Assembly: GCA_903917345.1 (NCBI GenBank)
Contig: CAIXAE010000043.1
Location: 62,001 to 126,000 of the forward strand
Direction of reading: 5' to 3'
Length of the DNA stretch: 64,000 nucleotides
From: an uncultured Methylococcaceae bacterium
GTDB lineage: Bacteria; Pseudomonadota; Gammaproteobacteria; Methylococcales; Methylomonadaceae
The notes beneath the pieces are model-generated. The model made no database searches, was not told where the DNA came from, and was given only the letters and a program-made list of their open reading frames with translations. This document shows positions 1 through 64,000 of this stretch, in pieces (within the stretch, counting starts at the first letter, position 1; each line of letters opens with the position of its first letter). A program made the translations under genes and the position numbers.

Positions 1-2819
1 TATGCATAGTGTCTATGCTCACCATCACCCACAATATTTTCAACACAACGACCACACAACTCTGGATGCTCTGCATGCACGCCAACGTCAGGGCGCTGAT
101 GCCAACAACGCACACACTTATGTTGTTCTGATACTAATACTTTTAATTTAAGCCCATCGACTTCAGTTTGAATTGCATCGGCCGGTGCTTCTTGTTCAGA
201 CTTAACAGTCGCTGTGGATGTAATAAAAATAAACTGTAACTCTCCAGATAATTGGCTTAAAGCACTTAAGTATTCGGCATTACCATACAACTCAAGTTCT
301 GCATTTAAGGAAGATCCAATATCACCTTTTGCACGACTCTTCTCTAGTTCTTTACTTACCGCCGTTCTAACTGACATTATTTTTTGCCAGAAATCACGAT
401 TTAAAGTCGCACTGTCATCCAATGCCACTAAACCTGGGTACCAAGTTTCTAAGAATACGGACTCACTGCGTTCACCCGGAATATACTGCCAAATTTCATC
501 AGCCGTATAACTAATAATAGGGGCCAACCAACGCGTTAATGCCTCAATTACATGATACATAGCCGTTTGTGCGGAACGACGTGCTAAACCGTTAGTTTTA
601 GCGGTATATTGTCGATCTTTTACAATGTCCAAATAAAATCCACCTAAATCTATCACGCAGAAATGATGAACTTTTTGGAAAATTTGCTGAAATTGATAGG
701 TTTCATAAGCCGCTTTAACTTCTTCTTGCAAGTTAAAGGCTCTATCTAATAACCAACGATCTAAGGCCAATAAGTCTTCTGTTGCCACTAAGTCTTGCGC
801 AGGATTAAAATCGTTTATGCTAGATAATAAGAATCGAGCCGTATTTCTTAAGCGTCTATAGCCATCAGAGGTTCGTTCTAGAATCTCATCAGATACACGC
901 ATTTCACTGCGATAATCAGAAGATGCAATCCATAAGCGTAATACATCCGCACCCAAGTTTTTCATAACCGCTTGTGGTGGAATGACATTACCTTTTGATT
1001 TAGACATCTTCTCACCGTTTTTATCAACGGTAAATCCATGGGTTAACACGGCTTTATAGGGCGCCACATCATGCATGGCAGTCGATGCTAGTAATGATGA
1101 TTGGAACCAACCACGATGCTGATCAGAACCCTCTAAATATAAATCAGCTGGATAAGTTAATTGCGCACGTTTAGCCAATACGCAAGCATGAGTAACCCCA
1201 GAGTCAAACCACACATCTAAGGTATCGGACATTTTGTCGTAATCATCAGCTTCAGCACCCAATAATTCAGCTTTATCTAATTCAAACCACGCTTCTATAC
1301 CTTTTTCTTCAATGCGTAATGCCACTGCTTCAATTAATTCTGCGGTGCGTGGATGCAATTCTCGTGTTTCTTTATGAATAAAGAAAGTAATCGGCACACC
1401 CCAAGTACGCTGACGAGAGATACACCAATCAGGACGACCTTCTAACATACTTTCGATACGCGCCTGACCCCAATCTGGAATCCACTCTACTTTTTTAACT
1501 TCAGCTAACGCTAAATCACGCAGATGATTTTTATTCATCGAGATAAACCACTGCGCAGTGGCTCTAAAAATAATCGGGGTTTTATGACGCCAGCAATGCG
1601 GATAACTGTGCAAGATTGCGTGATGATGCAACAATTTTCCTTGGGCTTCTAAAACTTCTAATACTTTTGCGTTCGCATTAAAAACATGCTGACCCGCAAA
1701 AATCTCAGTGTTAGCTAAGAATACCCCATCAGCACCCACCGGATTTTCTACAGGTAAACTATATTTTTGACCCACCACATAATCTTCTTGTCCGTGACCT
1801 GGTGCTGTGTGAACAGCACCCGTACCCGCATCCGTTGTTACATGATCGCCTAAAATAATGGGTACTTGACGATCATAGAACGGATGTTGAACTAATTGAT
1901 GTTCCCAAGCCGACCCCAGGGCATAAGCTAATACGTGATAAGTCTCTACGCTATAACGTAGCATAGTGTCTTTTAGTAAGGCTTCCGCAACAACTAAACG
2001 CTCAGTTTCAGTTTGTACTACGACGTATTCTAGTTCTGAATTTAACGCGACCGCCTGATTAGCTGGCAATGTCCATGGCGTAGTTGTCCAAATGACTACT
2101 GATAACGGTCCATGTCCTTCATGCTCTGGCGCGTGATGACATGAACTTAAAAACGCTGCTTCATCCACCACGTTAAATCGAACATCAATAGCCGGCGAAT
2201 GTTTATCTTCATATTCAACTTCCGCTTCTGCTAAAGCGGAACCACAATCCGTACACCAGTGCACGGGTTTAGCACCTGCAGTAATATGACCTTTTTTAGC
2301 AATTTGACCCAATGATCTAACGATATCAGCTTCAAACCCAAAATCCATTGTTAAATAAGGGCTCTGCCAATCACCTAAAATACCCAAGCGAATGAACGCT
2401 TCTTTTTGAATTTCGACTTGCTTTGCGGCATATTCACGACATGCTTTACGAAATACGGCAGGAGAAACTTTAACGCCTGCTTTGCCAATTTTCTTTTCAA
2501 CCATTAACTCGATAGGTAGTCCGTGACAGTCCCACCCAGGCACATAAGGCACATCAAACCCACTTAATGTCTTAGACTTAATAATAAAATCTTTTAATAC
2601 TTTATTAACAGCGTGGCCAATATGGATTTCTCCATTTGCATACGGAGGACCATCATGCAATATAAAAGGCGGACGATCTGCAAAAGCTGACCTGATCTTT
2701 TGATACAAACCCGCCTCATTCCATTTCTTTAAGCGTTCTGGTTCACGTTGCGCTAAGTTTCCTTTCATAGGGAACTCAGTAGCCGGTAAATTGAGGGTCT
2801 TTTTATAATCTACAGTCAT
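1..2819 (-). CDS. ileS: Isoleucyl-tRNA synthetase, complete except last base of stop
   Basis: Charges tRNA-Ile with isoleucine in the cytoplasm; class I synthetase with CP1 editing domain. Translating the minus strand from the ATG at 2819 gives an open frame of 939 codons to the window edge. It carries the HIGH-type motif as HIGH within 'GEIHIGHAV', the KMSKS loop (994-1008, '[10 protein letters not shown]'), and a C-terminal zinc finger of the form CVRCW...CGRC. It ends GDGEHRHYA, matching the end of E. coli IleS (938 aa), and the last two bases of the window read TA. The gene is therefore whole apart from the third base of its stop codon. Its ATG overlaps the ribF stop as ATGA (2816-2819), so the two are probably translationally coupled. 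lspA would be expected next, outside the window. Confidence 0.97.
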
Positions 2820-3757
2820 AATCTTTTTATCTCAGCAAAAATCTTTTTAGTCTCAGCCACATCTTTTAATATCTGGGCTTTTAGTTCTTCTAGCGAATCA
2901 AATCGTAATTCATCCCTAATCTTTTTATGAAAATGTACCTCTACATAACGTCCGTAGATTTCCTTATCAAAATCGAACAGATAAGTTTCTAAAATAACTT
3001 TAGATCCTCCATCGACAGTAGGGCGCGTACCCACATTAGCAACACCCTCAAAAACTAAGCCATCAATCCCTGACATAGTGACAGCAAACACTCCGTTGAT
3101 AGGGGTGTTTTTTCTAAACATTTGTATATTAGCCGTTGGAAACCCAATTGTGCGACCTCGTTTATCACCATGGGCAACGCGTCCACAGATAGAATAATTA
3201 TGCCCCAATAATTGCTCGGCTTTTACTAAATCACCCGCATTTAAAGCATCTCTAATCAGCGTACTGCTCACCCGTAAACCAGCAAATTGATAAGTGCCAG
3301 TATCTTCAACAGAAAAACCATGTTGCAAGCCCATTTCTTTAAGCATGGCGAAATTACCACGTCGAGCTTTGCCAAAGCGAAAATCATCACCGACAACCAC
3401 ATGCTTAACGTTTAATTTATTGATTAAAATACTATCAATAAACTGCTCCGCGTCATAGTTAGCGAAGTTTTGATTAAATCCAACTATTAATAAGTTATCA
3501 ACAGGTAATTTAGAAATTGCTAGTACTTTTTCACGTAAACACATTAATCGAGAGGGCGCGTTATCCCCTAAAAAATATTCTAAGGGCTGAGCTTCAAAAG
3601 TCATTATTACCACTGGCAAGTCTAAAGCTTTTCCTCTTTCAGCGAGTTTTTTTATCACATCCTGGTGACCTAAATGCACGCCATCAAAATTACCTATAGT
3701 CAAAACACAGCCATTGTTAAATGACTCTAAATGAGATAAGCCTCTAATTAATTGCAT
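2816..3757 (-). CDS. ribF: Bifunctional riboflavin kinase / FAD synthetase
   Basis: Makes FMN from riboflavin and then FAD, using ATP, in the cytoplasm. The 313-aa protein has the usual two-domain order. The N-terminal FAD synthetase nucleotidyltransferase carries '[13 protein letters not shown]' (about residues 21-33) and 'STLIRDAL'. The C-terminal flavokinase carries '[11 protein letters not shown]' and '[10 protein letters not shown]'. Length is normal for the family. It lies between murJ (47-bp gap) and ileS (4-bp ATGA overlap), the conserved gammaproteobacterial order murJ-ribF-ileS, so cotranscription is likely. Nothing unusual was seen. Confidence 0.97.
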
Positions 3758-3804
3758 GATTCTTTTTAATGAGGAAAAGATTTTTATTCTATCATGCGAA
3801 GCAC

Positions 3805-5346
3805 TTAAATGCGGCAGTCATCCGACAAATGATGCCACCTTAAACCAGTTAATACTAAGGTAGAACAGTAAACAAACATCCCAACCACAATCCACTTTAT
3901 TAATTGAATAACCCGCTCAGTAGAGCGCCATTGTTGCCACCAATCCACATCAACCCAATAATATAATGCTATATACATGGCTGTACTCGCTAAAAATATA
4001 CGCACAAAAAATCTAACCCAACCCAACACGGGGCAATAAATTTTATCTTTATATAATTTCACTAACAACAAGAGTGCATTAACCAGCGCGCCCAAAGACG
4101 TCGCCAAAGCAAGCCCGGCATGTGCTAATGGAAATACCAAGATCATGTCCAGAACCAAACTTAAGCCCATAGACCATAATCCATAGCGCAATGGTGTTTG
4201 CATATCCTGACGAGAAGTAAAACCTGAAACTAGAATCCTAATAGCAATATAACCAAGCAATCCAGCTGCGTAAGCTTTTAAACTTAATGCTGAATTATGG
4301 ACATCTTGCAAACTGAATTCTTTATACTGAAACAGAGTCGAAATCATGGGCTCAGCTAATACCACTAATCCAATAGTTGCGGGCATACCCAATAATAAAA
4401 CCAACCTCAATCCCCAATCAAGGGTATTAGAAAAATTATCTTGAGCTTTTGAAGCGAAGCTCTTTGCCAACCGAGGCAAAATAACAGTTCCTAAAGCCAA
4501 GCCCAATAATCCAACAGGGAACTCCACAAGGCGGTCAGAATAATACAACCAAGACACACTACCTACAGTCAAAAATGAGGCAATTAAGGTATCTAACAAC
4601 AAATTAATCTGTGTCACCGAAACACTAAAAATAGCTGGCCCCAACAACCGAAGCATTTTTTTTACTTCTGGATCACTATATCCCCATTTAAATCTTGGCA
4701 ACAATCCTAACCGTAACAGTGAAGGGACTTGAAATAACAATTGCACTAAACCTGCCGCAAAGACCCCCCAAGCCAACGCTTCAACTGGCTGGCTCATTAA
4801 AGGAGCCCACCATATAGCGGCTATAATCATACAAATATTTAAAAAAACAGGCGTTAAAGCTGGCACCAAAAATTGACCATAAGCATTTAATATCCCACCC
4901 GCAAGCGCAACTAAACCGATGAAAAACAAATACGGTAAACAAATCTTCAATAATAAGCAGGTTAACTCAAATTGCGATCCTTGCAGAGCAAAACCTGGCG
5001 CTATTATCAATATAATGACAGGAGCCAACAACACCCCTAAAACACTTAAACCCAACAAAAACAGAGCTATGGTGCCAGCTACATTATCTATAAATGACTG
5101 CGTATCAAGGTTACTGCCCTGCTCTCTATAGTTGGCTATAATAGGTACAAAGGCATGCGCAAAAGCGCCTTCTGCAAATAACCGGCGAAAAAAGTTAGGT
5201 ATTTTAAAAGCGACAAAAAATGCATCTGTTGCTATATCAACTCCAAATAGTCTGGCTATTAACATATCCCGTACAAACCCGAGACTACGAGATATTAAGG
5301 TCATACTGCTAACAACAGCAGTAGATTTAAGAAGCTGACGACTCAA
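3805..5346 (-). CDS. murJ: Lipid II flippase MurJ
   Basis: Inner-membrane MOP-superfamily flippase that moves lipid II to the periplasmic face for peptidoglycan synthesis. The frame is open from a GTG at 5364. I prefer the TTG at 5346 because an AAGGA lies six bases before it and the product then begins MSRQLLKSTAVVSSMT, the usual MurJ N-terminus ahead of 'RSLGFVRDML'. That gives 513 aa, close to the 511 aa of E. coli MurJ. Many hydrophobic segments run to the end, consistent with 14 helices. It is divergent from rpsT and upstream of ribF, the standard arrangement. The start choice is an inference; the identity is secure. Confidence 0.95.
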   Translation of the reverse strand: MSRQLLKSTAVVSSMTLISRSLGFVRDMLIARLFGVDIATDAFFVAFKIPNFFRRLFAEGAFAHAFVPIIANYREQGSNLDTQSFIDNVAGTIALFLLGLSVLGVLLAPVIILIIAPGFALQGSQFELTCLLLKICLPYLFFIGLVALAGGILNAYGQFLVPALTPVFLNICMIIAAIWWAPLMSQPVEALAWGVFAAGLVQLLFQVPSLLRLGLLPRFKWGYSDPEVKKMLRLLGPAIFSVSVTQINLLLDTLIASFLTVGSVSWLYYSDRLVEFPVGLLGLALGTVILPRLAKSFASKAQDNFSNTLDWGLRLVLLLGMPATIGLVVLAEPMISTLFQYKEFSLQDVHNSALSLKAYAAGLLGYIAIRILVSGFTSRQDMQTPLRYGLWSMGLSLVLDMILVFPLAHAGLALATSLGALVNALLLLVKLYKDKIYCPVLGWVRFFVRIFLASTAMYIALYYWVDVDWWQQWRSTERVIQLIKWIVVGMFVYCSTLVLTGLRWHHLSDDCRI

Positions 5347-5442
5347 GAGAATTCCTTTTTTCACAAGGTTTATGTTGACAATAATAGCATTTAAAAAGAT
5401 AATGCAGGGCTATTTACTAACATATCAACACATTGAGACACT

Positions 5443-5706
5443 ATGGCTAATACAGCACAAGCTAAAAAACGCGCGAAACAAGCGGAAAAAAGCCGTATTC
5501 GCAACGCCGGACAACGTAGCAACTTACGTACATTCGTAAAAAAAGTTCTTGCAGCAGTTAAAGCTGGAGATAAAGAAAAAGCCCAAGCTGCTTTTAAAGT
5601 TGTAGTACCTATTATTGACTCAGCAGTTAACAAAGGTATTATTCACAAAAATAAAGCTGCACGCGGTAAAAGCAGACTGAATTCAAAAGTAAAAGCAATC
5701 GCTTAA
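5443..5706 (+). CDS. rpsT: 30S ribosomal protein S20
   Basis: Primary 16S rRNA-binding protein of the small subunit. The 87-aa basic protein begins '[18 protein letters not shown]' and keeps the S20 core, including '[19 protein letters not shown]' and the '[16 protein letters not shown]' tail. Length is as in E. coli (87 aa). It is monocistronic, divergent from murJ across about 96 bp that must hold both promoters, and is followed after 24 bp by a strong intrinsic terminator. An antisense frame of 80 codons covers it but resembles nothing and is ignored. Confidence 0.98.
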
Positions 5707-5730
5707 TTAATAAAAGCTTTCACTTTTAAA

Positions 5731-5762
5731 AAAGCCGGAGCCTAAAACTCCGGCTTTTTTGT
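5731..5762. terminator. Bidirectional intrinsic terminator after rpsT
   Basis: A perfect 10-bp stem, AAAGCCGGAG (5731-5740) with CTCCGGCTTT (5748-5757), closes a 7-base loop. It has A-runs on the left and T-runs on the right, so it can act in both directions. It lies between the convergent rpsT and ABC ATPase genes and probably serves both. Confidence 0.93.
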
Positions 5763-5769
5763 CTTCAGT

Positions 5770-6519
5770 TTATATCAGTTGTTTTATAGCGGGATACTCG
5801 TTCATTAGTTGCTGACGAAATTCTTCAATCGCTTGCTCATTATTTCTTTCTGTTCTTGGAATAGACACCTTAATATCTGCAACAAACCCCATCGGCGCAG
5901 CTGATAAAAATACCAATCTATCTGCCAAAGCAATGGCTTCGCGCAAATCATGCGTCACAAATAAAACGGTATGTGGCCGTTTTTCCCATAGCAACAATAA
6001 TAAATCTCGCACTTGTCTTGCGGTGGGCGCATCTAACGACACAAAAGGCTCATCCATCAACAATAAATCGGGGTTAACAGCAAACGCCCTAATTAAAGCC
6101 ACGCGGCGACTCATGCCTAATGATAAACGCTCAGGATAAACATTCTGAAAAACTGTCAATTGCATAACATCTAACAACTCATCAATTAACTCCGCATTTT
6201 GAAAGCGCTCTTGCACTAATTCAATATTTTGTCGCACCGTGCGCCAAGCCAATAAGCGCGGATTTTGAAATACCACACCTATCTTTGACTTTTTAGTTAC
6301 CTGCCCTACTGAAATCTCTCCTGTAAAATCGGTATCTAAACCAGCAATAATATTCAATAAGGTAGTCTTACCACAACCCGAAGGTCCAACCAAACACACA
6401 AACTCTTGTGGGTTAATCGTCAAATTTAAATTTTCAATGACTAAATGCCCAGTCGCTTCACCAACACCTGGAAATCTCTTATTAAGAATATCTATTTTAA
6501 TAGCACTCATCGTCGCCAC
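5770..6519 (-). CDS. ABC importer ATPase, nitrate/sulfonate/taurine family
   Basis: Cytoplasmic ATP-hydrolysing subunit of an ABC importer. The 249-aa protein has Walker A 'GPSGCGKTT' (about residue 46), Q-loop 'VVFQNPRLLAW', signature 'LSLGMSRRVALIRA', Walker B 'LLLMDEPF', D-loop 'SLD' and switch His 'FVTHD'. The signature is LSLGM rather than LSGGQ; Ser and Gly of the catalytic core remain, so the enzyme is probably active. Its start overlaps the permease stop by 13 bp. SsuB/TauB/NrtD-like proteins share this layout, but no sulfur- or nitrogen-metabolism neighbour is present, so the substrate cannot be assigned. Confidence 0.9.
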   Translation of the reverse strand: MATMSAIKIDILNKRFPGVGEATGHLVIENLNLTINPQEFVCLVGPSGCGKTTLLNIIAGLDTDFTGEISVGQVTKKSKIGVVFQNPRLLAWRTVRQNIELVQERFQNAELIDELLDVMQLTVFQNVYPERLSLGMSRRVALIRAFAVNPDLLLMDEPFVSLDAPTARQVRDLLLLLWEKRPHTVLFVTHDLREAIALADRLVFLSAAPMGFVADIKVSIPRTERNNEQAIEEFRQQLMNEYPAIKQLI

Positions 6520-7298
6520 CGCAACGCATGCTGATCTAAAGGCTTTAAAATCAACAATTCAATTAACTGAATAACGCCAACAAATGCCAAGGTATAAGCC
6601 AAAATACTGGCCACATCAAACATCTGAAAAAACAAATGTAACTGATACCCCATGCCGTTACTTCTACCTAATAACTCAACTACTAAAATAATTTTCCAAA
6701 TTAAAGCCAAGCCCGAACGCGTTGCTCCCATTACAAACGGATGTAATTGTGGCCAGATAATTTCTAACAAGATTTTACGTTTACTTAAACGATAGCAACG
6801 AGCCATATCCATTAAATCTTGATCTAAAGCCCGAGTACCTTCTCTAATAGTAACAATCACATTGGGTAGCTTATTAACCACTACCGCTAAAATAGCCGCG
6901 GACTCTACCAAACCAAACCATACATAACACAGAATAATTGTTACTAAAGCAGGCACATTTAAAAAAATTACCAACCAATTATCAAAGAAAGCATCTAATT
7001 TCCGATTACGCCCCAAAGCAATCCCCATTGCACAGCCAAATAACATAGCAATAGAAAAACTGACTATTAAGCGCAACAAAGTCATGCCCAAATGATAAGG
7101 TAACTGTCCAGTAACGCAAGCCTGCCAAAAAACCTTAGCCACTAATACTGGCATAGGAAAAGTACTGCTATCCAGATAAACTGCCAAGGCCTGCCAAGTG
7201 ATTAACAAAAATAGCAAGGATAAAACCGACAAAAAATACTTATGAATATTCAAATTAATTTTCAACCCAGAAGGTTCCAGCATGTATGTGCTCAGCAT
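6507..7298 (-). CDS. ABC importer permease, nitrate/sulfonate/taurine family
   Basis: Inner-membrane channel subunit of the same importer. The protein is 263 aa with about six hydrophobic segments. It has a BPD_transp_1-type cytoplasmic loop around 'ALDQDLMDMARCYRLSKR' followed by 'ILLEIIWPQLHPF', the place where the ATPase coupling helix docks. The start is uncertain: the first ATG (7298) overlaps the binding-protein gene by 44 bp, and an ATG five codons later (7283) overlaps by less. The order binding protein, permease, ATPase with overlapping ends indicates one transcript and equimolar assembly. Confidence 0.9.
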   Translation of the reverse strand: MLSTYMLEPSGLKINLNIHKYFLSVLSLLFLLITWQALAVYLDSSTFPMPVLVAKVFWQACVTGQLPYHLGMTLLRLIVSFSIAMLFGCAMGIALGRNRKLDAFFDNWLVIFLNVPALVTIILCYVWFGLVESAAILAVVVNKLPNVIVTIREGTRALDQDLMDMARCYRLSKRKILLEIIWPQLHPFVMGATRSGLALIWKIILVVELLGRSNGMGYQLHLFFQMFDVASILAYTLAFVGVIQLIELLILKPLDQHALRWRR

Positions 7299-8220
7299 TA
7301 CCGGTTAATTTATTTTGACTTACACTTCGCAATAACTGATAGATATCATCGGCAGCTTGTTGCTCTGCGTTACCCCAATTATCAACGCCACCTTGACAAT
7401 AACGCTGACGTAATAATGCCAAAGTTTGCGCATCATCCACATGCGTTAACGGAACAATGCTTTGCCAAACAGCATCTTGAGAACAAATCTGTGACTTTGC
7501 TTGCTTTGTTGCTTTAAAAAAATTATTTAGCGCAACTTTATGTGCCTGCCCCCAGGCCTGTTTAAACACGTACCCCAAACTCGGCACATTACGCTTTACA
7601 TCTAGACCTTGTAAAATTTGACTACCATCTAAAATTTGGCGATAACCCTGAGCTTCTAGGCGTGCAGCAAAATGCCAATAGGTAAGCACCGCATCTAAGC
7701 GATCTTGCTTAATTTGCTCATTAAGTAAAGGTGGCGCTGCAAAAGTTTTCTCGACCGATTCATTTAAATTTAAACTGCTTTTTTGAGACAACGCCTGCAA
7801 TAACAACCAGTTTTTATCTAATTCCCCGCCCGCTATTCCCAAGCGCTTACCTTTAAGATCAGCAATTGACTGAATAGCACTATTTTTGGGCACCACTAAA
7901 GCGCCTGAGGTATTTGAATACGGATAAAAAGTTAAATCTCCAGCAGAAGCTCGTATGCTTGATACCCAAATCCAATCTGACACTATCATATCGACAGATC
8001 CTGATTGCAAAGCAATCTTACCGGCTTCGGCATTAGCCAATGAGGTGACCTGCACATCAAATTCAGCATTGTTTAAAATGGGATCTGTCTTCAAAACCTG
8101 CAACTCCCATTCTAAAGTCCCAAAAGCTTGCACACCAATTCGAATGGTCGTTTTCTCAAACGCGTTACTAGCGTCAGCCACACTTAAAAACAGCCCCAAC
8201 AAAAAGAACTTAACTCTCAT
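7255..8220 (-). CDS. Periplasmic substrate-binding protein of ABC importer
   Basis: Captures the substrate in the periplasm for the permease encoded downstream. The frame is open from 8271, but starting at the ATG at 8220 gives a clean signal peptide, 'MRVKFFLLGLFLSVADASNA' with an A-S-N-A cleavage context, and a 321-aa precursor. The mature part reads 'TTIRIGVQAFGTLEWEL...' and has the NMT1/TauA-like features 'GSVDMIVSDWIWV' and 'IADLKGKRLGIAGG', typical of nitrate/sulfonate/taurine/thiamine-precursor binders. The pocket residues do not let me name the ligand. Confidence 0.85.
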   Translation of the reverse strand: MRVKFFLLGLFLSVADASNAFEKTTIRIGVQAFGTLEWELQVLKTDPILNNAEFDVQVTSLANAEAGKIALQSGSVDMIVSDWIWVSSIRASAGDLTFYPYSNTSGALVVPKNSAIQSIADLKGKRLGIAGGELDKNWLLLQALSQKSSLNLNESVEKTFAAPPLLNEQIKQDRLDAVLTYWHFAARLEAQGYRQILDGSQILQGLDVKRNVPSLGYVFKQAWGQAHKVALNNFFKATKQAKSQICSQDAVWQSIVPLTHVDDAQTLALLRQRYCQGGVDNWGNAEQQAADDIYQLLRSVSQNKLTGNAEHIHAGTFWVEN

Positions 8221-8399
8221 CACTACGACCCCATGAGTCAACTTTAGAAAACTTATTTTATCTGTATGCAAACATTCGTGCGAATTTCATTATAAAAACT
8301 CATCCTGTAACAACTCTCACATAGCGTTTATTTACAATTGTATTCTGAATCACAAAACACACCCGCGGTATTCAGTACATACAATTCAATCCTCTCTAT

Positions 8400-8425
8400 G
8401 GGATAATATTCTATTAATATTACCC
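8400..8425. promoter_or_regulatory. Hairpin/dyad just upstream of the PepSY gene
   Basis: GGG (8400-8402), then TAATATT (8404-8410), a 5-base spacer CTATT, AATATTA (8416-8422) and CCC (8423-8425): a near-perfect dyad with one bulged A, ending 13 bp before the ATG at 8439. It could be an mRNA hairpin near the ribosome-binding region (no Shine-Dalgarno is visible) or an operator. It is AT-rich like a Fur box but does not match the 19-bp Fur consensus beyond its first six bases. Confidence 0.5.
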
Positions 8426-8438
8426 TGATGATACCTTT

Positions 8439-9788
8439 ATGCGCTTTCTATTTACTCGCCTCCTCAATCGTTCTAACTTATTGAAAGCTCACCTTTACTT
8501 AGCACTTAGTTTTGGGTTATTTTTTTCTTTAATTGGCTTATCTGGTAGCTTAAGTATTTACCGCACGGATATTGATTTATTATTAAACCCTGAGCTAATC
8601 ATCACCAACCCCCACGGCAATTATCAAACACTAGATAAAATATATGCTGCTGTAAAAGCAGCGCATCCTCACAAAACAGGATCTTGGACTCTAGAAATGC
8701 CACAATCACCTAACGGCATGATCACAGCATGGTTTGAGAAACCTTCTGAAACTTTCTTTCAATTGTATGCACCATTAATGGTATCAGTAAATCCATATAC
8801 AGCGGAAGTTGTCAGCAGTCGATTTTGGGGGAACACTTTTACAACATGGTTATTAAATATACATACACAACTGAACATGGGAAATTTTGGTTGGGGTTTA
8901 GTAGGCATGCTAGGCATAGCATTACTAAGCTCTTGCTTAACAGGCCTATATTTATGGTGGCCAAGCTTTAACACAATAAAGGAGATTTTGAAGTTTAGAC
9001 CCCATAATGGAATTATGTTACTCGCTTTTGATATACACCGATGGCTTGGATTATTAAGCTCAATAACTTTAATAGTGCTAGCATGCACTGGATTTTTATT
9101 GAGTTATCCTAGTATTTTAGAAACCTTTTCCGGTTCATCTGGCATGGAACACGGTCAAACTGGGCGTACGATTATTAGCACAGCAATACCTAATAATCAC
9201 CCAACGGGCCTTTCTGCAGCCACTTTTGTAGCCCAGGGACCATTTCCTAAAGCACAATTAAGGCGAGTTACTACCCCAGCGGGAGACACCGGCGTTTATA
9301 AAATTAATTTACGTCAAAATAGTGAAGTTAATCATCGTCATCCCTACACTACTGTATGGGTAGATCAATGGAGTGGACAGATTAAAGAAGTTCGCAATCC
9401 GACTCTATTTTCAAGGGGCGAGATATTTGCAAGTTTGATTTGGCCATTACATACTGGAGAAGCGCTAGGGCCGAGTGGAAGATTAATTTGGTTTCTTAGT
9501 GGTATTAGTGTTTTTTTATTGTATGTTACTGGAATTTTACGGTGGTTATGCAAAACTGGAAAACTAAGAGATAGAAAGATTCAATATGCCAATTTAACCC
9601 GTTTAAATACAAAAATAAAAACTCAAAGCGTTAATTTTATTAACCGCCTTTATACCTACTCAATAAATCTGATTGAAAAAATAACACCCTACCTATCTCA
9701 AATAGTTGTCGATATATTAAAGACACTGAAAAATATAATAATAAACCATACCCTGCATGTTATTAAAGGCATGCAGGGTAAAAAATAG
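8439..9788 (+). CDS. PepSY-associated transmembrane protein (PiuB-like)
   Basis: Inner-membrane protein of the PepSY_TM family, often associated with siderophore or iron uptake; some members reduce ferric siderophores. The 449-aa sequence has an N-terminal helix (about 18-40) and a periplasmic PepSY segment. A middle helix pair follows, with 'DIHRWLGLLSSITLIVLACT', then a second PepSY-like segment with 'TTVWVDQWSGQIKEV', and the family ending 'WPLHTGEALGPSGRLIWF' before the last helix. An extra basic/hydrophobic tail of about 70 residues follows that helix and is unusual. No TonB receptor or siderophore gene is adjacent, so the iron link is by family only. Confidence 0.85.
   Translation: MRFLFTRLLNRSNLLKAHLYLALSFGLFFSLIGLSGSLSIYRTDIDLLLNPELIITNPHGNYQTLDKIYAAVKAAHPHKTGSWTLEMPQSPNGMITAWFEKPSETFFQLYAPLMVSVNPYTAEVVSSRFWGNTFTTWLLNIHTQLNMGNFGWGLVGMLGIALLSSCLTGLYLWWPSFNTIKEILKFRPHNGIMLLAFDIHRWLGLLSSITLIVLACTGFLLSYPSILETFSGSSGMEHGQTGRTIISTAIPNNHPTGLSAATFVAQGPFPKAQLRRVTTPAGDTGVYKINLRQNSEVNHRHPYTTVWVDQWSGQIKEVRNPTLFSRGEIFASLIWPLHTGEALGPSGRLIWFLSGISVFLLYVTGILRWLCKTGKLRDRKIQYANLTRLNTKIKTQSVNFINRLYTYSINLIEKITPYLSQIVVDILKTLKNIIINHTLHVIKGMQGKK
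9749..9780. terminator. Terminator-like hairpin inside the end of the PepSY gene
   Basis: A perfect 11-bp inverted repeat, TACCCTGCATG (9749-9759) and CATGCAGGGTA (9770-9780), with a 10-base loop. It lies within the last codons of the plus-strand gene and is followed on the minus strand by a T-rich stretch. It probably ends minus-strand transcription from the winged-helix gene and may also affect the plus strand. Terminator function is inferred from structure and position. Confidence 0.65.
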
Positions 9789-9796
9789 ATGATATA

Positions 9797-9994
9797 TTAT
9801 TTAAGTGCAATAATTTCAGTACGACCCACTATCTCAATATTTAATTTATCTTCTCTTAACAACCAACCTATCCCACGCTGAACATCCACTTTATTCAAGT
9901 CTGTTTCAGCAATAATTTTAGTCGCACTTGCAGGTCCATTAGCATCAAGATATTGCCATACAATACCGGCAGCATCACCAATTAATTTAAGCAT
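9797..9994 (-). CDS. Small winged-helix protein, DUF2582 family
   Basis: 65-aa predicted winged-helix domain. The frame extends upstream to 10042, but the ATG at 9994 is preceded by GAGGTG at a normal distance and yields 'MLKLIGDAAGIVWQYLDANG', the typical start of this family. 'ASATKIIAETDLNKVDVQRG' forms the likely helix-turn-helix and 'IVGRTEIIALK' the wing. DUF2582 proteins have a winged-helix fold but no established target. It sits about 110 bp after minE on the same strand and may share its transcript. Confidence 0.75.
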   Translation of the reverse strand: MLKLIGDAAGIVWQYLDANGPASATKIIAETDLNKVDVQRGIGWLLREDKLNIEIVGRTEIIALK

Positions 9995-10104
9995 TTTAAT
10001 CACCTCTATAAAGATTAATTGAACAACCAGTTTAAAAAACATAATCGTGTTTATTAATAATTTGTAATAAATACTTTAATTACTGCCCCAAGAAAAAACT
10101 GAAG

Positions 10105-10371
10105 TTATATAGCTTTGGTTTGTGAATCTGGTAATGTAATGTTAAGTTCTAAAGTTTCTTGATCATCATCCTGTTCAAAACTTACTGAAATTGCATCTTG
10201 GCTGACGTTTACATATTTCTGTATAACCGCCAATAATTCTTTCTGCAACTGAGGTAGATAAGAAGGTTGATTTTTTGAAGATCTTTCATGCGCAACTAAT
10301 ATCTGCAATCTTTCTTTTGCAAGAGATGCGGTACTAACTTTAGACGTTTTAAAATAATCTAATAAACTCAT
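10105..10371 (-). CDS. minE: Cell division topological specificity factor MinE
   Basis: Activates MinD ATPase at the membrane and drives the pole-to-pole Min oscillation that places the division site. The 88-aa protein has the N-terminal membrane-targeting 'MSLLDYFK', the MinD-contact region with 'ASLAKERLQILVAHERS' and the C-terminal topological domain 'LPQLQKELLAVIQKYV'. Length equals E. coli MinE (88 aa). Its ATG shares one base with the minD stop (TAATG at 10369-10373), indicating coupled translation. Confidence 0.97.
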   Translation of the reverse strand: MSLLDYFKTSKVSTASLAKERLQILVAHERSSKNQPSYLPQLQKELLAVIQKYVNVSQDAISVSFEQDDDQETLELNITLPDSQTKAI

Positions 10372-11180
10372 TATTTACCCCCAAAAAGATTCCTAAAAAA
10401 TCCTTTTTTATCGTCTATAAATCGGTGAGGCCTATCTTCGCCTAAATAACGCGCAACAATATCTGCATATGCTTGTCCAGCATCACTTTTTTCATCAAGA
10501 ATTACAGGAGTACCAGAGTTCGAAGCATTAAGTACAGATTTCGACTCAGGAATAACACCTAAGAGATGCAATGACAAAATATCTTGCACATCTTCAACAC
10601 TAAGCATTTCACCCAATTTAACACGCTCTGGAGAATAACGTGTTAACAATAAAAACTCATTAATAGGCTCTTCATTCTGCTCTGCTCGTCTTGATTTGCT
10701 CGACAAAATACCCAACATACGATCCGAATCCCTGACAGATGAAACCTCAGGATTAGTAACAACAAAAGCATCATCAGCAAAATACATCGCTAAATGCGCT
10801 CCTTTCTCAATACCCGCGGGCGAGTCACAAACAATATATTTGAAATCTTTTTTTAACTCTTCAAGCACTCTTCCAACACCTTCCTGACTCAAGGCATCTT
10901 TATCACGCGTCTGTGATGCTGGTAATATATATAATAAATTACAATTCTTATCACGAATTAAAGCTTGATTAAGCGTTGCTTCTTCATTGATGACATTTAC
11001 AAAATCATAAACTACTCTTCGTTCACAACCCATGATTAGATCTAAATTACGTAAACCCACATCAAAATCAATTACGGCTGTTTTATGACCTCTTTTTGCA
11101 AGTCCCATGGCAATAGCAGCACTTGTAGTTGTTTTACCAACACCGCCTTTACCAGATGTTACGACTATTACTCTTGCCAC
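10371..11180 (-). CDS. minD: Septum site-determining ATPase MinD, GTG start
   Basis: Deviant Walker A ATPase that binds the membrane as a dimer, recruits MinC and is released by MinE. The frame is open to 11213, but the GTG at 11180, preceded by GAGGA, gives 'MARVIVVTSGKGGVGKTTT', the standard MinD start, and leaves a 16-bp gap after minC. That makes 269 aa against 270 in E. coli. Seen: deviant P-loop 'SGKGGVGKTT', 'VIDFDVGLRNLDLIMG', 'VCDSPAGIE', and a C-terminal amphipathic membrane helix 'FFRNLFGG'. Confidence 0.97.
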   Translation of the reverse strand: MARVIVVTSGKGGVGKTTTSAAIAMGLAKRGHKTAVIDFDVGLRNLDLIMGCERRVVYDFVNVINEEATLNQALIRDKNCNLLYILPASQTRDKDALSQEGVGRVLEELKKDFKYIVCDSPAGIEKGAHLAMYFADDAFVVTNPEVSSVRDSDRMLGILSSKSRRAEQNEEPINEFLLLTRYSPERVKLGEMLSVEDVQDILSLHLLGVIPESKSVLNASNSGTPVILDEKSDAGQAYADIVARYLGEDRPHRFIDDKKGFFRNLFGGK

Positions 11181-11196
11181 AAAATTTTCCTCTACG

Positions 11197-11967
11197 TTAA
11201 TGGTGTAACACAATATCTTTAATGATTAATGCATTGTCTTGCAAATAAATCTGAACTGGCTTATTACGCACTGAAGCGCCTAAATCTTCACTGACCTTAT
11301 AATTACCAGCTATAGAAATCAATTCCGCTTGCAGATCAAAGCAAAATATCCGAGCCTCATTATCACCCTGAACCCCGGCTAATGCCCGCCCTCTTAAAGT
11401 ACTATAAACATGAATATTACCCTCAGCTATAATTTCTGCTCCGGCACTTACTTGAGCCATAATCACTAAATCACCTGCTGCATATATTCGCTGCCCTGAT
11501 CTAACTGGATGAGTAATTAATGTAGTTGGCACGGACACTTTTATTTCTTCTGGTTTTGAAGATACCGGAGAAATTAAGGCAACATCATCAACTTTTACTA
11601 GGTTTTTATTCTCTACAACTGAATCTCGGCCTTGTGCTGAATAAACAGGTATACCTAGCGCTAATGATTCTTTATTTTGAAGTACGTTACCTGCTCTTAT
11701 ACCAACTACAAGTAAACCAGCTTTTCTAACCACCCCCACCAAAGCAGTAATATCAACCACATAACCTTGTTTATTGATTTCTTGCAAGTCCAGCACTAAA
11801 GGTGAGTTTTTAAAAAACTCAGGAGCCTGTTTAATTTTTAAAGTCAGCTGTTGTTCTAGCAAACTTAAATCATCCGTCGCCAATATCAAAACAGGCACTG
11901 AAAAAGTACTCGTTTTAAATTCAAGCGCAATCTTTAAATTCGTTGTTTTTTTTGATTCCTGCGACAT
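11197..11967 (-). CDS. minC: Septum site-determining protein MinC
   Basis: FtsZ polymerisation inhibitor carried by MinD. The 256-aa protein has an N-terminal FtsZ-binding domain (about 1-110), a variable linker (about 120-150) and the C-terminal beta-helix domain starting near 'HPVRSGQRIYAAGDLVIM', with 'GAEIIAEGNIHVYSTLRGRA', the MinD-binding and dimerisation part. First gene of minC-minD-minE. The 263 bp upstream to rpsI includes the ribosomal operon terminator and should carry the min promoter. Confidence 0.96.
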   Translation of the reverse strand: MSQESKKTTNLKIALEFKTSTFSVPVLILATDDLSLLEQQLTLKIKQAPEFFKNSPLVLDLQEINKQGYVVDITALVGVVRKAGLLVVGIRAGNVLQNKESLALGIPVYSAQGRDSVVENKNLVKVDDVALISPVSSKPEEIKVSVPTTLITHPVRSGQRIYAAGDLVIMAQVSAGAEIIAEGNIHVYSTLRGRALAGVQGDNEARIFCFDLQAELISIAGNYKVSEDLGASVRNKPVQIYLQDNALIIKDIVLHH

Positions 11968-12148
11968 TGGAGTTATCTATCTGATCTTTATAATGAATAA
12001 GCTTGAAAAAAATTATCTGCTTATGGCAGTTTTTGTAACTAAAACTCAGTTGTAACTAATGCTTCATAAAACTAATAAACTCAGTAACTTTAGTTTATTA
12101 ATACCATTATTAACATCTATTTGTAAAGCCAAAGAATTTGTATGTCCC

Positions 12149-12187
12149 AAAAAAAAAGGCCACATTTTAAAAATGCGACCTTTTTAT
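12149..12187. terminator. Terminator of the rplM-rpsI operon
   Basis: An AAAAAGGC arm and a GCGACCTTTTT arm form a long hairpin with two mismatches around a CATTT/AAATG inner stem, flanked by A-runs on the left, which are U-runs on the minus strand. It lies about 45 bp past the rpsI stop, between that gene and minC. Confidence 0.85.
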
Positions 12188-12230
12188 TTCATAAAGGATA
12201 AATAAAATTACCCACCATGAAAGGCAATAA

Positions 12231-12623
12231 TTAACGTTTTGAGTATTGTGGACGCTTTCTTGCTTTGTGCAAACCAATTTTTTTACGTTCAACAACTCGT
12301 GAATCACGCGTTACAAAACCAGCTTTTCTTAATGGAGATCGTAAAGCTTCATCATATACTATCAAAGCACGTGTTAAGCCATGACGAATAGCACCTGCTT
12401 GTCCTGATGGGCCGCCACCCTTAACAATAACATTTACATCAAACTTTCCTACTAACTCAACACACTCTAATGGTTGACGAGAAACCATTTGGTCAGTTTT
12501 GCGACCAAAATAATCTTCTAGCGTTTTTTTGTTGATTGTAATTTTTCCAGTCCCTGAAGTTGCGTAAACACGTGCAATTGCACTTTTACGACGACCTGTT
12601 CCGTAATACTGAGCTGCTGCCAT
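12231..12623 (-). CDS. rpsI: 30S ribosomal protein S9
   Basis: Small-subunit protein whose C-terminal tail reaches the P-site tRNA. The 130-aa protein begins '[20 protein letters not shown]' and has '[19 protein letters not shown]' and the conserved end '[14 protein letters not shown]', where the final Ser-Lys-Arg contacts tRNA. Length matches E. coli (130 aa). It follows rplM by 11 bp in the universal rplM-rpsI operon. Confidence 0.98.
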
Positions 12624-12634
12624 AGTCTACTCGC

Positions 12635-13063
12635 TTATAATTCTAAAACTTTTGGCTGTTGAGCCTGATGATCGTGTTCAGATCCTGCATATACTTTCAA
12701 TTTCTTGAACATTGCACGACCCAATGGATTGTTCGGTAACATACCTTTAACTGCATTAGTAAGAATACGATCTGGGAACGTTTGTCTTAATTTACCTAAG
12801 CTAACTGTTTTTAAGTTACCAATATAACCAGTATGATGTTGATACAACTTGTCTTTTTCTTTATTGCCAGTAACGCCAATTTTATCTACGTTCACAACAA
12901 TAATGTAATCACCGGTATCAACGTGCGGTGTGTATTCTGGTTTATGTTTACCGCGGAGACGTAATGCAATCTCAGAAGCAAGGCGACCTAACGTCTTCCC
13001 ATCTGCATCAACTACATACCAATCGCGCTTAACTTCTGCTGGTTTTGCACTAAATGTTTTCAT
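12635..13063 (-). CDS. rplM: 50S ribosomal protein L13
   Basis: Early-assembling large-subunit protein. The 142-aa protein has the L13 marks '[20 protein letters not shown]', '[18 protein letters not shown]', '[19 protein letters not shown]' and '[16 protein letters not shown]'. Length equals E. coli L13 (142 aa). First gene of the rplM-rpsI operon; the 212-bp gap upstream, before ntrX, should hold its promoter. Confidence 0.98.
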
Positions 13064-13275
13064 CGTTACTTAGTCTTTCTCTAAAGGCTCAATAAAAGAG
13101 CGAGAATTTTACTAAACATTGTCATGTCTTTCAATGTTTATTTATATTTCAGGTATAAAATTTATTATGTCCAATCCGAACATCTCATCATTAAAAATGA
13201 GCCATACCCACCGAACAGGGAATTTTACAGCAACACCCGCCATAAAATCAAGAATTAATTGAATCTGAGCTGATT

Positions 13276-14637
13276 TTACAATTTAATATTTAACGAATGT
13301 AGTTTCCGATAAAGATGCGTTCTTTCCATTCCAACAGCTGCCGATAATTTAGCGACACTCCCACCAGTTCGCTCAAAATGGTACTCTAAGTATGCTTTTT
13401 CAAAATGATCGCGCGCTTCTTTTAACGGTAAATTAAAAAACTCAGGCACCGCGACCGCCAACATAACATCTGAAACAACTGATCCTAGCGCAGTTTTAAC
13501 CTCATCTAATTCTATTTCCTCTCCGACACCCAATATCATTAATCGCTGCACAAGGTTCTTTAATTCTCTAACATTACCCCGCCATGTATAATTTCTCAAA
13601 AAGTTTTGTGCCGCCATGGAAAATCTACGAAAAGCGAGTTTATCGTGTGTAACAAAATGATCTATATAGAAACTTAATAATCCTGGCACATCCTCACTAT
13701 GCTCTCGCAAAGGAGAAATATTAAAAGCTACTTCATTGAGCATGTAATATAAATCTTGTCTAAATCTCCCCGATCTAACCTCCTCATCCATGGAAACTCG
13801 ACTTGATGTGATAACTCTAACATCAACATTAACCGTCTCACTGCCTCCAACACGCAAAAAAGAACTAGATTCCAGTGCACTCAACAAACGCAACTGTGTC
13901 TCTTGATCCATACCGCCAATTTCACTTAAAAATAGCGTGCCTTTATTGGCTCGCTCTAACAGCCCCGGATAAACATTGCCCTGAGTTTCTTTACCAAAAA
14001 ACTCTACGGCCGAGTTTTCAGGTGAAATACTGCCGACAGCAACATCGACAAAAGGGCCTTGACGATGTGCACTATTATTATGTAAATAACGCGCATAAAG
14101 CTCTTTACCAACACCCGCCTCACCACAAAACAAGACGCGCGTATCATGCTGGGCTAGGCGTTTTAATTGATCTTTAATTCGCTCTACCGCGGCACTTTTA
14201 CCTACCGGCTCCATATCAACGACTAATTGCTTCTTAAGTCCCGCGTTTTCAATTTGAAGATTACCCGCCTCTAATGCTCGATCTACAATCAATAATAATT
14301 TTGCCAAAGATAAGGGCTTCTCTAGAAAATCGTAGGCTCCCAATCGAGTGGCCTCAACAGCAACCTCTACTGATCCATGTCCCGACATCATCACTACTGG
14401 GCAAAGCATATAATCTTCTGAAACCCATTCTTTTAAAAGAGACACACCGTCAGTATCTGGCATCCAAATATCGAGCAATATTAAATCAGGCTTGTATGAA
14501 ATTTTTAGCTTTCTAGCTTCAAAACCGTTTTCTGCCGAAGCTACTAGATAACCCTCATCCGCGAGTATTTCACAAACTAATCGGCGAATTTCAGGCTCAT
14601 CATCTACAACTAATATACGAGGGGAATTTATATTCAT
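13276..14637 (-). CDS. ntrX: NtrX-like response regulator with degenerate AAA+ domain
   Basis: Response regulator paired with NtrY. The 453 aa comprise a receiver domain (about 5-120; phosphoacceptor D56 in 'LILLDIW', K107), an NtrC-type AAA+ domain (about 145-365) and a C-terminal Fis-type helix-turn-helix ending 'RTHLYRKLHSLNIKL'. Walker A is intact ('GEAGVGK', K178). The sigma-54 contact loop GAFTGA is absent: the segment reads 'EFFGKETQGNVYPG' (about 212-225). Walker B is 'TLFLSEIGG', with Ser238 where Asp is expected. The second arginine of 'FRQDLYYML' is Met299. It probably acts through phosphorylation and DNA binding rather than as a sigma-54 ATPase. It follows ntrY after 6 bp. Confidence 0.88.
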   Translation of the reverse strand: MNINSPRILVVDDEPEIRRLVCEILADEGYLVASAENGFEARKLKISYKPDLILLDIWMPDTDGVSLLKEWVSEDYMLCPVVMMSGHGSVEVAVEATRLGAYDFLEKPLSLAKLLLIVDRALEAGNLQIENAGLKKQLVVDMEPVGKSAAVERIKDQLKRLAQHDTRVLFCGEAGVGKELYARYLHNNSAHRQGPFVDVAVGSISPENSAVEFFGKETQGNVYPGLLERANKGTLFLSEIGGMDQETQLRLLSALESSSFLRVGGSETVNVDVRVITSSRVSMDEEVRSGRFRQDLYYMLNEVAFNISPLREHSEDVPGLLSFYIDHFVTHDKLAFRRFSMAAQNFLRNYTWRGNVRELKNLVQRLMILGVGEEIELDEVKTALGSVVSDVMLAVAVPEFFNLPLKEARDHFEKAYLEYHFERTGGSVAKLSAAVGMERTHLYRKLHSLNIKL

Positions 14638-14643
14638 AATTTT

Positions 14644-16809
14644 CTATGACAACTCAGAGTTACACGCAGGAAGTTGGATTATAAAACCCGCTCCCACCTT
14701 ACGACCATTATCGACCCATATCGCACCGCCATGATCTTCTATTATCTTTTTTACAATAGCAAGACCCAAACCAGTACCCTTAACTTTTGTTGTAACATAA
14801 GGTTCAAATATCTTCTCAATTTGATCCTCTTTGATACCTGCGCCATTATCATAAAGCGCTATTTCAATATAATCTGTATTATTTTTGAGCACTCTATGCA
14901 CATTTATTTCTATTAATCCTTCCAAGCCAACTGCTTCTAAAGAATTTTTTATTAAATTATGTATTACCTGTCTAATACTAACCGGATCACCGTTGACAAT
15001 TTGCAAGCCAGATTGATACCGCGCTTTAAACCTAACACCCTCTCTTAAAGTATATAAAGCCAATACTTCTTGGATCAAATGAGATATGTTAACATTAACA
15101 GACTGTTTTTTAGATGGTTTTGCATATTCAGAAAAATCATCAACCATTTCTTTCATGGCTTCAACCTGCTGTACAATAGTTTGAATCGATCTCTGTAAGA
15201 TAGCACCATCAGAACTATCTAATTTATTTGCTAATTTAAGCTGCAATCTTTCAGCTGATAATTGAATGGGGGTTAATGGATTTTTAATTTCGTGAGCCAG
15301 CCTTCTTGCCACCTCTCCCCAAGCCGCATTCTTTTGCGCTTGTATCAAGTCTGTAACATCATCAAAAACAACCACTGAGCCTACTCGAAAACCTTCTTGA
15401 GAAAATAAAGGTGTTCCCCTACAAAGCAACTCTTGACGACCATTAGGCCCCAAAAATGCAATTCTTTGCTGCCAAATATCGTCAGCATTTTCTAGTAAAT
15501 GTTGTATAGATTTAAGCGGCTCAACTAATTCAACATAAGTTTCAACCAACTCCATTAAAGTTTTACCAACGAACTGATTTACATGCACTCGAAAAATTCG
15601 ATAGGCCGCCTGATTAGCTGTTCGAATTTTAAAAGTCTCATCAAAACTAATAACACCTGCCGTTAAATTACCCAATATTGTTTCTAAGTAAGCACGCTGA
15701 TTTTCAACTTCAACTCCCACTTTGCGAGTTTCATCACGCGCTTGAGCGATACGGTTTGTCATATCATTAAAAGACTCAACTAAAAACCCTAAGTCATCTT
15801 GAGCCATAACGGGAAGTATTTGATCATAATGACCCGAGGCCACTGCTTTAGTCCCTTTTACTAACTCTTTTACTGGCGCGGTAATATTTCTAATACTAAT
15901 GAATGCCACCCATATTGCCGCCAATAAACTCATTAACAAAACCAAAGACAGCGCCAAACTAAAACTCATACGCAATGAGCTCCTCAAATAACTCATTTCT
16001 TGATAACGAGCTGAAGCAAACTCGACTGAGTCAGCTAAATCAGCAATTCTTACAGGCACTGAATACAAAGCTTGTAAATATTGGGACTCTATAGATTTAA
16101 CAGTAACAATAACCCGCACCATTAATTCATGATCATGAACCGGTGCTAACGCCATAAAGAAGCCATTTTGACGCAACTGCAACCAAATATGCTCTTCAGG
16201 CAAACTCGGTAAAATATCTGCGGGATTATTACTACTTGAAGCAATAATGCGACCTTGCCTAGAAAACAATGTCATTTCAGATGCACCCGATAACTCACGC
16301 AAATGCTCTATCTCTAGAGTCGCTGCATTTTCAGAAAAACCTTCCAATTTATCAATCAATTGCTCAGTTTGTCGCAACTGCCCCCGCATTCTTTGATCTA
16401 AAGATGCTTGACTTAGTTCTAAAGCATCCTCCATTGCCCGGTCTATTTCAACATTAAACCAACTATCAATACCCTGATGCAGAAACTGCATAGAAAAATA
16501 AAATACAATAATTGCGGGAGCTAAAGCTAAAACCACAAAAAGAGACATCATACGAGCAGTTAATCTAGAGCCGGCTTCTCGTCTTTTAGTATGCTGTAGC
16601 AATGCATAAATATTTGCACCGACCAAAACCAACAACACAACAGAACCCAATGTATTGAATAATAACAACCAAGAATACATAGCACTCAGCTCTGAAGACT
16701 CCTGCATCGCTGAACTCATTAACTGCAAAGATAACAAAATCAGGCCAAAAAGAATCAACACAGACAAATTTACTGGGGGCTTTATTTTTTCAGGGGCCAT
16801 GATGTCCAT
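14644..16809 (-). CDS. ntrY: NtrY-like membrane sensor histidine kinase
   Basis: Inner-membrane sensor kinase that phosphorylates NtrX; the family is linked to nitrogen, redox and envelope responses. The 721-aa protein has two N-terminal hydrophobic segments and a further one near 80-105. A periplasmic sensor part leads to a helix near 280-305, then a HAMP domain ('ITAPVKELVKGTKAVASG') and a PAS domain ('AYLETILGNLTAGVISFDET'). The kinase has H506 in 'ARRLAHEIKNPLTPIQLS' and an ATPase with 'NLIKNSLEAV', 'DNGAGI' and 'GTGLGLAIVKKI'. The start is either the ATG at 16809 or the one three codons on (16800). It overlaps the DUF4390 gene, so the run from def to ntrX may be one transcript. Confidence 0.92.
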   Translation of the reverse strand: MDIMAPEKIKPPVNLSVLILFGLILLSLQLMSSAMQESSELSAMYSWLLLFNTLGSVVLLVLVGANIYALLQHTKRREAGSRLTARMMSLFVVLALAPAIIVFYFSMQFLHQGIDSWFNVEIDRAMEDALELSQASLDQRMRGQLRQTEQLIDKLEGFSENAATLEIEHLRELSGASEMTLFSRQGRIIASSSNNPADILPSLPEEHIWLQLRQNGFFMALAPVHDHELMVRVIVTVKSIESQYLQALYSVPVRIADLADSVEFASARYQEMSYLRSSLRMSFSLALSLVLLMSLLAAIWVAFISIRNITAPVKELVKGTKAVASGHYDQILPVMAQDDLGFLVESFNDMTNRIAQARDETRKVGVEVENQRAYLETILGNLTAGVISFDETFKIRTANQAAYRIFRVHVNQFVGKTLMELVETYVELVEPLKSIQHLLENADDIWQQRIAFLGPNGRQELLCRGTPLFSQEGFRVGSVVVFDDVTDLIQAQKNAAWGEVARRLAHEIKNPLTPIQLSAERLQLKLANKLDSSDGAILQRSIQTIVQQVEAMKEMVDDFSEYAKPSKKQSVNVNISHLIQEVLALYTLREGVRFKARYQSGLQIVNGDPVSIRQVIHNLIKNSLEAVGLEGLIEINVHRVLKNNTDYIEIALYDNGAGIKEDQIEKIFEPYVTTKVKGTGLGLAIVKKIIEDHGGAIWVDNGRKVGAGFIIQLPACNSELS

Positions 16810-17360
16810 TCACTTGACAGGTACCATTGGGGATCAATATATGCAAACGGACGCAACGGTAAAGGCAAATCATCTCGCTTGAAATCTAATTTAATTAAAC
16901 ATAAGTACTGATGTTCTGGATCAAGCAATGCTTTATTTATGAGTGGCAAATCAATTATCACCGACATCAATTCCAAAGCTGATGATAAAGAAGAAAAACT
17001 GTGGACCTCTCCATTATCCTCATTTTTAACTCGATACATATTTAACAAAGCATGATATTGGAGCTGATAACGCTTAGCGACCTTTAACCAGGTCTTATCC
17101 CAAAAAAAACCAGGATATTTTTGAACTTTTACTAACAAATTCCAATATAAAGGCACTCCATTTTGCAAAGCGGTTTTAGCTTTTTCACTCAAATGATAAT
17201 CAATATTCACTGACAAAAAGTACTCATCACTCCTCTTGGCAATATCACCCTGCTTTATTTCTGCAGAAAATAAAGCTCCACTGACCAAGAAAGACAAAAT
17301 CCCTAAAATAACCATGAGGAGTAATTGACAGAAACGTTTACGATTTCTTAATAAGGGCAT
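16782..17360 (-). CDS. DUF4390 protein, probably exported, cotranscribed with ntrY
   Basis: Protein of unknown role nearly always found between rsmB and ntrY in gammaproteobacteria. From the ATG at 17360 it has 192 aa; the frame is also open from a GTG at 17387. An N-terminal basic stretch and hydrophobic segment ('FCQLLLMVILGILSFLVSGA') suggest a signal peptide or anchor. The rest resembles DUF4390: 'EYFLSVNIDYHLSEKAKTAL', 'GVPLYWNLLVKV', and the ending 'YIDPQWYLSSEWTSWPL'. It overlaps rsmB by about 23 bp and ntrY by up to 28 bp. A role in presenting a periplasmic signal to NtrY is inferred from context only. Confidence 0.82.
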   Translation of the reverse strand: MPLLRNRKRFCQLLLMVILGILSFLVSGALFSAEIKQGDIAKRSDEYFLSVNIDYHLSEKAKTALQNGVPLYWNLLVKVQKYPGFFWDKTWLKVAKRYQLQYHALLNMYRVKNEDNGEVHSFSSLSSALELMSVIIDLPLINKALLDPEHQYLCLIKLDFKRDDLPLPLRPFAYIDPQWYLSSEWTSWPLKK

Positions 17361-18624
17361 AATAAAAGCCGTCCATTTCTGAATCACCTGTCAAAATTTG
17401 CCTCCCCCGCTGGGCGGCATTACCCCATGTCGCATCAATAGGCACTTCAAAGGCATCCGCATGCATTGCCAAAAACCCCATTATTTGCTCTTCATTTTCT
17501 TGTTTAAGAATAGAGCAAGTCGCATAAAGCAATAACCCACCCGATGATAATAAAGGCCAAGTCGCCGCTAAAATAGATTTTTGCAAAAGTTGCAAAGCTT
17601 TTATGTCATCAGGCTTACGGAGAATTTTAATATCTGGGTGACGCCGAATTACACCTAAAGCGGAACATGGCGCATCTAATAAAATACGATCAAACAATTG
17701 ACCATCCCACCAATCCTTCGGCTTAGCCGCATCTCCAACAATCAATTGAGCAGAGACATTTGAACGGAGTAAGTTTTCTTGAACCCTCGATAATCTTGCC
17801 TCATCAATATCAATGGCAACTAATTCTTTTAAATGTGGCTGACTCTCTAAAATATGTACCGTTTTACCACCCGGCGCAGCACAAACATCCAGAACTCTTT
17901 GGCCGACCTGTACATCTAGTAAACTGGCAGCTAATTGCGCAGCCGTATCTTGCACGGACACATGACCCTGTTCAAAACCGGGCAATAACTCTACCGGAAC
18001 TGGCCTACTCAAAATAAGACTAGATTCACAAAAACTGACTGTCTTTGCTGCCAACTCATGATCTGATAATGATTGTAGATACTGATCTCGAGAGTTTAAA
18101 GCCAGATTAACTCTCAGCACCATAGGAGGTTGCCGATTATTTGCTTCTAAGATTTGCGATGATCGCTCTGGCCAATCTATTTCAATTTGCCTAAGCAACC
18201 ATACAGGATGACTAACACTTGCCGCAACGTTCTCATCAGCCTTCTGTTCTAGCACACCCTGTTGCCTTAAATAAGTCCTCAATAGGGCATTAACAAGCGA
18301 TTTAGCCCAGGGTTTTTTCTTTGCGGCCAAAACAGTTTCTGAAACTGCAGCATGCTGTTTTACACGCATGTAGTTGAGCTGATAAAGCCCCACTAAAGCC
18401 AAGGCATTAATTTCCGAATCTTTAATCGGCTTATCTAGCAATTCATTTAGAATAAAACTTAAGCGATAAAAGTAACGACAAACGCCGTAGCACAGTGCTT
18501 GAATAAAAGCTTTGTCTTTAGTTGACTCCACGGATAACAACGCATTATCTAAGGCCGTATTTAAAGATTTACCGTCTTGTAAAACATTGGATATTACTCT
18601 TGCCGCAATCAATCGAGTATTCAA
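17338..18624 (-). CDS. rsmB: 16S rRNA m5C967 methyltransferase
   Basis: Methylates C967 of 16S rRNA with S-adenosylmethionine. The 428 aa comprise an N-terminal NusB-like RNA-binding domain (about 1-140) and a Rossmann methyltransferase with 'VLDVCAAPGGKTVHILE', 'LLDAPCSALGVIRRHPDI' (catalytic PC motif) and 'LLYATCSILKQENEEQ' (TCS motif with the second cysteine). Length is typical (E. coli 429). It overlaps the fmt stop by 4 bp, the conserved def-fmt-rsmB order. Confidence 0.96.
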   Translation of the reverse strand: MNTRLIAARVISNVLQDGKSLNTALDNALLSVESTKDKAFIQALCYGVCRYFYRLSFILNELLDKPIKDSEINALALVGLYQLNYMRVKQHAAVSETVLAAKKKPWAKSLVNALLRTYLRQQGVLEQKADENVAASVSHPVWLLRQIEIDWPERSSQILEANNRQPPMVLRVNLALNSRDQYLQSLSDHELAAKTVSFCESSLILSRPVPVELLPGFEQGHVSVQDTAAQLAASLLDVQVGQRVLDVCAAPGGKTVHILESQPHLKELVAIDIDEARLSRVQENLLRSNVSAQLIVGDAAKPKDWWDGQLFDRILLDAPCSALGVIRRHPDIKILRKPDDIKALQLLQKSILAATWPLLSSGGLLLYATCSILKQENEEQIMGFLAMHADAFEVPIDATWGNAAQRGRQILTGDSEMDGFYYALIKKS

Positions 18625-19544
18625 CCTAGTTTTACACCATTAACTGAGTGAGCATTAAGGAATGCTTGAGCTGATATCCGCTTTCCTCCTGGCAATTGCA
18701 CCTCTCTTAAGCGTAATGTGCCTTTAGCCGTAGCAACATCAATATTTTTATTCAAGCAACTGATTGTTCCAGGTTCTAAATCCAAACCACATTCTAATGC
18801 CTCTGCCTGCCAAATACGCAATACACTGCCTTGATAAACTGTTTGAGCGACTGGCCAAGCATTTAAACCACGCACTTTAAGGGCTAAGTCTTGTGCAGAT
18901 TGATGCCAGTCAACTTCAGCTTCTGCTTTAGTCAATTTTTCCGCATAAGTCACTAAACTCTCATCTTGCAACTCGGCTAAAACAGGTCCTTTTTCCATCT
19001 CTGTTAATACTTTACATAACCCAACCGCACCCAGTGCTGCTAACTTATCATGTAAAACACTCGCTGTGTCATTCATACCTATCAGATATTCTTCTTTATG
19101 AAGCATGTCACCCGCATCTAATTTGCGCACAATTTTCATTATAGTAACCCCCGTCTTTTCATCGCCTGCCATTAAACAACGCTGAATGGGGGCTGCGCCA
19201 CGCCAACGAGGTAACAATGATCCATGAACATTAATACATCCTAGTTTTGGTGTATTCAAAACGGCTTCAGTTAATATCATTCCGTAAGCAACGACCACCA
19301 TTAAATCTGCATTAAATGATTTTAATAAACTCAAATCTTCATCAGCCTTTAATGTCAGCGGTTGAATGACGGGTATGCCATATTTAATTGCTAATTCTTT
19401 AATAGGACTAAACTGCTCATGTCGACCACGCCCAGAGGGACGATCAGGTTGCGTATAAACAGCGCACACCTCGTATTTAGCATCCAACAAAGCTTGTAAA
19501 CTGGGCACTGCAAAATCGGGGGTGCCAGCGAAAATAATCTTCAT
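18621..19544 (-). CDS. fmt: Methionyl-tRNA formyltransferase
   Basis: Formylates the initiator Met-tRNA using 10-formyl-THF. The 307-aa protein starts 'MKIIFAGTPDFAVPSLQALL', has the formyl-THF signature 'GCINVHGSLLPRWRGAAPIQ' containing the catalytic Asn-His, then 'LDAGDMLHKEEYLI', and a C-terminal OB-like domain. Length is standard (E. coli 315). It lies 2 bp downstream of def and overlaps rsmB by 4 bp. Confidence 0.97.
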   Translation of the reverse strand: MKIIFAGTPDFAVPSLQALLDAKYEVCAVYTQPDRPSGRGRHEQFSPIKELAIKYGIPVIQPLTLKADEDLSLLKSFNADLMVVVAYGMILTEAVLNTPKLGCINVHGSLLPRWRGAAPIQRCLMAGDEKTGVTIMKIVRKLDAGDMLHKEEYLIGMNDTASVLHDKLAALGAVGLCKVLTEMEKGPVLAELQDESLVTYAEKLTKAEAEVDWHQSAQDLALKVRGLNAWPVAQTVYQGSVLRIWQAEALECGLDLEPGTISCLNKNIDVATAKGTLRLREVQLPGGKRISAQAFLNAHSVNGVKLG

Positions 19545-19546
19545 GA

Positions 19547-20065
19547 TTAACTCTTTTCCATCTTATGAATTTTTTCTAACTTCTTTTTTATGCGCTGTCT
19601 CTTTAATGGCGAAATATGATCGACAAATAATTTACCATCCAAGTGATCTATTTCATGTTGTATACAAATAGCCAGTAATTCAGTGGCCTCAATCTCAAAG
19701 ATTTCTCCCTCTCTATTAAGCGCCCTCACTCTAATATGTTCTGCACGGGTAACTTTTTCAAAAAAACCAGGTACGGATAGACATCCCTCCTCGGCTTCTT
19801 TGACCCCATCTTTCTCAATAATTTCTGGATTGATTAAAAATAAAGGGGCTTCTTTATCATCACTAACATCAATAACTACTATTCTTTGATGCACATCCAC
19901 TTGTGTAGCTGCTAAACCCACTCCACGAGACTCGTACATGGTTTCTAACATATCATCCAATAGTCTCCTGATCTTATCATCAACCACTTTTACAACAGCC
20001 GCTTTTTTGCGTAAGCGCTCATCTGGAAACTCCAGAATAGTTAAAATGCCCAACACCCACTCCAT
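19547..20065 (-). CDS. def: Peptide deformylase
   Basis: Metallo-hydrolase that removes the N-formyl group from new proteins, the partner of Fmt. It has motif I '[10 protein letters not shown]', motif II '[10 protein letters not shown]' with the metal Cys, and motif III '[12 protein letters not shown]' with the HExxH ligands. From the ATG at 20065 it is 172 aa. A TTG at 20053, six bases after GGAG, would give '[18 protein letters not shown]' (168 aa), a better match to the family's 169-aa norm and possibly the true start. First gene of the def-fmt-rsmB run, divergent from dprA; the LysM gene often found between def and dprA is missing. Confidence 0.96.
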
Positions 20066-20227
20066 TAAAATAATTCAATACTGGAATTCTATATTATTTC
20101 ATATACACTTTGAATGCACTAAGACTAATTAAATCAATCATTGTTAGCAATTAATCTATAAGCACTCGATTGTTAACGTACCTATACAATGACTTAATCT
20201 GTACTCTTTCAATAAGGTTAAAAGACC

Positions 20228-21334
20228 CTGAACACTTTCTCACTACCCCATGACAATGACCTTAAATATTGGCTTGCCCTATTACGCACTCCTGGAATAG
20301 GTTGCAGAACTTTTCTTAAACTAATAGAAACAACTACGCCAAAACAAATCTTTTCTGATTCAAATTATGCACTTGCCGCCTTAGGATTAAAAACAGAACT
20401 CATAAGCGGCATTAAAAATCCAGATTGGTCTTTAATTGAGCAAGATTTAATTTGGGTTGAACAAAAAAACAATTATGTAATCACTTTTAACGATGCAAAC
20501 TACCCAGCACAACTAAAAGAAATTGCCGATCCACCTCCTTTATTATTTGTCCGGGGTAACCCTTTTATATTAGCTCAATCCCAATTAGCAATTGTAGGCA
20601 GTCGCAACCCATCCTCTTTAGGAATAGATACCGCTTTTGAGTTTGCCAAAACATTGAGCCTACATGGATTTGTTATAACCAGTGGCCTTGCATTAGGAAT
20701 TGATGCCGCTAGTCATCGCGGGGCATTAGCATCTGGAGGCTTTACAATTGCCGTAGCAGGGACTGGCTTAGACCGAGTCTACCCTGCTAGACATAAAGAC
20801 TTAGCCACTGAAATTGTGAATACAGGTGCTATTATTTCAGAATTCCCCCCTGGAACGACCGCCAAAGCAAATCACTTTCCTAGAAGGAACCGTATTATCA
20901 GCGGATTATGCCAAGGCCTACTCGTTGTTGAAGCCGCTAAAGAAAGCGGATCCTTAATAACAGCAAGAATGGCTTTAGAACAAAATAGAGAAGTTTTTGC
21001 CATACCCGGTTCTATTCATAACCCATTAGCCAGAGGCTGCAACGCACTCATTCGACAAGGGGCTAAACTTGTTGAAACGACTCAAGATATTCTAGAAGAA
21101 TTAAATCAATATTATCAAACAGATAAAGACACAACTAATATTTCTATTGAATCAACACTTGACCTAGAGCAACAAACATTATTGAATCATGTGCAATTTA
21201 GCCCAACTTCTATTGATAATTTGATACAAATAACTGGCAATTCGGTGGAAATAATTTCTTCTATGTTGCTAATTCTTGAGCTACAAGGCTATTTGGAAGC
21301 AACCGCGGGTGGTTGCTATATGAGAATAAAATAA
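20228..21334 (+). CDS. dprA: DNA processing protein DprA, non-canonical CTG start
   Basis: RecA loader that protects incoming single-stranded DNA during natural transformation. The Rossmann-fold region is clear: 'LAIVGSRNPSSLG', 'ITSGLALGIDAASHRGAL', 'EFPPGTTAKANHFPRRNRII', 'VVEAAKESGSLITARMALEQ', plus a C-terminal winged-helix part. The first in-frame ATG/GTG/TTG is the TTG at 20654, which would cut away the SAM-like domain and 'IVGSR'. Homology continues upstream ('YWLALLRTPGIG') to an in-frame TAA at 20219-20221, and the only plausible codon in between is CTG at 20228, with AAGG about 10 bp before it. That gives 368 aa, a normal DprA length. Identity is sure; the start is inferred. Confidence 0.88.
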   Translation: MNTFSLPHDNDLKYWLALLRTPGIGCRTFLKLIETTTPKQIFSDSNYALAALGLKTELISGIKNPDWSLIEQDLIWVEQKNNYVITFNDANYPAQLKEIADPPPLLFVRGNPFILAQSQLAIVGSRNPSSLGIDTAFEFAKTLSLHGFVITSGLALGIDAASHRGALASGGFTIAVAGTGLDRVYPARHKDLATEIVNTGAIISEFPPGTTAKANHFPRRNRIISGLCQGLLVVEAAKESGSLITARMALEQNREVFAIPGSIHNPLARGCNALIRQGAKLVETTQDILEELNQYYQTDKDTTNISIESTLDLEQQTLLNHVQFSPTSIDNLIQITGNSVEIISSMLLILELQGYLEATAGGCYMRIK

Positions 21335-21348
21335 TCATACTCGATACT

Positions 21349-21816
21349 ATGAAAGAAAATATTTTTGATGTTCTAATGTACTTATTTGAGAATTACATGG
21401 AGGAGGTAATTGATCTACCTTCGGATAGTGACATCATCCACACCGAATTATTAGAAGCCGGATTTGAGTCCTATCAAGTTAATAAGGCTTTTGAGTGGAT
21501 AGACTCTTTAAGTCTTAATACAGATATTAAAAAAACAGCCTTTTCCACATTTCGTATTTTCTGCCCAGAAGAAATAATTAAACTAGACATTGAATGCCGC
21601 AACTTCATCCTATTTCTCGAACTACATGGCATTTTAAACACCCGTAACAGAGAAATCATTATTGATAGAGTGATGGTGCTAGATAAAGAAGATATATCAA
21701 TGGAAAAGCTCAAATGGATTGTCCTAATGGTGTTGCTAAGTCAACCTGATGAAGAAATTGCATTCTCCAAAATGGAAGATTTTGTCTATGACCTCAGCCC
21801 CCTTTATTTACATTAA
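21349..21816 (+). CDS. smg: Smg family protein (DUF494)
   Basis: Small acidic protein of the Smg/DUF494 family, always near dprA and topA; biochemical role not established. The ATG at 21349 gives 155 aa beginning 'MKENIFDVLMYLFENYMEE', the family's typical start; a longer frame from a TTG at 21313 is rejected because it runs inside dprA. The C-terminal 'MEKLKWIVLMVLLSQP' is also conserved. It starts 14 bp after dprA, with no clear Shine-Dalgarno, so it may rely on translation of dprA. Confidence 0.9.
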   Translation: MKENIFDVLMYLFENYMEEVIDLPSDSDIIHTELLEAGFESYQVNKAFEWIDSLSLNTDIKKTAFSTFRIFCPEEIIKLDIECRNFILFLELHGILNTRNREIIIDRVMVLDKEDISMEKLKWIVLMVLLSQPDEEIAFSKMEDFVYDLSPLYLH

Positions 21817-21898
21817 TCAGCTTAGCTTTAAACGAATAAACGCTCAGTAGTTAAAACTATTAAGCCTTGAAATTAACACTTTATCCCAATGAATATAA

Positions 21899-24232
21899 AT
21901 GAGTAAAAACCTTGTCATTGTAGAGTCTCCTGCAAAAGCAAAAACCATAGAGAAGTATCTAGGAAAAGATTTCCAAGTTTTAGCCTCTTATGGCCACGTT
22001 AGGGATCTAATTCCTAAAGAAGGTGCGGTTGATCCTAGCAATGATTTTGCAATGAAATACGAGGTTATTGATCGTAATCAGCGACACGTCCAAGCCATAA
22101 GTAAAGCACTTAAAACTGCAGACACCTTATATTTGGCAACCGACCCTGATAGAGAAGGTGAAGCCATTTCTTGGCATCTACTTGAACTACTAAAAGATAA
22201 AAAATTAATCAAAAACAAAGCTGTTCATCGTGTTGTTTTTCATGAAATTACAAAAAAAGCAGTGACTGAAGCAATAGCTAATCCTGAAGAATTAGCCATT
22301 AACTTAATTAACGCCCAACAAGCGCGTCGTGCTTTAGACTATCTAGTAGGCTTTAACCTTTCACCTTTACTTTGGAAAAAGATTCGCCGAGGCTTATCGG
22401 CTGGACGGGTACAAAGCCCCGCTTTACGCATGATTGTTGAGCGAGAATTAGAAATTGAAGCCTTTCAAAGCAGAGAATATTGGACAATTGACGCTGCTTT
22501 AACAGTTCAAGAGCAAAACTTTAAAGCGAAATTAACTCAGTATAACAATGAGAAAATCAGTCAATTTAGTATTACTGATGCAGAACTAGCAGAAAAAACT
22601 AAAAATGCCTTACTTGATACAGCCGATGGTCAACTGCTGGTCAGTAAATTAGAAAAGAAACAACAAAAGCGTAATCCGGCTCCCCCTTTTATAACTTCTA
22701 CATTACAACAAGAGGCAGCTCGTAAATTGGGCTTCACCACAAAACGAACCATGATCGTAGCCCAACAACTTTACGAGGGCATTGATATTGGAGGTGAAAC
22801 ACAAGGTTTAATTACCTATATGCGTACCGACTCAGTTAATTTATCAATAGAAGCTGTTGAAGAAATTCGCCAATTAATCTCAGAAAAATTCGGCCCAGAA
22901 AATGTGCCTAAAGAGCCTAGACTCTTTAAGACAAAATCTAAAAATGCACAAGAAGCTCACGAAGCAATAAGACCCACTTCACCGCGCTATTTACCTAGTG
23001 AAATCAAAGATTATTTAAGCATTGAACAATACAAATTGTATGATTTAATTTGGAAACGCACCATAGCTTGCCAAATGACTCATGCCACTCTCAACATGGT
23101 CGCAGTTGACTTAAGTTGTGGTAATGGACAACACATTTTCCGTGCAACGGGCTCAACTATTGCTGCCCCTGGATTTATGTCTGTCTATCTTGAAGGTAAA
23201 GATGACAGCAAAGAAAGTGATGATAAAGAAAGCTTTTTACCCCCTTTAGAAGAAGGTAGGCCCGTACCACTCAATGAAATAATTACTGCCCAACATTTCA
23301 CTGAACCACCGCCACGTTATGGTGAAGCCAGCTTAGTAAAATCTTTAGAAGAACATGGTATAGGCAGACCCTCTACTTATGCTTCCATTATTTCGACCTT
23401 ACAAAATCGTGAATATGTTACGTTAAACAATAAACGTTTTCATCCTTCAGATGTCGGTCGAATTGTGAATAAGTTTTTAACCGAACATTTCACTAAATAT
23501 GTTGATTACGATTTTACGGCTAATTTAGAAGATGAGCTTGATGCTGTCTCAAGGGGAGAAAAAGATTGGATTCCATTAATGCATGCATTTTGGAAACCTT
23601 TTAATGACACTATTCATGATAAAGAAGCCACTGTACAGCGTAAGGATGTTACGCAAGAAGCTATAGACGAAAAATGCCCAGAATGTAGCAGTCCTTTATC
23701 CATCCGCTTAGGTAGAAACGGTCGTTTCATTGGTTGTACTAATTATCCTGACTGTTCTTACACGAGAAACCTAAGTGAAGATGGCGCCAGTCATGAAGAA
23801 CCAGAAGTTTTAGAAGGTCGTTCTTGTCCATCTTGTGACTCTCCATTAGTCTTTAAAACAGGTCGATATGGAAAATTTATTGGCTGTAGTGCTTATCCAA
23901 AATGTAAGCACATAGAGCCATTAGAAAAACCTATGGATACCGCTGTAGATTGTCCACAATGTAAAAAAGGCACAATACTCAAACGCAAATCACGTAACGG
24001 TAAGATATTTTATTCCTGCTCAGGTTATCCAAAATGTGATTATGCACTATGGAATAACCCAATAAAAGAGAGTTGTCCACAATGTGCATGGCCCATTTTA
24101 ACGGTAAAAGAAACGAAAAGACGTGGCGTAGAAAAAGTATGTCCACAAAAGGATTGTAGCTACGCAACACCTTATGAGGGGGATCCGGCAGATGTGCAAG
24201 GGCCCACAGATAAAACGCTACAAACTCCATAA
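21899..24232 (+). CDS. topA: DNA topoisomerase I
   Basis: Relaxes negative supercoils through a transient 5'-phosphotyrosine. The 777-aa protein has a TOPRIM domain ('KNLVIVESPAKAKTIEKYLG', with acidic 'TDPDREGEAISWH') and the active-site Tyr307 in 'ITYMRTDS'. 'GIGRPSTYASIISTLQ' follows. Four C-terminal Cys4 zinc ribbons complete the protein (CPEC...C..C repeats from about residue 595 to 765). Length is within the gammaproteobacterial range, shorter than E. coli (865). It overlaps the next gene by one base (TAATG at 24230-24234), so the two are probably translated from one message. Confidence 0.97.
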   Translation: MSKNLVIVESPAKAKTIEKYLGKDFQVLASYGHVRDLIPKEGAVDPSNDFAMKYEVIDRNQRHVQAISKALKTADTLYLATDPDREGEAISWHLLELLKDKKLIKNKAVHRVVFHEITKKAVTEAIANPEELAINLINAQQARRALDYLVGFNLSPLLWKKIRRGLSAGRVQSPALRMIVERELEIEAFQSREYWTIDAALTVQEQNFKAKLTQYNNEKISQFSITDAELAEKTKNALLDTADGQLLVSKLEKKQQKRNPAPPFITSTLQQEAARKLGFTTKRTMIVAQQLYEGIDIGGETQGLITYMRTDSVNLSIEAVEEIRQLISEKFGPENVPKEPRLFKTKSKNAQEAHEAIRPTSPRYLPSEIKDYLSIEQYKLYDLIWKRTIACQMTHATLNMVAVDLSCGNGQHIFRATGSTIAAPGFMSVYLEGKDDSKESDDKESFLPPLEEGRPVPLNEIITAQHFTEPPPRYGEASLVKSLEEHGIGRPSTYASIISTLQNREYVTLNNKRFHPSDVGRIVNKFLTEHFTKYVDYDFTANLEDELDAVSRGEKDWIPLMHAFWKPFNDTIHDKEATVQRKDVTQEAIDEKCPECSSPLSIRLGRNGRFIGCTNYPDCSYTRNLSEDGASHEEPEVLEGRSCPSCDSPLVFKTGRYGKFIGCSAYPKCKHIEPLEKPMDTAVDCPQCKKGTILKRKSRNGKIFYSCSGYPKCDYALWNNPIKESCPQCAWPILTVKETKRRGVEKVCPQKDCSYATPYEGDPADVQGPTDKTLQTP

Positions 24233-25221
24233 TGAATCAAGATTTAACCCCTTTTTCGGAGCTCAGTCCAGATATTATTTTATCTGCAGTAGAAAGTGTT
24301 GGCTATGATTGTGACGGACATTTATTTGCGCTAAATAGCTACGAAAATCGGGTTTATCAAATCGGTTTAGAAAAGTCAGAGCCCATTATCGCTAAATTCT
24401 ACCGCCCTAAACGTTGGACTAACGATGCCATTCTGGAAGAGCATCAATTTACACAAGAATTAGCGGACAATGAAATTCCCGTCGTCTGTCCTTTACAACT
24501 TAATGGACACAAAACACTACTTGAAAGTGATGGCTTTCGATTTTCAGTGTTTTCTAAACAAGGGGGTCGAGTTCCAGAAATTGATAGCGCCGAAAAACTC
24601 GAATGGATGGGACGTTTTATTGGTCGTATCCATGCGACAGGGGCCTTAAAACCCTTTAAAAGTCGCCCAAACATCGGTATTAAAAGCTTTGGTGAAGAGC
24701 CTAGCCAATATTTAATAAATAACCATTTTATTCCAGCAGATCTCAGTAACACCTACACCGGCATTATTGAACATGCGCTAAGCTGTGTTAATCAATGCTA
24801 TGAACGTGCAGGTAAAATCAAGTCTATTCGTTTGCACGGTGATTGTTATCCCGGTAATATTTTGTGGACAGATGCAGGGCCTCATTTTGTCGATTTTGAT
24901 GACAGTCGCATGGGGCCCGCTATTCAAGATCTTTGGATGTTATTATCAGGTGACCGAACTGAAATGACCCATCAAATAGAGCATTTATTAGCAGGCTACA
25001 AAATTTTTTATGATTTTAATCCACGTGAACTTCATTTGCTTGAGGCATTAAGAACCTTACGCTTGATTCATTATTCAGCTTGGATTGCAAAACGATGGGA
25101 TGACCCCGCTTTCCCTATGGCTTTCCCTTGGTTCAATACACCACGCTATTGGCAAGATCGAATTATTGAGCTACGCGAACAAATCGCGCTGATGGAAGAA
25201 GAACCCTTACCTATTATTTAA
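24232..25221 (+). CDS. srkA: Stress response kinase SrkA (YihE-like)
   Basis: Ser/Thr protein kinase with an aminoglycoside-phosphotransferase fold; in E. coli YihE counters stress-induced death. The 329-aa protein has 'SYENRVYQIGLE' (nucleotide loop), 'PIIAKFYRPKRWT' (ATP-binding Lys), catalytic loop 'RLHGDCYPGNILWT' and 'FVDFDDSRMGPAIQDLW' (metal-binding Asp). Length matches E. coli YihE (328 aa). It directly abuts topA, which is not the enteric context (yihE-dsbA). Confidence 0.92.
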   Translation: MNQDLTPFSELSPDIILSAVESVGYDCDGHLFALNSYENRVYQIGLEKSEPIIAKFYRPKRWTNDAILEEHQFTQELADNEIPVVCPLQLNGHKTLLESDGFRFSVFSKQGGRVPEIDSAEKLEWMGRFIGRIHATGALKPFKSRPNIGIKSFGEEPSQYLINNHFIPADLSNTYTGIIEHALSCVNQCYERAGKIKSIRLHGDCYPGNILWTDAGPHFVDFDDSRMGPAIQDLWMLLSGDRTEMTHQIEHLLAGYKIFYDFNPRELHLLEALRTLRLIHYSAWIAKRWDDPAFPMAFPWFNTPRYWQDRIIELREQIALMEEEPLPII

Positions 25222-25240
25222 GCTTCTCAAAAACCTGAAC

Positions 25241-25831
25241 TTATTCTAATAACAGTGTTCTAATTGGATTAAATGATTTTCTATGAATGTCTAAAATTCC
25301 AAACCTAGCAATTTCATCTAAATGCTGTTGGGTGCCATAACCTTTATGCTGCTTAAAAGAAAACTGCGGATATTGCTCAGCAAGGTCTAGCATTATTTTA
25401 TCCCGTGCTACCTTAGCTAAAATTGAAGCGGCACTGATTGCCTTAATCTTGCTATCCCCTTTAACTATGGCTTGAGCTGGTATATTAAGTTTAGGTAACT
25501 TATTGCCATCGATTAACACGGCATCTGGCTGAATATGCAACCCATCTACGGCCCTTTGCATAGCAAGCAGTGTAGCTTGCAAAATATTGATTTGATCAAT
25601 CTCTTCAATACTAGCTAAAGCAATTGACCAACTAAGACTATTTTTTTTGATTAGCTCAAAAAGACTATTACGTTTAAGCTCACTCAGTTTTTTTGAATCC
25701 GCTAAACCATCAATAGGCTTATTAGGATCTAAAATAACTGCAGCAACGACTACTGGCCCTGCCAAAGGGCCGCGTCCTGCCTCATCAACACCCGCAACAA
25801 AATTGCCGGATAAGACATCCTCTACAACTAT
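25241..25831 (-). CDS. rnhB: Ribonuclease HII, apparent ATA start
   Basis: Cuts RNA of RNA-DNA hybrids and single ribonucleotides in DNA. The only standard start (TTG at 25765) would remove the catalytic '[13 protein letters not shown]'. The frame upstream runs to an in-frame TAG at 25846 with no ATG/GTG/TTG. An ATA at 25831 overlaps the lpxA stop as ATAG and lies eight bases after AGAGGA. Starting there gives 196 aa and puts the catalytic pair at D16/E17, the same numbers as in E. coli RNase HII (198 aa). An ATG at 25818 is in another frame, so a one-base frameshift or sequence error is the alternative. Confidence 0.85.
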
Positions 25832-26604
25832 CTTAGAATTCCTCTACTTACGTTACGAAGAAAACTAACCAAATCAGAAACATGCTGGCTTTCACCCGCC
25901 ATTTCTTCAATTCTCTCAATTGCATCTTCCAATCGTAAATTCATTTTATAAATGATTTTGTACGCATTTCTAATGAGTCGAATATCTTCAGGGCTAATTC
26001 CCTTTCGCTCCATACCCACAGAATTAATGCCATGAGGTCTCGTCGGCTTACCTCCGACCATGACGAATGGTGGTATATCTTGCGTAATTGCACTACCCAT
26101 CGCAGCAAAACTAAACTGACCGACTTGGGTAAATTGATGCACTAAAGTAAATCCACCTAAAATAGCATGACTATTAAGATGAACGTGCCCTGCTAAAGAG
26201 GCGCCATTCGCCATAATAACGTTATCACCAATGACACAGTCATGAGCAACATGGGTATAAGCCATAAATAAATTATCACATCCAATTTTAGTAAGACTTT
26301 TATCTTGGACTGTACCACGATGCATTGAAGTATATTCACGAATAACGTTTCTATCCCCAATTTCAAGACGTGTTATCTCAGCCGCATACTTCTTATCTTG
26401 TGGATCTTCGCCTATTGAGCAAAATTGATAGATATGGTTATCTTTCCCAATGACTGCGGGACCTTTAATAACAACATGAGGCCCAATAACAGTGCCTGAG
26501 CCAACCTTTACATCAGGACCGATAACACTAAAAGGCCCCACCGAAACATCCGGTGCAATCTCGGCTTTTGTATCAATAATCGCTGATGGATGAATTAAAC
26601 TCAA
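25828..26604 (-). CDS. lpxA: UDP-GlcNAc O-acyltransferase LpxA
   Basis: First step of lipid A synthesis: transfers 3-hydroxyacyl from ACP to UDP-GlcNAc. The left-handed beta-helix hexapeptide repeats are clear ('[19 protein letters not shown]' and following). Catalytic His lies in '[11 protein letters not shown]', with '[10 protein letters not shown]' and a helical C-terminus ending 'SRGILR'. I place the start at the TTG at 26604, which overlaps the fabZ stop as TTGA and gives '[11 protein letters not shown]' (258 aa; E. coli 262). An ATG at 26622 would add six residues. It is followed directly by rnhB; lpxB, usually between them, is absent. Confidence 0.95.
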
Positions 26605-27044
26605 TCGACCACCGCTGCACATCTGATTTCAGCACTCGCAACAAACTCGCCGTCTACTGTAGCCGTACACTCAAATGCCCAAATATTACGTTTACTTTTG
26701 ACATATTTTGACTCTAACATCAATTGATCGCCAGGCACTACGGGTCTTTTAAACTTTGCTTTATCAATACCCACTAGGTAATAAATCATACCCGCTAATT
26801 CGTCACCTGCGGTTTCAGAAGCTAATAAACCCGTAGTTTGAGCTAACGCTTCCAAAATCAACACGCCTGGCATAATGGGTTTCTGAGGGAAATGTCCCTG
26901 AAAGAACGGCTCATTATAAGTGACATTTTTAACGCCTAACAAACGCTTGCCAGGTTCACACTCTATGACCTTATCGACCAATAAAAACGGGTAACGATGC
27001 GGAAGAAATGCTTGGATTTGTAATATATCTAACGTAATAGACAT
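26601..27044 (-). CDS. fabZ: 3-hydroxyacyl-ACP dehydratase FabZ
   Basis: Dehydrates beta-hydroxyacyl-ACP in type II fatty acid synthesis. The 147-aa hot-dog fold protein has '[19 protein letters not shown]' with the catalytic His, and '[20 protein letters not shown]' with the catalytic Glu. Length is typical (E. coli 151). It follows skp by 53 bp, and its TGA is shared with the lpxA start, so the two enzymes competing for 3-hydroxyacyl-ACP are coupled. lpxD is not present upstream as it usually is. Confidence 0.97.
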
Positions 27045-27097
27045 GCTGTAAAGTACTTAAATGAGAAAATAAATTTATTAAATTGAATAATTAACAA

Positions 27098-27598
27098 TTA
27101 CTCTGGCATTGTGGCTAATTTAGTTTGTACTTGCGCAGTAATATCAAACTGATCTTTAGCATAAATAACACCGTCCGTTAATAACAAATCATACCCGTCA
27201 TCTTTAGCAATTGTTCTAACTGCTTCAACAATACGACGTTGTAATTTACCTAATTCTTCATTTCGACTTGCATTAAAGTCTTCACTGAATTCTTGTTGTG
27301 ATCTTTTTGCATCGCGTTTTTTGTTTAAAATATCACGTTCTAAATTTGCTTTAACTGACTCGCTCATCGTAGCGGCATCCTTAGCCAACTTCTCTTCCAT
27401 TGTTTGAATTTCTTTACCTTGAGCCACTAACTGTTTATCTCTAGGAGAAAATTTTTCTTCCAATCTTTTTTTAGCTTTTTCAGCTTGTGGAGCCTTTTCA
27501 AGTACAGCGGGGATATTCACAAAACCAATTTTTAAATCGGCATAACTGATGTTAGCAGCAAACAAAAGTCCTAAAAATAAAGCAATTTTCTTTTTCAT
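27098..27598 (-). CDS. skp: Periplasmic chaperone Skp/OmpH
   Basis: Periplasmic trimeric chaperone that holds unfolded outer-membrane proteins. The 166-aa precursor has a signal peptide ('MKKKIALFLGLLFAANISYA', cleavage after S-Y-A). After it come 'DLKIGFVNIPAVLEKAPQAE', a long charged coiled-coil middle (about 40-125) and a C-terminal return strand with 'GYDLLLTDGVIYA'. It lies about 100 bp after bamA, its functional partner. Confidence 0.93.
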   Translation of the reverse strand: MKKKIALFLGLLFAANISYADLKIGFVNIPAVLEKAPQAEKAKKRLEEKFSPRDKQLVAQGKEIQTMEEKLAKDAATMSESVKANLERDILNKKRDAKRSQQEFSEDFNASRNEELGKLQRRIVEAVRTIAKDDGYDLLLTDGVIYAKDQFDITAQVQTKLATMPE

Positions 27599-27696
27599 TG
27601 TTAAATAGATCTCAGGTTGTAGTTAAGTAAAAAAGGTAAAAAAATAATTTACAATCGATTATAGAGGATAAGCTCAATAATCAAAAATATCTTAGG

Positions 27697-30045
27697 TTAA
27701 AAATTTTGTCCAAAATTAAACTGGAAGAATTGGGTTTGGTCTTTTTGAGTAATTATATTATGCGTAGGATTATTGTAATAAGCCGAAGGTGTAGCGTTAT
27801 ATTGATCATAACTGTATGTTCCCTGATTAAGCGGATAAGCTGCACTCACAGATAAAGCGCCAAACGGTGACAACCATTCTCCAGATAACCCAGCAGAATA
27901 TTTCATATTATTAAATGTGAATGTATCGTTAAGAGCACCTGCGTCTAAAAATGTACCTAATCTAACTGATTTTGTTTCTGCCATAAAAGGCACAGGGAAA
28001 AACAACTCAGCATTACCAATAAGTTTAACGGATCCCCCTAATGGATATCCGTTCGAATCTCTTGGTCCCATCGTATTATTCTTATAGCCTCTTACCGACC
28101 CGGAGCCTCCCATAAAATAGTTTTCAAAGAACGGTAATCCCTTGGTATTCCCATATCCACCAGAGTAACCGACTTCTCCATTTAATTTAAAGGTAAAATC
28201 CTTCGCTAAAGGGAAATAGCGTTGCTGTCTATAGCCTACCTTATAGTATTCCAAATCACTACCCGGAATAGTCGCAATACCCGATAAACGTTGCTGTGCA
28301 CCACTATTCGGAAACATCGCCCGATTGAATGTATCATGCACCCAACTGATGCCCTGACTATAGGTCAAATAAGAACCAGGATGTTTATTAATGAAATCGA
28401 AAATTTGTTGGGATGAATAAAGAGTTGTCGATAATGAGGTATGCTTCACATCCGTATTAAAGCCCACCTGATCAAATTCATTTAAAGGTATACCAAAATT
28501 GATACCTGCATTTGCTATGCTCGTATTGTAGTTAGCAATATTAATAGCCCCAGCATTCCTTTTGGTATAGCCTAAGTTATAACCTTGACTCACACCATCA
28601 GTGGTGAAATAAGGATTAGAAAAACCAAATTGATAACTGGTAATGTAATTACTATTATTAAAGCCAACGCTTACACGCTTACCCGAACCAAAAATATTGT
28701 CCTGCGCAATATTAGCATTTAGAACGATACCTTGCACCTGAGAGAAGCCCACGCCGGCCGATAAGTTACCCGATGATTTTTCTACCACCGTATAGTTCAC
28801 ATCAATCTGATCTGAGGTGCCAACTACGGGAGGCGTTTCCACGTTAACACTTTCAAAATATCCTAATCGCTCTAAACGTGTTTTAGAGCGTTCAATCTTA
28901 GAGCTTGATGCCCAACTGGCTTCCATTTGACGCATTTCACGACGTAAGACCTCATCTCGTGTTTTAGCATTTCCAATAAAATTAACGCGATGAACATAAA
29001 CTCGCTTACCCGGATCAACAAAGAAAGCCATTTCTACCGTTTTTTGGCTCTCATTAATTTCAGGCACCATATTGACGTTAGCAAAAGCATAACCTTCATC
29101 ACCTAAGCGATCTTGAATTGCTTTAGACGTCTCCGTGGCACTCTTTCTTGAAAATATCTCGCCCGGTCCAATGCCCACTAATTTTATTAACACATCCGGT
29201 GCAACAATTAGATTACCTGATAATTTCACTTTTGAAACGGTAAATACTTCACCCTCTTTCACATTAATAGTGACATAAATATCTTTTTTATCTGGCGTGA
29301 TCGCTACCTGTGTAGATTCAACAGAAAAATTGATATACCCTCTATCGAGATAATACGATCTTAAGGTTTCTAAATCTGCCCCTAATTTTTGCTTAGAGTA
29401 TTGATCATTCTTAGTATAAAAAGACAATAAGTTAGAGGTACTCAATTCAAATTTATCTAATAACACTTTTTCTTCAAAAGCATTATTACCGACGATATTA
29501 ATTTGTTTAATCTTAGTGACGCGACCTTCAGAAATTTTAATATTGATGCCGACACGATTACGCGTTAAATCTGCCACATCAATTTTAATTTTTAATCCAT
29601 ATTTACCATGACTGAGATACTGGCGAGTCAACTCCTGCTCAACCTTATCTAAAATCTGACGATCAAATATTTTACCTTCAGACAATCCAATCTTATCTAA
29701 AGCCTTGGTTAAGTCATCTTTACTTAAATCCTTGTTGCCCTCGAACACAATTTTTGCGATAGACGGTCTCTCAACCACTTTGACAATAAGCGTAGATCCT
29801 TCTCTCTCTAAAGAGATATCTTTAAAGAAACCCGTTTTAAAAAGGGCTTTAATTGCAGGGGTGACGTTATCTAAAGAAAATCTTTCACCCACATTGACCG
29901 GCAAATAACTAAAAACCGTACCTAATGAAATACGTTGTAACCCTTTAACTTGAATATCTCTAACAACAAACTCTTCCTCGGCTTTAACCCCAAATGAGAG
30001 CAACAAACCGAGCAATAACAGACAAGAAAAAATAATTGATTTCAT
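27697..30045 (-). CDS. bamA: Outer membrane protein assembly factor BamA
   Basis: Core of the BAM complex that inserts beta-barrels into the outer membrane. The 782 aa comprise a signal peptide (about 1-22), five POTRA domains (about 24-425, first one 'FVVRDIQVKGLQRISLGTV') and a 16-strand barrel. Barrel markers are 'NFMGGSGSVRGY'-type loop 6, seen as 'FMGGSGSVRGYKNN', and a final aromatic strand 'QFFQFNFGQNF' ending in Phe. Length is close to E. coli (810). rseP normally precedes it; here epmA does, so this cluster has a different upstream boundary. Confidence 0.97.
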   Translation of the reverse strand: MKSIIFSCLLLLGLLLSFGVKAEEEFVVRDIQVKGLQRISLGTVFSYLPVNVGERFSLDNVTPAIKALFKTGFFKDISLEREGSTLIVKVVERPSIAKIVFEGNKDLSKDDLTKALDKIGLSEGKIFDRQILDKVEQELTRQYLSHGKYGLKIKIDVADLTRNRVGINIKISEGRVTKIKQINIVGNNAFEEKVLLDKFELSTSNLLSFYTKNDQYSKQKLGADLETLRSYYLDRGYINFSVESTQVAITPDKKDIYVTINVKEGEVFTVSKVKLSGNLIVAPDVLIKLVGIGPGEIFSRKSATETSKAIQDRLGDEGYAFANVNMVPEINESQKTVEMAFFVDPGKRVYVHRVNFIGNAKTRDEVLRREMRQMEASWASSSKIERSKTRLERLGYFESVNVETPPVVGTSDQIDVNYTVVEKSSGNLSAGVGFSQVQGIVLNANIAQDNIFGSGKRVSVGFNNSNYITSYQFGFSNPYFTTDGVSQGYNLGYTKRNAGAINIANYNTSIANAGINFGIPLNEFDQVGFNTDVKHTSLSTTLYSSQQIFDFINKHPGSYLTYSQGISWVHDTFNRAMFPNSGAQQRLSGIATIPGSDLEYYKVGYRQQRYFPLAKDFTFKLNGEVGYSGGYGNTKGLPFFENYFMGGSGSVRGYKNNTMGPRDSNGYPLGGSVKLIGNAELFFPVPFMAETKSVRLGTFLDAGALNDTFTFNNMKYSAGLSGEWLSPFGALSVSAAYPLNQGTYSYDQYNATPSAYYNNPTHNIITQKDQTQFFQFNFGQNF

Positions 30046-30124
30046 TTAGAAGGCTAAAAAGGACCCACAGGGCCTAAACAATAAAAAAACGCTGAAAGTA
30101 TAACATAATTAATAACAACCACGC

Positions 30125-31105
30125 TTATGCGCGTTGTATCGAAAAACTAAGCACATCATCAATACTGACACTTTCGGTCAAGATCATTAACAACCGATCT
30201 AAACCAATCGCAATCCCAGAGCAATCGGGCAACCCCTCATACAAGGCCGAAATAAGTCGATCATCTTTCACCACTAACGGACACCCTATTTCTTGTCTAA
30301 CTTGTATTTCGTTATCGAATCGCTGATTTTGCTCCTGCGCATCTTGCAATTCATAATAACCATTACCCAACTCAACGCCCTTAAAAAAAACCTCAACACG
30401 ATCAACGATCTCGGGGTTCTCTATATTAATCCGTGCTAATGAAGACTGAGTTGCAGGATAACCATACACCAAGCAAAAACCTGATAAACCCAAGCTGGGC
30501 TGCACATAATGGCTAAAAATAAAATCTAACCAGAGATTGTGATCATGCCCGCAAATAGTTAATGCTTCTGCCCGATTATGCTTAATTACAAATGCACTAT
30601 ACTGTTCGACAGAAAACACAAAAGGATCAAGCCCAGTAACATTCGTAAACACTTCTCGATAACTGTATTTCTCAGTTGTCGATAAGGACAAAGACTCTTT
30701 ACTCAGAAAGACCAGTAAATCTTCAACATCATCCATTAAATGGTCTAAGTTATAACCCACTCGGTACCATTCCAGCATCGTAAACTCTGGATTATGAAAG
30801 CGCCCAGACTCACCCTTTCTAAACGCTTTACAGATCTGATAAATTGAACCTGATCCTGCACACAATAATCGCTTCATAGCAAACTCAGGTGACGCCTGCA
30901 GAAACAACTTATTTGACTGAGCCGCATACTCATAAGTTGTGGTAAAAAAATCCAAGTACGGATCAGTCCCACAACTATGGCTCAACAAAGGCGTTTCTAC
31001 CTCCAGCACATCTCTTGCTGAGAAATAGCTTCTAATTTTCTGAAGGAGTTTTGCTCTTAAACGTAAGGACTCAATGCTACAGGTGGGTTGCCATGCATTA
31101 GACAC
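30125..31105 (-). CDS. epmA: EF-P lysine ligase EpmA
   Basis: LysRS-like enzyme that attaches (R)-beta-lysine to the conserved lysine of EF-P. The 326-aa class II synthetase core lacks an anticodon domain. Visible are motif 1 around 'RSYFSARDVLEVETPLLS', motif 2 'ICKAFRKGESGRFHNPEFTMLEW' region (about 100-122), and motif 3 'GLPDCSGIAIGLDRLLM'. Length equals E. coli EpmA (325). The start is a GTG at 31105 that shares one base with the efp stop (TAGTG), so substrate and modifier are translated together. Confidence 0.95.
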   Translation of the reverse strand: MSNAWQPTCSIESLRLRAKLLQKIRSYFSARDVLEVETPLLSHSCGTDPYLDFFTTTYEYAAQSNKLFLQASPEFAMKRLLCAGSGSIYQICKAFRKGESGRFHNPEFTMLEWYRVGYNLDHLMDDVEDLLVFLSKESLSLSTTEKYSYREVFTNVTGLDPFVFSVEQYSAFVIKHNRAEALTICGHDHNLWLDFIFSHYVQPSLGLSGFCLVYGYPATQSSLARINIENPEIVDRVEVFFKGVELGNGYYELQDAQEQNQRFDNEIQVRQEIGCPLVVKDDRLISALYEGLPDCSGIAIGLDRLLMILTESVSIDDVLSFSIQRA

Positions 31106-31674
31106 TATTCTTTTACACGAGAAATATATTCACCGGTACGTGTATCTACTTTAATCATTTCACCTTGCTGTACGAATAAGGGCACCCTAACAACAGCACC
31201 CGTATCTAGCGTTGCCGGTTTTCCACCACCACCTGAAGTATCACCCCGTACGCCCGGATCTGTCTCAACAATCGTTAACTCCACAAAGTTAGTGGGCGTT
31301 ACTGACAAAGGCGCATCATTCCATAAAGTTACAGTGCACATATCTTGGTCTTTTAGCCACTTACTCGCATCACCGACCGCTTTTGCATCACATTGGTACT
31401 GCTCAAACGATTCTGGGGTCATGAAATGTCTAAATTCACCATCGTTATAAAGATATTGCATTTCGACATCAACAACATCAGCGCTCTCAAGAGAATCACC
31501 TGACTTAAAGGTACGCTCTATCACTCGGCCTGTTTTTAAGTTTCTAATCTTAACTCGGTTAAAGGCTTGACCTTTACCCGGCTTAACAAATTCGTTTTCT
31601 ATAATTGCGCAAGGGTCATTATCTAACATGACTTTTAACCCTGATTTAAATTCATTCGTGCTGTAAATAGCCAT
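31105..31674 (-). CDS. efp: Translation elongation factor P
   Basis: Rescues ribosomes stalled at polyproline by entering the E site. The ATG at 31674, preceded by GAGGAAAAA, gives 189 aa (E. coli 188); a longer frame to 31731 is rejected. The protein begins '[19 protein letters not shown]' and the modified lysine is in 'VKPGKGQAF' (K34 by family numbering). The C-terminal OB domain reads '[20 protein letters not shown]'. It sits with epmA downstream and divergent epmB across an 82-bp spacer. Confidence 0.97.
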
Positions 31675-31756
31675 TTTTTCCTCAAGATGACAAACAATAT
31701 AAACATAGCCATTATAATGGAGGCCACCCATTGATAGAAACTTTAATAACTATTTC

Positions 31757-32773
31757 ATGTTAGATACTCAGAACGAGACGCTACACTTTTCTAAAAACTG
31801 GCAACAACAACTCAGTGAAGCTTTCAGCTCAATTGAAGATCTGTGCCACCATCTAAATATAGAAATTAAAGACTTACCTGTCTCAGACGCCGCAACAAAA
31901 AAATTTGCATTACGCGTTCCCATGAGTTTTGCTGCCAGCATAAAAAAAGGCGACCCAAACGATCCTTTATTACGCCAAGTATTACCCCTATCAGACGAGC
32001 TATCTGAATACCCCGGCTATAGTTATGACCCTGTTGGCGATCTACCTGCCGCCATTCAAGCTGGCGTATTACACAAATACCAAGGCCGCGCGCTCTTTAT
32101 TAACACAGGCAGTTGCGCCATAAATTGCCGCTATTGCTTCAGACGCAATTTCCCCTATAGCGATCTGCAACTCAACAAACAGAGTGAAAATGCTGGAATT
32201 GAATACATCACGAAGCATACCGATATTACAGAAGTTATATTAAGCGGCGGGGATCCCTTAATATTAAGTGATGAACGCTTAAAGACATTACTCACAAAAT
32301 TAAGTTCCATTACGCATTTAAAACGCATCCGCATTCATTCACGCTTACCTATCGTTCTACCTGCTCGCATAACATCTGAGTTACTTGCTCACCTTAACGA
32401 CACGGGGAAAAAAATTGTGTTTGTTGTCCATTGCAACCACGCTAATGAAATAAATTCTCGCGTGAGCAGTGCATTACAATTAATTAAGCGGCATGGCTTT
32501 ACGTTATTTAACCAATCCGTCTTGTTAAAAGGCGTTAACGATCAAGCTTTCCAACTCACCGAACTCAGTGAGCGATTATTTGAAGAAGGCGTTATCCCTT
32601 ATTATTTACATTTATTAGATAAAGCGACAGGAACAGGTCATTTTGAAGTATCTGAAGCGAAGGCTATTGAACTTATTAAAACCCTTCAATCCAGCCTACC
32701 AGGCTATTTAGTCCCAAAACTAGTTAAAGAGCAAGCCGGTAGCTCATCTAAACTATTAATTAATATTACTTAA
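31757..32773 (+). CDS. epmB: EF-P (R)-beta-lysine synthase EpmB, lysine 2,3-aminomutase
   Basis: Radical SAM, PLP-dependent aminomutase that makes (R)-beta-lysine for EpmA. The 338-aa protein has the cluster motif as 'CAINCRYCFRRNFPY' (Cx3Cx2C), 'EVILSGGDPLILSDERL' (SAM-binding GGD/E), and the PLP-lysine region near the C-terminus 'GYLVPKLVKEQAG'. Length is like E. coli YjeK (342). Divergent from efp, completing the EF-P modification set within 2.7 kb. YfcM/EpmC (hydroxylase) is not in the window. Confidence 0.95.
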   Translation: MLDTQNETLHFSKNWQQQLSEAFSSIEDLCHHLNIEIKDLPVSDAATKKFALRVPMSFAASIKKGDPNDPLLRQVLPLSDELSEYPGYSYDPVGDLPAAIQAGVLHKYQGRALFINTGSCAINCRYCFRRNFPYSDLQLNKQSENAGIEYITKHTDITEVILSGGDPLILSDERLKTLLTKLSSITHLKRIRIHSRLPIVLPARITSELLAHLNDTGKKIVFVVHCNHANEINSRVSSALQLIKRHGFTLFNQSVLLKGVNDQAFQLTELSERLFEEGVIPYYLHLLDKATGTGHFEVSEAKAIELIKTLQSSLPGYLVPKLVKEQAGSSSKLLINIT

Positions 32774-32777
32774 GAAC

Positions 32778-32825
32778 AAAATAACTAGCGCTAGTATTTA
32801 AGAATCCAGCGCTCGCAATTATTTT
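32778..32825. terminator. Possible bidirectional hairpin between epmB and rppH
   Basis: AAAATAA (32778-32784) pairs with TTATTTT (32819-32825), and inside them AGCGCT occurs on both arms, with small internal mismatches. It lies between two convergent genes and overlaps the rppH stop. Predicted by eye; moderate stem quality. Confidence 0.4.
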
Positions 32826-33370
32826 GAGTTTGAGTTTTTCGACTGATTTGGCTTAACAGGCTTAGCTAAATAACTCGCTGCATTAACCGGAATAGAATCT
32901 AACGCAAGTATTGCACCCAGTTCCGTCATCGCCTTTTGATAAACCTTACGCTTAAAGTACACGACATCTTCCAGAGGCTCCCAATAATCTACCCAGCGCC
33001 AACTATCAAATTCGGGCTTCTCACAATGATCAAACCTTACATTTGACTCTTGCGTGATTAAACGCAACATATACCAAATTTGTTTTTGACCGATACATAA
33101 GGGCGCAGAACTTTTCCTAATATAACGATCAGGTAATTGATACCTCAACCAATAGCGCGTTCTACCCAGCAACTCCACATGCTGCTCTTCTAAGCCTGTT
33201 TCTTCCCACAATTCTCGATACATCGCTGCTTCGGGATCTTCGTTGGCGTTAATTCCGCCCTGCGGAAACTGCCACGCATTAACGCCCATCCGTTTAGCCC
33301 AAAACACACGACCCTCGTCATTGCAAAGGATTATGCCGACATTGGGCCGGTATCCTTTAGAGTCTATCAT
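32819..33370 (-). CDS. rppH: RNA pyrophosphohydrolase RppH
   Basis: Nudix enzyme that removes pyrophosphate from mRNA 5' ends and triggers RNase E decay. The 183-aa protein starts '[20 protein letters not shown]', contains '[29 protein letters not shown]' region with the Nudix box (about 35-58; G-x5-E-x7-RE-x2-EE-x-G), and '[10 protein letters not shown]'. Length slightly exceeds E. coli RppH (176), the extra being a Ser/Asn/Lys-rich tail. It is divergent from the HAD phosphatase, a pairing also known in pseudomonads. Confidence 0.95.
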
Positions 33371-33426
33371 GTTAAAACCTGTTTCTATTCTGACCGTAAA
33401 GTTAATTTTACCAACGGGTTAAATTA

Positions 33427-33443
33427 CAAAAGGGGTCAGGTTG
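33427..33443. other. Possible transposon-end remnant, AAAAGGGGTCAGGTTG-type
   Basis: The spacer between rppH and the HAD gene contains AAAAGGGGTCAGGTTG. Sequences of the type AAAGGGGTCAG recur as ends of small Y1-transposase/RAYT-linked elements in gammaproteobacterial genomes. No matching second end or transposase was seen nearby, so this could be a solo remnant or chance. Confidence 0.3.
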
Positions 33444-33525
33444 TTTATAATATCTCCATTGTTCCATAAAAAAACCTTAGATGCCAGAGTGCATAAGGCA
33501 TTTAATTAATTCAGACAGGTTTAAT

Positions 33526-34212
33526 GTGAGTTTAGCGATTTTTGATTTAGATAACACCCTGATTGCAGATGATAGCGATTACTTATGGGGACAGTTTTTA
33601 GTTGACCAAGGTATTGTAGATAAAGCCTATTATGAAGAAGCTAATCTCAAATTTTATAAGCAATACAAAGAAGGTAATTTAGATATTTTAGAGTTTTTAG
33701 CTTTTTCTTTAAAACCCTTAGCAGACCACCCTATCCAAGACCTTCATCAATGGCGCGAGCAATTTATTCAAGAAATAATTACGCCTATCTTATTGAAGCC
33801 TGCTCAAGAACTGATTAACAAACATAGAGACAAAGGCGATACTTTATTAGTTATCACCGCCACCAACCGATTTGTGACTGCTCCCATAGTCAATCTTTAT
33901 GGTATTGAACATTTAATAGCCAGCACCCCTGAATTAATCAACGGCCAATATACGGGCAAACTTCAAGGCATCCCCAGCTTCCAAGAAGGCAAAGTTAAAC
34001 TCTTAGAAGAATGGTTAAAAGCCTCTTCAGAAACCATGGAAGATAGCTACTTCTATAGTGACTCTCATAATGATTTACCCTTGCTTAAATTAGTCGATCA
34101 CCCGGTCGCTGTTGATCCAGATGAAAAATTAAACGCATTTGCTACCGCAAACCAGTGGCCTATCATTAGCTTAAGACAAGGTATTTGTCCTAATGAGCAT
34201 TTTCATAAGTAA
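33526..34212 (+). CDS. HAD-IB phosphatase, SerB-like
   Basis: Cytoplasmic HAD-superfamily phosphatase of the IB (phosphoserine phosphatase-like) group. From the GTG at 33526, six bases after an AGG, the 228-aa product starts 'MSLAIFDLDNTLIADDSDY' with the nucleophile motif DxDNT. An ATG at 33481 would add 15 residues. Motif II is 'LLVITATNRF', with Lys in motif III near 'FQEGKVKLLEEW' and acidic motif IV 'YFYSDSHNDLPLLKLV'. Pseudomonads carry a homologous gene next to rppH. The substrate is not predictable; it is not proven to be serine phosphatase. Confidence 0.85.
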   Translation: MSLAIFDLDNTLIADDSDYLWGQFLVDQGIVDKAYYEEANLKFYKQYKEGNLDILEFLAFSLKPLADHPIQDLHQWREQFIQEIITPILLKPAQELINKHRDKGDTLLVITATNRFVTAPIVNLYGIEHLIASTPELINGQYTGKLQGIPSFQEGKVKLLEEWLKASSETMEDSYFYSDSHNDLPLLKLVDHPVAVDPDEKLNAFATANQWPIISLRQGICPNEHFHK

Positions 34213-34328
34213 GACGCTGCAATCTGAAACGCTCCAATTAACGTTGGGTTAGCTATGTTGTAACAAAATCATGCTATTGTTTAAGTCAGTTTAACCACTT
34301 CTTATACTGTATCTATTTAGGAGCAACG

Positions 34329-37010
34329 ATGGGCCCACATTACTTAAGCCGTTTTTTCACCCCTCAATCCGTTGCCATTGTCGGCGCCTCAGAACGTGAA
34401 GAAAGCGTGGGTTATAGACTCCTCCTTAACATGCAAGAAGCCGGCTTTTCGGGTGGTCTTTACCCTGTTAATGTTAAACGTGATCAAATATTAGGCTTAA
34501 AAGCTTATCCCAATTTAAAGGCTATCCCTGAATCTATCGATCTAGTTGTTATCGCCACCCCTGCACCCACTGTGCCAAGTGTGATGCAGCAATGCGGTGA
34601 TAAAGGCGTACGCGCTGTGATTATTATTACTGCGGGATTTGGTGAACTAGGAGATGAAGGCAAAAGACTGCAACAAGACGTTTTAGATATTGCGCAACGC
34701 TATCAAATCCGTTTTATTGGTCCTAATTGCCTGGGTGTCGCCAGACCTAGTGGCCTGCTAAATGCCACCTTTGGTGATGGTGTTATTAAGGACGGAAACC
34801 TTGCCTTACTGTCTCAATCTGGTGCCATTTGTACAGCGATTTTAGACTGGGCAAAAGTACAAGACATCGGTTTCTCTACCGTAGTATCCATGGGTGGCGC
34901 CGCAAGTATCGATTTTGGGGAGGTTTTGGACTATCTAGCCACCGATACTAAAACCACCGGCATTTTAATGTATGTGGAAGGCATCAGAGATGCTCGACGA
35001 TTTTTAAGCGGCCTTAAAGCGGCGGCCCGCTTAAAACCGGTTATTTTAATAAAATCTGGACGTCATGAAGCAGGCTGTAAAGCGGCTATGTCCCATACCG
35101 GCGCTATGGTTGGCGGCGATCATGTGTTTGATGCCGCCATCGCCAGAGCCGGTGTTGTTAGAGCCTATACCATTACCGAATTATTTTCTGCGGCTCGCGT
35201 TTTAGCCAATAATTACGTCATAAAACAAGATCGCCTAGCGATAATCACTAATGCCGGTGGCCCGGGTGTCATGAGTACCGACCGCGCAGAAGATGTTGGC
35301 ATACAAATGGCCGAATTAAGCACAGACAGCATTGCCGCCTTAAATACAGCATTACCAGCGCACTGGTCACATGCTAATCCGGTTGATATTCTGGGTGATG
35401 CGACAGCAGAGCGCTACCAAAAGGCCTTAGAAGTATGTCTTAGAGATGATCAAATTGATGGGGTGTTAGTTATATTAACGCCTCAAGCGATGACAGAACC
35501 AACACAAATTGCCCAATGTATTATTGATGGCGCTAAAAATAGCTCTAAACCTGTATTAGCTTCATGGACGGGCGGGGCCAAAGTTATCGACGGCCGAAAT
35601 CTGTTTACTAACAGTAAAGTCGCGCACTTTAGCACCCCAGAAACCGCTGTAGATGCGTTTGCCTTTTTAGCTAATTACGCAGAAAATCAAATCCTACTTA
35701 ACCAAATTCCTAAAGCACGTGAAGAACAAGCAGAACCTGACACAGAAAAGGCCAGAGCTATTATTCACGCAGTACTAGCCACAGGTCGAACTGTATTAAC
35801 CGCCCAAGAAGCCAAAGCTGTCTTATCTGCATTTAATATCCCCGTCACCCCTACATTGTCGGTCTGCAGTGTTGAAGAGGCTGTTATAGCCGCTGAAAGC
35901 ATTGGTTTTCCCGTAGTATTAAAAATAAATATGGCCGAATTTAGCCATAAATCTGATATTGGCGGCGTTAAACTTAACATTAATAGCGCAGAGGCAATCG
36001 CCCAACACTATTCAGAAATGACCACGGCTATTAGAGCGGTTCAACCTGATATTACTGAAATAGGTATGACGGTTGAGCCCATGTTTAAAAGCGCTAACGG
36101 CCGCGAATTAATGATAGGTGTGGTGAGAGATCCGGTCTTTGGCCCTGCCATTAGCTTTGGCTTGGGCGGTACGCTAGTAGAAATTTTTAAAGATAATGCC
36201 ATTGCCTTACCGCCGCTTAATACTTATATGATTGAGCAAATGATCGCCAAAACAAAAGCCGGTAAATATTTAAAAGCCTTCAGAAACTTACCGCCCGCAA
36301 ATACCAAGGCCCTTATTGAAGTATTACTCAATATTTCAACCTTAGTCAGTGAACTACCCGAACTTTTAGAACTGGATATTAATCCACTGATTGTTGATGA
36401 ACACGGTGCTATCGCCGTTGATGCCCGCATCAAGGCGCAGTTATCAGAACCAGCAAAAGCTTATCAACATATGGCTATACATCCCTATCCGCATGAACTC
36501 ATTCAACACCATCAGCTCAGCAATGGTATGGATATTATCATTCGACCCATACGCCCTGAAGATGCTGAATTAGAACAGGACTTCCATAGTCGCTTATCGG
36601 CTAACACAAAATATTTTAGGTTTATGCAAGCTTTACAAGAGCTAACGCCTGAAATGATTGTGCGCTTCACTCAAATTGATTACGACCGAGAAATGGCTTT
36701 TATTGCTATTACCCTTAATCCCAACCCTAGCCAAACTAATGAACTGGGAGTGGGGCGTTATGTTATGAGCCCTGATGGTAAATCGGTGGAGTTTGCTCTA
36801 GTCGTAGCTGACGATTCCCAAGGTCTCGGTATCGGCACCAAAATACTTAAGGAGCTCATAAAGTCTGCAAAGGAGAAGGGAATGAGTATCTTCGCAGGGG
36901 AAATTTTAACGACCAACACCCCAATGTTAGCGTTGGTACACAAATTAGGTTTTACTACAGACACCTTAGTCGATAATGAAGAGGTAGTCAGAGTAAGTAA
37001 AGTCCTATAG
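34329..37010 (+). CDS. Acyl-CoA ligase (ADP-forming)-like protein fused to GNAT (PatZ/Pka)
   Basis: Protein lysine acetyltransferase of the Pat/YfiQ type, which in relatives acetylates acetyl-CoA synthetase and other enzymes. The 893 aa are, in order: CoA-binding Rossmann ('SVAIVGASEREESVGYRLL', about 12-130), succinyl-CoA ligase-like parts (about 150-460, with 'KAAMSHTGAMVGGDHVF'), an ATP-grasp domain (about 480-705, 'SIGFPVVLKINMAEFSHKSD'), and a C-terminal GNAT from about 738 ('RPIRPEDAELEQDF', acetyl-CoA loop 'DSQGLGIGTKILKELI'). Length matches YfiQ (886). GGAGCAACG precedes the ATG. It appears monocistronic. Confidence 0.92.
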   Translation: MGPHYLSRFFTPQSVAIVGASEREESVGYRLLLNMQEAGFSGGLYPVNVKRDQILGLKAYPNLKAIPESIDLVVIATPAPTVPSVMQQCGDKGVRAVIIITAGFGELGDEGKRLQQDVLDIAQRYQIRFIGPNCLGVARPSGLLNATFGDGVIKDGNLALLSQSGAICTAILDWAKVQDIGFSTVVSMGGAASIDFGEVLDYLATDTKTTGILMYVEGIRDARRFLSGLKAAARLKPVILIKSGRHEAGCKAAMSHTGAMVGGDHVFDAAIARAGVVRAYTITELFSAARVLANNYVIKQDRLAIITNAGGPGVMSTDRAEDVGIQMAELSTDSIAALNTALPAHWSHANPVDILGDATAERYQKALEVCLRDDQIDGVLVILTPQAMTEPTQIAQCIIDGAKNSSKPVLASWTGGAKVIDGRNLFTNSKVAHFSTPETAVDAFAFLANYAENQILLNQIPKAREEQAEPDTEKARAIIHAVLATGRTVLTAQEAKAVLSAFNIPVTPTLSVCSVEEAVIAAESIGFPVVLKINMAEFSHKSDIGGVKLNINSAEAIAQHYSEMTTAIRAVQPDITEIGMTVEPMFKSANGRELMIGVVRDPVFGPAISFGLGGTLVEIFKDNAIALPPLNTYMIEQMIAKTKAGKYLKAFRNLPPANTKALIEVLLNISTLVSELPELLELDINPLIVDEHGAIAVDARIKAQLSEPAKAYQHMAIHPYPHELIQHHQLSNGMDIIIRPIRPEDAELEQDFHSRLSANTKYFRFMQALQELTPEMIVRFTQIDYDREMAFIAITLNPNPSQTNELGVGRYVMSPDGKSVEFALVVADDSQGLGIGTKILKELIKSAKEKGMSIFAGEILTTNTPMLALVHKLGFTTDTLVDNEEVVRVSKVL

Positions 37011-37420
37011 GGGTATTTTAACCCAACCCGGAGTCTAAGTGACTAAACCCTAAGCGTGTCTAGCTTCACAAACAAGCCAAGGGGCTTCCTTATTCATTGC
37101 AAGACTAATCCAAATTAAAAAAGTACGCACACACATGAATAATGGGAGCGTACTCAGAAATAGTGCTAGCACACACTAATGATTTAGGAACACACACTAA
37201 CGATTTAGGAACACACACTCATGTTTCACGAACCTAGCTACAACGTTTAGTGACTCCAGCTATTTTTTAGTACACTCCCATAACCCTATATTCCGGCACA
37301 CTTTTATTTTAGAGCCCCCCCTTTTAAAAAAGTGAGCTCACTAAACGTTATTAGGCGCTCCCAAATACTGATTACAGACTCACTCAAATTATTCTGAAAC
37401 TCACAAAAACATTATCAGAT
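37011..37420. other. 410-bp intergenic region with tandem repeats
   Basis: Region between the acetyltransferase gene and the minus-strand efflux operon; both flanking genes end here. It holds the 21-bp repeats listed separately and only weak hairpins (AAGCC...GGCTT near 37073-37087). No credible open frame or RNA gene was recognised. Confidence 0.6.
37169..37231. repeat. Three tandem 21-bp repeats
   Basis: Units at 37169-37189, 37190-37210 and 37211-37231 share the pattern (A/G)CACACACTAAYGATTTAGGA. Units one and two differ at two positions. Unit three keeps the ACACACACT head but has diverged in the second half. The array begins right after TAGTGCTA and lies in non-coding DNA. Confidence 0.85.
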
Positions 37421-37726
37421 TTAGATAACGCCATTCTCAACGACGGGCAGTACCCAATATTGAATGCCTGAGCCGGCAAAATCTTCTCTAAGTAGAGTAA
37501 TTAAATCCGGTAGTTTTTCAATAGAAACATAAAGCTGAAAACGAATGCGCTTTTGACGCCCCGTTACTTGCTCAGCTAACGACAAACCCTTATTAACATG
37601 ATGATGCGCATTCACCTCAAAACTACTAAAACCGTGCTCTGTTTCTAATAATAAAAGAGTATCCACCATCATTTCTTCCAAACTAGGCGGAATATTAAGC
37701 GTGACTAAATATTCTGTACCGCTCAT
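37421..37726 (-). CDS. DUF3240 small PII-like protein of heavy-metal efflux operon
   Basis: 101-aa soluble protein of the DUF3240 family, typically the last gene of heavy-metal RND operons. It has a predicted ferredoxin-like beta-alpha-beta fold of the kind shared with PII and CutA: 'EYLVTLNIPPSLEEMMVDTL', 'FSSFEVNAHHHVNKGLSLAE' with a His-rich turn, and 'RIRFQLYVSIEKLPDLITLL'. It overlaps the RND pump gene by 4 bp (ATGA). A sensing or regulatory role, perhaps binding metal through the HHH motif, is inference. Confidence 0.8.
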   Translation of the reverse strand: MSGTEYLVTLNIPPSLEEMMVDTLLLLETEHGFSSFEVNAHHHVNKGLSLAEQVTGRQKRIRFQLYVSIEKLPDLITLLREDFAGSGIQYWVLPVVENGVI

Positions 37727-40700
37727 TCCACTAACTCCTTAGGAACGCCGAACTGTTTATATAAAATGGGTAATAAAAATAAGGTTAAAAACGTAGAAGA
37801 TACTAGACCGCCAATTACCACTATCGCTAAAGGTCTTTGAATTTCGGAACCCGGGCCTGAAGCAAATAACAAAGGAATAAGTCCAAAAGCCGCAATACTC
37901 GCGGTCATTAAGACAGGTCTTAAGCGTCGAGAAGACCCTAATGTCACCACTTTTAACATATCCATGCCAGTGGCTTTTAATTGATTAAAGTAACTCACCA
38001 TCACCACGCCGTTTAACACCGCAATACCTAATAAAGCAATAAACCCGACTGAAGCTGGCACCGATAAATATTCACCTGATATCCATAAACCAAATACCCC
38101 GCCGACCATGGCTAATGGAATATTAGATAAAACGAGCGTTGCTTGACGCACAGAGCCAAATGTTGAGAACAATAACAAAAAGATCAATCCTAATGCGACC
38201 GGTACAACGATAGATAAAGTGGCTGCCGCCCGTTGTTGATTTTCAAACTGCCCACCAAATTCAACGGTATAACCCATAGGTAGCTTTACTTTCTCAGCCA
38301 CTGCTTTACGCGCCTCTTCTACAAACCCCACTAAATCACGATCTTGCACATTACTGCGCACAACTACAAATCGTTGACCGCGTTCCCTTCCGACTGAAAC
38401 CACTCCTTCTACTTTCTTTATTTCTGCAATCTCAGTTATCGGTATATGGTGTCCAGTCGGCAAAGCAATCTGTAAGTTGTCAAAATTAGCCATCTTACTT
38501 TTGCCTCTTAATATCAAAGGCGTGCGCTTTATACCTTCTTGAACTATGCCTAGATTTAAGCCCTCAATTTGGGTGCGCAATAAAGTTTCTACCCCTTCAA
38601 CATCCAAGCCCAATCGCCCAGCCGCCAAACGATCAATCGTCACTTGTAAAAACTGCATACCGCTATTTTGTTTAGAAAAAACATCAGTAGCGCCATCAAT
38701 ATGCTTAAGCACCTCCGCTATTTCAAGCGCTTTTTGCTCTAAGACGGCTAAATCAGGACCAAATAACTTTACCGCCACATCACCACGAGTCCCCGTTAGC
38801 ATTTCTGAAACACGCATCTCAATAGGTTGAGTAAAGCCAAAAGCAATACCCGGCGTTTGCTCCATCACTTGACGAATGTCTTCAATTAACGCCTCTTTAT
38901 TATCCATCCGCCATTGATCTTTAGGCTTTAATACTAAAAAAGTATCCGTTTCATTTAAGCCCATCGGATCCAGACCTAACTCATCAGAACCCACCCTCGA
39001 TACCACTGTTTCAATCTCAGGTATATGTTTAAGCAGATTTTTTTGCACTTGCCCATCTAAAGCAACCGACTGATCCAAAGTAATTGAAGGCAGCTTTTCT
39101 AACTGCACAATAATATCGCCTTCATCCATCGTCGGCATAAACGTACTGCCAATCCGAGTAAATACTAAGATCGTTATAATGAATAAAACAGCGACACCGA
39201 CAAAAAGTTTCTTACTGTTTTCTAAACAAATTAACAAAAGAGGCTGATAAAGTTTTTGTAACTGCCGTGGTAACCATGGTTCTTCATGTGAAACTTCTTT
39301 TAATAAATAAGAAGCAATAACCGGAATTGCAGTAAGAGACAGCACTAAAGAAGCACTCAGTGCAAAAACAATAGTTAACGCTACTGGTGTAAATAACTTA
39401 CCTTCCAAACCTTGCAATGTAAGCAAAGGTAGAAAAACGATAATAATAATTAAAATACCTGAAGTCACAGACCCAGCTACTTCAGAAGTAGCTCGATATA
39501 TCATGTGCAATCTGGGTAAGCGCTTCGCCTTTTCAACATGCGCTAAATGTGTGATTAAGTTTTCAACCACCACCACCGCCGCATCGACCAGCATACCAAT
39601 TGCAATAGCTAAACCACCTAAACTCATCAGATTAGCTGACATACCCATGAAATGCATCATGATAAAAGTAAATAATGCTGCTAAAGGCAACGCTAACGCG
39701 ACAACAACTGCCGCTCTAATATTACCCAAAAATAACATAAGCAAAATAACAACCAGTACGATAGCCTCCAATAAAGCGTGCAACACGGTATCAACCGCTT
39801 TATCAACTAAATTACCCCGATTATAAAAAACTTTAGCCTGTACACCTTTAGGAAATCCTTGACTAATTTGGGCAAGTTTTTGCTCTATTCCCCCAATAGT
39901 TTGCCTCGCATTAGCGCCACGTAAACTTAAGACTAAGCCATTAACGGCTTCACCATGCCCATCTTTACTGACGGCCCCGTAACGCGTTAATGCGCCTATT
40001 TTAACTTCAGCGACATCGCCCACTGTAATGGGCGCTCCACTTTGATTCTCGACGACAATACTACTGACATCTACCAAGTTTTTAATACGGCCTTCGGCTC
40101 TTATAATTAAAGCCTCTTCGCCATCACTCATGCGCCCTGCGCCATCATTTCGATTATTATTTTGCAAAGCCTGCATCAGTTTATTGATACCAATTCCGCG
40201 CGCTGCTAAACGCGTATTATCAGGCACTACTTCGAAGCTTCTAACCAAACCACCCAAAGAATTAACGTCTGCTACGCCTGGCACCGTTCTTAAAGCAGGC
40301 CGAATAACCCAATCTAGTAAATCACGACGCTCCATCAAAGTTAAGTCGCCACCCTCAATGGTAAACATAAACATTTCACCTAAAGGCGTCGTCATTGGCG
40401 CAATGCCGCCTTCTACACCCGTTGGTAAATTAGCCCACATACCATTTAAGCGTTCAGCCACTTGTTGACGCGCCCAATAAATATCAGTGCCTTCTTTAAA
40501 ATCGACCGTAATATCGGTTAAAGCATATTTAGCAATAGATCTCAACATCACTTGATGAGGAATGCCCAATAATTCCACTTCTATACGTGCAGTAATACGA
40601 GCCTCCACTTCTTCAGGCGTCATACCAGGCGCTTTTACAATGACTTTTACTTGAGTAGGAGACACTTCTGGAAAGGCATCAATGGGAATATTTTTAAACG

Positions 40701-40785
40701 CTAAATAACCGCCTCCACACAACAACAAAACGACTATCATAATCAATAGTCGCTGACTCAGCGCAAAGCGAATCAGGCTCGTCAT
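37723..40785 (-). CDS. Heavy-metal RND efflux pump, CusA/CzcA family
   Basis: Inner-membrane proton-driven pump of a tripartite metal exporter. I start it at the ATG at 40785 ('MTSLIRFALSQRLLIMI'), which shares one base with the upstream adaptor stop (TAATG); the frame runs on to 40812. The 1020-aa protein has two copies of the RND fold with 12 helices and two periplasmic porter domains. The helix-4 motif is 'AIGMLVDAAVVVVEN', nearer CusA (AIG...DA) than the DFG type of CzcA. The transported metal cannot be fixed from this. Confidence 0.93.
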   Translation of the reverse strand: MTSLIRFALSQRLLIMIVVLLLCGGGYLAFKNIPIDAFPEVSPTQVKVIVKAPGMTPEEVEARITARIEVELLGIPHQVMLRSIAKYALTDITVDFKEGTDIYWARQQVAERLNGMWANLPTGVEGGIAPMTTPLGEMFMFTIEGGDLTLMERRDLLDWVIRPALRTVPGVADVNSLGGLVRSFEVVPDNTRLAARGIGINKLMQALQNNNRNDGAGRMSDGEEALIIRAEGRIKNLVDVSSIVVENQSGAPITVGDVAEVKIGALTRYGAVSKDGHGEAVNGLVLSLRGANARQTIGGIEQKLAQISQGFPKGVQAKVFYNRGNLVDKAVDTVLHALLEAIVLVVILLMLFLGNIRAAVVVALALPLAALFTFIMMHFMGMSANLMSLGGLAIAIGMLVDAAVVVVENLITHLAHVEKAKRLPRLHMIYRATSEVAGSVTSGILIIIIVFLPLLTLQGLEGKLFTPVALTIVFALSASLVLSLTAIPVIASYLLKEVSHEEPWLPRQLQKLYQPLLLICLENSKKLFVGVAVLFIITILVFTRIGSTFMPTMDEGDIIVQLEKLPSITLDQSVALDGQVQKNLLKHIPEIETVVSRVGSDELGLDPMGLNETDTFLVLKPKDQWRMDNKEALIEDIRQVMEQTPGIAFGFTQPIEMRVSEMLTGTRGDVAVKLFGPDLAVLEQKALEIAEVLKHIDGATDVFSKQNSGMQFLQVTIDRLAAGRLGLDVEGVETLLRTQIEGLNLGIVQEGIKRTPLILRGKSKMANFDNLQIALPTGHHIPITEIAEIKKVEGVVSVGRERGQRFVVVRSNVQDRDLVGFVEEARKAVAEKVKLPMGYTVEFGGQFENQQRAAATLSIVVPVALGLIFLLLFSTFGSVRQATLVLSNIPLAMVGGVFGLWISGEYLSVPASVGFIALLGIAVLNGVVMVSYFNQLKATGMDMLKVVTLGSSRRLRPVLMTASIAAFGLIPLLFASGPGSEIQRPLAIVVIGGLVSSTFLTLFLLPILYKQFGVPKELVE

Positions 40786-41882
40786 TATTCCCCGCTCCCC
40801 AAGCCTAACCATTGCGCCTTTAAGGCTACAGCACCTTTAATGGCTAACGTCTGATCATCAGTGAAATTACCGGTAATAATAGAATCATCTCCTTGTTTAC
40901 CTAACACAGTAATAGGAGTAACCGTAAATCCAGCCGCATTACGCACAAACACAAAGACCTTACCTTCATGTTGAGCAATAGCCGTATTAGGCACTTTGAA
41001 AGCTTTTGTCTTTAGACGCTCAATAATCTGCGTATTGATCGTTTGACCAGCACGCACTTCAACTTGTTTACCGCGTATTTTCGCCTTAACTTGCAAGGTT
41101 TGATTATCAGGATTCACACTTTGGCCAATTAACATGACCTCAGCAGAGGTATTAGTCTCATCTATTAAAACATCATCTCCAGCCTTAATACGCCCAATCC
41201 GTTCATGAGGAATATTAAGCTCTAACCACAACTCATCTAAAGTCGCTATTTTAAATAATGGTGCTTGTAAGCTAACCCGCTCACCCAGTTTCACCATACG
41301 ATCTAATACAACACCCGCAATAGGTGCACGAATATTGAGTTGACCACTTAACTGATGAGATTTAGCCAGTTGATCAATTTCAGATGCAGTCATCCCAGAA
41401 ATCTCAAGCAACTGTTTCAACTCATTCGACTCAAACACCAACGTATTATATTGACTACTCGTTTCTTGCCAGCGCCGATCCGCAATGACCCCTTCAGCAA
41501 TTAATTTTTTATCACGCTCATAAGCCAATAAATTAAGTTGCACCTCATTCAGGGCTTTTAAATAAAGTCGTTGAGTGGCTAATAATTCAGGACTATTAAT
41601 TTCCGCCAATACTTGGCCTTTTTTAACCGAATCACCTGTAGAGGCGTTTAATTTTGCAATTAAACCCGCCTGCGAAGCACTGACACTGTATTCATTCGCT
41701 GCAGGGATAACGACTTTAGCGGGTGCATTTAATACTGTAAATTGCTTAGCTATTTCAGCCGAGCCCAGACTAACACCGAGGTTATTCAATTGTTCTTGAG
41801 AAAGTTGCACCGTATCTTCAGCATAAGATTGAGCCATATTAAGCATCAACAGGAAACCTAAAAACTTTAATAATCCTCTCAT
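40785..41882 (-). CDS. RND periplasmic adaptor, CusB/HlyD family
   Basis: Membrane-fusion protein linking pump and outer-membrane channel. The 365-aa precursor has a signal peptide ('FLGFLLMLNMAQSYAED') and a barrel-sandwich domain ('AGLIAKLNASTGDSVKKGQ', closing 'LNIRAPIAGVVLDRMVKLGE'). An alpha-hairpin (about 110-165), a beta-barrel ('LWLELNIPHERIGRIKAGD') and a membrane-proximal domain complete it. The His/Met-rich N-terminal metal-binding stretch of some CusB proteins is absent. ATGA overlap with the channel gene upstream. Confidence 0.92.
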   Translation of the reverse strand: MRGLLKFLGFLLMLNMAQSYAEDTVQLSQEQLNNLGVSLGSAEIAKQFTVLNAPAKVVIPAANEYSVSASQAGLIAKLNASTGDSVKKGQVLAEINSPELLATQRLYLKALNEVQLNLLAYERDKKLIAEGVIADRRWQETSSQYNTLVFESNELKQLLEISGMTASEIDQLAKSHQLSGQLNIRAPIAGVVLDRMVKLGERVSLQAPLFKIATLDELWLELNIPHERIGRIKAGDDVLIDETNTSAEVMLIGQSVNPDNQTLQVKAKIRGKQVEVRAGQTINTQIIERLKTKAFKVPNTAIAQHEGKVFVFVRNAAGFTVTPITVLGKQGDDSIITGNFTDDQTLAIKGAVALKAQWLGLGSGE

Positions 41883-43210
41883 GGCATAACCCCAACCGCT
41901 TGATTATAGAGAGCCTTATCTCGCCGCATCATTACGACACGTTCTTTAGCCGTCAAAATCGCCTGTTGTGTTCTAGACTGGATTTTTAATAAATCCATCA
42001 AACCTATTTCACCCACTGAAAAAGCTAATTCTGTCATTTTTAACAACTCTTCAGAAACCTTTCGCTGTTCATTTGCGTTGTCTAATTCAACCTTATTAAT
42101 TTCCAAATTATGTTCTGCCTCATGGTGTGTTTGTTCTAAATTGCGATTCAACAGCTCTCGCTCTGCTATGAGTTTATTTAACTCCACATTAATCGCTGCG
42201 ATATGAGGTTGGAGATGAGCACTTCCCCCAAAAGGTACGCTCACACCCACATTAAAAAACTCTGCTTTATTACTACGATAATCATTACCTTCATCACTTA
42301 ATAGACCCGCCACCACATTTGTTTGTCCCGATCCAATCGCTTTAGTAGCCGCTAACTCGGCTTGTTTGCGTTCAATTTCACTATTCATTGCAATCAAACT
42401 AGGGTGATTTTGTCCCAATTCTTTTAATGCCACCAATGGCTCTTCATAACTAGCCGGCATTTTATCAAGCTGTGTAATCGTTATATACCGCTTACGAGCA
42501 TGCATTAACTCCGCTTCAGCTTGGGTAAAAACAGAGCGTTTTTGTAAAAACTCTGTCTGTGCTAGTAGATCATCAGCACGAGGTAGGTCACCTGATTCAA
42601 CTCGACGCTTGATGGTCGCCAATAGTTTTTCGTAAATACCTAATTCCGCTTTAGCTTGCTCATAACGAATATTCGATAAAGCAATCGACCAAATAGCGCC
42701 TCTTACTAAACCCGCCACCCTTAATTTAACATCCGCAACTTGCAGATTTGCACTCGTTTCAGCCTTATTAGCCAAATTATTTTGGGCATCCCGTTGACCT
42801 AGATTCCATAAGGGCACTTGAACGTTTGCAGTGCCATAATTAAGCCTAAAAGTTGAAATTGACTGATAACCTAGACTGGCCTGCGATGAGCCTGCGGTCC
42901 AGCTCTGTCCTCTTTCAGATAAGGCAAGCGCCTCATCTTCCAAGGCAGTCAACCAAGTAGCATCAGGATATTTTTCCATGGTTAACTCAATCAGCTTTGA
43001 CAAAGTCAAACTTGAATCTGTTGCCACAGAATCAACATGAGTCACAAAAGGGGGATTAACATTTTTATCCGCCATCACGTCGCAAACAGCTATGTTAGAT
43101 ATTAGAAATAAAGCACCTAACAAACAAAAAACGTGCGCATAAAAAAAAGATAATATTTTGCTTCTAGTCATACTCAAGAAATACATTTTTAAAAACTCGA
43201 TAATTAGCAT
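41879..43210 (-). CDS. TolC-family outer-membrane channel of efflux system
   Basis: Outer-membrane factor for the CusA/CusB-like pump. The 443 aa comprise a hydrophobic signal segment (about 22-44; the true start may be Met9 or Met14), followed by the OEP repeat of helical hairpins: 'LVRGAIWSIALSNIRYEQAK', 'RRVESGDLPRADDLLAQTEF' and, in the second half, 'LAFSVGEIGLMDLLKIQSR'. First gene of the minus-strand operon, divergent from the second efflux operon. Confidence 0.88.
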   Translation of the reverse strand: MLIIEFLKMYFLSMTRSKILSFFYAHVFCLLGALFLISNIAVCDVMADKNVNPPFVTHVDSVATDSSLTLSKLIELTMEKYPDATWLTALEDEALALSERGQSWTAGSSQASLGYQSISTFRLNYGTANVQVPLWNLGQRDAQNNLANKAETSANLQVADVKLRVAGLVRGAIWSIALSNIRYEQAKAELGIYEKLLATIKRRVESGDLPRADDLLAQTEFLQKRSVFTQAEAELMHARKRYITITQLDKMPASYEEPLVALKELGQNHPSLIAMNSEIERKQAELAATKAIGSGQTNVVAGLLSDEGNDYRSNKAEFFNVGVSVPFGGSAHLQPHIAAINVELNKLIAERELLNRNLEQTHHEAEHNLEINKVELDNANEQRKVSEELLKMTELAFSVGEIGLMDLLKIQSRTQQAILTAKERVVMMRRDKALYNQAVGVMP

Positions 43211-43592
43211 TAGGAATAGACTTCTGCATTTGAAATCATGGTTATGATGAATATATCAAGAAATTGCAACTAGTTATCGAATAAATGACAACATCAAATA
43301 TTGAAACGACATTATAATCTCGCCCAAAATAGATTTTTTAATTAATTATCAAAAGGTAATGGTTATAAAAAACCTAATATAGGTTTATTTAAACCATTTA
43401 TTACATAATAAAAGAGAAACAATAAAACATCCTAAAGCTAATGCCATGAATAACCACTCAATTTAAATACTGGCATGAAACTAGCTTAAAGCTTTCTGTA
43501 ACAAATTTCTAGCATTACCCAAAGCAAAATATCATTATCAATTTAACTTATCACCTTAACCGACTTTACTTTTTTGCCTATCGTTTACAATC
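43211..43592. other. 382-bp divergent spacer between two efflux operons
   Basis: Very AT-rich region that must contain the promoters of both operons. It includes the phased half-site array at 43361-43395 listed separately. No regulator gene, small open frame with a Shine-Dalgarno, or RNA gene was recognised here. Confidence 0.6.
43361..43395. promoter_or_regulatory. Phased GGTT/AACC half-sites, candidate metal-regulator operator
   Basis: Four alternating half-sites: GGTT at 43361, AACC at 43371, GGTT at 43382 and AACC at 43392, spaced 10, 11 and 10 bp. The central pair forms a perfect dyad, AAACCTA-ATA-TAGGTTT (43370-43386), and the next an overlapping one, GGTTTA-TT-TAAACC (43382-43395). 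Regular helical spacing in a divergent metal-efflux spacer suggests a binding site for a dimeric repressor or activator; this is unproven. Confidence 0.5.
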
Positions 43593-44924
43593 ATGCGACA
43601 TACAACAATCAGAACAACAGTCACAAAATTACTGATAGGTTTTCTTTTATTAAGCCCTCAAGTCCAAGCCCAATCAGTTTCGCTTGATGAAGTCATCTCA
43701 ATTTTCTACCAACGAAACCTAGACCTTATTGCTGCACGATACAACATAGACCAATCGTTTGCAGATGCCATAGTCGCTTCAGCCATACCCAATCCGACAG
43801 TCAGTTTTCAATTAGGTGAACTTAGTGGATCGAACCTAAACAAAGGGGCTAGTGCGACGGGTTGTAACCATAGTGCTAATGTATCTTGTGGTCCAGCAGA
43901 ATACTATACTTTCAGTCAATTAATTGAAGTCGCAGGAAAGCGAGGACTTCGCATGGAAAGCAGTACCTTTGCTACCCAAGCAGCAGAAAATGATTTTCGT
44001 GATGCTGTGCGCATCTTCACTCATATAGTCAGAAACAGTTATTATCAATTACTGCAAGCGCAAAAATATCGAGACCTTACTCAAGAAATTGTTGATCATT
44101 ATCAAACGATAACCGCCGCAAACAAACTGCGTTTAAACAGTGGCGATATATCAGAATCAGACTTTCTAAGAGTCAAGATGGAAAGTATTCGCGCCGAATC
44201 AGATTTAGATAATGCTCAATCAGCAGTCACCAGCGCACAAGCAGATTTAGCTGTCATACTTCGTTGGCCAGAAAAAACTCTTCAGTTTGAGGCGCAAGAA
44301 CAATGGCCAGATGCTAAAGACCTCACCTTAGATCTAAACAAAGAGGCGTTAACCAACAAGGCACTGCAACAAAGACCCGACTTACAAGCTGATAAATTGC
44401 GGGCTGATCAAGCGGATAAACTATTAGATCTAGCTCAACGCCTTAAATACCCTGATGTAACTGTCACAGGGGGCTATGCTAGAGACCCCAGTAATAATGC
44501 ACTCGACTCTGGCTTTGTTGGTTTAAGCGTGCCTTTACCGGTATTTTATCAATACAAGGGTGAGGCCGATAAAGCCCAAGTTAATCTTAATCAAAATAAA
44601 CTAAAAGCCGAACAAACAGAACTCAGTATTCGAAACGATGTGGTTAGCGCTTTAGCTACATGGAACAGTACCGACAAAATTGTACAGCGTTTTAAAAAAG
44701 AGTTATTAACCGACGCCCTCTCAGTTAGAAATAGTTCAGAACTTGCCTACAATAAAGGCGCTAATAGCGTATTAGATTTTATAGAAGCCCAACGTAGCTA
44801 CAAAAATATTATGCATGACTATTATGCTGCAGAAATTAACAGGGCCAATGCTTATTATGATTTAAAAAAATCTTTAGGCACTGAAAACATGCCCGAGGCA
44901 TCCTCAAACAGCACCCCTCATTAA
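43593..44924 (+). CDS. TolC-family outer-membrane channel, CzcC-like
   Basis: Outer-membrane factor of the second metal exporter. The 443 aa include a clear signal peptide ('LLIGFLLLSPQVQAQ', cleavage A-Q-A). OEP hairpin domains follow, with 'YYTFSQLIEVAGKRGLR', 'LRLNSGDISESDFLRVKMES', 'RPDLQADKLRADQADKLLDL' and, near the end, 'NKGANSVLDFIEAQRSYKNI'. Two cysteines in a loop near residues 91 and 99 may form a disulfide. It leads a channel-adaptor-pump-PII run. Similar size but low similarity to the channel of the divergent operon. Confidence 0.88.
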   Translation: MRHTTIRTTVTKLLIGFLLLSPQVQAQSVSLDEVISIFYQRNLDLIAARYNIDQSFADAIVASAIPNPTVSFQLGELSGSNLNKGASATGCNHSANVSCGPAEYYTFSQLIEVAGKRGLRMESSTFATQAAENDFRDAVRIFTHIVRNSYYQLLQAQKYRDLTQEIVDHYQTITAANKLRLNSGDISESDFLRVKMESIRAESDLDNAQSAVTSAQADLAVILRWPEKTLQFEAQEQWPDAKDLTLDLNKEALTNKALQQRPDLQADKLRADQADKLLDLAQRLKYPDVTVTGGYARDPSNNALDSGFVGLSVPLPVFYQYKGEADKAQVNLNQNKLKAEQTELSIRNDVVSALATWNSTDKIVQRFKKELLTDALSVRNSSELAYNKGANSVLDFIEAQRSYKNIMHDYYAAEINRANAYYDLKKSLGTENMPEASSNSTPH

Positions 44925-44965
44925 TGCTGGCCACCTAAGAAGCCAAACGCAAACACATTATATAA

Positions 44966-46132
44966 ATGGATAAAATGATGCATTCCGATATCAGAAAAAA
45001 ACTTACCTATTGCCTGCTCTTATCGATAGCCTTATTAACGGCATGTTCAGAATCTACTGACAAAAAACCAGCGGTACTAGCCACACCAAGAATACCTGGC
45101 ATGGTCCAATTAGCATCAGATTCTCCTAAGAAGGCCTATATTAAGACGACTAAACTGAACTTAACGCAACACCCTTTAATGGAGCCACTCACTGGCAAAA
45201 TTACCTATAATGAAAATGTCACCTCTAGAATAAGTTCACCTGTTGCAGGACGCGTTGTTTCCTCGCCTCTTCCCTTAGGTTCTATAATTGAAACAGGCGC
45301 GAACTTACTCGAACTCGACAGCCCTGACGTTGCCAACGCTGAATCAGATTTTGCAAAAGCACAAGCCGATTTAATCTTAGCGAAGAAAAACCATATTCGA
45401 CAACAAGAGCTTTTTGCTGGCAAAGCTACTTCTCAAAAAGAATTAGAACGCTCTCAAGATGACTTTAACGCCGCAAACAGTGAAGTAGAGCGCGCTAAAG
45501 ATCGTTTGAAAAACTTACATATAGATGCCAATCAAAACGACGGTCGCTTTAAATTAAGATCACCCATTTCAGGCATTATCGTTGAAAAAGATGTAACGCT
45601 AGGGTTTGAAGTTCGTCCAGACAGAGAAACACCATTATTTGTCGTCTCAGACACTAAAAAATTGACCCTGCAACTAGCTATTTTTGAAGTTAACCTAAGC
45701 AAAATTAAAGTGGGGCAAGCCTTATCAATCACTGTTCCTGCTTATCCAAACAAGTCTTTCCCAGCTACGGTCAAATATATCGGCCAAATATTAGATGAAA
45801 AAACCCGATCAATCCAGGTGCGTTGTGACTTACCTAATTCAGAAGGATTATTATTACCTGGCATGTATGCCACGATTAATGTGAATAGTGACCCTACTGA
45901 TAAAGCCATCGTAATACCATTAACCGCTGTATTTACTGAAGGGGATTCCGATTACGTCTTTATTGCTTTAGATGAAAACAATTACCAACAACGTGAAGTT
46001 GACATCAACTTACGCTTAAAAGATAAAGCCATCGTCAGTCAAGGTCTACAAGAAAATGAGCTTTTAGTTTCAGAAGGCGCCTTAACCTTACGTTCTGAAG
46101 AAGAAATCGAACCTAGTAACGAAAAACAATAG
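44966..46132 (+). CDS. RND adaptor lipoprotein, CzcB-like
   Basis: Periplasmic adaptor of the second exporter. The 388-aa precursor has a lipoprotein signal with lipobox 'LLTAC' (Cys near residue 28), so it is probably anchored by acylation. Barrel-sandwich halves 'ISSPVAGRVVSSPLPLGS' and 'KLRSPISGIIVEKDVTLG' flank a coiled hairpin (about 120-180), followed by 'LTLQLAIFEVNLSKIKVGQ' and the C-terminal domain. Start at the first of three nearby ATGs; the fourth and fifth codons are also Met. It lies 41 bp after the channel and 21 bp before the pump. Confidence 0.9.
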   Translation: MDKMMHSDIRKKLTYCLLLSIALLTACSESTDKKPAVLATPRIPGMVQLASDSPKKAYIKTTKLNLTQHPLMEPLTGKITYNENVTSRISSPVAGRVVSSPLPLGSIIETGANLLELDSPDVANAESDFAKAQADLILAKKNHIRQQELFAGKATSQKELERSQDDFNAANSEVERAKDRLKNLHIDANQNDGRFKLRSPISGIIVEKDVTLGFEVRPDRETPLFVVSDTKKLTLQLAIFEVNLSKIKVGQALSITVPAYPNKSFPATVKYIGQILDEKTRSIQVRCDLPNSEGLLLPGMYATINVNSDPTDKAIVIPLTAVFTEGDSDYVFIALDENNYQQREVDINLRLKDKAIVSQGLQENELLVSEGALTLRSEEEIEPSNEKQ

Positions 46133-46153
46133 CGCTTCATAGAGAAATTAAAA

Positions 46154-49100
46154 ATGATTGAAAATCTAATTGCTTTTTGCCTACAACAACGCCTGATGGT
46201 TATCGGCGCCACCCTTGCTATTGCAATTTCTGGGATTATTGCTTTTGAAAAACTACCCGTCCAAGCTTTTCCAGATGTACAGAATGTATTTGTACAAGTG
46301 GTGACCCAATACCCTGGCCAAGCTCCTGAAGAGGTTGAAAAGCTGATTTCATTACCTATTGAACGCGTAATGAATGGTTTGCCGCACCTAATGAACATGC
46401 GCTCTGTTTCTATCTTTGGTCTTTCGGTAGTGACACTCACTTTTGACGACGATGCCGAAGACTATTTTTCTAGGCAACAAGTTTTAGAACGCATCCAAAA
46501 TGCAGATATTCCTGATAACGCCAAGCCCCAATTAGGCCCACTATCAACGGGTGTAGGAGAAATTTTACGCTATGTTGTCGATGCAAAAAACTTACCCCTA
46601 GTTGAACAACGGGCCTTACAAGATTGGGTCATTGAACCTAAAATCAGGGCCGTGCAAGGCGTTGCTGACGTAGTCTCTTATGGCGGAGGAGTTAAAGAAT
46701 ATAAAGTAGCCGCCAAACCCGATCAACTAAAAAACTACAATATTGATCTTCAACAAGTATTTGATGCTATCGCAGCCAACAATAGTAATACGGGGGGGGG
46801 CTATATTGCGTATGGTGATGAAGCACTCGTTGTGCGTGGCATTGGCTTACTAAAGTCGGCTGATGAAATCGGAGAAATAGTGGTTGATACCCATGATGGC
46901 GTACCTGTTCGCATCAAAGATGTCGCTGATATTTCAGTTGGCCCTCAACCCCGCACAGGCGTAGTCGCTAAAGACCAGCAAAATGATATCGTTGAAGGCA
47001 TTGTGTTACTGATTAAAGGTCGAGATGCGGTCAATGTATTAGGAGGGGTTAAAGAAAAAATCAAAGAGCTTAATGAGTTCGGATTACCACCAGGCGTAAA
47101 AGTGACTCCGATCTACGATAGGACTGAGTTAGTAGGTCATACTGTGCATACTGTTGAGCATAATATGCTTGAAGGTGCTGCGTTAATCATGATTATTCTG
47201 CTTGTTTTCCTGCGCCGTTTTATGGCGGCGTTTTTAGTCACATTAATCATTCCACTGTCATTATTATTCTCCTTTATTCTGGTTGATCTGGGTGGTATTT
47301 CAGCCAATCTCATTTCTTTGGGTGCGATTGACTTCGGTATTATTGTCGATAGTGCTGTGGTCTTAGTTGAAGCCGTCATGGTGCAGGTAACACTTGACCT
47401 ACATAAAAATGTTGATTTGCGGCATTTACGCCAAACCCTATTAGTCACTGCAACAGAAATGGGACGGCCTATACTATTTTCCAAGGCCATTATTATTATC
47501 GCTTTTTTACCTATCTTTACTTTCCAACGGGTAGAAGCAAAAATCTTCTCCCCTATGGCCTATACATTAAGCTTTGCACTTGTCGCTTCAATGCTCTTCA
47601 GTCTCACTTTTGTACCCGCGATGCTCACCTATTTATTAGGACCCAATATATCCGAAACGCATAACCCTTTAGTAGAATCGATGGAAAAACACTATCGACG
47701 AATCATCGAATGGGTACTAAAACATGCTCGCACCGTATTTATTACCGCAGTAGCCACACTAATACTCAGCTTTATGTCTGTTAAATTTATCGGTACTGAA
47801 TTTATGCCGAAACTGGATGAGGGTAATATTTGGTTGACTATTACTTTACCCACTCCTGTTTCATTAGACACCGCTAAAAAAGTCGAACAAGAAGTTAGAG
47901 AAAAACTAGAAACATTTACTGAAGCCAAAATGGTCTTAACTCAACTCGGTCGACCCGAAGATGGAACAGATCCTAAAGGCTTCAATAACCTTGAAGTCTT
48001 GATTGATTTAAACCCCAAAGACACATGGCGTTATAAGAAAAAAGACTTACTTATCCAAGCGATGGACAAGGAACTCTCTATTTTTCCTGGCATACTGACA
48101 AACTTCTCTCAAGTTATTCAAGATAACGTTGAAGAAGCTATCTCAGGCGTAAAGGGTGAAATAGCCATAAAAGTCTTCGGCAGTGATCTTAAAACCTTAC
48201 AAGACAGAGCTGATCAAATCACACATATTTTAGCGTCTATTCAAGGCGCAACTGACGTTGCTGCGGAACAGCAGGCCGGACTCGCTCAAGTGATGATTGA
48301 TATTGACCGAGCAAAGGTCTCACGTTATGGCATCAATATTTCTGATGTAGAAGACGTCATTGAAATGGGTATGGGAGGCAAGTCGGCTTCACAATTTTTA
48401 GAGGGTGAGCGACGCTTTGATATTACATTACGCTACGAAGAAAATGCACGAAACTCGGTTGCAGGCTTAGAAAACTTAACCGTACAGACACCTAATGGAG
48501 CACGTATACCTTTAGCTGAACTGGCAACCATTAAGATTAATCAAGGCGCATCTCGAATCAGCAGAGAAGATAATATGCGCAGAATTGCTATCAAATGTAA
48601 TCTGATTAATCGAGACCAGGGAAGTTTTGTCGCCGAGGCTCAAGAAAAAGTCGCCGCCCAAGTTGATTTACCTCCTGGTTACCGAGTGGTCTGGAGTGGA
48701 CAATTCGAGAATCAACAAAGAGCTATGAAACGCTTAGCCGTTATTGTCCCTATCAGTTTAGGATTAATTTTTGTCTTACTGTTCTGGGCATTTATGTCGA
48801 TCAAAAATGCCCTACTTATTTTAATGAATGTACCCTTCGCTATGATTGGAGGTATTTTAATTTTATTAGCAACGGGTATTAATCTAAGTGTATCAGCCGC
48901 TGTAGGCTTTATTGCTTTATTTGGTATTGCTGTACAAAACGGCGTCATTTTAGTATCCCAACTTAATAAATTACGTCGAGAAGGTCACTCTTTACATGAT
49001 GCAATAGTCAACGGCTCTGTTAGCAGATTAAGGCCCGTAGTGATGACGGCTATGATGGCCATGTTAGGCCTTTTTCCAGCTGCCCTATCAACCAGCGTTG

Positions 49101-49222
49101 GATCAGAAACTGCCAAACCATTTGCTGTAGTAATCATTGGTGGATTATTAACGGCTACTCTGTTAACTTTAACATTGTTACCAGCACTCTATCGCTATTT
49201 TGCTGAACCTGACGAACTATAA
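46154..49222 (+). CDS. czcA: Heavy-metal RND efflux pump, CzcA-like
   Basis: Proton-driven metal exporter of the inner membrane, 1022 aa with the duplicated RND fold. The helix-4 motif is 'DFGIIVDSAVVLVEAV', the DFG...D...E type of the divalent-cation (Zn/Co/Ni/Cd) group, although the usual VEN reads VEA here. 'NNSNTGGGYIAYGDEALVVRG' region (about 210-230) is the conserved porter strand. Its Gly codons contain a run of nine Gs (46792-46800), rare in this AT-rich DNA and prone to slippage. It is followed by a PII paralogue after 14 bp. Confidence 0.93.
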   Translation: MIENLIAFCLQQRLMVIGATLAIAISGIIAFEKLPVQAFPDVQNVFVQVVTQYPGQAPEEVEKLISLPIERVMNGLPHLMNMRSVSIFGLSVVTLTFDDDAEDYFSRQQVLERIQNADIPDNAKPQLGPLSTGVGEILRYVVDAKNLPLVEQRALQDWVIEPKIRAVQGVADVVSYGGGVKEYKVAAKPDQLKNYNIDLQQVFDAIAANNSNTGGGYIAYGDEALVVRGIGLLKSADEIGEIVVDTHDGVPVRIKDVADISVGPQPRTGVVAKDQQNDIVEGIVLLIKGRDAVNVLGGVKEKIKELNEFGLPPGVKVTPIYDRTELVGHTVHTVEHNMLEGAALIMIILLVFLRRFMAAFLVTLIIPLSLLFSFILVDLGGISANLISLGAIDFGIIVDSAVVLVEAVMVQVTLDLHKNVDLRHLRQTLLVTATEMGRPILFSKAIIIIAFLPIFTFQRVEAKIFSPMAYTLSFALVASMLFSLTFVPAMLTYLLGPNISETHNPLVESMEKHYRRIIEWVLKHARTVFITAVATLILSFMSVKFIGTEFMPKLDEGNIWLTITLPTPVSLDTAKKVEQEVREKLETFTEAKMVLTQLGRPEDGTDPKGFNNLEVLIDLNPKDTWRYKKKDLLIQAMDKELSIFPGILTNFSQVIQDNVEEAISGVKGEIAIKVFGSDLKTLQDRADQITHILASIQGATDVAAEQQAGLAQVMIDIDRAKVSRYGINISDVEDVIEMGMGGKSASQFLEGERRFDITLRYEENARNSVAGLENLTVQTPNGARIPLAELATIKINQGASRISREDNMRRIAIKCNLINRDQGSFVAEAQEKVAAQVDLPPGYRVVWSGQFENQQRAMKRLAVIVPISLGLIFVLLFWAFMSIKNALLILMNVPFAMIGGILILLATGINLSVSAAVGFIALFGIAVQNGVILVSQLNKLRREGHSLHDAIVNGSVSRLRPVVMTAMMAMLGLFPAALSTSVGSETAKPFAVVIIGGLLTATLLTLTLLPALYRYFAEPDEL

Positions 49223-49236
49223 ACATCTAGTGAATT

Positions 49237-49563
49237 ATGAAAGAAATACGCGCATTTATTCAGCCACATAAACTAAATCATGTCACTATGGCATTATTAG
49301 AAATTCAAAATTTTCCAGGCATGTCAGTCATAGACTGTGAGGGTTTTGGGAGAGAACGCACCCAACATGTTCAAGATTACAAACCCTTTCTCCCCAAAAA
49401 GCGAATCGAAATTTTTGCTCCCGACCATTTAGTTGAGAGCATTTTTCAAACGATCATGAGATCCGCTTTCAGCGGCCAACACGGTGACGGTAAAGTTTAC
49501 ATCATCGATATGATTGAGGGTGGTCGAGTCAGTACTGGCGAAAGACATACCGACCTAGGCTAA
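49237..49563 (+). CDS. PII-family protein linked to CzcA (PII-NG type)
   Basis: 108-aa trimeric PII-like protein encoded last in the efflux operon. It keeps the nucleotide-binding C-terminal signature as 'SGQHGDGKVYI' and the B-loop-like 'STGERHTD', so ATP/ADP binding is plausible. The T-loop region 'FGRERTQHVQDYKPFLPKKR' lacks the GlnB uridylylation context. This matches the PII-NG group known to accompany CzcA-type pumps. It may adjust efflux to energy state or metal load; the target is unknown. No glnK/amtB partner is adjacent. Confidence 0.85.
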   Translation: MKEIRAFIQPHKLNHVTMALLEIQNFPGMSVIDCEGFGRERTQHVQDYKPFLPKKRIEIFAPDHLVESIFQTIMRSAFSGQHGDGKVYIIDMIEGGRVSTGERHTDLG

Positions 49564-49570
49564 AAAGTAA

Positions 49571-49599
49571 CGCTTAGGGTTACTCCAAAGCCCTAAGTG
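49571..49599. terminator. Hairpin over the ald stop codon
   Basis: CTTAGGG (49573-49579) and CCCTAAG (49591-49597) form a 7-bp perfect stem with an 11-base loop, extendable by G-T and C-G pairs. It lies between the convergent PII and ald genes and covers the ald stop. No long U-run follows, so termination strength is uncertain. Confidence 0.45.
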
Positions 49600-50689
49600 C
49601 AGGCGTATAACTTAAATCAAAAGCTTCTGCTACAGCAGGATAAGTCATTAAGCCCTTGTAGGTATTAAGTCCATTTTGTAAAGACTTACTCTTACGCACA
49701 GCATCCAAACCCTCATTTGCCAACTGTAAGACATAAAATAAAGTCTGATTATTTAAGGCAAAGGTACTTGTTCTTGGAACAGCGCCGGGCATATTAGCTA
49801 CACAATAATGCACAACCCCATCAATTACAAAAGTAGGCTGACTGTGTGTAGTAGCACGTGTCGTCTCTATACAACCACCTTGATCAACCGCTACGTCAAC
49901 AATAACAGCCCCGTTTCTCATATTAGGCAGCATATCTCGCGTGACCAACCAAGGCGCACGTGCACCTGGAATTAATACGGCGCCGACCACTAAATCTGCC
50001 TGATAAACACACTCTTCTATCGTATGTTGATCACTGATACGGGTTTGTAATTGACCGCGATAAAGATCATCTAAATACTTTAAACGCTCATGACTAATAT
50101 CTAACACAGTCACTTGCGCCCCCATGCCCACAGCGACTCTAGCGGCATTACTACCCACAATTCCGGCACCTAAAACAACCACATTAGCGGGTGCAACTCC
50201 TGGCACTCCTCCCATTAAAACACCCCTACCACCATGAGACTTTTGCAAATAGGTCGCTCCAACTTGGGTAGCCATACGACCCGCCACTTCACTCATGGGT
50301 ATTAATAACGGTAATTGACCGGATTCAGTTTGAACCGTTTCATAAGCTATCGCTGTTGTGCCACTGGCTAATAAAGCCTCGGTTAATGGTTTATCGGAAG
50401 CCAAATGCAAATAAGTAAACAACAACAAATCCGCCCGCAAATAATGATATTCAGCAGCAACAGGTTCTTTTACTTTAACTACCATTTGAGTCGCCCAAAC
50501 GGCATCAGCACTAACGACAACTTCAGCACCCGCGGCGATATACTCTTCATCAGAAATGGAGCTTCCTAAACCAGCACCCTGCTGAACTAAAACGTGATGA
50601 CCACTCCGAGTCAGTGCTTTTACGGCACCTGGCGTTAAACCCACACGGTACTCATTATCTTTAATTTCTTTAGGTAACCCAATACGCAT
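49580..50689 (-). CDS. ald: Alanine dehydrogenase
   Basis: NAD-dependent interconversion of L-alanine with pyruvate and ammonia. The ATG at 50689, preceded by GAGGT, gives 369 aa starting '[20 protein letters not shown]'; the frame also runs to 50701. Seen: substrate Lys in '[12 protein letters not shown]', catalytic His in '[12 protein letters not shown]', Rossmann '[16 protein letters not shown]', catalytic Asp in '[14 protein letters not shown]'. Length is typical (about 370). It has no amino-acid operon partner; divergent from the umpAB run across about 125 bp. Confidence 0.95.
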
Positions 50690-50815
50690 TTGTAACCTCA
50701 CTATTAACTAAAAAAACGAATAATATCCACCCTGTAAGTATCATAACAGTAACTCAATAACACAATACCGTACGTTTCATATACAATCTAAGGGCACTTT
50801 AAGATTGGGAAATTA

Positions 50816-51544
50816 ATGTTTAAAAAGCGCTTTATCAATCAATTAATTAATAGCTTTTTTGATTTATCACCCATACTGGCTGTGGTAGTTATTTTTCAAG
50901 TGCTTATCATTCGACAATCAATACCTGATGTAGGCCACTTTGTGGTGGGTATTGTGTTTGTGCTCGTTGGCCTAAGTTTATTCATTCAAGGACTAGAACT
51001 CAGCTTGTTTCCACTCGGCGAATCTATGGCCTACGCCTTTGCAAGAAAAGGTAGTTTGTTCTGGCTACTTACTTTTGCCTTCTGTTTGGGATTCGGGGCT
51101 GCTATTGCAGAACCTGCATTAATGAATATTGCCTTACAAGCATCTGAAGTCGCCGTTAAAAAAGCTGTCATTAGCCCAACGTTAGAGGCTAAAAACTTAT
51201 ATGCACTAGGTTTTAGGATCATTGTTGCCGTTTCTATTGGTCTGGCAATTCTTGTCGGTGTACTACGCATCATCAAAGGTTGGCCGGCCTATTATCCGGT
51301 ATTTTATGCTTATGTCTTTATAGCACTCATCACCCCTTTTACACCCGCAGACATACTCGGTATTGCTTATGATTCGGGCTGCATTGCCACATCAACATTG
51401 ACTGTTCCGCTTGTCACAGCACTGGGTGTTGGTTTAGCTACAGCCATTAAAGGCCGAAACCCTATGACCGATGGTTTTGGCTTACTTGTTTTTGCCTCAC
51501 TAACGCCCATTATTTCCGTCATGCTCTACGGTATTGTTCTATGA
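50816..51544 (+). CDS. umpA: DUF1538 membrane protein, UmpA-like antiporter subunit
   Basis: Inner-membrane protein of 242 aa with about six to seven helices. DUF1538 pairs (UmpA/UmpB) were described in Halomonas as a two-part Na+(Li+,K+)/H+ antiporter; the assignment here is by family. Motifs shared with the next gene are 'FIQGLELSLFPLGE', 'AAIAEPALMNIA', 'GIAYDSGCIATSTLTVPLVT' and 'GRNPMTDGFGLL'. The conserved Glu and Asp residues in hydrophobic surroundings fit ion coupling. Its TGA overlaps the next ATG (51541-51544), so the two products are likely made in equal amounts. Confidence 0.8.
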   Translation: MFKKRFINQLINSFFDLSPILAVVVIFQVLIIRQSIPDVGHFVVGIVFVLVGLSLFIQGLELSLFPLGESMAYAFARKGSLFWLLTFAFCLGFGAAIAEPALMNIALQASEVAVKKAVISPTLEAKNLYALGFRIIVAVSIGLAILVGVLRIIKGWPAYYPVFYAYVFIALITPFTPADILGIAYDSGCIATSTLTVPLVTALGVGLATAIKGRNPMTDGFGLLVFASLTPIISVMLYGIVL

Positions 51545-52320
51545 GCGCATGGTTAATCGAATTCCTGCAGCTTGTATTAGAAACGACACGAGATTTTATT
51601 CCCATTTTTGTGGTGCTTATCGGCTTTCATTTGCTCATTATTCGTAAACCCATCAATAATCCTCAAAAGATTTTTACCGGCTTTATATTTGTTTTATTAG
51701 GTATCGCTGTCTTTCTTGAGGGTTTAGACATGGCCTTATTTCCGATTGGAAAATTGATGGCCACCCAACTTACCACGCCTGCGTTTTTAGGCATCAACCC
51801 TAATGATAAAACGGCATCTTGGCAAACCTATCGATGGATTTATCTCTTTGCCGCCAGCCTAGGATTTGCAGTCGCATTAGCAGAACCCTCATTACAAGCG
51901 ATTGCCAACAAAGCCGAACAAATATCAGGGGGGACGATTCGAGCATGGGGCTTAAGAATTGCCGTAGGCTTTGGACTAGGTACGGGTTTAGCTTTAGGAA
52001 CATTTCGAATTATCACCGGAACTGAGCTCTATTTATACATCGTTGCAGGCTTTGCCATTGCTGCATTGCAAACGCTATTTGCCCCTAAGTCCATCATTGG
52101 TATTGCTTTTGACTCTGGCACAGTCACTACCACCATGATTACCGTTCCCTTGGTCACCTCTTTAGGCATCGGTTTAGCGCAAGCTATACCAGGACGCAAC
52201 CCATTATTAGATGGTTTTGGCTTACTCGCCTTTGCTAGTTTATACCCTATTATTGCTGTTTTAAGTTACGCGCAAATTGCGCAATGGCTTAATAAGCGCT
52301 CTCTTTCATCCAAACCCTGA
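51541..52320 (+). CDS. umpB: DUF1538 membrane protein, UmpB-like antiporter subunit
   Basis: Paralogue of the preceding protein, 259 aa, with the same helix layout and motifs: 'FLEGLDMALFPIGK', 'VALAEPSLQAIA', 'GIAFDSGTVTTTMITVPLVT' and 'GRNPLLDGFGLLAFASLYP'. The pair probably arose by tandem duplication and forms a heteromer, as both subunits are needed in characterised UmpAB. It is followed after 8 bp by a PII-like gene with a GAGGA ribosome site. Confidence 0.8.
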   Translation: MSAWLIEFLQLVLETTRDFIPIFVVLIGFHLLIIRKPINNPQKIFTGFIFVLLGIAVFLEGLDMALFPIGKLMATQLTTPAFLGINPNDKTASWQTYRWIYLFAASLGFAVALAEPSLQAIANKAEQISGGTIRAWGLRIAVGFGLGTGLALGTFRIITGTELYLYIVAGFAIAALQTLFAPKSIIGIAFDSGTVTTTMITVPLVTSLGIGLAQAIPGRNPLLDGFGLLAFASLYPIIAVLSYAQIAQWLNKRSLSSKP

Positions 52321-52328
52321 GGACAACC

Positions 52329-52679
52329 ATGCATTTCAAATTAATTATTGCCTTCGTTGAAGATGATAAAACCGATACTGTATTAGATGCGGCGCGTGAA
52401 AGTGGCGCAAAAGGCGCAACGGTTATCAACCATGCTAGAGGCGAAGGTCTAAACCAATCTAAAACCTTTTTTGGCTTAACACTAGAATCACCCAGAGATG
52501 TACTAATGTTCTTAGTAGAAGAACATCTGAGCCGACATATCTTAGAAAAAATTGCCAAAGTGGCTCAATTTGACAATCAACCTGGCACCGGCATCGCCTT
52601 TCAAATTGACGTGGAAGATGCTATCGGTGTGATGCGACAAGTAGAAGAATTAACCCATGAGATCGAGGACAAATTATGA
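52329..52679 (+). CDS. PII-like regulator of the DUF1538 transporter
   Basis: 116-aa PII-superfamily protein. It has the beta-alpha-beta core 'FKLIIAFVEDDKTDTVLDAA', a short loop 'GATVINHARGEGLNQSKTFF' in place of a classical T-loop (no uridylylation Tyr), and 'GTGIAFQIDVEDAIGV' at the position of the PII nucleotide-binding GDGK strand. A C-terminal helix is acidic. Position between the antiporter genes and a CBS protein suggests an adenine-nucleotide or second-messenger sensor acting on UmpAB. Ligand unknown. Confidence 0.8.
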   Translation: MHFKLIIAFVEDDKTDTVLDAARESGAKGATVINHARGEGLNQSKTFFGLTLESPRDVLMFLVEEHLSRHILEKIAKVAQFDNQPGTGIAFQIDVEDAIGVMRQVEELTHEIEDKL

Positions 52680-53086
52680 TAGGAAATAACTCACCCATCC
52701 GTGTCAAAGACGTGATGAAAACGGACTTTGGCACGATTGACGGTATTGCCACGGTTGCAGATGCCTTAAAGAAAATGAAACTTCTAAAAACAGCCGTCTT
52801 AATTGTCAACAAACGAAATGAGAATGACGAATATGGCATGGTGACCTCAGGCGATATCGCTAGACACGTATTAGCCAGAGATCGTGCACCAGACCGAGTT
52901 AACGTGTATGAAATAATGAACAAGCCTGTTATTAGCGTCCATCCCGACATGGATATCCGCTATTGTTCGCGGCTTTTTGCCAACTATAATCTAGTAAGAG
53001 CGCCCGTTATTGAAAACAATCAAGTCATTGGAATGGTGAGTCCAAACTCTTTAGTGCTGGATGGAATGTATAAAACCTTTCAATAA
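52676..53086 (+). CDS. Tandem CBS-domain protein
   Basis: 136-aa soluble protein consisting of two CBS motifs forming one Bateman module: first 'VKDVMKTDFGTIDGIATVAD' to 'YGMVTSGDIARHVLARD', second 'VYEIMNKPVISVHPDMDI' to 'VIGMVSPNSLVLDGM'. Such modules bind AMP, ADP, ATP or SAM. Its ATG overlaps the PII-like stop (52676-52679), so all four genes of the operon are tightly coupled. Probable second nucleotide-sensing input to the transporter. Confidence 0.88.
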   Translation: MIGNNSPIRVKDVMKTDFGTIDGIATVADALKKMKLLKTAVLIVNKRNENDEYGMVTSGDIARHVLARDRAPDRVNVYEIMNKPVISVHPDMDIRYCSRLFANYNLVRAPVIENNQVIGMVSPNSLVLDGMYKTFQ

Positions 53087-53216
53087 ATAGCATCCTGAGC
53101 AAAATAGCAGTACAATTCGCATCTGCAGAGTATAGATATTGAACGAGAGGATGTCCCGGTTATCAATGTTGTAGTTCTGTGTTAACCGTAAGTATTTTTT
53201 TTAGGAGTTTTTTAAA

Positions 53217-53420
53217 ATGGCAACAGGCACTGTAAAGTGGTTCAACAACACTAAAGGTTTTGGTTTTATCGCACCCACTGATGGTGGCGAAGACGTATTC
53301 GTTCATCACTCTGTAATTCAAGGGGAAGGCTTTAAAACGTTAACAGAAGGCCAAACCGTGACTTTTGACATCGAATCTGGCCCAAAAGGCTTAACTGCAG
53401 TTAATGTTTATCCAAAATAA
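53217..53420 (+). CDS. Cold-shock protein, CspA family
   Basis: 67-aa single-strand RNA/DNA-binding OB-fold protein, an RNA chaperone. '[18 protein letters not shown]' carries RNP1 (KGFGFI) and '[10 protein letters not shown]' carries RNP2. A strong TAGGAG precedes the ATG by eight bases. The roughly 130-bp untranslated stretch upstream is long enough to be a temperature-responsive leader, as in other csp genes, but no specific structure was verified. A strong terminator follows; monocistronic. Confidence 0.95.
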
Positions 53421-53440
53421 GCATTAAGCATTCGGGTTAT

Positions 53441-53473
53441 AAAAAGCTCTTGTCATTAACAAGAGCTTTTTTA
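53441..53473. terminator. Bidirectional intrinsic terminator after csp
   Basis: A perfect 13-bp stem, AAAAAGCTCTTGT (53441-53453) with ACAAGAGCTTTTT (53459-53471), and a 5-base loop CATTA. U-runs occur on both strands. It separates csp from the convergent TM2 gene. Confidence 0.95.
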
Positions 53474-53498
53474 TGCCTGAAATATTTGCGCTTTAGCA

Positions 53499-53918
53499 CT
53501 ATTTTAAAGGTCGGCCTTTGGCATCTTTACTGATGTGTCCAGAAAACAGTAATACCGACTCGATAAACCCCCAAAGCACCCCATATCCCTGAGTAGCCGC
53601 AGTAAAGGCAATTTGAGCAAATCCCATCTTATAAAAACCCAAATAAAATCTGTGTGCCCCTGCAAACCCTAGAAACAAACCTAATGCAGCTGCAATATAC
53701 CGAGACTTTACGGCCTTGGGACCAGCAAGAATAGCACCTACTAAATTAATCGCTAGTGCTGAACCGGCTTCATCGGCTGAAAAATCAACCTCATCACCCG
53801 CTTCAGGTGCCACTTGCGGCACCCAGTCATCAATTTTAAACGGATATAACACGTCTACACTTTTTATAACGCCTGATTGGCTTTCTGCGTCATAACTTTC
53901 TATAGTCCCAATCATCAT
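53499..53918 (-). CDS. TM2-domain protein with cold-shock-like N-terminal domain
   Basis: 139-aa membrane protein of unknown role. Residues about 1-55 look like a degenerate cold-shock OB fold ('GTIESYDAESQSGVIKS', then 'PFKIDDWVPQV' and 'GDEVDFSADE'). Residues about 70-135 are a TM2 domain of two helices with the typical 'GFAGAHRFYLGFYKMGFAQI' turn. The AAGGAAAG before the start fits the second Met (53915) slightly better than the first. It sits opposite a real csp gene. The fold call for the N-terminus is by pattern only. Confidence 0.78.
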   Translation of the reverse strand: MMIGTIESYDAESQSGVIKSVDVLYPFKIDDWVPQVAPEAGDEVDFSADEAGSALAINLVGAILAGPKAVKSRYIAAALGLFLGFAGAHRFYLGFYKMGFAQIAFTAATQGYGVLWGFIESVLLFSGHISKDAKGRPLK

Positions 53919-53941
53919 CTTTCCTTAATCCTTATTATTTT

Positions 53942-55213
53942 TTAAGAGGCCGCTAGCGCTTGCTCTAAATCAGCTAAAAGATCGTCAATGTGTTCTATAC
54001 CAATCGATAATCTAACCATTTCCTCAGTCACACCGGCTTTAACTAATTCAGCGGGTGATAATTGTCTATGCGTAGTAGAAGCCGGATGACAGGCTAATGA
54101 TTTAGCATCACCAATATTAACTAAGCGCGTGAACAATTTTAAGGCATCCTGAAAGTTCTCACCGGCTTTACGACCCTCTTTTAAACCAAAGGTCAAAATA
54201 CCTGACGCACGTCCACCCATGTATTTATCCACTAAAGGCTTATCGGCATGATCATCAAGCCCCGCATAATTAACCCAAGCAACTTTAGAATGACCTTTTA
54301 AAAATTGTGCTACTTTTAAAGCGTTTGAACAGATTCTATCCATACGTAAAGCTAAGGTTTCGATACCTTGCAAGATTAAGAATGAGTTAAAAGGTGAAAT
54401 AGCTGCACCCGTATTACGTAATGGCACTACGCGAGCACGTCCAATATAAGCAGCAGGCCCTAACGCTTCGGTATAAACCACACCATGATATGACACATCC
54501 GGCTCATTTAAACGCTTAAAACGCGCTTTATGTTCTGCCCATGGAAACTTGCCACTATCAACAATAACACCACCAATACTATTGCCGTGACCGCCTAAAT
54601 ACTTGGTTAAAGAGTGCACCACAATATCAGCACCATGCTCGATAGGACGACATAAATAGGGAGATGGTACTGTATTATCAACAATTAAAGGCACCCCATG
54701 ACGATGCGCAATGCCTGCTAACACTTCAAAGTCAGTAATATTACCTAAAGGATTGCCGACAGATTCACAAAAGATTGCCTTAGTTTTATCATCAATCAAC
54801 GCTTCAAAAGCACTTGGATCAGTCTGATCAGCAAAACGCACATCTATGCCATATTGTGGCAACGTATGGGCGAATAAATTATAGGTGCCACCATACAGTG
54901 TTGAAGCAGAGATGATGTTATCCCCAGCCTCAGCAATGGTCATAATGGCATAAGTGATAGCCGCCATACCCGATGCTAAGGCTAAACCTGCTAAGCCACC
55001 TTCTAATTCTGTCACCCGTTTTTCCAAGACATCCGTCGTCGGATTCATAATACGCGTATAGATATTACCGGCTACTTTTAGATCAAATAAATCAGCGCCA
55101 TGTTGCGTATCATCAAACGCATAAGATGTGGTTTGATAGATAGGTACCGCAACAGCTTTTGTTGTAGGATCGGGACTATAGCCCCCATGTACAGCTATGG
55201 TTTCTAATTTCAT
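53942..55213 (-). CDS. metY: O-acetylhomoserine sulfhydrylase / aminocarboxypropyltransferase
   Basis: PLP enzyme making homocysteine (or methionine with methanethiol) from O-acetylhomoserine. The 423-aa protein has 'YTRIMNPTTDVLEKRVTELE', 'ALASGMAAITYAIM', the PLP Asp in 'VPLIVDNTVPSPYL', and the PLP lysine in 'VVHSLTKYLGGHGNSIGG'. The length and N-terminus 'MKLETIAVHGGYSPDP' fit the OAH sulfhydrylase branch, not MetB/MetC. It starts 8 bp after a DUF4242 gene. Confidence 0.95.
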   Translation of the reverse strand: MKLETIAVHGGYSPDPTTKAVAVPIYQTTSYAFDDTQHGADLFDLKVAGNIYTRIMNPTTDVLEKRVTELEGGLAGLALASGMAAITYAIMTIAEAGDNIISASTLYGGTYNLFAHTLPQYGIDVRFADQTDPSAFEALIDDKTKAIFCESVGNPLGNITDFEVLAGIAHRHGVPLIVDNTVPSPYLCRPIEHGADIVVHSLTKYLGGHGNSIGGVIVDSGKFPWAEHKARFKRLNEPDVSYHGVVYTEALGPAAYIGRARVVPLRNTGAAISPFNSFLILQGIETLALRMDRICSNALKVAQFLKGHSKVAWVNYAGLDDHADKPLVDKYMGGRASGILTFGLKEGRKAGENFQDALKLFTRLVNIGDAKSLACHPASTTHRQLSPAELVKAGVTEEMVRLSIGIEHIDDLLADLEQALAAS

Positions 55214-55221
55214 ATGACCTA

Positions 55222-55497
55222 TTAACCTTCTGCAGTCGTTGGGTCAATCATCGTTTTAATTTCAGCCACAGAATTAGCCGGAAAACCACCTTGCTCTGCA
55301 TGTGCTCTGACTGTTGCTTCATCGGGCGCAATATAAACACAATACACTTTATTGTCGGTTACGTAACTTTCTACCCATTGAATTTTAGGACCCATATCAG
55401 AAAGGATACCGCAAGATTTTTGCGATATACCTTGTAAATCTTGCGCTGTTAAAGCACCTGCACCTGGTATTTCACGTTCTATAATATATTTTGGCAT
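55222..55497 (-). CDS. DUF4242 family small protein
   Basis: 91-aa protein with the DUF4242 (SCO4226-like, nickel-binding in the one characterised case) ferredoxin-like fold: 'KYIIEREIPGAGALTAQDLQ', 'IQWVESYVTDNKVYCVYIAP', 'HAEQGGFPANSVAEIKTMID'. The ATG at 55497 lies eight bases after AGGAG; a TTG two codons upstream is too close to it. It heads a two-gene transcript with metY. Metal binding or a role in sulfur assimilation is speculative. Confidence 0.8.
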   Translation of the reverse strand: MPKYIIEREIPGAGALTAQDLQGISQKSCGILSDMGPKIQWVESYVTDNKVYCVYIAPDEATVRAHAEQGGFPANSVAEIKTMIDPTTAEG

Positions 55498-55706
55498 GTT
55501 CAAATCTCCTCAGTTATGGTTAGTTAAGTACCGCATGGCGTGTATTATTCTGGTTTTTCAAGCCTTATGCGTCCGCGAATAATATGACTGCGAGTCTTAC
55601 TTTGTCAAAGACTATTTAAAAGACGCCAACCAATCGATTTATAGACAATTTTATGTAGCGTTAATGCTAGAATCTTAGCCTGTTTAGCTTCAATCCTATA
55701 AAATAG

Positions 55707-56078
55707 ATGAAAACGCCCCTAGTAGACATTAAAAAAGCTTTAGAAAACGCCTTACTGCATGACGGCAGCATGGAGCAACTCTTATATGAATATGAGTTTG
55801 AAGATATTTTGCCCGAGTTAGTAGAAACGCTGACGGCCGATAAAGACGATTACTTATACGCCATCACCACACATAAAAATGACATTACCGGCATTGAAGA
55901 TACGGCTATGGTGTTAATTGAAGCGTCTGGCGAAACCTATATCAATGAGTTGGCCAGAGATAAACTTAAAGAAATATGGGATGGGGCTTATGTAAAAAAC
56001 ATAAAGCAATTAATCCCTGATTATGCAAAACAACTGCATGAGGGTGACTTACCCATGAATGGCCTTAAAGCCGTTTAA
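55707..56078 (+). CDS. Hypothetical acidic protein, 123 aa
   Basis: I do not recognise this protein. It is acidic, largely helical in appearance and without signal peptide or membrane segment: 'VDIKKALENALLHDGSMEQL', 'YEYEFEDILPELVETLTAD', 'GIEDTAMVLIEASGETYINE'. The codon use is like that of its neighbours, and the frame starts 203 bp after the DUF4242 gene on the opposite strand. Its stop overlaps the yggS stop by 4 bp in a convergent arrangement. Confidence 0.65.
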   Translation: MKTPLVDIKKALENALLHDGSMEQLLYEYEFEDILPELVETLTADKDDYLYAITTHKNDITGIEDTAMVLIEASGETYINELARDKLKEIWDGAYVKNIKQLIPDYAKQLHEGDLPMNGLKAV

Positions 56079-56752
56079 GCTCTCGCTCCAAAAAGTGCCG
56101 TGCCGATGCGCACAATAGTGGAACCCTCTGCTATCGCGGCATTTAAATCGGCACTCATCCCGAAAGAAAAAGTGTCTAAGGCTGAATTATTTAGCGCTAC
56201 AACCGATGCACGAAGCGCCTTAAAGGGCTGGCGCTGTTTCTCAAAATCCAATTCCGGCTCAGGTACCGCCATGACACCGCGTAAAATCAGATTAGGTAAA
56301 GCAGCAACTGACTGAGTCAGTTCAGCCAACTCTGCCAAGCGAATACCCGATTTAGTCTGTTCATCACTGATATTAACCTGTAGACAAATGTTTAAAGGCG
56401 GTAAGGTATTAGCGCGTTGATCACTTAAACGCTGCGCAATTCTAAAACTATCTACACTATGCACCCAAGAAAAGTGATTGGCAATCAGCTTGGTTTTATT
56501 GGATTGAATAGGCCCAATAAAATGCCAGGTAATGTCGTAAGCGCCTAACTCCTTTTGTTTACCCAGGACTTCTTGGCAGTAGTTCTCACCAAAGTGACGT
56601 TGCCCTGCTTGATAAGCTTTTGCAATCGCTTGCGCGCTTTTCGTTTTACTCACCGCAAGCAATAAAACATCCCCCGGCAATCGTGCATAACGTTGTTCAG
56701 CTTGAGAGATTTGCAGCAGAATGTCATTTAATTGGTTTTTAATCATCATCAA
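56075..56752 (-). CDS. yggS: PLP homeostasis protein YggS/PLPBP
   Basis: PLP-binding protein that maintains vitamin B6 and amino-acid balance; no catalytic activity is known. The 225-aa single TIM barrel of the alanine racemase fold has the PLP lysine in 'LLLAVSKTKSAQAIAKAY', then 'HFGENYCQEVLGKQ', 'WHFIGPIQSNKTKLIANHF', 'SFGMSADLNAAIAEGSTIVR' and 'IGTALFGAR'. Three Met codons stand at the start. Divergent from pilT, a conserved gammaproteobacterial pairing. Confidence 0.95.
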   Translation of the reverse strand: MMMIKNQLNDILLQISQAEQRYARLPGDVLLLAVSKTKSAQAIAKAYQAGQRHFGENYCQEVLGKQKELGAYDITWHFIGPIQSNKTKLIANHFSWVHSVDSFRIAQRLSDQRANTLPPLNICLQVNISDEQTKSGIRLAELAELTQSVAALPNLILRGVMAVPEPELDFEKQRQPFKALRASVVALNNSALDTFSFGMSADLNAAIAEGSTIVRIGTALFGARA

Positions 56753-57136
56753 TCAGGTAGAAAAAGAATACCTTTTAATTCTAGCTGATATCTTGGGTAT
56801 CAGCGCATAAAAAAGCCAAACTTTCATTCATGACTATCCCAATACTTGAGAGTTAGTATCGTCGTACTAAAGGGTGTGTTTTCAACACAAAAGAGATGCT
56901 TATAGTGATAATACTGATGTGTTATTGAAAATAATCAGTGTTTGTTTCGCACGGTAATTTCAAAATCAGCACATCGTTGGATAACTCATCATCTTTAGCT
57001 ATTAACTGTTTATAGTGTTACTGTGTGCTGTAAACCTTTAGCATAAGCTAAAGTGCAACGCTTTATAACTATAGGCTGGACAGCATGCCCCACAACAATA
57101 GTTATAGAATCCTATTCGCGTATCTAGAGAAACGCT
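56753..57136. promoter_or_regulatory. 384-bp yggS/pilT divergent spacer with inverted repeats
   Basis: Contains the promoters for yggS and pilT. Two inverted repeats stand near pilT: CTTTAGC-N4-GCTAAAG (57036-57053), and TATAACTAT (57064-57072) with ATAGTTATA (57098-57106) enclosing a GC-richer centre. A 20-codon frame from the ATG at 57085 runs across the pilT start in another frame; it may be chance. The long spacer and paired hairpins suggest a structured leader. No named RNA family was recognised. Confidence 0.4.
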
Positions 57137-58168
57137 ATGGATATTAACGCATTATTAGCTTTATCCATTAAGAATAGCGCTTCTGATTTACATTTATCAG
57201 CAGGACTACCGCCGATGATGCGCATTGATGGGGATATCAAAAACATCAATGAAATAGCCTTAGATGATGTCTCCGTAAAGGCCTTAATTGATAGCGTGAT
57301 GAATGATAAACAGCGTGTGGACTATCAATCGCTGTTAGAAACAGACTTTTCGTTTAGCCTATCAGGAACAGGTCGCTTTCGAGTCAATGCCTTTAATCAA
57401 CACAGGGGATCTGCGGCTGTTTTTAGAACGATTCCTGAAATCATACCTACTTTAAAAGAGTTACAAGCACCTACACTTTTTGAAGACCTCACTACTAAAC
57501 CGCGCGGCCTCATATTAGTCACCGGCCCAACGGGTTCTGGTAAATCTACTACCTTAGCCGCCTTAATTAATCATATTAATAATAGAGATTGTGCGCATAT
57601 TATAACCATTGAAGACCCCATTGAGTTTGTACATAGCAGTAACAAATGCTTAATCAACCAAAGAGAAGTGCATCGAGATACTTTAGGCTTTAATGAAGCT
57701 TTACGTTCTGCCTTACGTGAAGACCCTAATGTTATTATGATCGGCGAAATGCGCGACCTAGAAACCATCAGGTTGGCTCTAACTGCCGCAGAAACAGGGC
57801 ATCTAGTGTTTGCTACTTTACACACCAGCTCAGCCGCTAAAGCCATCGATAGAATTATTGATGTGTTTCCGGCAGAAGAAAAAGACATGATTCGAGGTAT
57901 GCTTTCAGAATCATTACAAGCAGTTATCTCACAAACGCTAGTCAAAAAGATAGGCGATGGGCGAATAGCGGCTTATGAAATTATGATAGGTACCGCCGCT
58001 ATTAGAAACTTAATTAGAGAAGCCAAGGTTGCCCAAATGTATTCAGCGATACAAACAGGCCGTAAAGACGGCATGCAAACATTAGATCAAAGTTTAAAAG
58101 AATTAATGGATAAGGGTTTGATCACTACAGAAGAAGCCTCAGTTAAAGCGGTTAATAAAACACTTTAA
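57137..58168 (+). CDS. pilT: Type IV pilus retraction ATPase PilT
   Basis: Hexameric ATPase that depolymerises type IV pili for twitching and DNA uptake. The 343-aa protein (P. aeruginosa 344) has Walker A 'VTGPTGSGKSTTLAAL', Asp box 'TIEDPIEFVH', Walker B 'ALREDPNVIMIGEMRD', His box 'TAAETGHLVFATLHTSSAAK' and the PilT-specific 'AIRNLIREAKVAQM' near the C-terminus, which separates it from PilU and PilB. No pilU follows: the next gene is convergent trpC. With dprA, it hints at natural transformation capacity. Confidence 0.95.
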   Translation: MDINALLALSIKNSASDLHLSAGLPPMMRIDGDIKNINEIALDDVSVKALIDSVMNDKQRVDYQSLLETDFSFSLSGTGRFRVNAFNQHRGSAAVFRTIPEIIPTLKELQAPTLFEDLTTKPRGLILVTGPTGSGKSTTLAALINHINNRDCAHIITIEDPIEFVHSSNKCLINQREVHRDTLGFNEALRSALREDPNVIMIGEMRDLETIRLALTAAETGHLVFATLHTSSAAKAIDRIIDVFPAEEKDMIRGMLSESLQAVISQTLVKKIGDGRIAAYEIMIGTAAIRNLIREAKVAQMYSAIQTGRKDGMQTLDQSLKELMDKGLITTEEASVKAVNKTL

Positions 58169-58175
58169 CTGAGGC
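58136..58175. terminator. 13-bp hairpin over the pilT stop codon
   Basis: A perfect inverted repeat, GCCTCAGTTAAAG (58136-58148) and CTTTAACTGAGGC (58163-58175), with a 14-base loop; the right arm contains the pilT TAA. It lies between convergent pilT and trpC and can form in either transcript. No U-run follows, so it may act in mRNA stabilisation as well as termination. Confidence 0.6.
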
Positions 58176-58191
58176 TGTTCAAGAAAAATAT

Positions 58192-58992
58192 TTATAAAGA
58201 AAACAACTCGCGCATCTTACGACCAGGGCTTTCTGCCCGCATAAACGCTTCGCCCACTAAGAAAGTATAAATATCATTATCCAACATCAATTGCACATCT
58301 GCTTGGGTATGAATACCGCTTTCTGTCACAATCAATCTATCCGCAGGAATTTGTGCTTTTAGGCTTAAAGTGGTTTGTAAATCTGTCGCAAAGGTTCTTA
58401 AATTACGATTATTAATACCGATTAATTTAGTCTCTAAAGTCAACGCTCTTTGTAGCTCTTCAGCGTCATGCACTTCTACTAAGACATCCATGCCGAGCTT
58501 TACGGCCACATCATGCAACTCATGCATTAAGACATCGTCTAACGCAGCGGCTATCAATAAAATACAATCAGCCCCTAAAGCACGCGCTTCATAAATTTGA
58601 TAGGCATCAATCATGAAGTCTTTTCTTAACACAGGCAATGGGCAACGCTCTCTCACCATTTGTAAGTAGGCTTCTGACCCCTGAAAAAACTCTTTATCGG
58701 TTAGCACTGATAAACAAGCCGCGCCATTCATCGCATAATCTTGCCCAATATACACAGGTTGAAAGTTTTCTCTGATCACACCTTGGCTAGGCGAGGCTTT
58801 TTTAATCTCCGCAATAATGGCTGGCTTTTTAACGAGTGTCTTAGCTTGTAATGCATTATAAAAACCTCTGGGTTTTTCAACGCCTGAAGCAATTTCTTCT
58901 AGATTAGCGATAGGCATGCCTAACTTGCGTCGGGCCACTTCTTCGTCTTTCTTTGCCAAAATCGTTTTTAAAATATCAGGGGTATCACTCAT
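58192..58992 (-). CDS. trpC: Indole-3-glycerol phosphate synthase
   Basis: Ring closure of CdRP to indole-3-glycerol phosphate in tryptophan synthesis. The 266-aa monofunctional TIM barrel has '[20 protein letters not shown]', '[16 protein letters not shown]', '[20 protein letters not shown]', '[12 protein letters not shown]' and '[13 protein letters not shown]'. It is not fused to TrpF as in enterics. Last of the trpE-G-D-C series, 15 bp after trpD. Confidence 0.97.
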
Positions 58993-59007
58993 AATCTTTC
59001 TTATTAT

Positions 59008-60024
59008 TTAATGTGTTTTTGAATAGGCGATTAAGGCATCGAATTTGGCTTTTGCTGCACCCGTTGCAATCACTTCTTGAGCTTTCTGTATTCCATCGGC
59101 CAACGTATCCGTAATATTGGCAGCATAAATTGCCGCACCGGCATTTAACAGCACGATATCTTTAGCCGCACTAGGCGTATTATTCAATACCGATTCGACC
59201 ATAACCAAGCTGGATGCGGCATCGGTCACCGCTAAATCTTTTAGATAAGCGCGTTTAAAACCAAATTGTTCTGGACTGATAGTGTAAGTCAATATTTGCC
59301 CTGCCTTAAGTTCGGCTACATGGGTGTCAGAAGCTATGCTAATTTCATCTAAACCATCTTCAGCATTAACCACCAAAACATGCTGACTGCCGAGTTTCTT
59401 TAAGACTTGCGCTAAAGGTTCTACCCAGTCCTTAGCAAACACGCCAATAAGTTGGTTGGGGGCAGATGCAGGATTTGATAAAGGTCCTAAAAGATTGAAC
59501 AGGGTTCTGACGCCCATTTCTTTACGAACTGTAATAGTGTGCTTCATCGCGCCATGATGCTTAGGTGCAAATAAAAAGCCCACACCAATGTTATTAACGC
59601 ATTGCACCACTTGTTCGGTGGTTAAGTCTAAACTAACACCCGCCACTTCTAATAAATCCGCACTACCACAGGTACTGGATACCGAACGATTACCATGCTT
59701 GGCAACCTGCCCACCCGCTGCAGCAACCACAAACGCGCAGGTAGTAGAAATATTAAAAGTATTAGCACCATCACCACCGGTGCCACAAGTATCAATGACA
59801 TGATCGCCTTTAATATCAACTTTGTTGGCAAGTTCTCGCATGACTTCTACTGCGGCGGCAATTTCATCAATGCTTTCACCTTTACAGCGTAAAGCAATCA
59901 AAAATGCCGACATTTGTGCATCAGTCACCTGTCCGGACATAATTAAACGCATCACCGCACGCATTTCGCCCGTGCTTAGATTTTGTTTATTCAGCAAGGT
60001 TTGGATGGCTTGTTGTATCGTCAT
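59008..60024 (-). CDS. trpD: Anthranilate phosphoribosyltransferase
   Basis: Joins anthranilate to PRPP. The 338-aa protein has the PRPP loop '[18 protein letters not shown]', '[20 protein letters not shown]', '[17 protein letters not shown]' and '[20 protein letters not shown]'. It is separate from TrpG, as usual outside the enterics. It is 34 bp downstream of trpG. Confidence 0.97.
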
Positions 60025-60058
60025 TATTTAAATCGTAGAAGATAATTCTCTGAGAGAG

Positions 60059-60649
60059 TTATCTGACTAAGAAGTTTCTTAGTAAATCATGACCGTGTTC
60101 GGTCAAAATTGATTCGGGGTGAAACTGTACGCCCTCAATATCCAGCATTTTATGTCTCACACCCATAATTTCATCCAACTGCCCTGTTTCGTCTTGCGTC
60201 CAAGCAGTTACCTCTAAACACTCAGGCAAGGTGGATTGCTCAATGACTAAAGAATGATAACGCGTCGCGGTAAAAGGGTTAGTTAAGCCTTTAAACACGC
60301 CAATATCTTGATGATAAACCGCAGAGGTTTTTCCGTGCATGATATGTTTAGCATGAATAATATTGCCTCCAAACGCATAGCCAATACTTTGATGCCCTAA
60401 GCACACGCCCAAGATAGGATATTTACCGGCAAACTTTAAAATAGCTTCCACCGATATACCCGCTTCTTTAGGAGTACAAGGACCGGGGGAAATCACAATT
60501 TTATCGGGATTTAAGGCTTCTATATCAGCCACGGTCACTTGATCATTACGCACTACAGTAACGTCTGCACCCAATTCACCAAAATATTGAACTAGGTTAT
60601 ATGTAAAGGAATCGTAGTTATCAACCATCACTACTTTTACTGCGCTCAT
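60059..60649 (-). CDS. trpG: Anthranilate synthase glutamine amidotransferase subunit
   Basis: Supplies ammonia from glutamine to TrpE. The 196-aa class I amidotransferase has '[19 protein letters not shown]', the nucleophile C83 in '[18 protein letters not shown]' and the His-Glu pair in '[15 protein letters not shown]'. Its ATG overlaps the trpE stop by 4 bp (60646-60649), so the two subunits are coupled. It may also serve aminodeoxychorismate synthase (PabA role), as in related bacteria; this cannot be judged here. Confidence 0.96.
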
Positions 60650-62133
60650 GCTTGCTCTCCTTCCAGTCCTGCTTCTGCCATACTAACGGCACGGAATATA
60701 GCACGACCTTTATTCATGGTTTCGTCCCACTCGCTTCTCGGTACAGAATCATAAACGATACCAGCACCCGCTTGGATATGTAAGGTTTTATCTTTAATAA
60801 CAGCGGTTCTAATGGCAATAGCCGTGTCTAAATTACCCGACCAAGCAATGTAACCCACAGCACCCGAATAAATACCGCGTTTAACGGGCTCTAATTCATC
60901 AATAATTTCCATTGCTCTGATTTTAGGCGCACCACTGACTGTACCTGCAGGGAAAGTCGCTGCTAAAACATCAAAAGCATTTTTACCTGGCTGCAAGGTA
61001 CCGGTCACATTAGACACAATGTGCATCACATGCGAGTAACGCTCGACTATCATTTTATCAGTCAGTTGCACTGAACCACACACAGAAACTCTACCTGCAT
61101 CATTACGGCCTAAATCGATCAACATCAAATGTTCAGCTATCTCTTTAGGATCCGCTAATAATTCCTGCTCAAGCGCAATATCGAGCTCTGGCGTAGCACC
61201 CCGACGACGTGTGCCTGCAATTGGTCTTACCGTTACCGTATCATCTTCTAACCTAACTAATATCTCAGGTGATGAGCCCACGATATGAAAGTCATCAAGG
61301 TTAAGATAAAACATGTAAGGAGATGGATTTAAGCAGCGTAAAGAACGGTATAAATTTAACGGAGATGCGCTATAAGGAATAGACATGCGTTGAGACAATA
61401 CGACCTGCATAATGTCGCCATCAGTTATGTAATCTTTAGCTTTTAATACCGCGTCTTCAAACCCTTGTTGCGTAAAGCCCGATACGAAATCGGCCTCTTC
61501 TACCTTACGAGACTGGCTATTCTTTTCTGGCTTTGCTAATACATCACGTAATTTAAAGGCTAACTCATTCACTCTAGCTAATGCGCGATTATAGGCATCG
61601 TCTTCATTAGGGTTAGCATGAGTCAACAATAAAACTTTACCCGACAAGTTATCAAATACCAGAATTTCTTCCGACACCATTAATAAAATATCAGGACAGC
61701 CCAACGGATCAGACTTTTCTACACCGCGTAAACGCGGTTCAATGTAACGAATGGTTTCATAACCAAAGTATCCTACTAGCCCACCATTAAATCGAGGTAA
61801 ATCTGCTATATCGGGTACTTTATAACATTGTTTGAATTCTTCTATCCAGACTAATGGATTTTCATGTGCTAATTCTTCTAGAATCTGCGCATTCTTTTCG
61901 ACACGAATTTGATTACCATGTATCTTAACGACGGTTTGACACGGCAAACCGATAATTGAATAACGGCCCCATTGCTCACCCCCATGCACTGATTCAAATA
62001 AATATGAATAAGCGCCATCAGCCAGCTTTAAATAGGCACTTAAAGGCGTATCTAAATCAGCCAACACTTCGCGACTCACCGGAATACGGTTATAGCCTTG
62101 CTGGGCATAAAGATTAAATTGTTCTGGAGTCAT
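60646..62133 (-). CDS. trpE: Anthranilate synthase component I
   Basis: Converts chorismate to anthranilate and is the feedback-controlled first step of tryptophan synthesis. The ATG at 62133 gives 495 aa starting '[20 protein letters not shown]', as in pseudomonads; the longer frame begins with a TTG at 62172. The N-terminal region has '[19 protein letters not shown]', around the tryptophan-binding LLES-type element. The catalytic half carries '[20 protein letters not shown]', '[14 protein letters not shown]' and '[18 protein letters not shown]'. Confidence 0.97.
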
Positions 62134-62224
62134 GGTGATTTTGTTATACAACGTATCAATAGTGTTTGGCAAAATTCGTATGCACTGAGTATTTTAAAAA
62201 TACTTTGCTCTATATCGATTTTAT

Positions 62225-62255
62225 AACCCTGTCAGAAAAATCTAACAGGGTTTTT
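62225..62255. terminator. Hairpin between rpe and trpE
   Basis: AACCCTGT (62225-62232) pairs with ACAGGGTT (62245-62252), and AGA/TCT pair inside across one mismatch. A T-run follows on the plus strand only, though both flanking genes read on the minus strand. In the minus direction it could pause, attenuate or process the rpe-trp message. No Trp-rich leader peptide is present in the spacer. Confidence 0.55.
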
Positions 62256-62266
62256 AGCTTTAAAGT

Positions 62267-62938
62267 TTAAACGGCTAATGCCAATTCAGCCCGCATTTCA
62301 TCAATCACTTTTTTATAATCTGGTTGATTGAAGATAGCTGAGCCTGCTACAAATGTATCAGCCCCTGCCGCTTTAATTTCACGAATGTTGTCAGTTTTTA
62401 CGCCACCGTCAATTTCTAAACGAATGTTTAAACCACTGTCATCAATCCTGCTTCTTACTTGACGTAATTTATCTAAAGCTGATGGGATAAATGATTGCCC
62501 ACCAAAACCAGGGTTAACTGACATCAATAAAATCATGTCTAATTTGTCCATTACATAATCTAAATAATGCAAAGGAGTACCTGGGTTAAATACTAAACCT
62601 GCTTTACAGCCATTGTCTTTAATTAATTGTAAAGTACGGTCAATATGTACAGATGCTTCAGGGTGAAAAGTAATGATACTTGCACCGGCTTTTGCAAAGT
62701 CTGGAATTAAACGATCCACAGGCTCAACCATTAAATGTACATCAATAGGAGCAGTAACACCGTGTTTTCTTAACGCTTCACAGACTAAGGGGCCGATAGT
62801 TAAATTAGGCACGAAATGATTATCCATCACATCAAAATGCACTATATCAGCACCCGCAGCTAAAACGTTATCTACTTCTTCACCTAATTTAGCGAAATTG
62901 GCTGACAAGATGGAAGGAGCAATCCAATTTTCGTTCAT
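62267..62938 (-). CDS. rpe: Ribulose-phosphate 3-epimerase
   Basis: Interconverts ribulose-5-phosphate and xylulose-5-phosphate in the pentose phosphate pathway. The 223-aa TIM barrel has '[20 protein letters not shown]', '[19 protein letters not shown]' with metal ligands, '[15 protein letters not shown]', '[20 protein letters not shown]' and '[19 protein letters not shown]'. It precedes trpE, the usual non-enteric arrangement, but the gph phosphatase gene commonly between them is missing. Confidence 0.97.
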
Positions 62939-63037
62939 ATTCTGTTCCTCAGTGTAAAATTGTATATTATATCTTTTTTTTAGCCGTTGATCTTGTTATA
63001 AAACAACAGCCTTAACATCATACAGGAAACCTATTCA

Positions 63038-63910
63038 ATGAAACTAGTGACCTTTACTCACAACCAAATAACCCGTGTTGGCGCTGTAGTTGATGAGTGG
63101 ATTGTTGATAGTTTCGGAGATAAAAACATTCCAGAGTCCATGATTGAATTTTTGACGCTAGGCGCAACTGCCATCCAAATGATGCAAGCCCTTATTAACA
63201 GTGGCAATTTTAGAATCGAACTTAAGCAAGTTAAGCTAAATAGCCCAGTGCCCAAGCCAGAAAAATATCTAGGTATTAGCCTAAATTATGCCGACCACAT
63301 CGCAGAAACAGGTCGTGACCAACCCCAATACCCTAGCTTTTTTACTAAACAAAGTAGCTGCATTATTGGTGATGGCGACACCATCTATCAGCCCAAAGTA
63401 TCAGATAAACTCGACTACGAAGGTGAACTCGCCTTTGTAATAGGCAAACGCTGTCGCCATGTACCGGTTGATAAAGCAAATCAAGTCATCGCCGGCTTTA
63501 CCATTGCCAATGATATCTCCGTGAGAGACTGGCAGATGCATTCGCCCACTATGATGATAGGCAAATCATTTGATACTGCTGGGCCATTAGGGCCTTGGAT
63601 AGTAACCTCTGATGAACTCAATGATCCACATAATTTAACAATTAAAACATGGGTCGATGATGAATTAAGACAAAATGCTAGCACTAATGAAATGATATTT
63701 AATTGCCATGAAATAATCGCTTATTTGTCCCAAGCTATGACGCTTAATCCAGGTGATATTATTACCACAGGGACTCCAAGTGGCGTTGGCGTTAAGATGA
63801 AACCGCGCGGTTATTTAAAGCCTGGTCAAACTGTTAGAGTGGAGATTGAAGGGATAGGCGCCCTAACCAATATCGTTAAGGCGGAACCTGAAACTTTAGC
63901 CATTTATTAA
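63038..63910 (+). CDS. Fumarylacetoacetase-fold (FAH) hydrolase
   Basis: 290-aa protein of the FAH superfamily, which includes hydratases, decarboxylases and hydrolases of keto acids such as acylpyruvases. It has an N-terminal cap (about 1-70), then 'YLGISLNYADHIAETG', 'YEGELAFVIGKRCRHV' with metal-binding Glu residues, 'GFTIANDISVRDWQMH' with the Asp ligand, 'GKSFDTAGPLGPWIVT' and 'DIITTGTPSGVGVKMKP'. No aromatic catabolism genes adjoin it, so a housekeeping oxaloacetate/acylpyruvate role is as likely as a catabolic one. Divergent from rpe across about 100 bp. Confidence 0.9.
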   Translation: MKLVTFTHNQITRVGAVVDEWIVDSFGDKNIPESMIEFLTLGATAIQMMQALINSGNFRIELKQVKLNSPVPKPEKYLGISLNYADHIAETGRDQPQYPSFFTKQSSCIIGDGDTIYQPKVSDKLDYEGELAFVIGKRCRHVPVDKANQVIAGFTIANDISVRDWQMHSPTMMIGKSFDTAGPLGPWIVTSDELNDPHNLTIKTWVDDELRQNASTNEMIFNCHEIIAYLSQAMTLNPGDIITTGTPSGVGVKMKPRGYLKPGQTVRVEIEGIGALTNIVKAEPETLAIY

Positions 63911-64000
63911 CAACCTATTGCCCGATAAACCTTACCTGATATGGAAAAAGCTTAATTTCTTTTGCCATGAATTATCAACTGGCCTAGCAGGCAAAGGAAA

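Follow-up and report, generated by a model that had tools for sequence, protein, structure and literature searches.

A PII-like protein gene behind DUF1538 membrane protein genes: a probable dedicated partner of UmpAB-related transporters

A stretch of 64,000 nucleotides (the window) of an uncultured Methylococcaceae bacterium contains four consecutive genes, umpABCD, for two DUF1538 membrane proteins, a PII-like protein and a protein with two CBS domains. The same gene order also occurs outside this methanotroph-like genome. DUF1538 and PII make up the constant pair in it, and the CBS gene is its less constant member. Judging from the compared sequences, the PII subfamily of umpC appears to be a dedicated partner, and is most likely a direct gate, of DUF1538 transporters, while the CBS protein is an added sensor in some lineages. 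We lean towards the view that the four genes of the window constitute one regulated transport system, in which umpC would gate UmpAB and umpD would serve as a second sensor. PII proteins are widespread bacterial sensors. Their transporter targets, as given in the available text of PMC10710835, are few (Amt, Nrt, Urt and SbtA). If the proposed system exists, Na+, K+ and pH homeostasis would in several phyla have a direct link to a metabolic or ionic signal, with methanotrophs, sulfur-oxidising symbionts and Clostridia among the organisms concerned.

Results

Gene layout

The genome to which the window belongs has a size of 2.48 Mb and is 99.8% complete. A search with UmpA revealed Methylobacter and other Methylococcales as nearest named relatives among the best 80 of at least 586 loci. 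The genes relevant to this study are:

50816-51544, + strand: umpA-like gene, DUF1538, 242 aa (open reading frame, Pfam, NCBIfam; AlphaFold2 model)
51541-52320, + strand: umpB-like gene, DUF1538, 259 aa (open reading frame, Pfam, NCBIfam)
52329-52679, + strand: PII-like gene, named umpC here, 116 aa (open reading frame, Pfam, model with PII fold)
52676-53086, + strand: gene with two CBS domains, named umpD here, 136 aa (open reading frame, Pfam, relation to 5nmu)
49237-49563: probable PII-NG gene beside CzcABC, in the same window

The genes umpA and umpB overlap by 4 bp, the gap between umpB and umpC amounts to 8 bp, and umpC and umpD again overlap by 4 bp, exactly the distances given in the original prediction. 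From this spacing we infer that umpABCD is a single transcript; the spacing is what speaks for it, because promoter- and terminator-like signals between positions 50600 and 53300 were no more numerous than in shuffled sequence. The flanks are ordinary, with an alanine dehydrogenase gene upstream on the opposite strand and a cold-shock gene downstream.

The membrane pair and its relation to UmpAB

All four gene identities that had been proposed from the letters alone were borne out by Pfam. Both membrane proteins matched DUF1538 (PF07556; E 8.4e-61 and 4.2e-62, 205.4 and 209.6 bits at a gathering cut-off of 22.6), umpC matched P-II (PF00543; E 2e-12, 47.8 bits, cut-off 25) and umpD matched CBS (PF00571; E 3.6e-19, 69.3 bits, cut-off 24) with two stretches. 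The umpA and umpB products are paralogues with 39% identity, and the motifs that they had been said to share are present in both translations (DSGCIATSTLTVPLVT / DSGTVTTTMITVPLVT and GRNPMTDGFGLL / GRNPLLDGFGLL). Thus, two adjacent paralogous subunits encoded by overlapping genes, as in UmpAB, are found here.

In Halomonas zhaodongensis, the two DUF1538 proteins of UmpAB constitute a two-component Na+(Li+,K+)/H+ antiporter, which is reported to be a heterodimer (PMC5484666, available text). The suggested relation to UmpAB held in so far as the best NCBIfam models were UmpA for the first gene and UmpB for the second; both genes stayed below the equivalog cut-offs (NF041627/NF041628), with 311 of 490 bits and 281 of 500 bits. 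Because of these scores, 'UmpAB' is used here for what appears from the sequences to be a family relation, not for a confirmed orthologue. The UmpA equivalog cut-off was reached by none of 369 genomes of the class, so that there was no Halomonas-type locus in them to inspect.

The AlphaFold2 model of UmpA is confident (pLDDT 92.2, pTM 0.83). All 90 aligned UmpA/UmpB rows agree in five residues (E99, R151, D186, R214 and D219). In the model, a helix is broken at 98-99, the site of the invariant E99, and around D186, likewise invariant, there are short broken helices with breaks at 176-177 and 193-195. A Foldseek search with the model gave nothing at E <=0.001, the best match being BbZIP with E 0.42. 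When UmpA was re-compared with 916 Foldseek matches, the maximum Z was 5.7 over 63 residues, and a UmpA profile run against PDB sequences yielded a single insignificant match (E 0.72). These searches establish neither a new fold nor the absence of one.

Conservation of the gene order

Beyond the window, 218 distinct DUF1538 units were fetched, of which eight could not be judged owing to contig ends. Duplicates were recognised from the final 120 residues of the first DUF1538 ORF, a filter that may have let some near-identical strains through. The consistent linkage that would be expected of a PII-controlled transporter was found, since in 204 of the 210 judgeable units a PII-like gene follows downstream in the same strand, which is not a random-sample rate because the loci were the best-scoring matches. 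The PII gene starts at most 300 bp from the end of the DUF1538 domain in 200 of the 204 units; three more lie at 341-489 bp, and one at 1473 bp (L273) was counted as PII-bearing. A CBS gene is also present in 158 of the 210 units, and seven of the remainder were too short to be judged for CBS. The survey of the order DUF1538-DUF1538-PII-CBS to which the original prediction had pointed thus shows that the order recurs, and it does so far beyond chance, as the same order is met in most of the DUF1538 loci examined.

Six units have no PII gene downstream. Two of them (L144, L276) possess it upstream in the same orientation, and L270 has behind it a gene whose 369-aa product shows a weak resemblance to PII (Pfam E 0.0017, below the cut-off). 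No PII gene was seen nearby in L110, which has 0.7 kb left on its contig, L150 and L160. A partner gene in cis is therefore no strict requirement.

Named genome loci were found with a UmpA alignment, and the best 80 of at least 586 confirmed ones were examined. UmpB is next in 76 of these 80, the other four ending at a contig edge. A complete PII gene is present in 74, plus a contig-end piece in L115, and a CBS gene in 69. With mechanically set ORF starts, the overlap between the PII and CBS genes amounts to exactly 4 bp in 59 of those 69 loci. In 118 longer loci, the most widespread families were DUF1538 (113), PII (78) and CBS (60), counts from a family clustering that splits divergent members. 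A larger conserved operon was not seen, as other recurrent families occur in at most 23 of the 118 loci, and the family found in those 23 is represented by an ORF that runs antisense to the operon.

Pairwise distances, calculated for 69 loci, were correlated most closely between the two membrane proteins (Spearman 0.77) and between PII and CBS (0.61), and the pairs of membrane and soluble proteins gave 0.32-0.43. All of these values are uncontrolled for the species tree and hence speak for none of the readings.

Matched presence and absence

DUF1538 was found in 34 of the 41 relatives and in 116 of the 299 genomes drawn from the phylum, but in none of the 14 well-known control genomes. Among the relatives, a profile of the PII subfamily matched strongly in 34 of 34 genomes with DUF1538 and in none of the seven without it. 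Two of the 34 matches are fragments, G025 at a contig end and G004 on another contig. Two of the seven relatives lacking DUF1538 gave weak matches (23-24 bits, E <1e-3), which resemble those of second PII genes in DUF1538-bearing relatives. The draw from Chloroflexota, the phylum of L130, gave 15 of 17 with DUF1538 against 0 of 184 without it (E 1e-8); in the two misses DUF1538 lies at a contig end. In the phylum draw at the strict threshold of E 1e-20, the PII gene was detected in 87 of 116 genomes with DUF1538 and in 5 of 183 without it. The 29 unmatched genomes comprise 11 divergent ones in which the PII gene was seen directly, one contig-end piece (G258) and 17 which were left out. Fisher tests, uncorrected for shared ancestry, gave 4e-8 for the relatives, 9e-21 for Chloroflexota and 4e-43 for the phylum. 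A complete but small draw from the phylum of L117 (Desulfobacula record) contained DUF1538 in 7 of 148 genomes, four of them with a clear PII gene. The double match in G798 is weak, the match in G715 is weaker still, and the locus of G763 is cut off by a contig edge.

The five genomes with PII in which no DUF1538 was found (G062, G157, G169, G185, G221) carry their copies near other genes, and in some genomes PII-like proteins of the same subfamily are also encoded away from DUF1538. Such orphan copies suggest roles beyond gating in cis, and they would suit a transporter that is mainly a receptor, with ion or pH status deciding whether UmpAB holds or releases umpC (and umpD) and with the soluble proteins then acting elsewhere. 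A comparable case is GlnK, whose binding by AmtB informs nitrogen metabolism. The available text of PMC10710835 states that one PII protein can have several targets. This explanation has in our estimate a small chance of being right. It is opposed by the finding that each of the 34 DUF1538-bearing relatives has one strong umpC-like match, located directly behind umpB in 33 of them; in G004, the remaining one, DUF1538 lies at a contig end and the match is only the fragment on the other contig. Moreover, no second conserved partner gene was found in the 118 longer loci.

Divergent architectures

Some lineages encode both DUF1538 domains in one fused protein of about 500-740 aa. Nine plasmid records matched, of which seven were examined (H2 and H4 were left out). 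On clostridial replicons of Paraclostridium, Vescimonas, Peptoclostridium, Subdoligranulum and Acetoanaerobium, the fused DUF1538 gene is followed by one longer PII gene (mechanical ORFs of 222, 229, 222, 305 and 217 aa, respectively), with two PII domains in four of the five. Plasmids of Methylocystis and Chelativorans show the order DUF1538, DUF1538, PII. Clostridial and alphaproteobacterial replicons hence retain DUF1538 together with PII. Two PII genes stand behind the fused transporter gene in L163 and L164, both of those in L163 being confirmed by Pfam. PII is thus the sensor retained from lineage to lineage, and the other one may be CBS, a further PII or absent. Double PIIs in lineages without CBS had suggested that each transporter always has two sensors, but the single-PII loci L152-L154, L218, L222 and L246 contradict such a rule.

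A natural fusion was detected in Chloroflexota genome G979 (L255, identical to L269), where a single frame of 741 aa contains two DUF1538 domains and a C-terminal PII part (E 2e-7). A second PII gene is located directly behind it, and the fused PII is 55% identical to its product over 75 residues; the Pfam P-II model did not detect the PII part of the fusion at E 0.01. As L255 is the sole DUF1538-DUF1538-PII fusion among the ORFs of all fetched loci, the argument from fusion is drawn from one genome.

We know of no experimental contact among these gene products. That the genes are merely co-transcribed without a direct functional tie is hardly credible, since several phyla share the order, with the genes either fused or split, and since presence and absence are matched across genomes.

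Fold and ligand of umpC

The model of umpC (pLDDT 82) has the PII fold, the nearest structure being GlnK1 (2j9e_B; Z 13.1, rmsd 3.4 over 101 residues), with which other PIIs tie within Z 1. Residues 40-46 of the T-loop are of low confidence in the model. When umpC is aligned with 3o8w and 3t9z, the two solved PIIs that match it best, its T-loop region falls short of theirs by about five residues, and it is nearly equal in length to that of 9p1x_H.

In 54 aligned sequences the equivalents of T29, G35, G37, G87 and G89 are nearly invariant, and those of Q39, E62, K90, R101 and R103, which we take to be nucleotide/2-oxoglutarate contacts (E. coli GlnB numbering), are not kept. At the latter positions mostly K/E/N, L/M, I, G and S/A/M, respectively, occur, so the sites of the canonical phosphate-binding basic residues carry non-basic residues. 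The set of contacts typical of GlnB and GlnK is accordingly missing for the most part from umpC. Because these positions are lost, the proposed gating by ATP/ADP through the PII-like protein is doubtful, as is the sensing of canonical ATP/2-oxoglutarate; owing to the nearly invariant threonine and glycines, the nucleotide cleft may be partly kept. Another suggested ligand, c-di-AMP, is unlikely as a messenger in the host organism since diadenylate cyclase (PF02457) was found in none of 41 genomes including its own, 27 of which are at least 90% complete; the same search was positive in 11 of 14 control genomes.

The lost contacts would also agree with a umpC that senses the transported cation or another metal instead of a nucleotide. 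This has been proposed for PII-NG, whose genes cluster with those of the CzcABC proton/cation antiporter and of which one is a suggested metal sensor (PMC7726332, available text). For umpC we regard it as improbable, as the near-invariance of the five cleft positions may indicate that the nucleotide site is partly retained.

The loss of canonical ligand residues, taken together with the near-constant linkage and the one natural fusion, might also point to a structural or assembly subunit without ligand sensing, a role which umpC (and umpD) could share. PII and CBS folds usually are ligand sensors, as is generally known, which argues against such a role, and the CBS gene is present in some lineages and absent from others, a pattern more in keeping with optional control than with assembly. 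In addition, Halomonas UmpAB is active in E. coli from a clone for which the available text of PMC5484666 reports no PII gene, and PII therefore is not needed for activity there. A purely structural function is thus quite improbable.

The CBS protein umpD

The closest solved relative of umpD by sequence is the cyanobacterial protein CBS-CP12 (5nmu), which presumably binds AMP. The similarity covers the whole CBS pair (E 4e-24 with the single protein, 1.3e-36 with an alignment), and a YEIM-KP stretch is common to both. By contrast, umpD is devoid of the CP12 tail and resides in another gene context. The relation suggests that umpD probably senses an adenine nucleotide such as AMP.

Discussion

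For the gating by umpC that we favour, the following course of events can be envisaged. The inner membrane would contain a DUF1538 transporter with UmpA and UmpB as its two subunits; in view of its relation to the Halomonas protein, this transporter probably exchanges monovalent cations for protons. As regards binding, gating and ligands, we infer that umpC, as a dedicated cytoplasmic partner, would bind to the cytoplasmic face of UmpAB and open or close transport according to a small ligand. The second, lineage-specific sensor umpD, probably responding to an adenine nucleotide, would act through or beside umpC.

According to the available text of PMC10710835, PII proteins bind and inhibit AmtB, NrtABCD, UrtABCDE and SbtA. 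Together with the PII-NG/CzcABC clusters (PMC7726332, available text), these transporters provide precedents for the principle. On the other hand, PII control is apparently restricted to transporters able to act as trimers (PMC10710835, available text), which contrasts with the reported UmpAB heterodimer (PMC5484666, available text) and speaks against a gate. The original prediction regarded such a control mode as undescribed for UmpAB. This agrees with a text search of open-access PMC papers on DUF1538/UmpAB, which contained no PII or CBS protein, the lone 'PII' in PMC7221264 being a motif string. In the open-access PMC literature searched, no precedent was found for the DUF1538 family or for the three-part arrangement, and the DUF1538 activity data found so far came without the neighbouring regulator.

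A more general proposal is advanced only tentatively, as our doubts about it outweigh our confidence. The DUF1538 family might consist of cation/proton antiporters under cis control of a dedicated PII clade. The asymmetry of the A and B subunits would perhaps be mirrored by a two-part sensor (PII plus CBS, or a canonical-looking plus a degenerate PII), PII control would extend beyond trimers, and the ligand would not be ATP/2-oxoglutarate.

With UmpAB of Halomonas zhaodongensis, the operon has in common the adjacent, overlapping and paralogous DUF1538 genes with products of about 250 aa each (PMC5484666, available text). It differs in staying below both NCBIfam equivalog cut-offs. A further difference is that the 4.2-kb Halomonas clone, which contains a truncated citrate-transporter gene, an MFS gene, umpA and umpB, has no reported gene past umpB, and that PII and CBS are unmentioned in the available text of PMC5484666.

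AmtB-GlnK and SbtA-SbtB resemble the proposed system in that a transporter is linked to a small protein of the PII family (PMC10710835, available text). However, the structure and profile searches made with UmpA revealed no relation to those transporters. Instead of a homotrimer there is a paralogous subunit pair, an extra CBS gene is present, and umpC has lost the canonical ligand residues and has a T-loop region shorter than that of 3o8w and 3t9z. As for PII-NG and CzcABC, a search of the window's own genome with the umpC alignment did not report the PII-NG-like gene of the window and gave a second match on another contig with 22.8 bits. Both arrangements place a gene of the PII family next to a cation/proton antiporter, which is an RND pump in the case of CzcABC (PMC7726332, available text) and a DUF1538 protein pair here.

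Sequence variation and gene arrangements at DUF1538 loci

In part of the window's genus, otherwise conserved residues adjoining E99 and D186 of UmpA, the first DUF1538 protein of the operon, were found to be changed in the alignment. Thr-Thr at positions 95-96 is replaced by Ala-Ala, G189 by Cys or Ser and T191 by Ala. The variant is encoded at:

50816-51544 (+), umpA-like gene of the window
Fetched loci L021, L024, L025, L026, L027, L028 and L030

L011, which belongs to the same genus, encodes a UmpA with the consensus residues at these sites. The substitutions beside E99 and D186 may alter ion coordination in one subunit.

The four-gene order is complete in Candidatus Vesicomyosocius (L113), and its retention in a symbiont chromosome of just 1.03 Mb (1,033,397 bp) hints at a core role of the operon. 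Other loci revealed deviating architectures, among them an array at L144:

996-5187 (-), fused double DUF1538, PII, CBS, PII, DUF1538 and DUF1538 genes, all in one orientation

At two loci drawn from the phylum of the Desulfobacula record L117 (L230 and L231), the DUF1538 proteins are fused and measure 713 and 706 aa as mechanical ORFs; their second repeat carries an insertion of about 85 residues. The proteins following them, of 369 and 381 aa, exhibit repeated, weak similarity to PII. A study that applied machine learning to growth pH (PMC13255231) includes DUF1538 (PF07556) in its table of key families for pH adaptation.

In families f48 and f61, a second umpC-like PII copy, of the orphan kind, was detected in several genomes possessing a DUF1538 locus without CBS gene. 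Orphan umpC-like genes (L280-L297) also occur in genomes from outside the window's class, some neighbouring dusB-like and ntrB/ntrC-like genes, others with an argB-like gene nearby (names assigned by eye).

A second transporter-PII pair

Upstream of the DUF1538 operon, the window contains a further pair:

46154-49563 (+), AcrB-family RND pump gene (PF00873) and PII gene (PF00543)

The PII gene, whose product matches PF00543 with an E value of 5.1e-17, starts 14 nt after the pump gene. With the operon beginning at 50816, this places two transporter-PII pairs that are unrelated to each other within 7 kb. The RND pump-PII pair resembles in its arrangement the PII-NG genes, which are recorded in PMC7726332 as located beside CzcABC.
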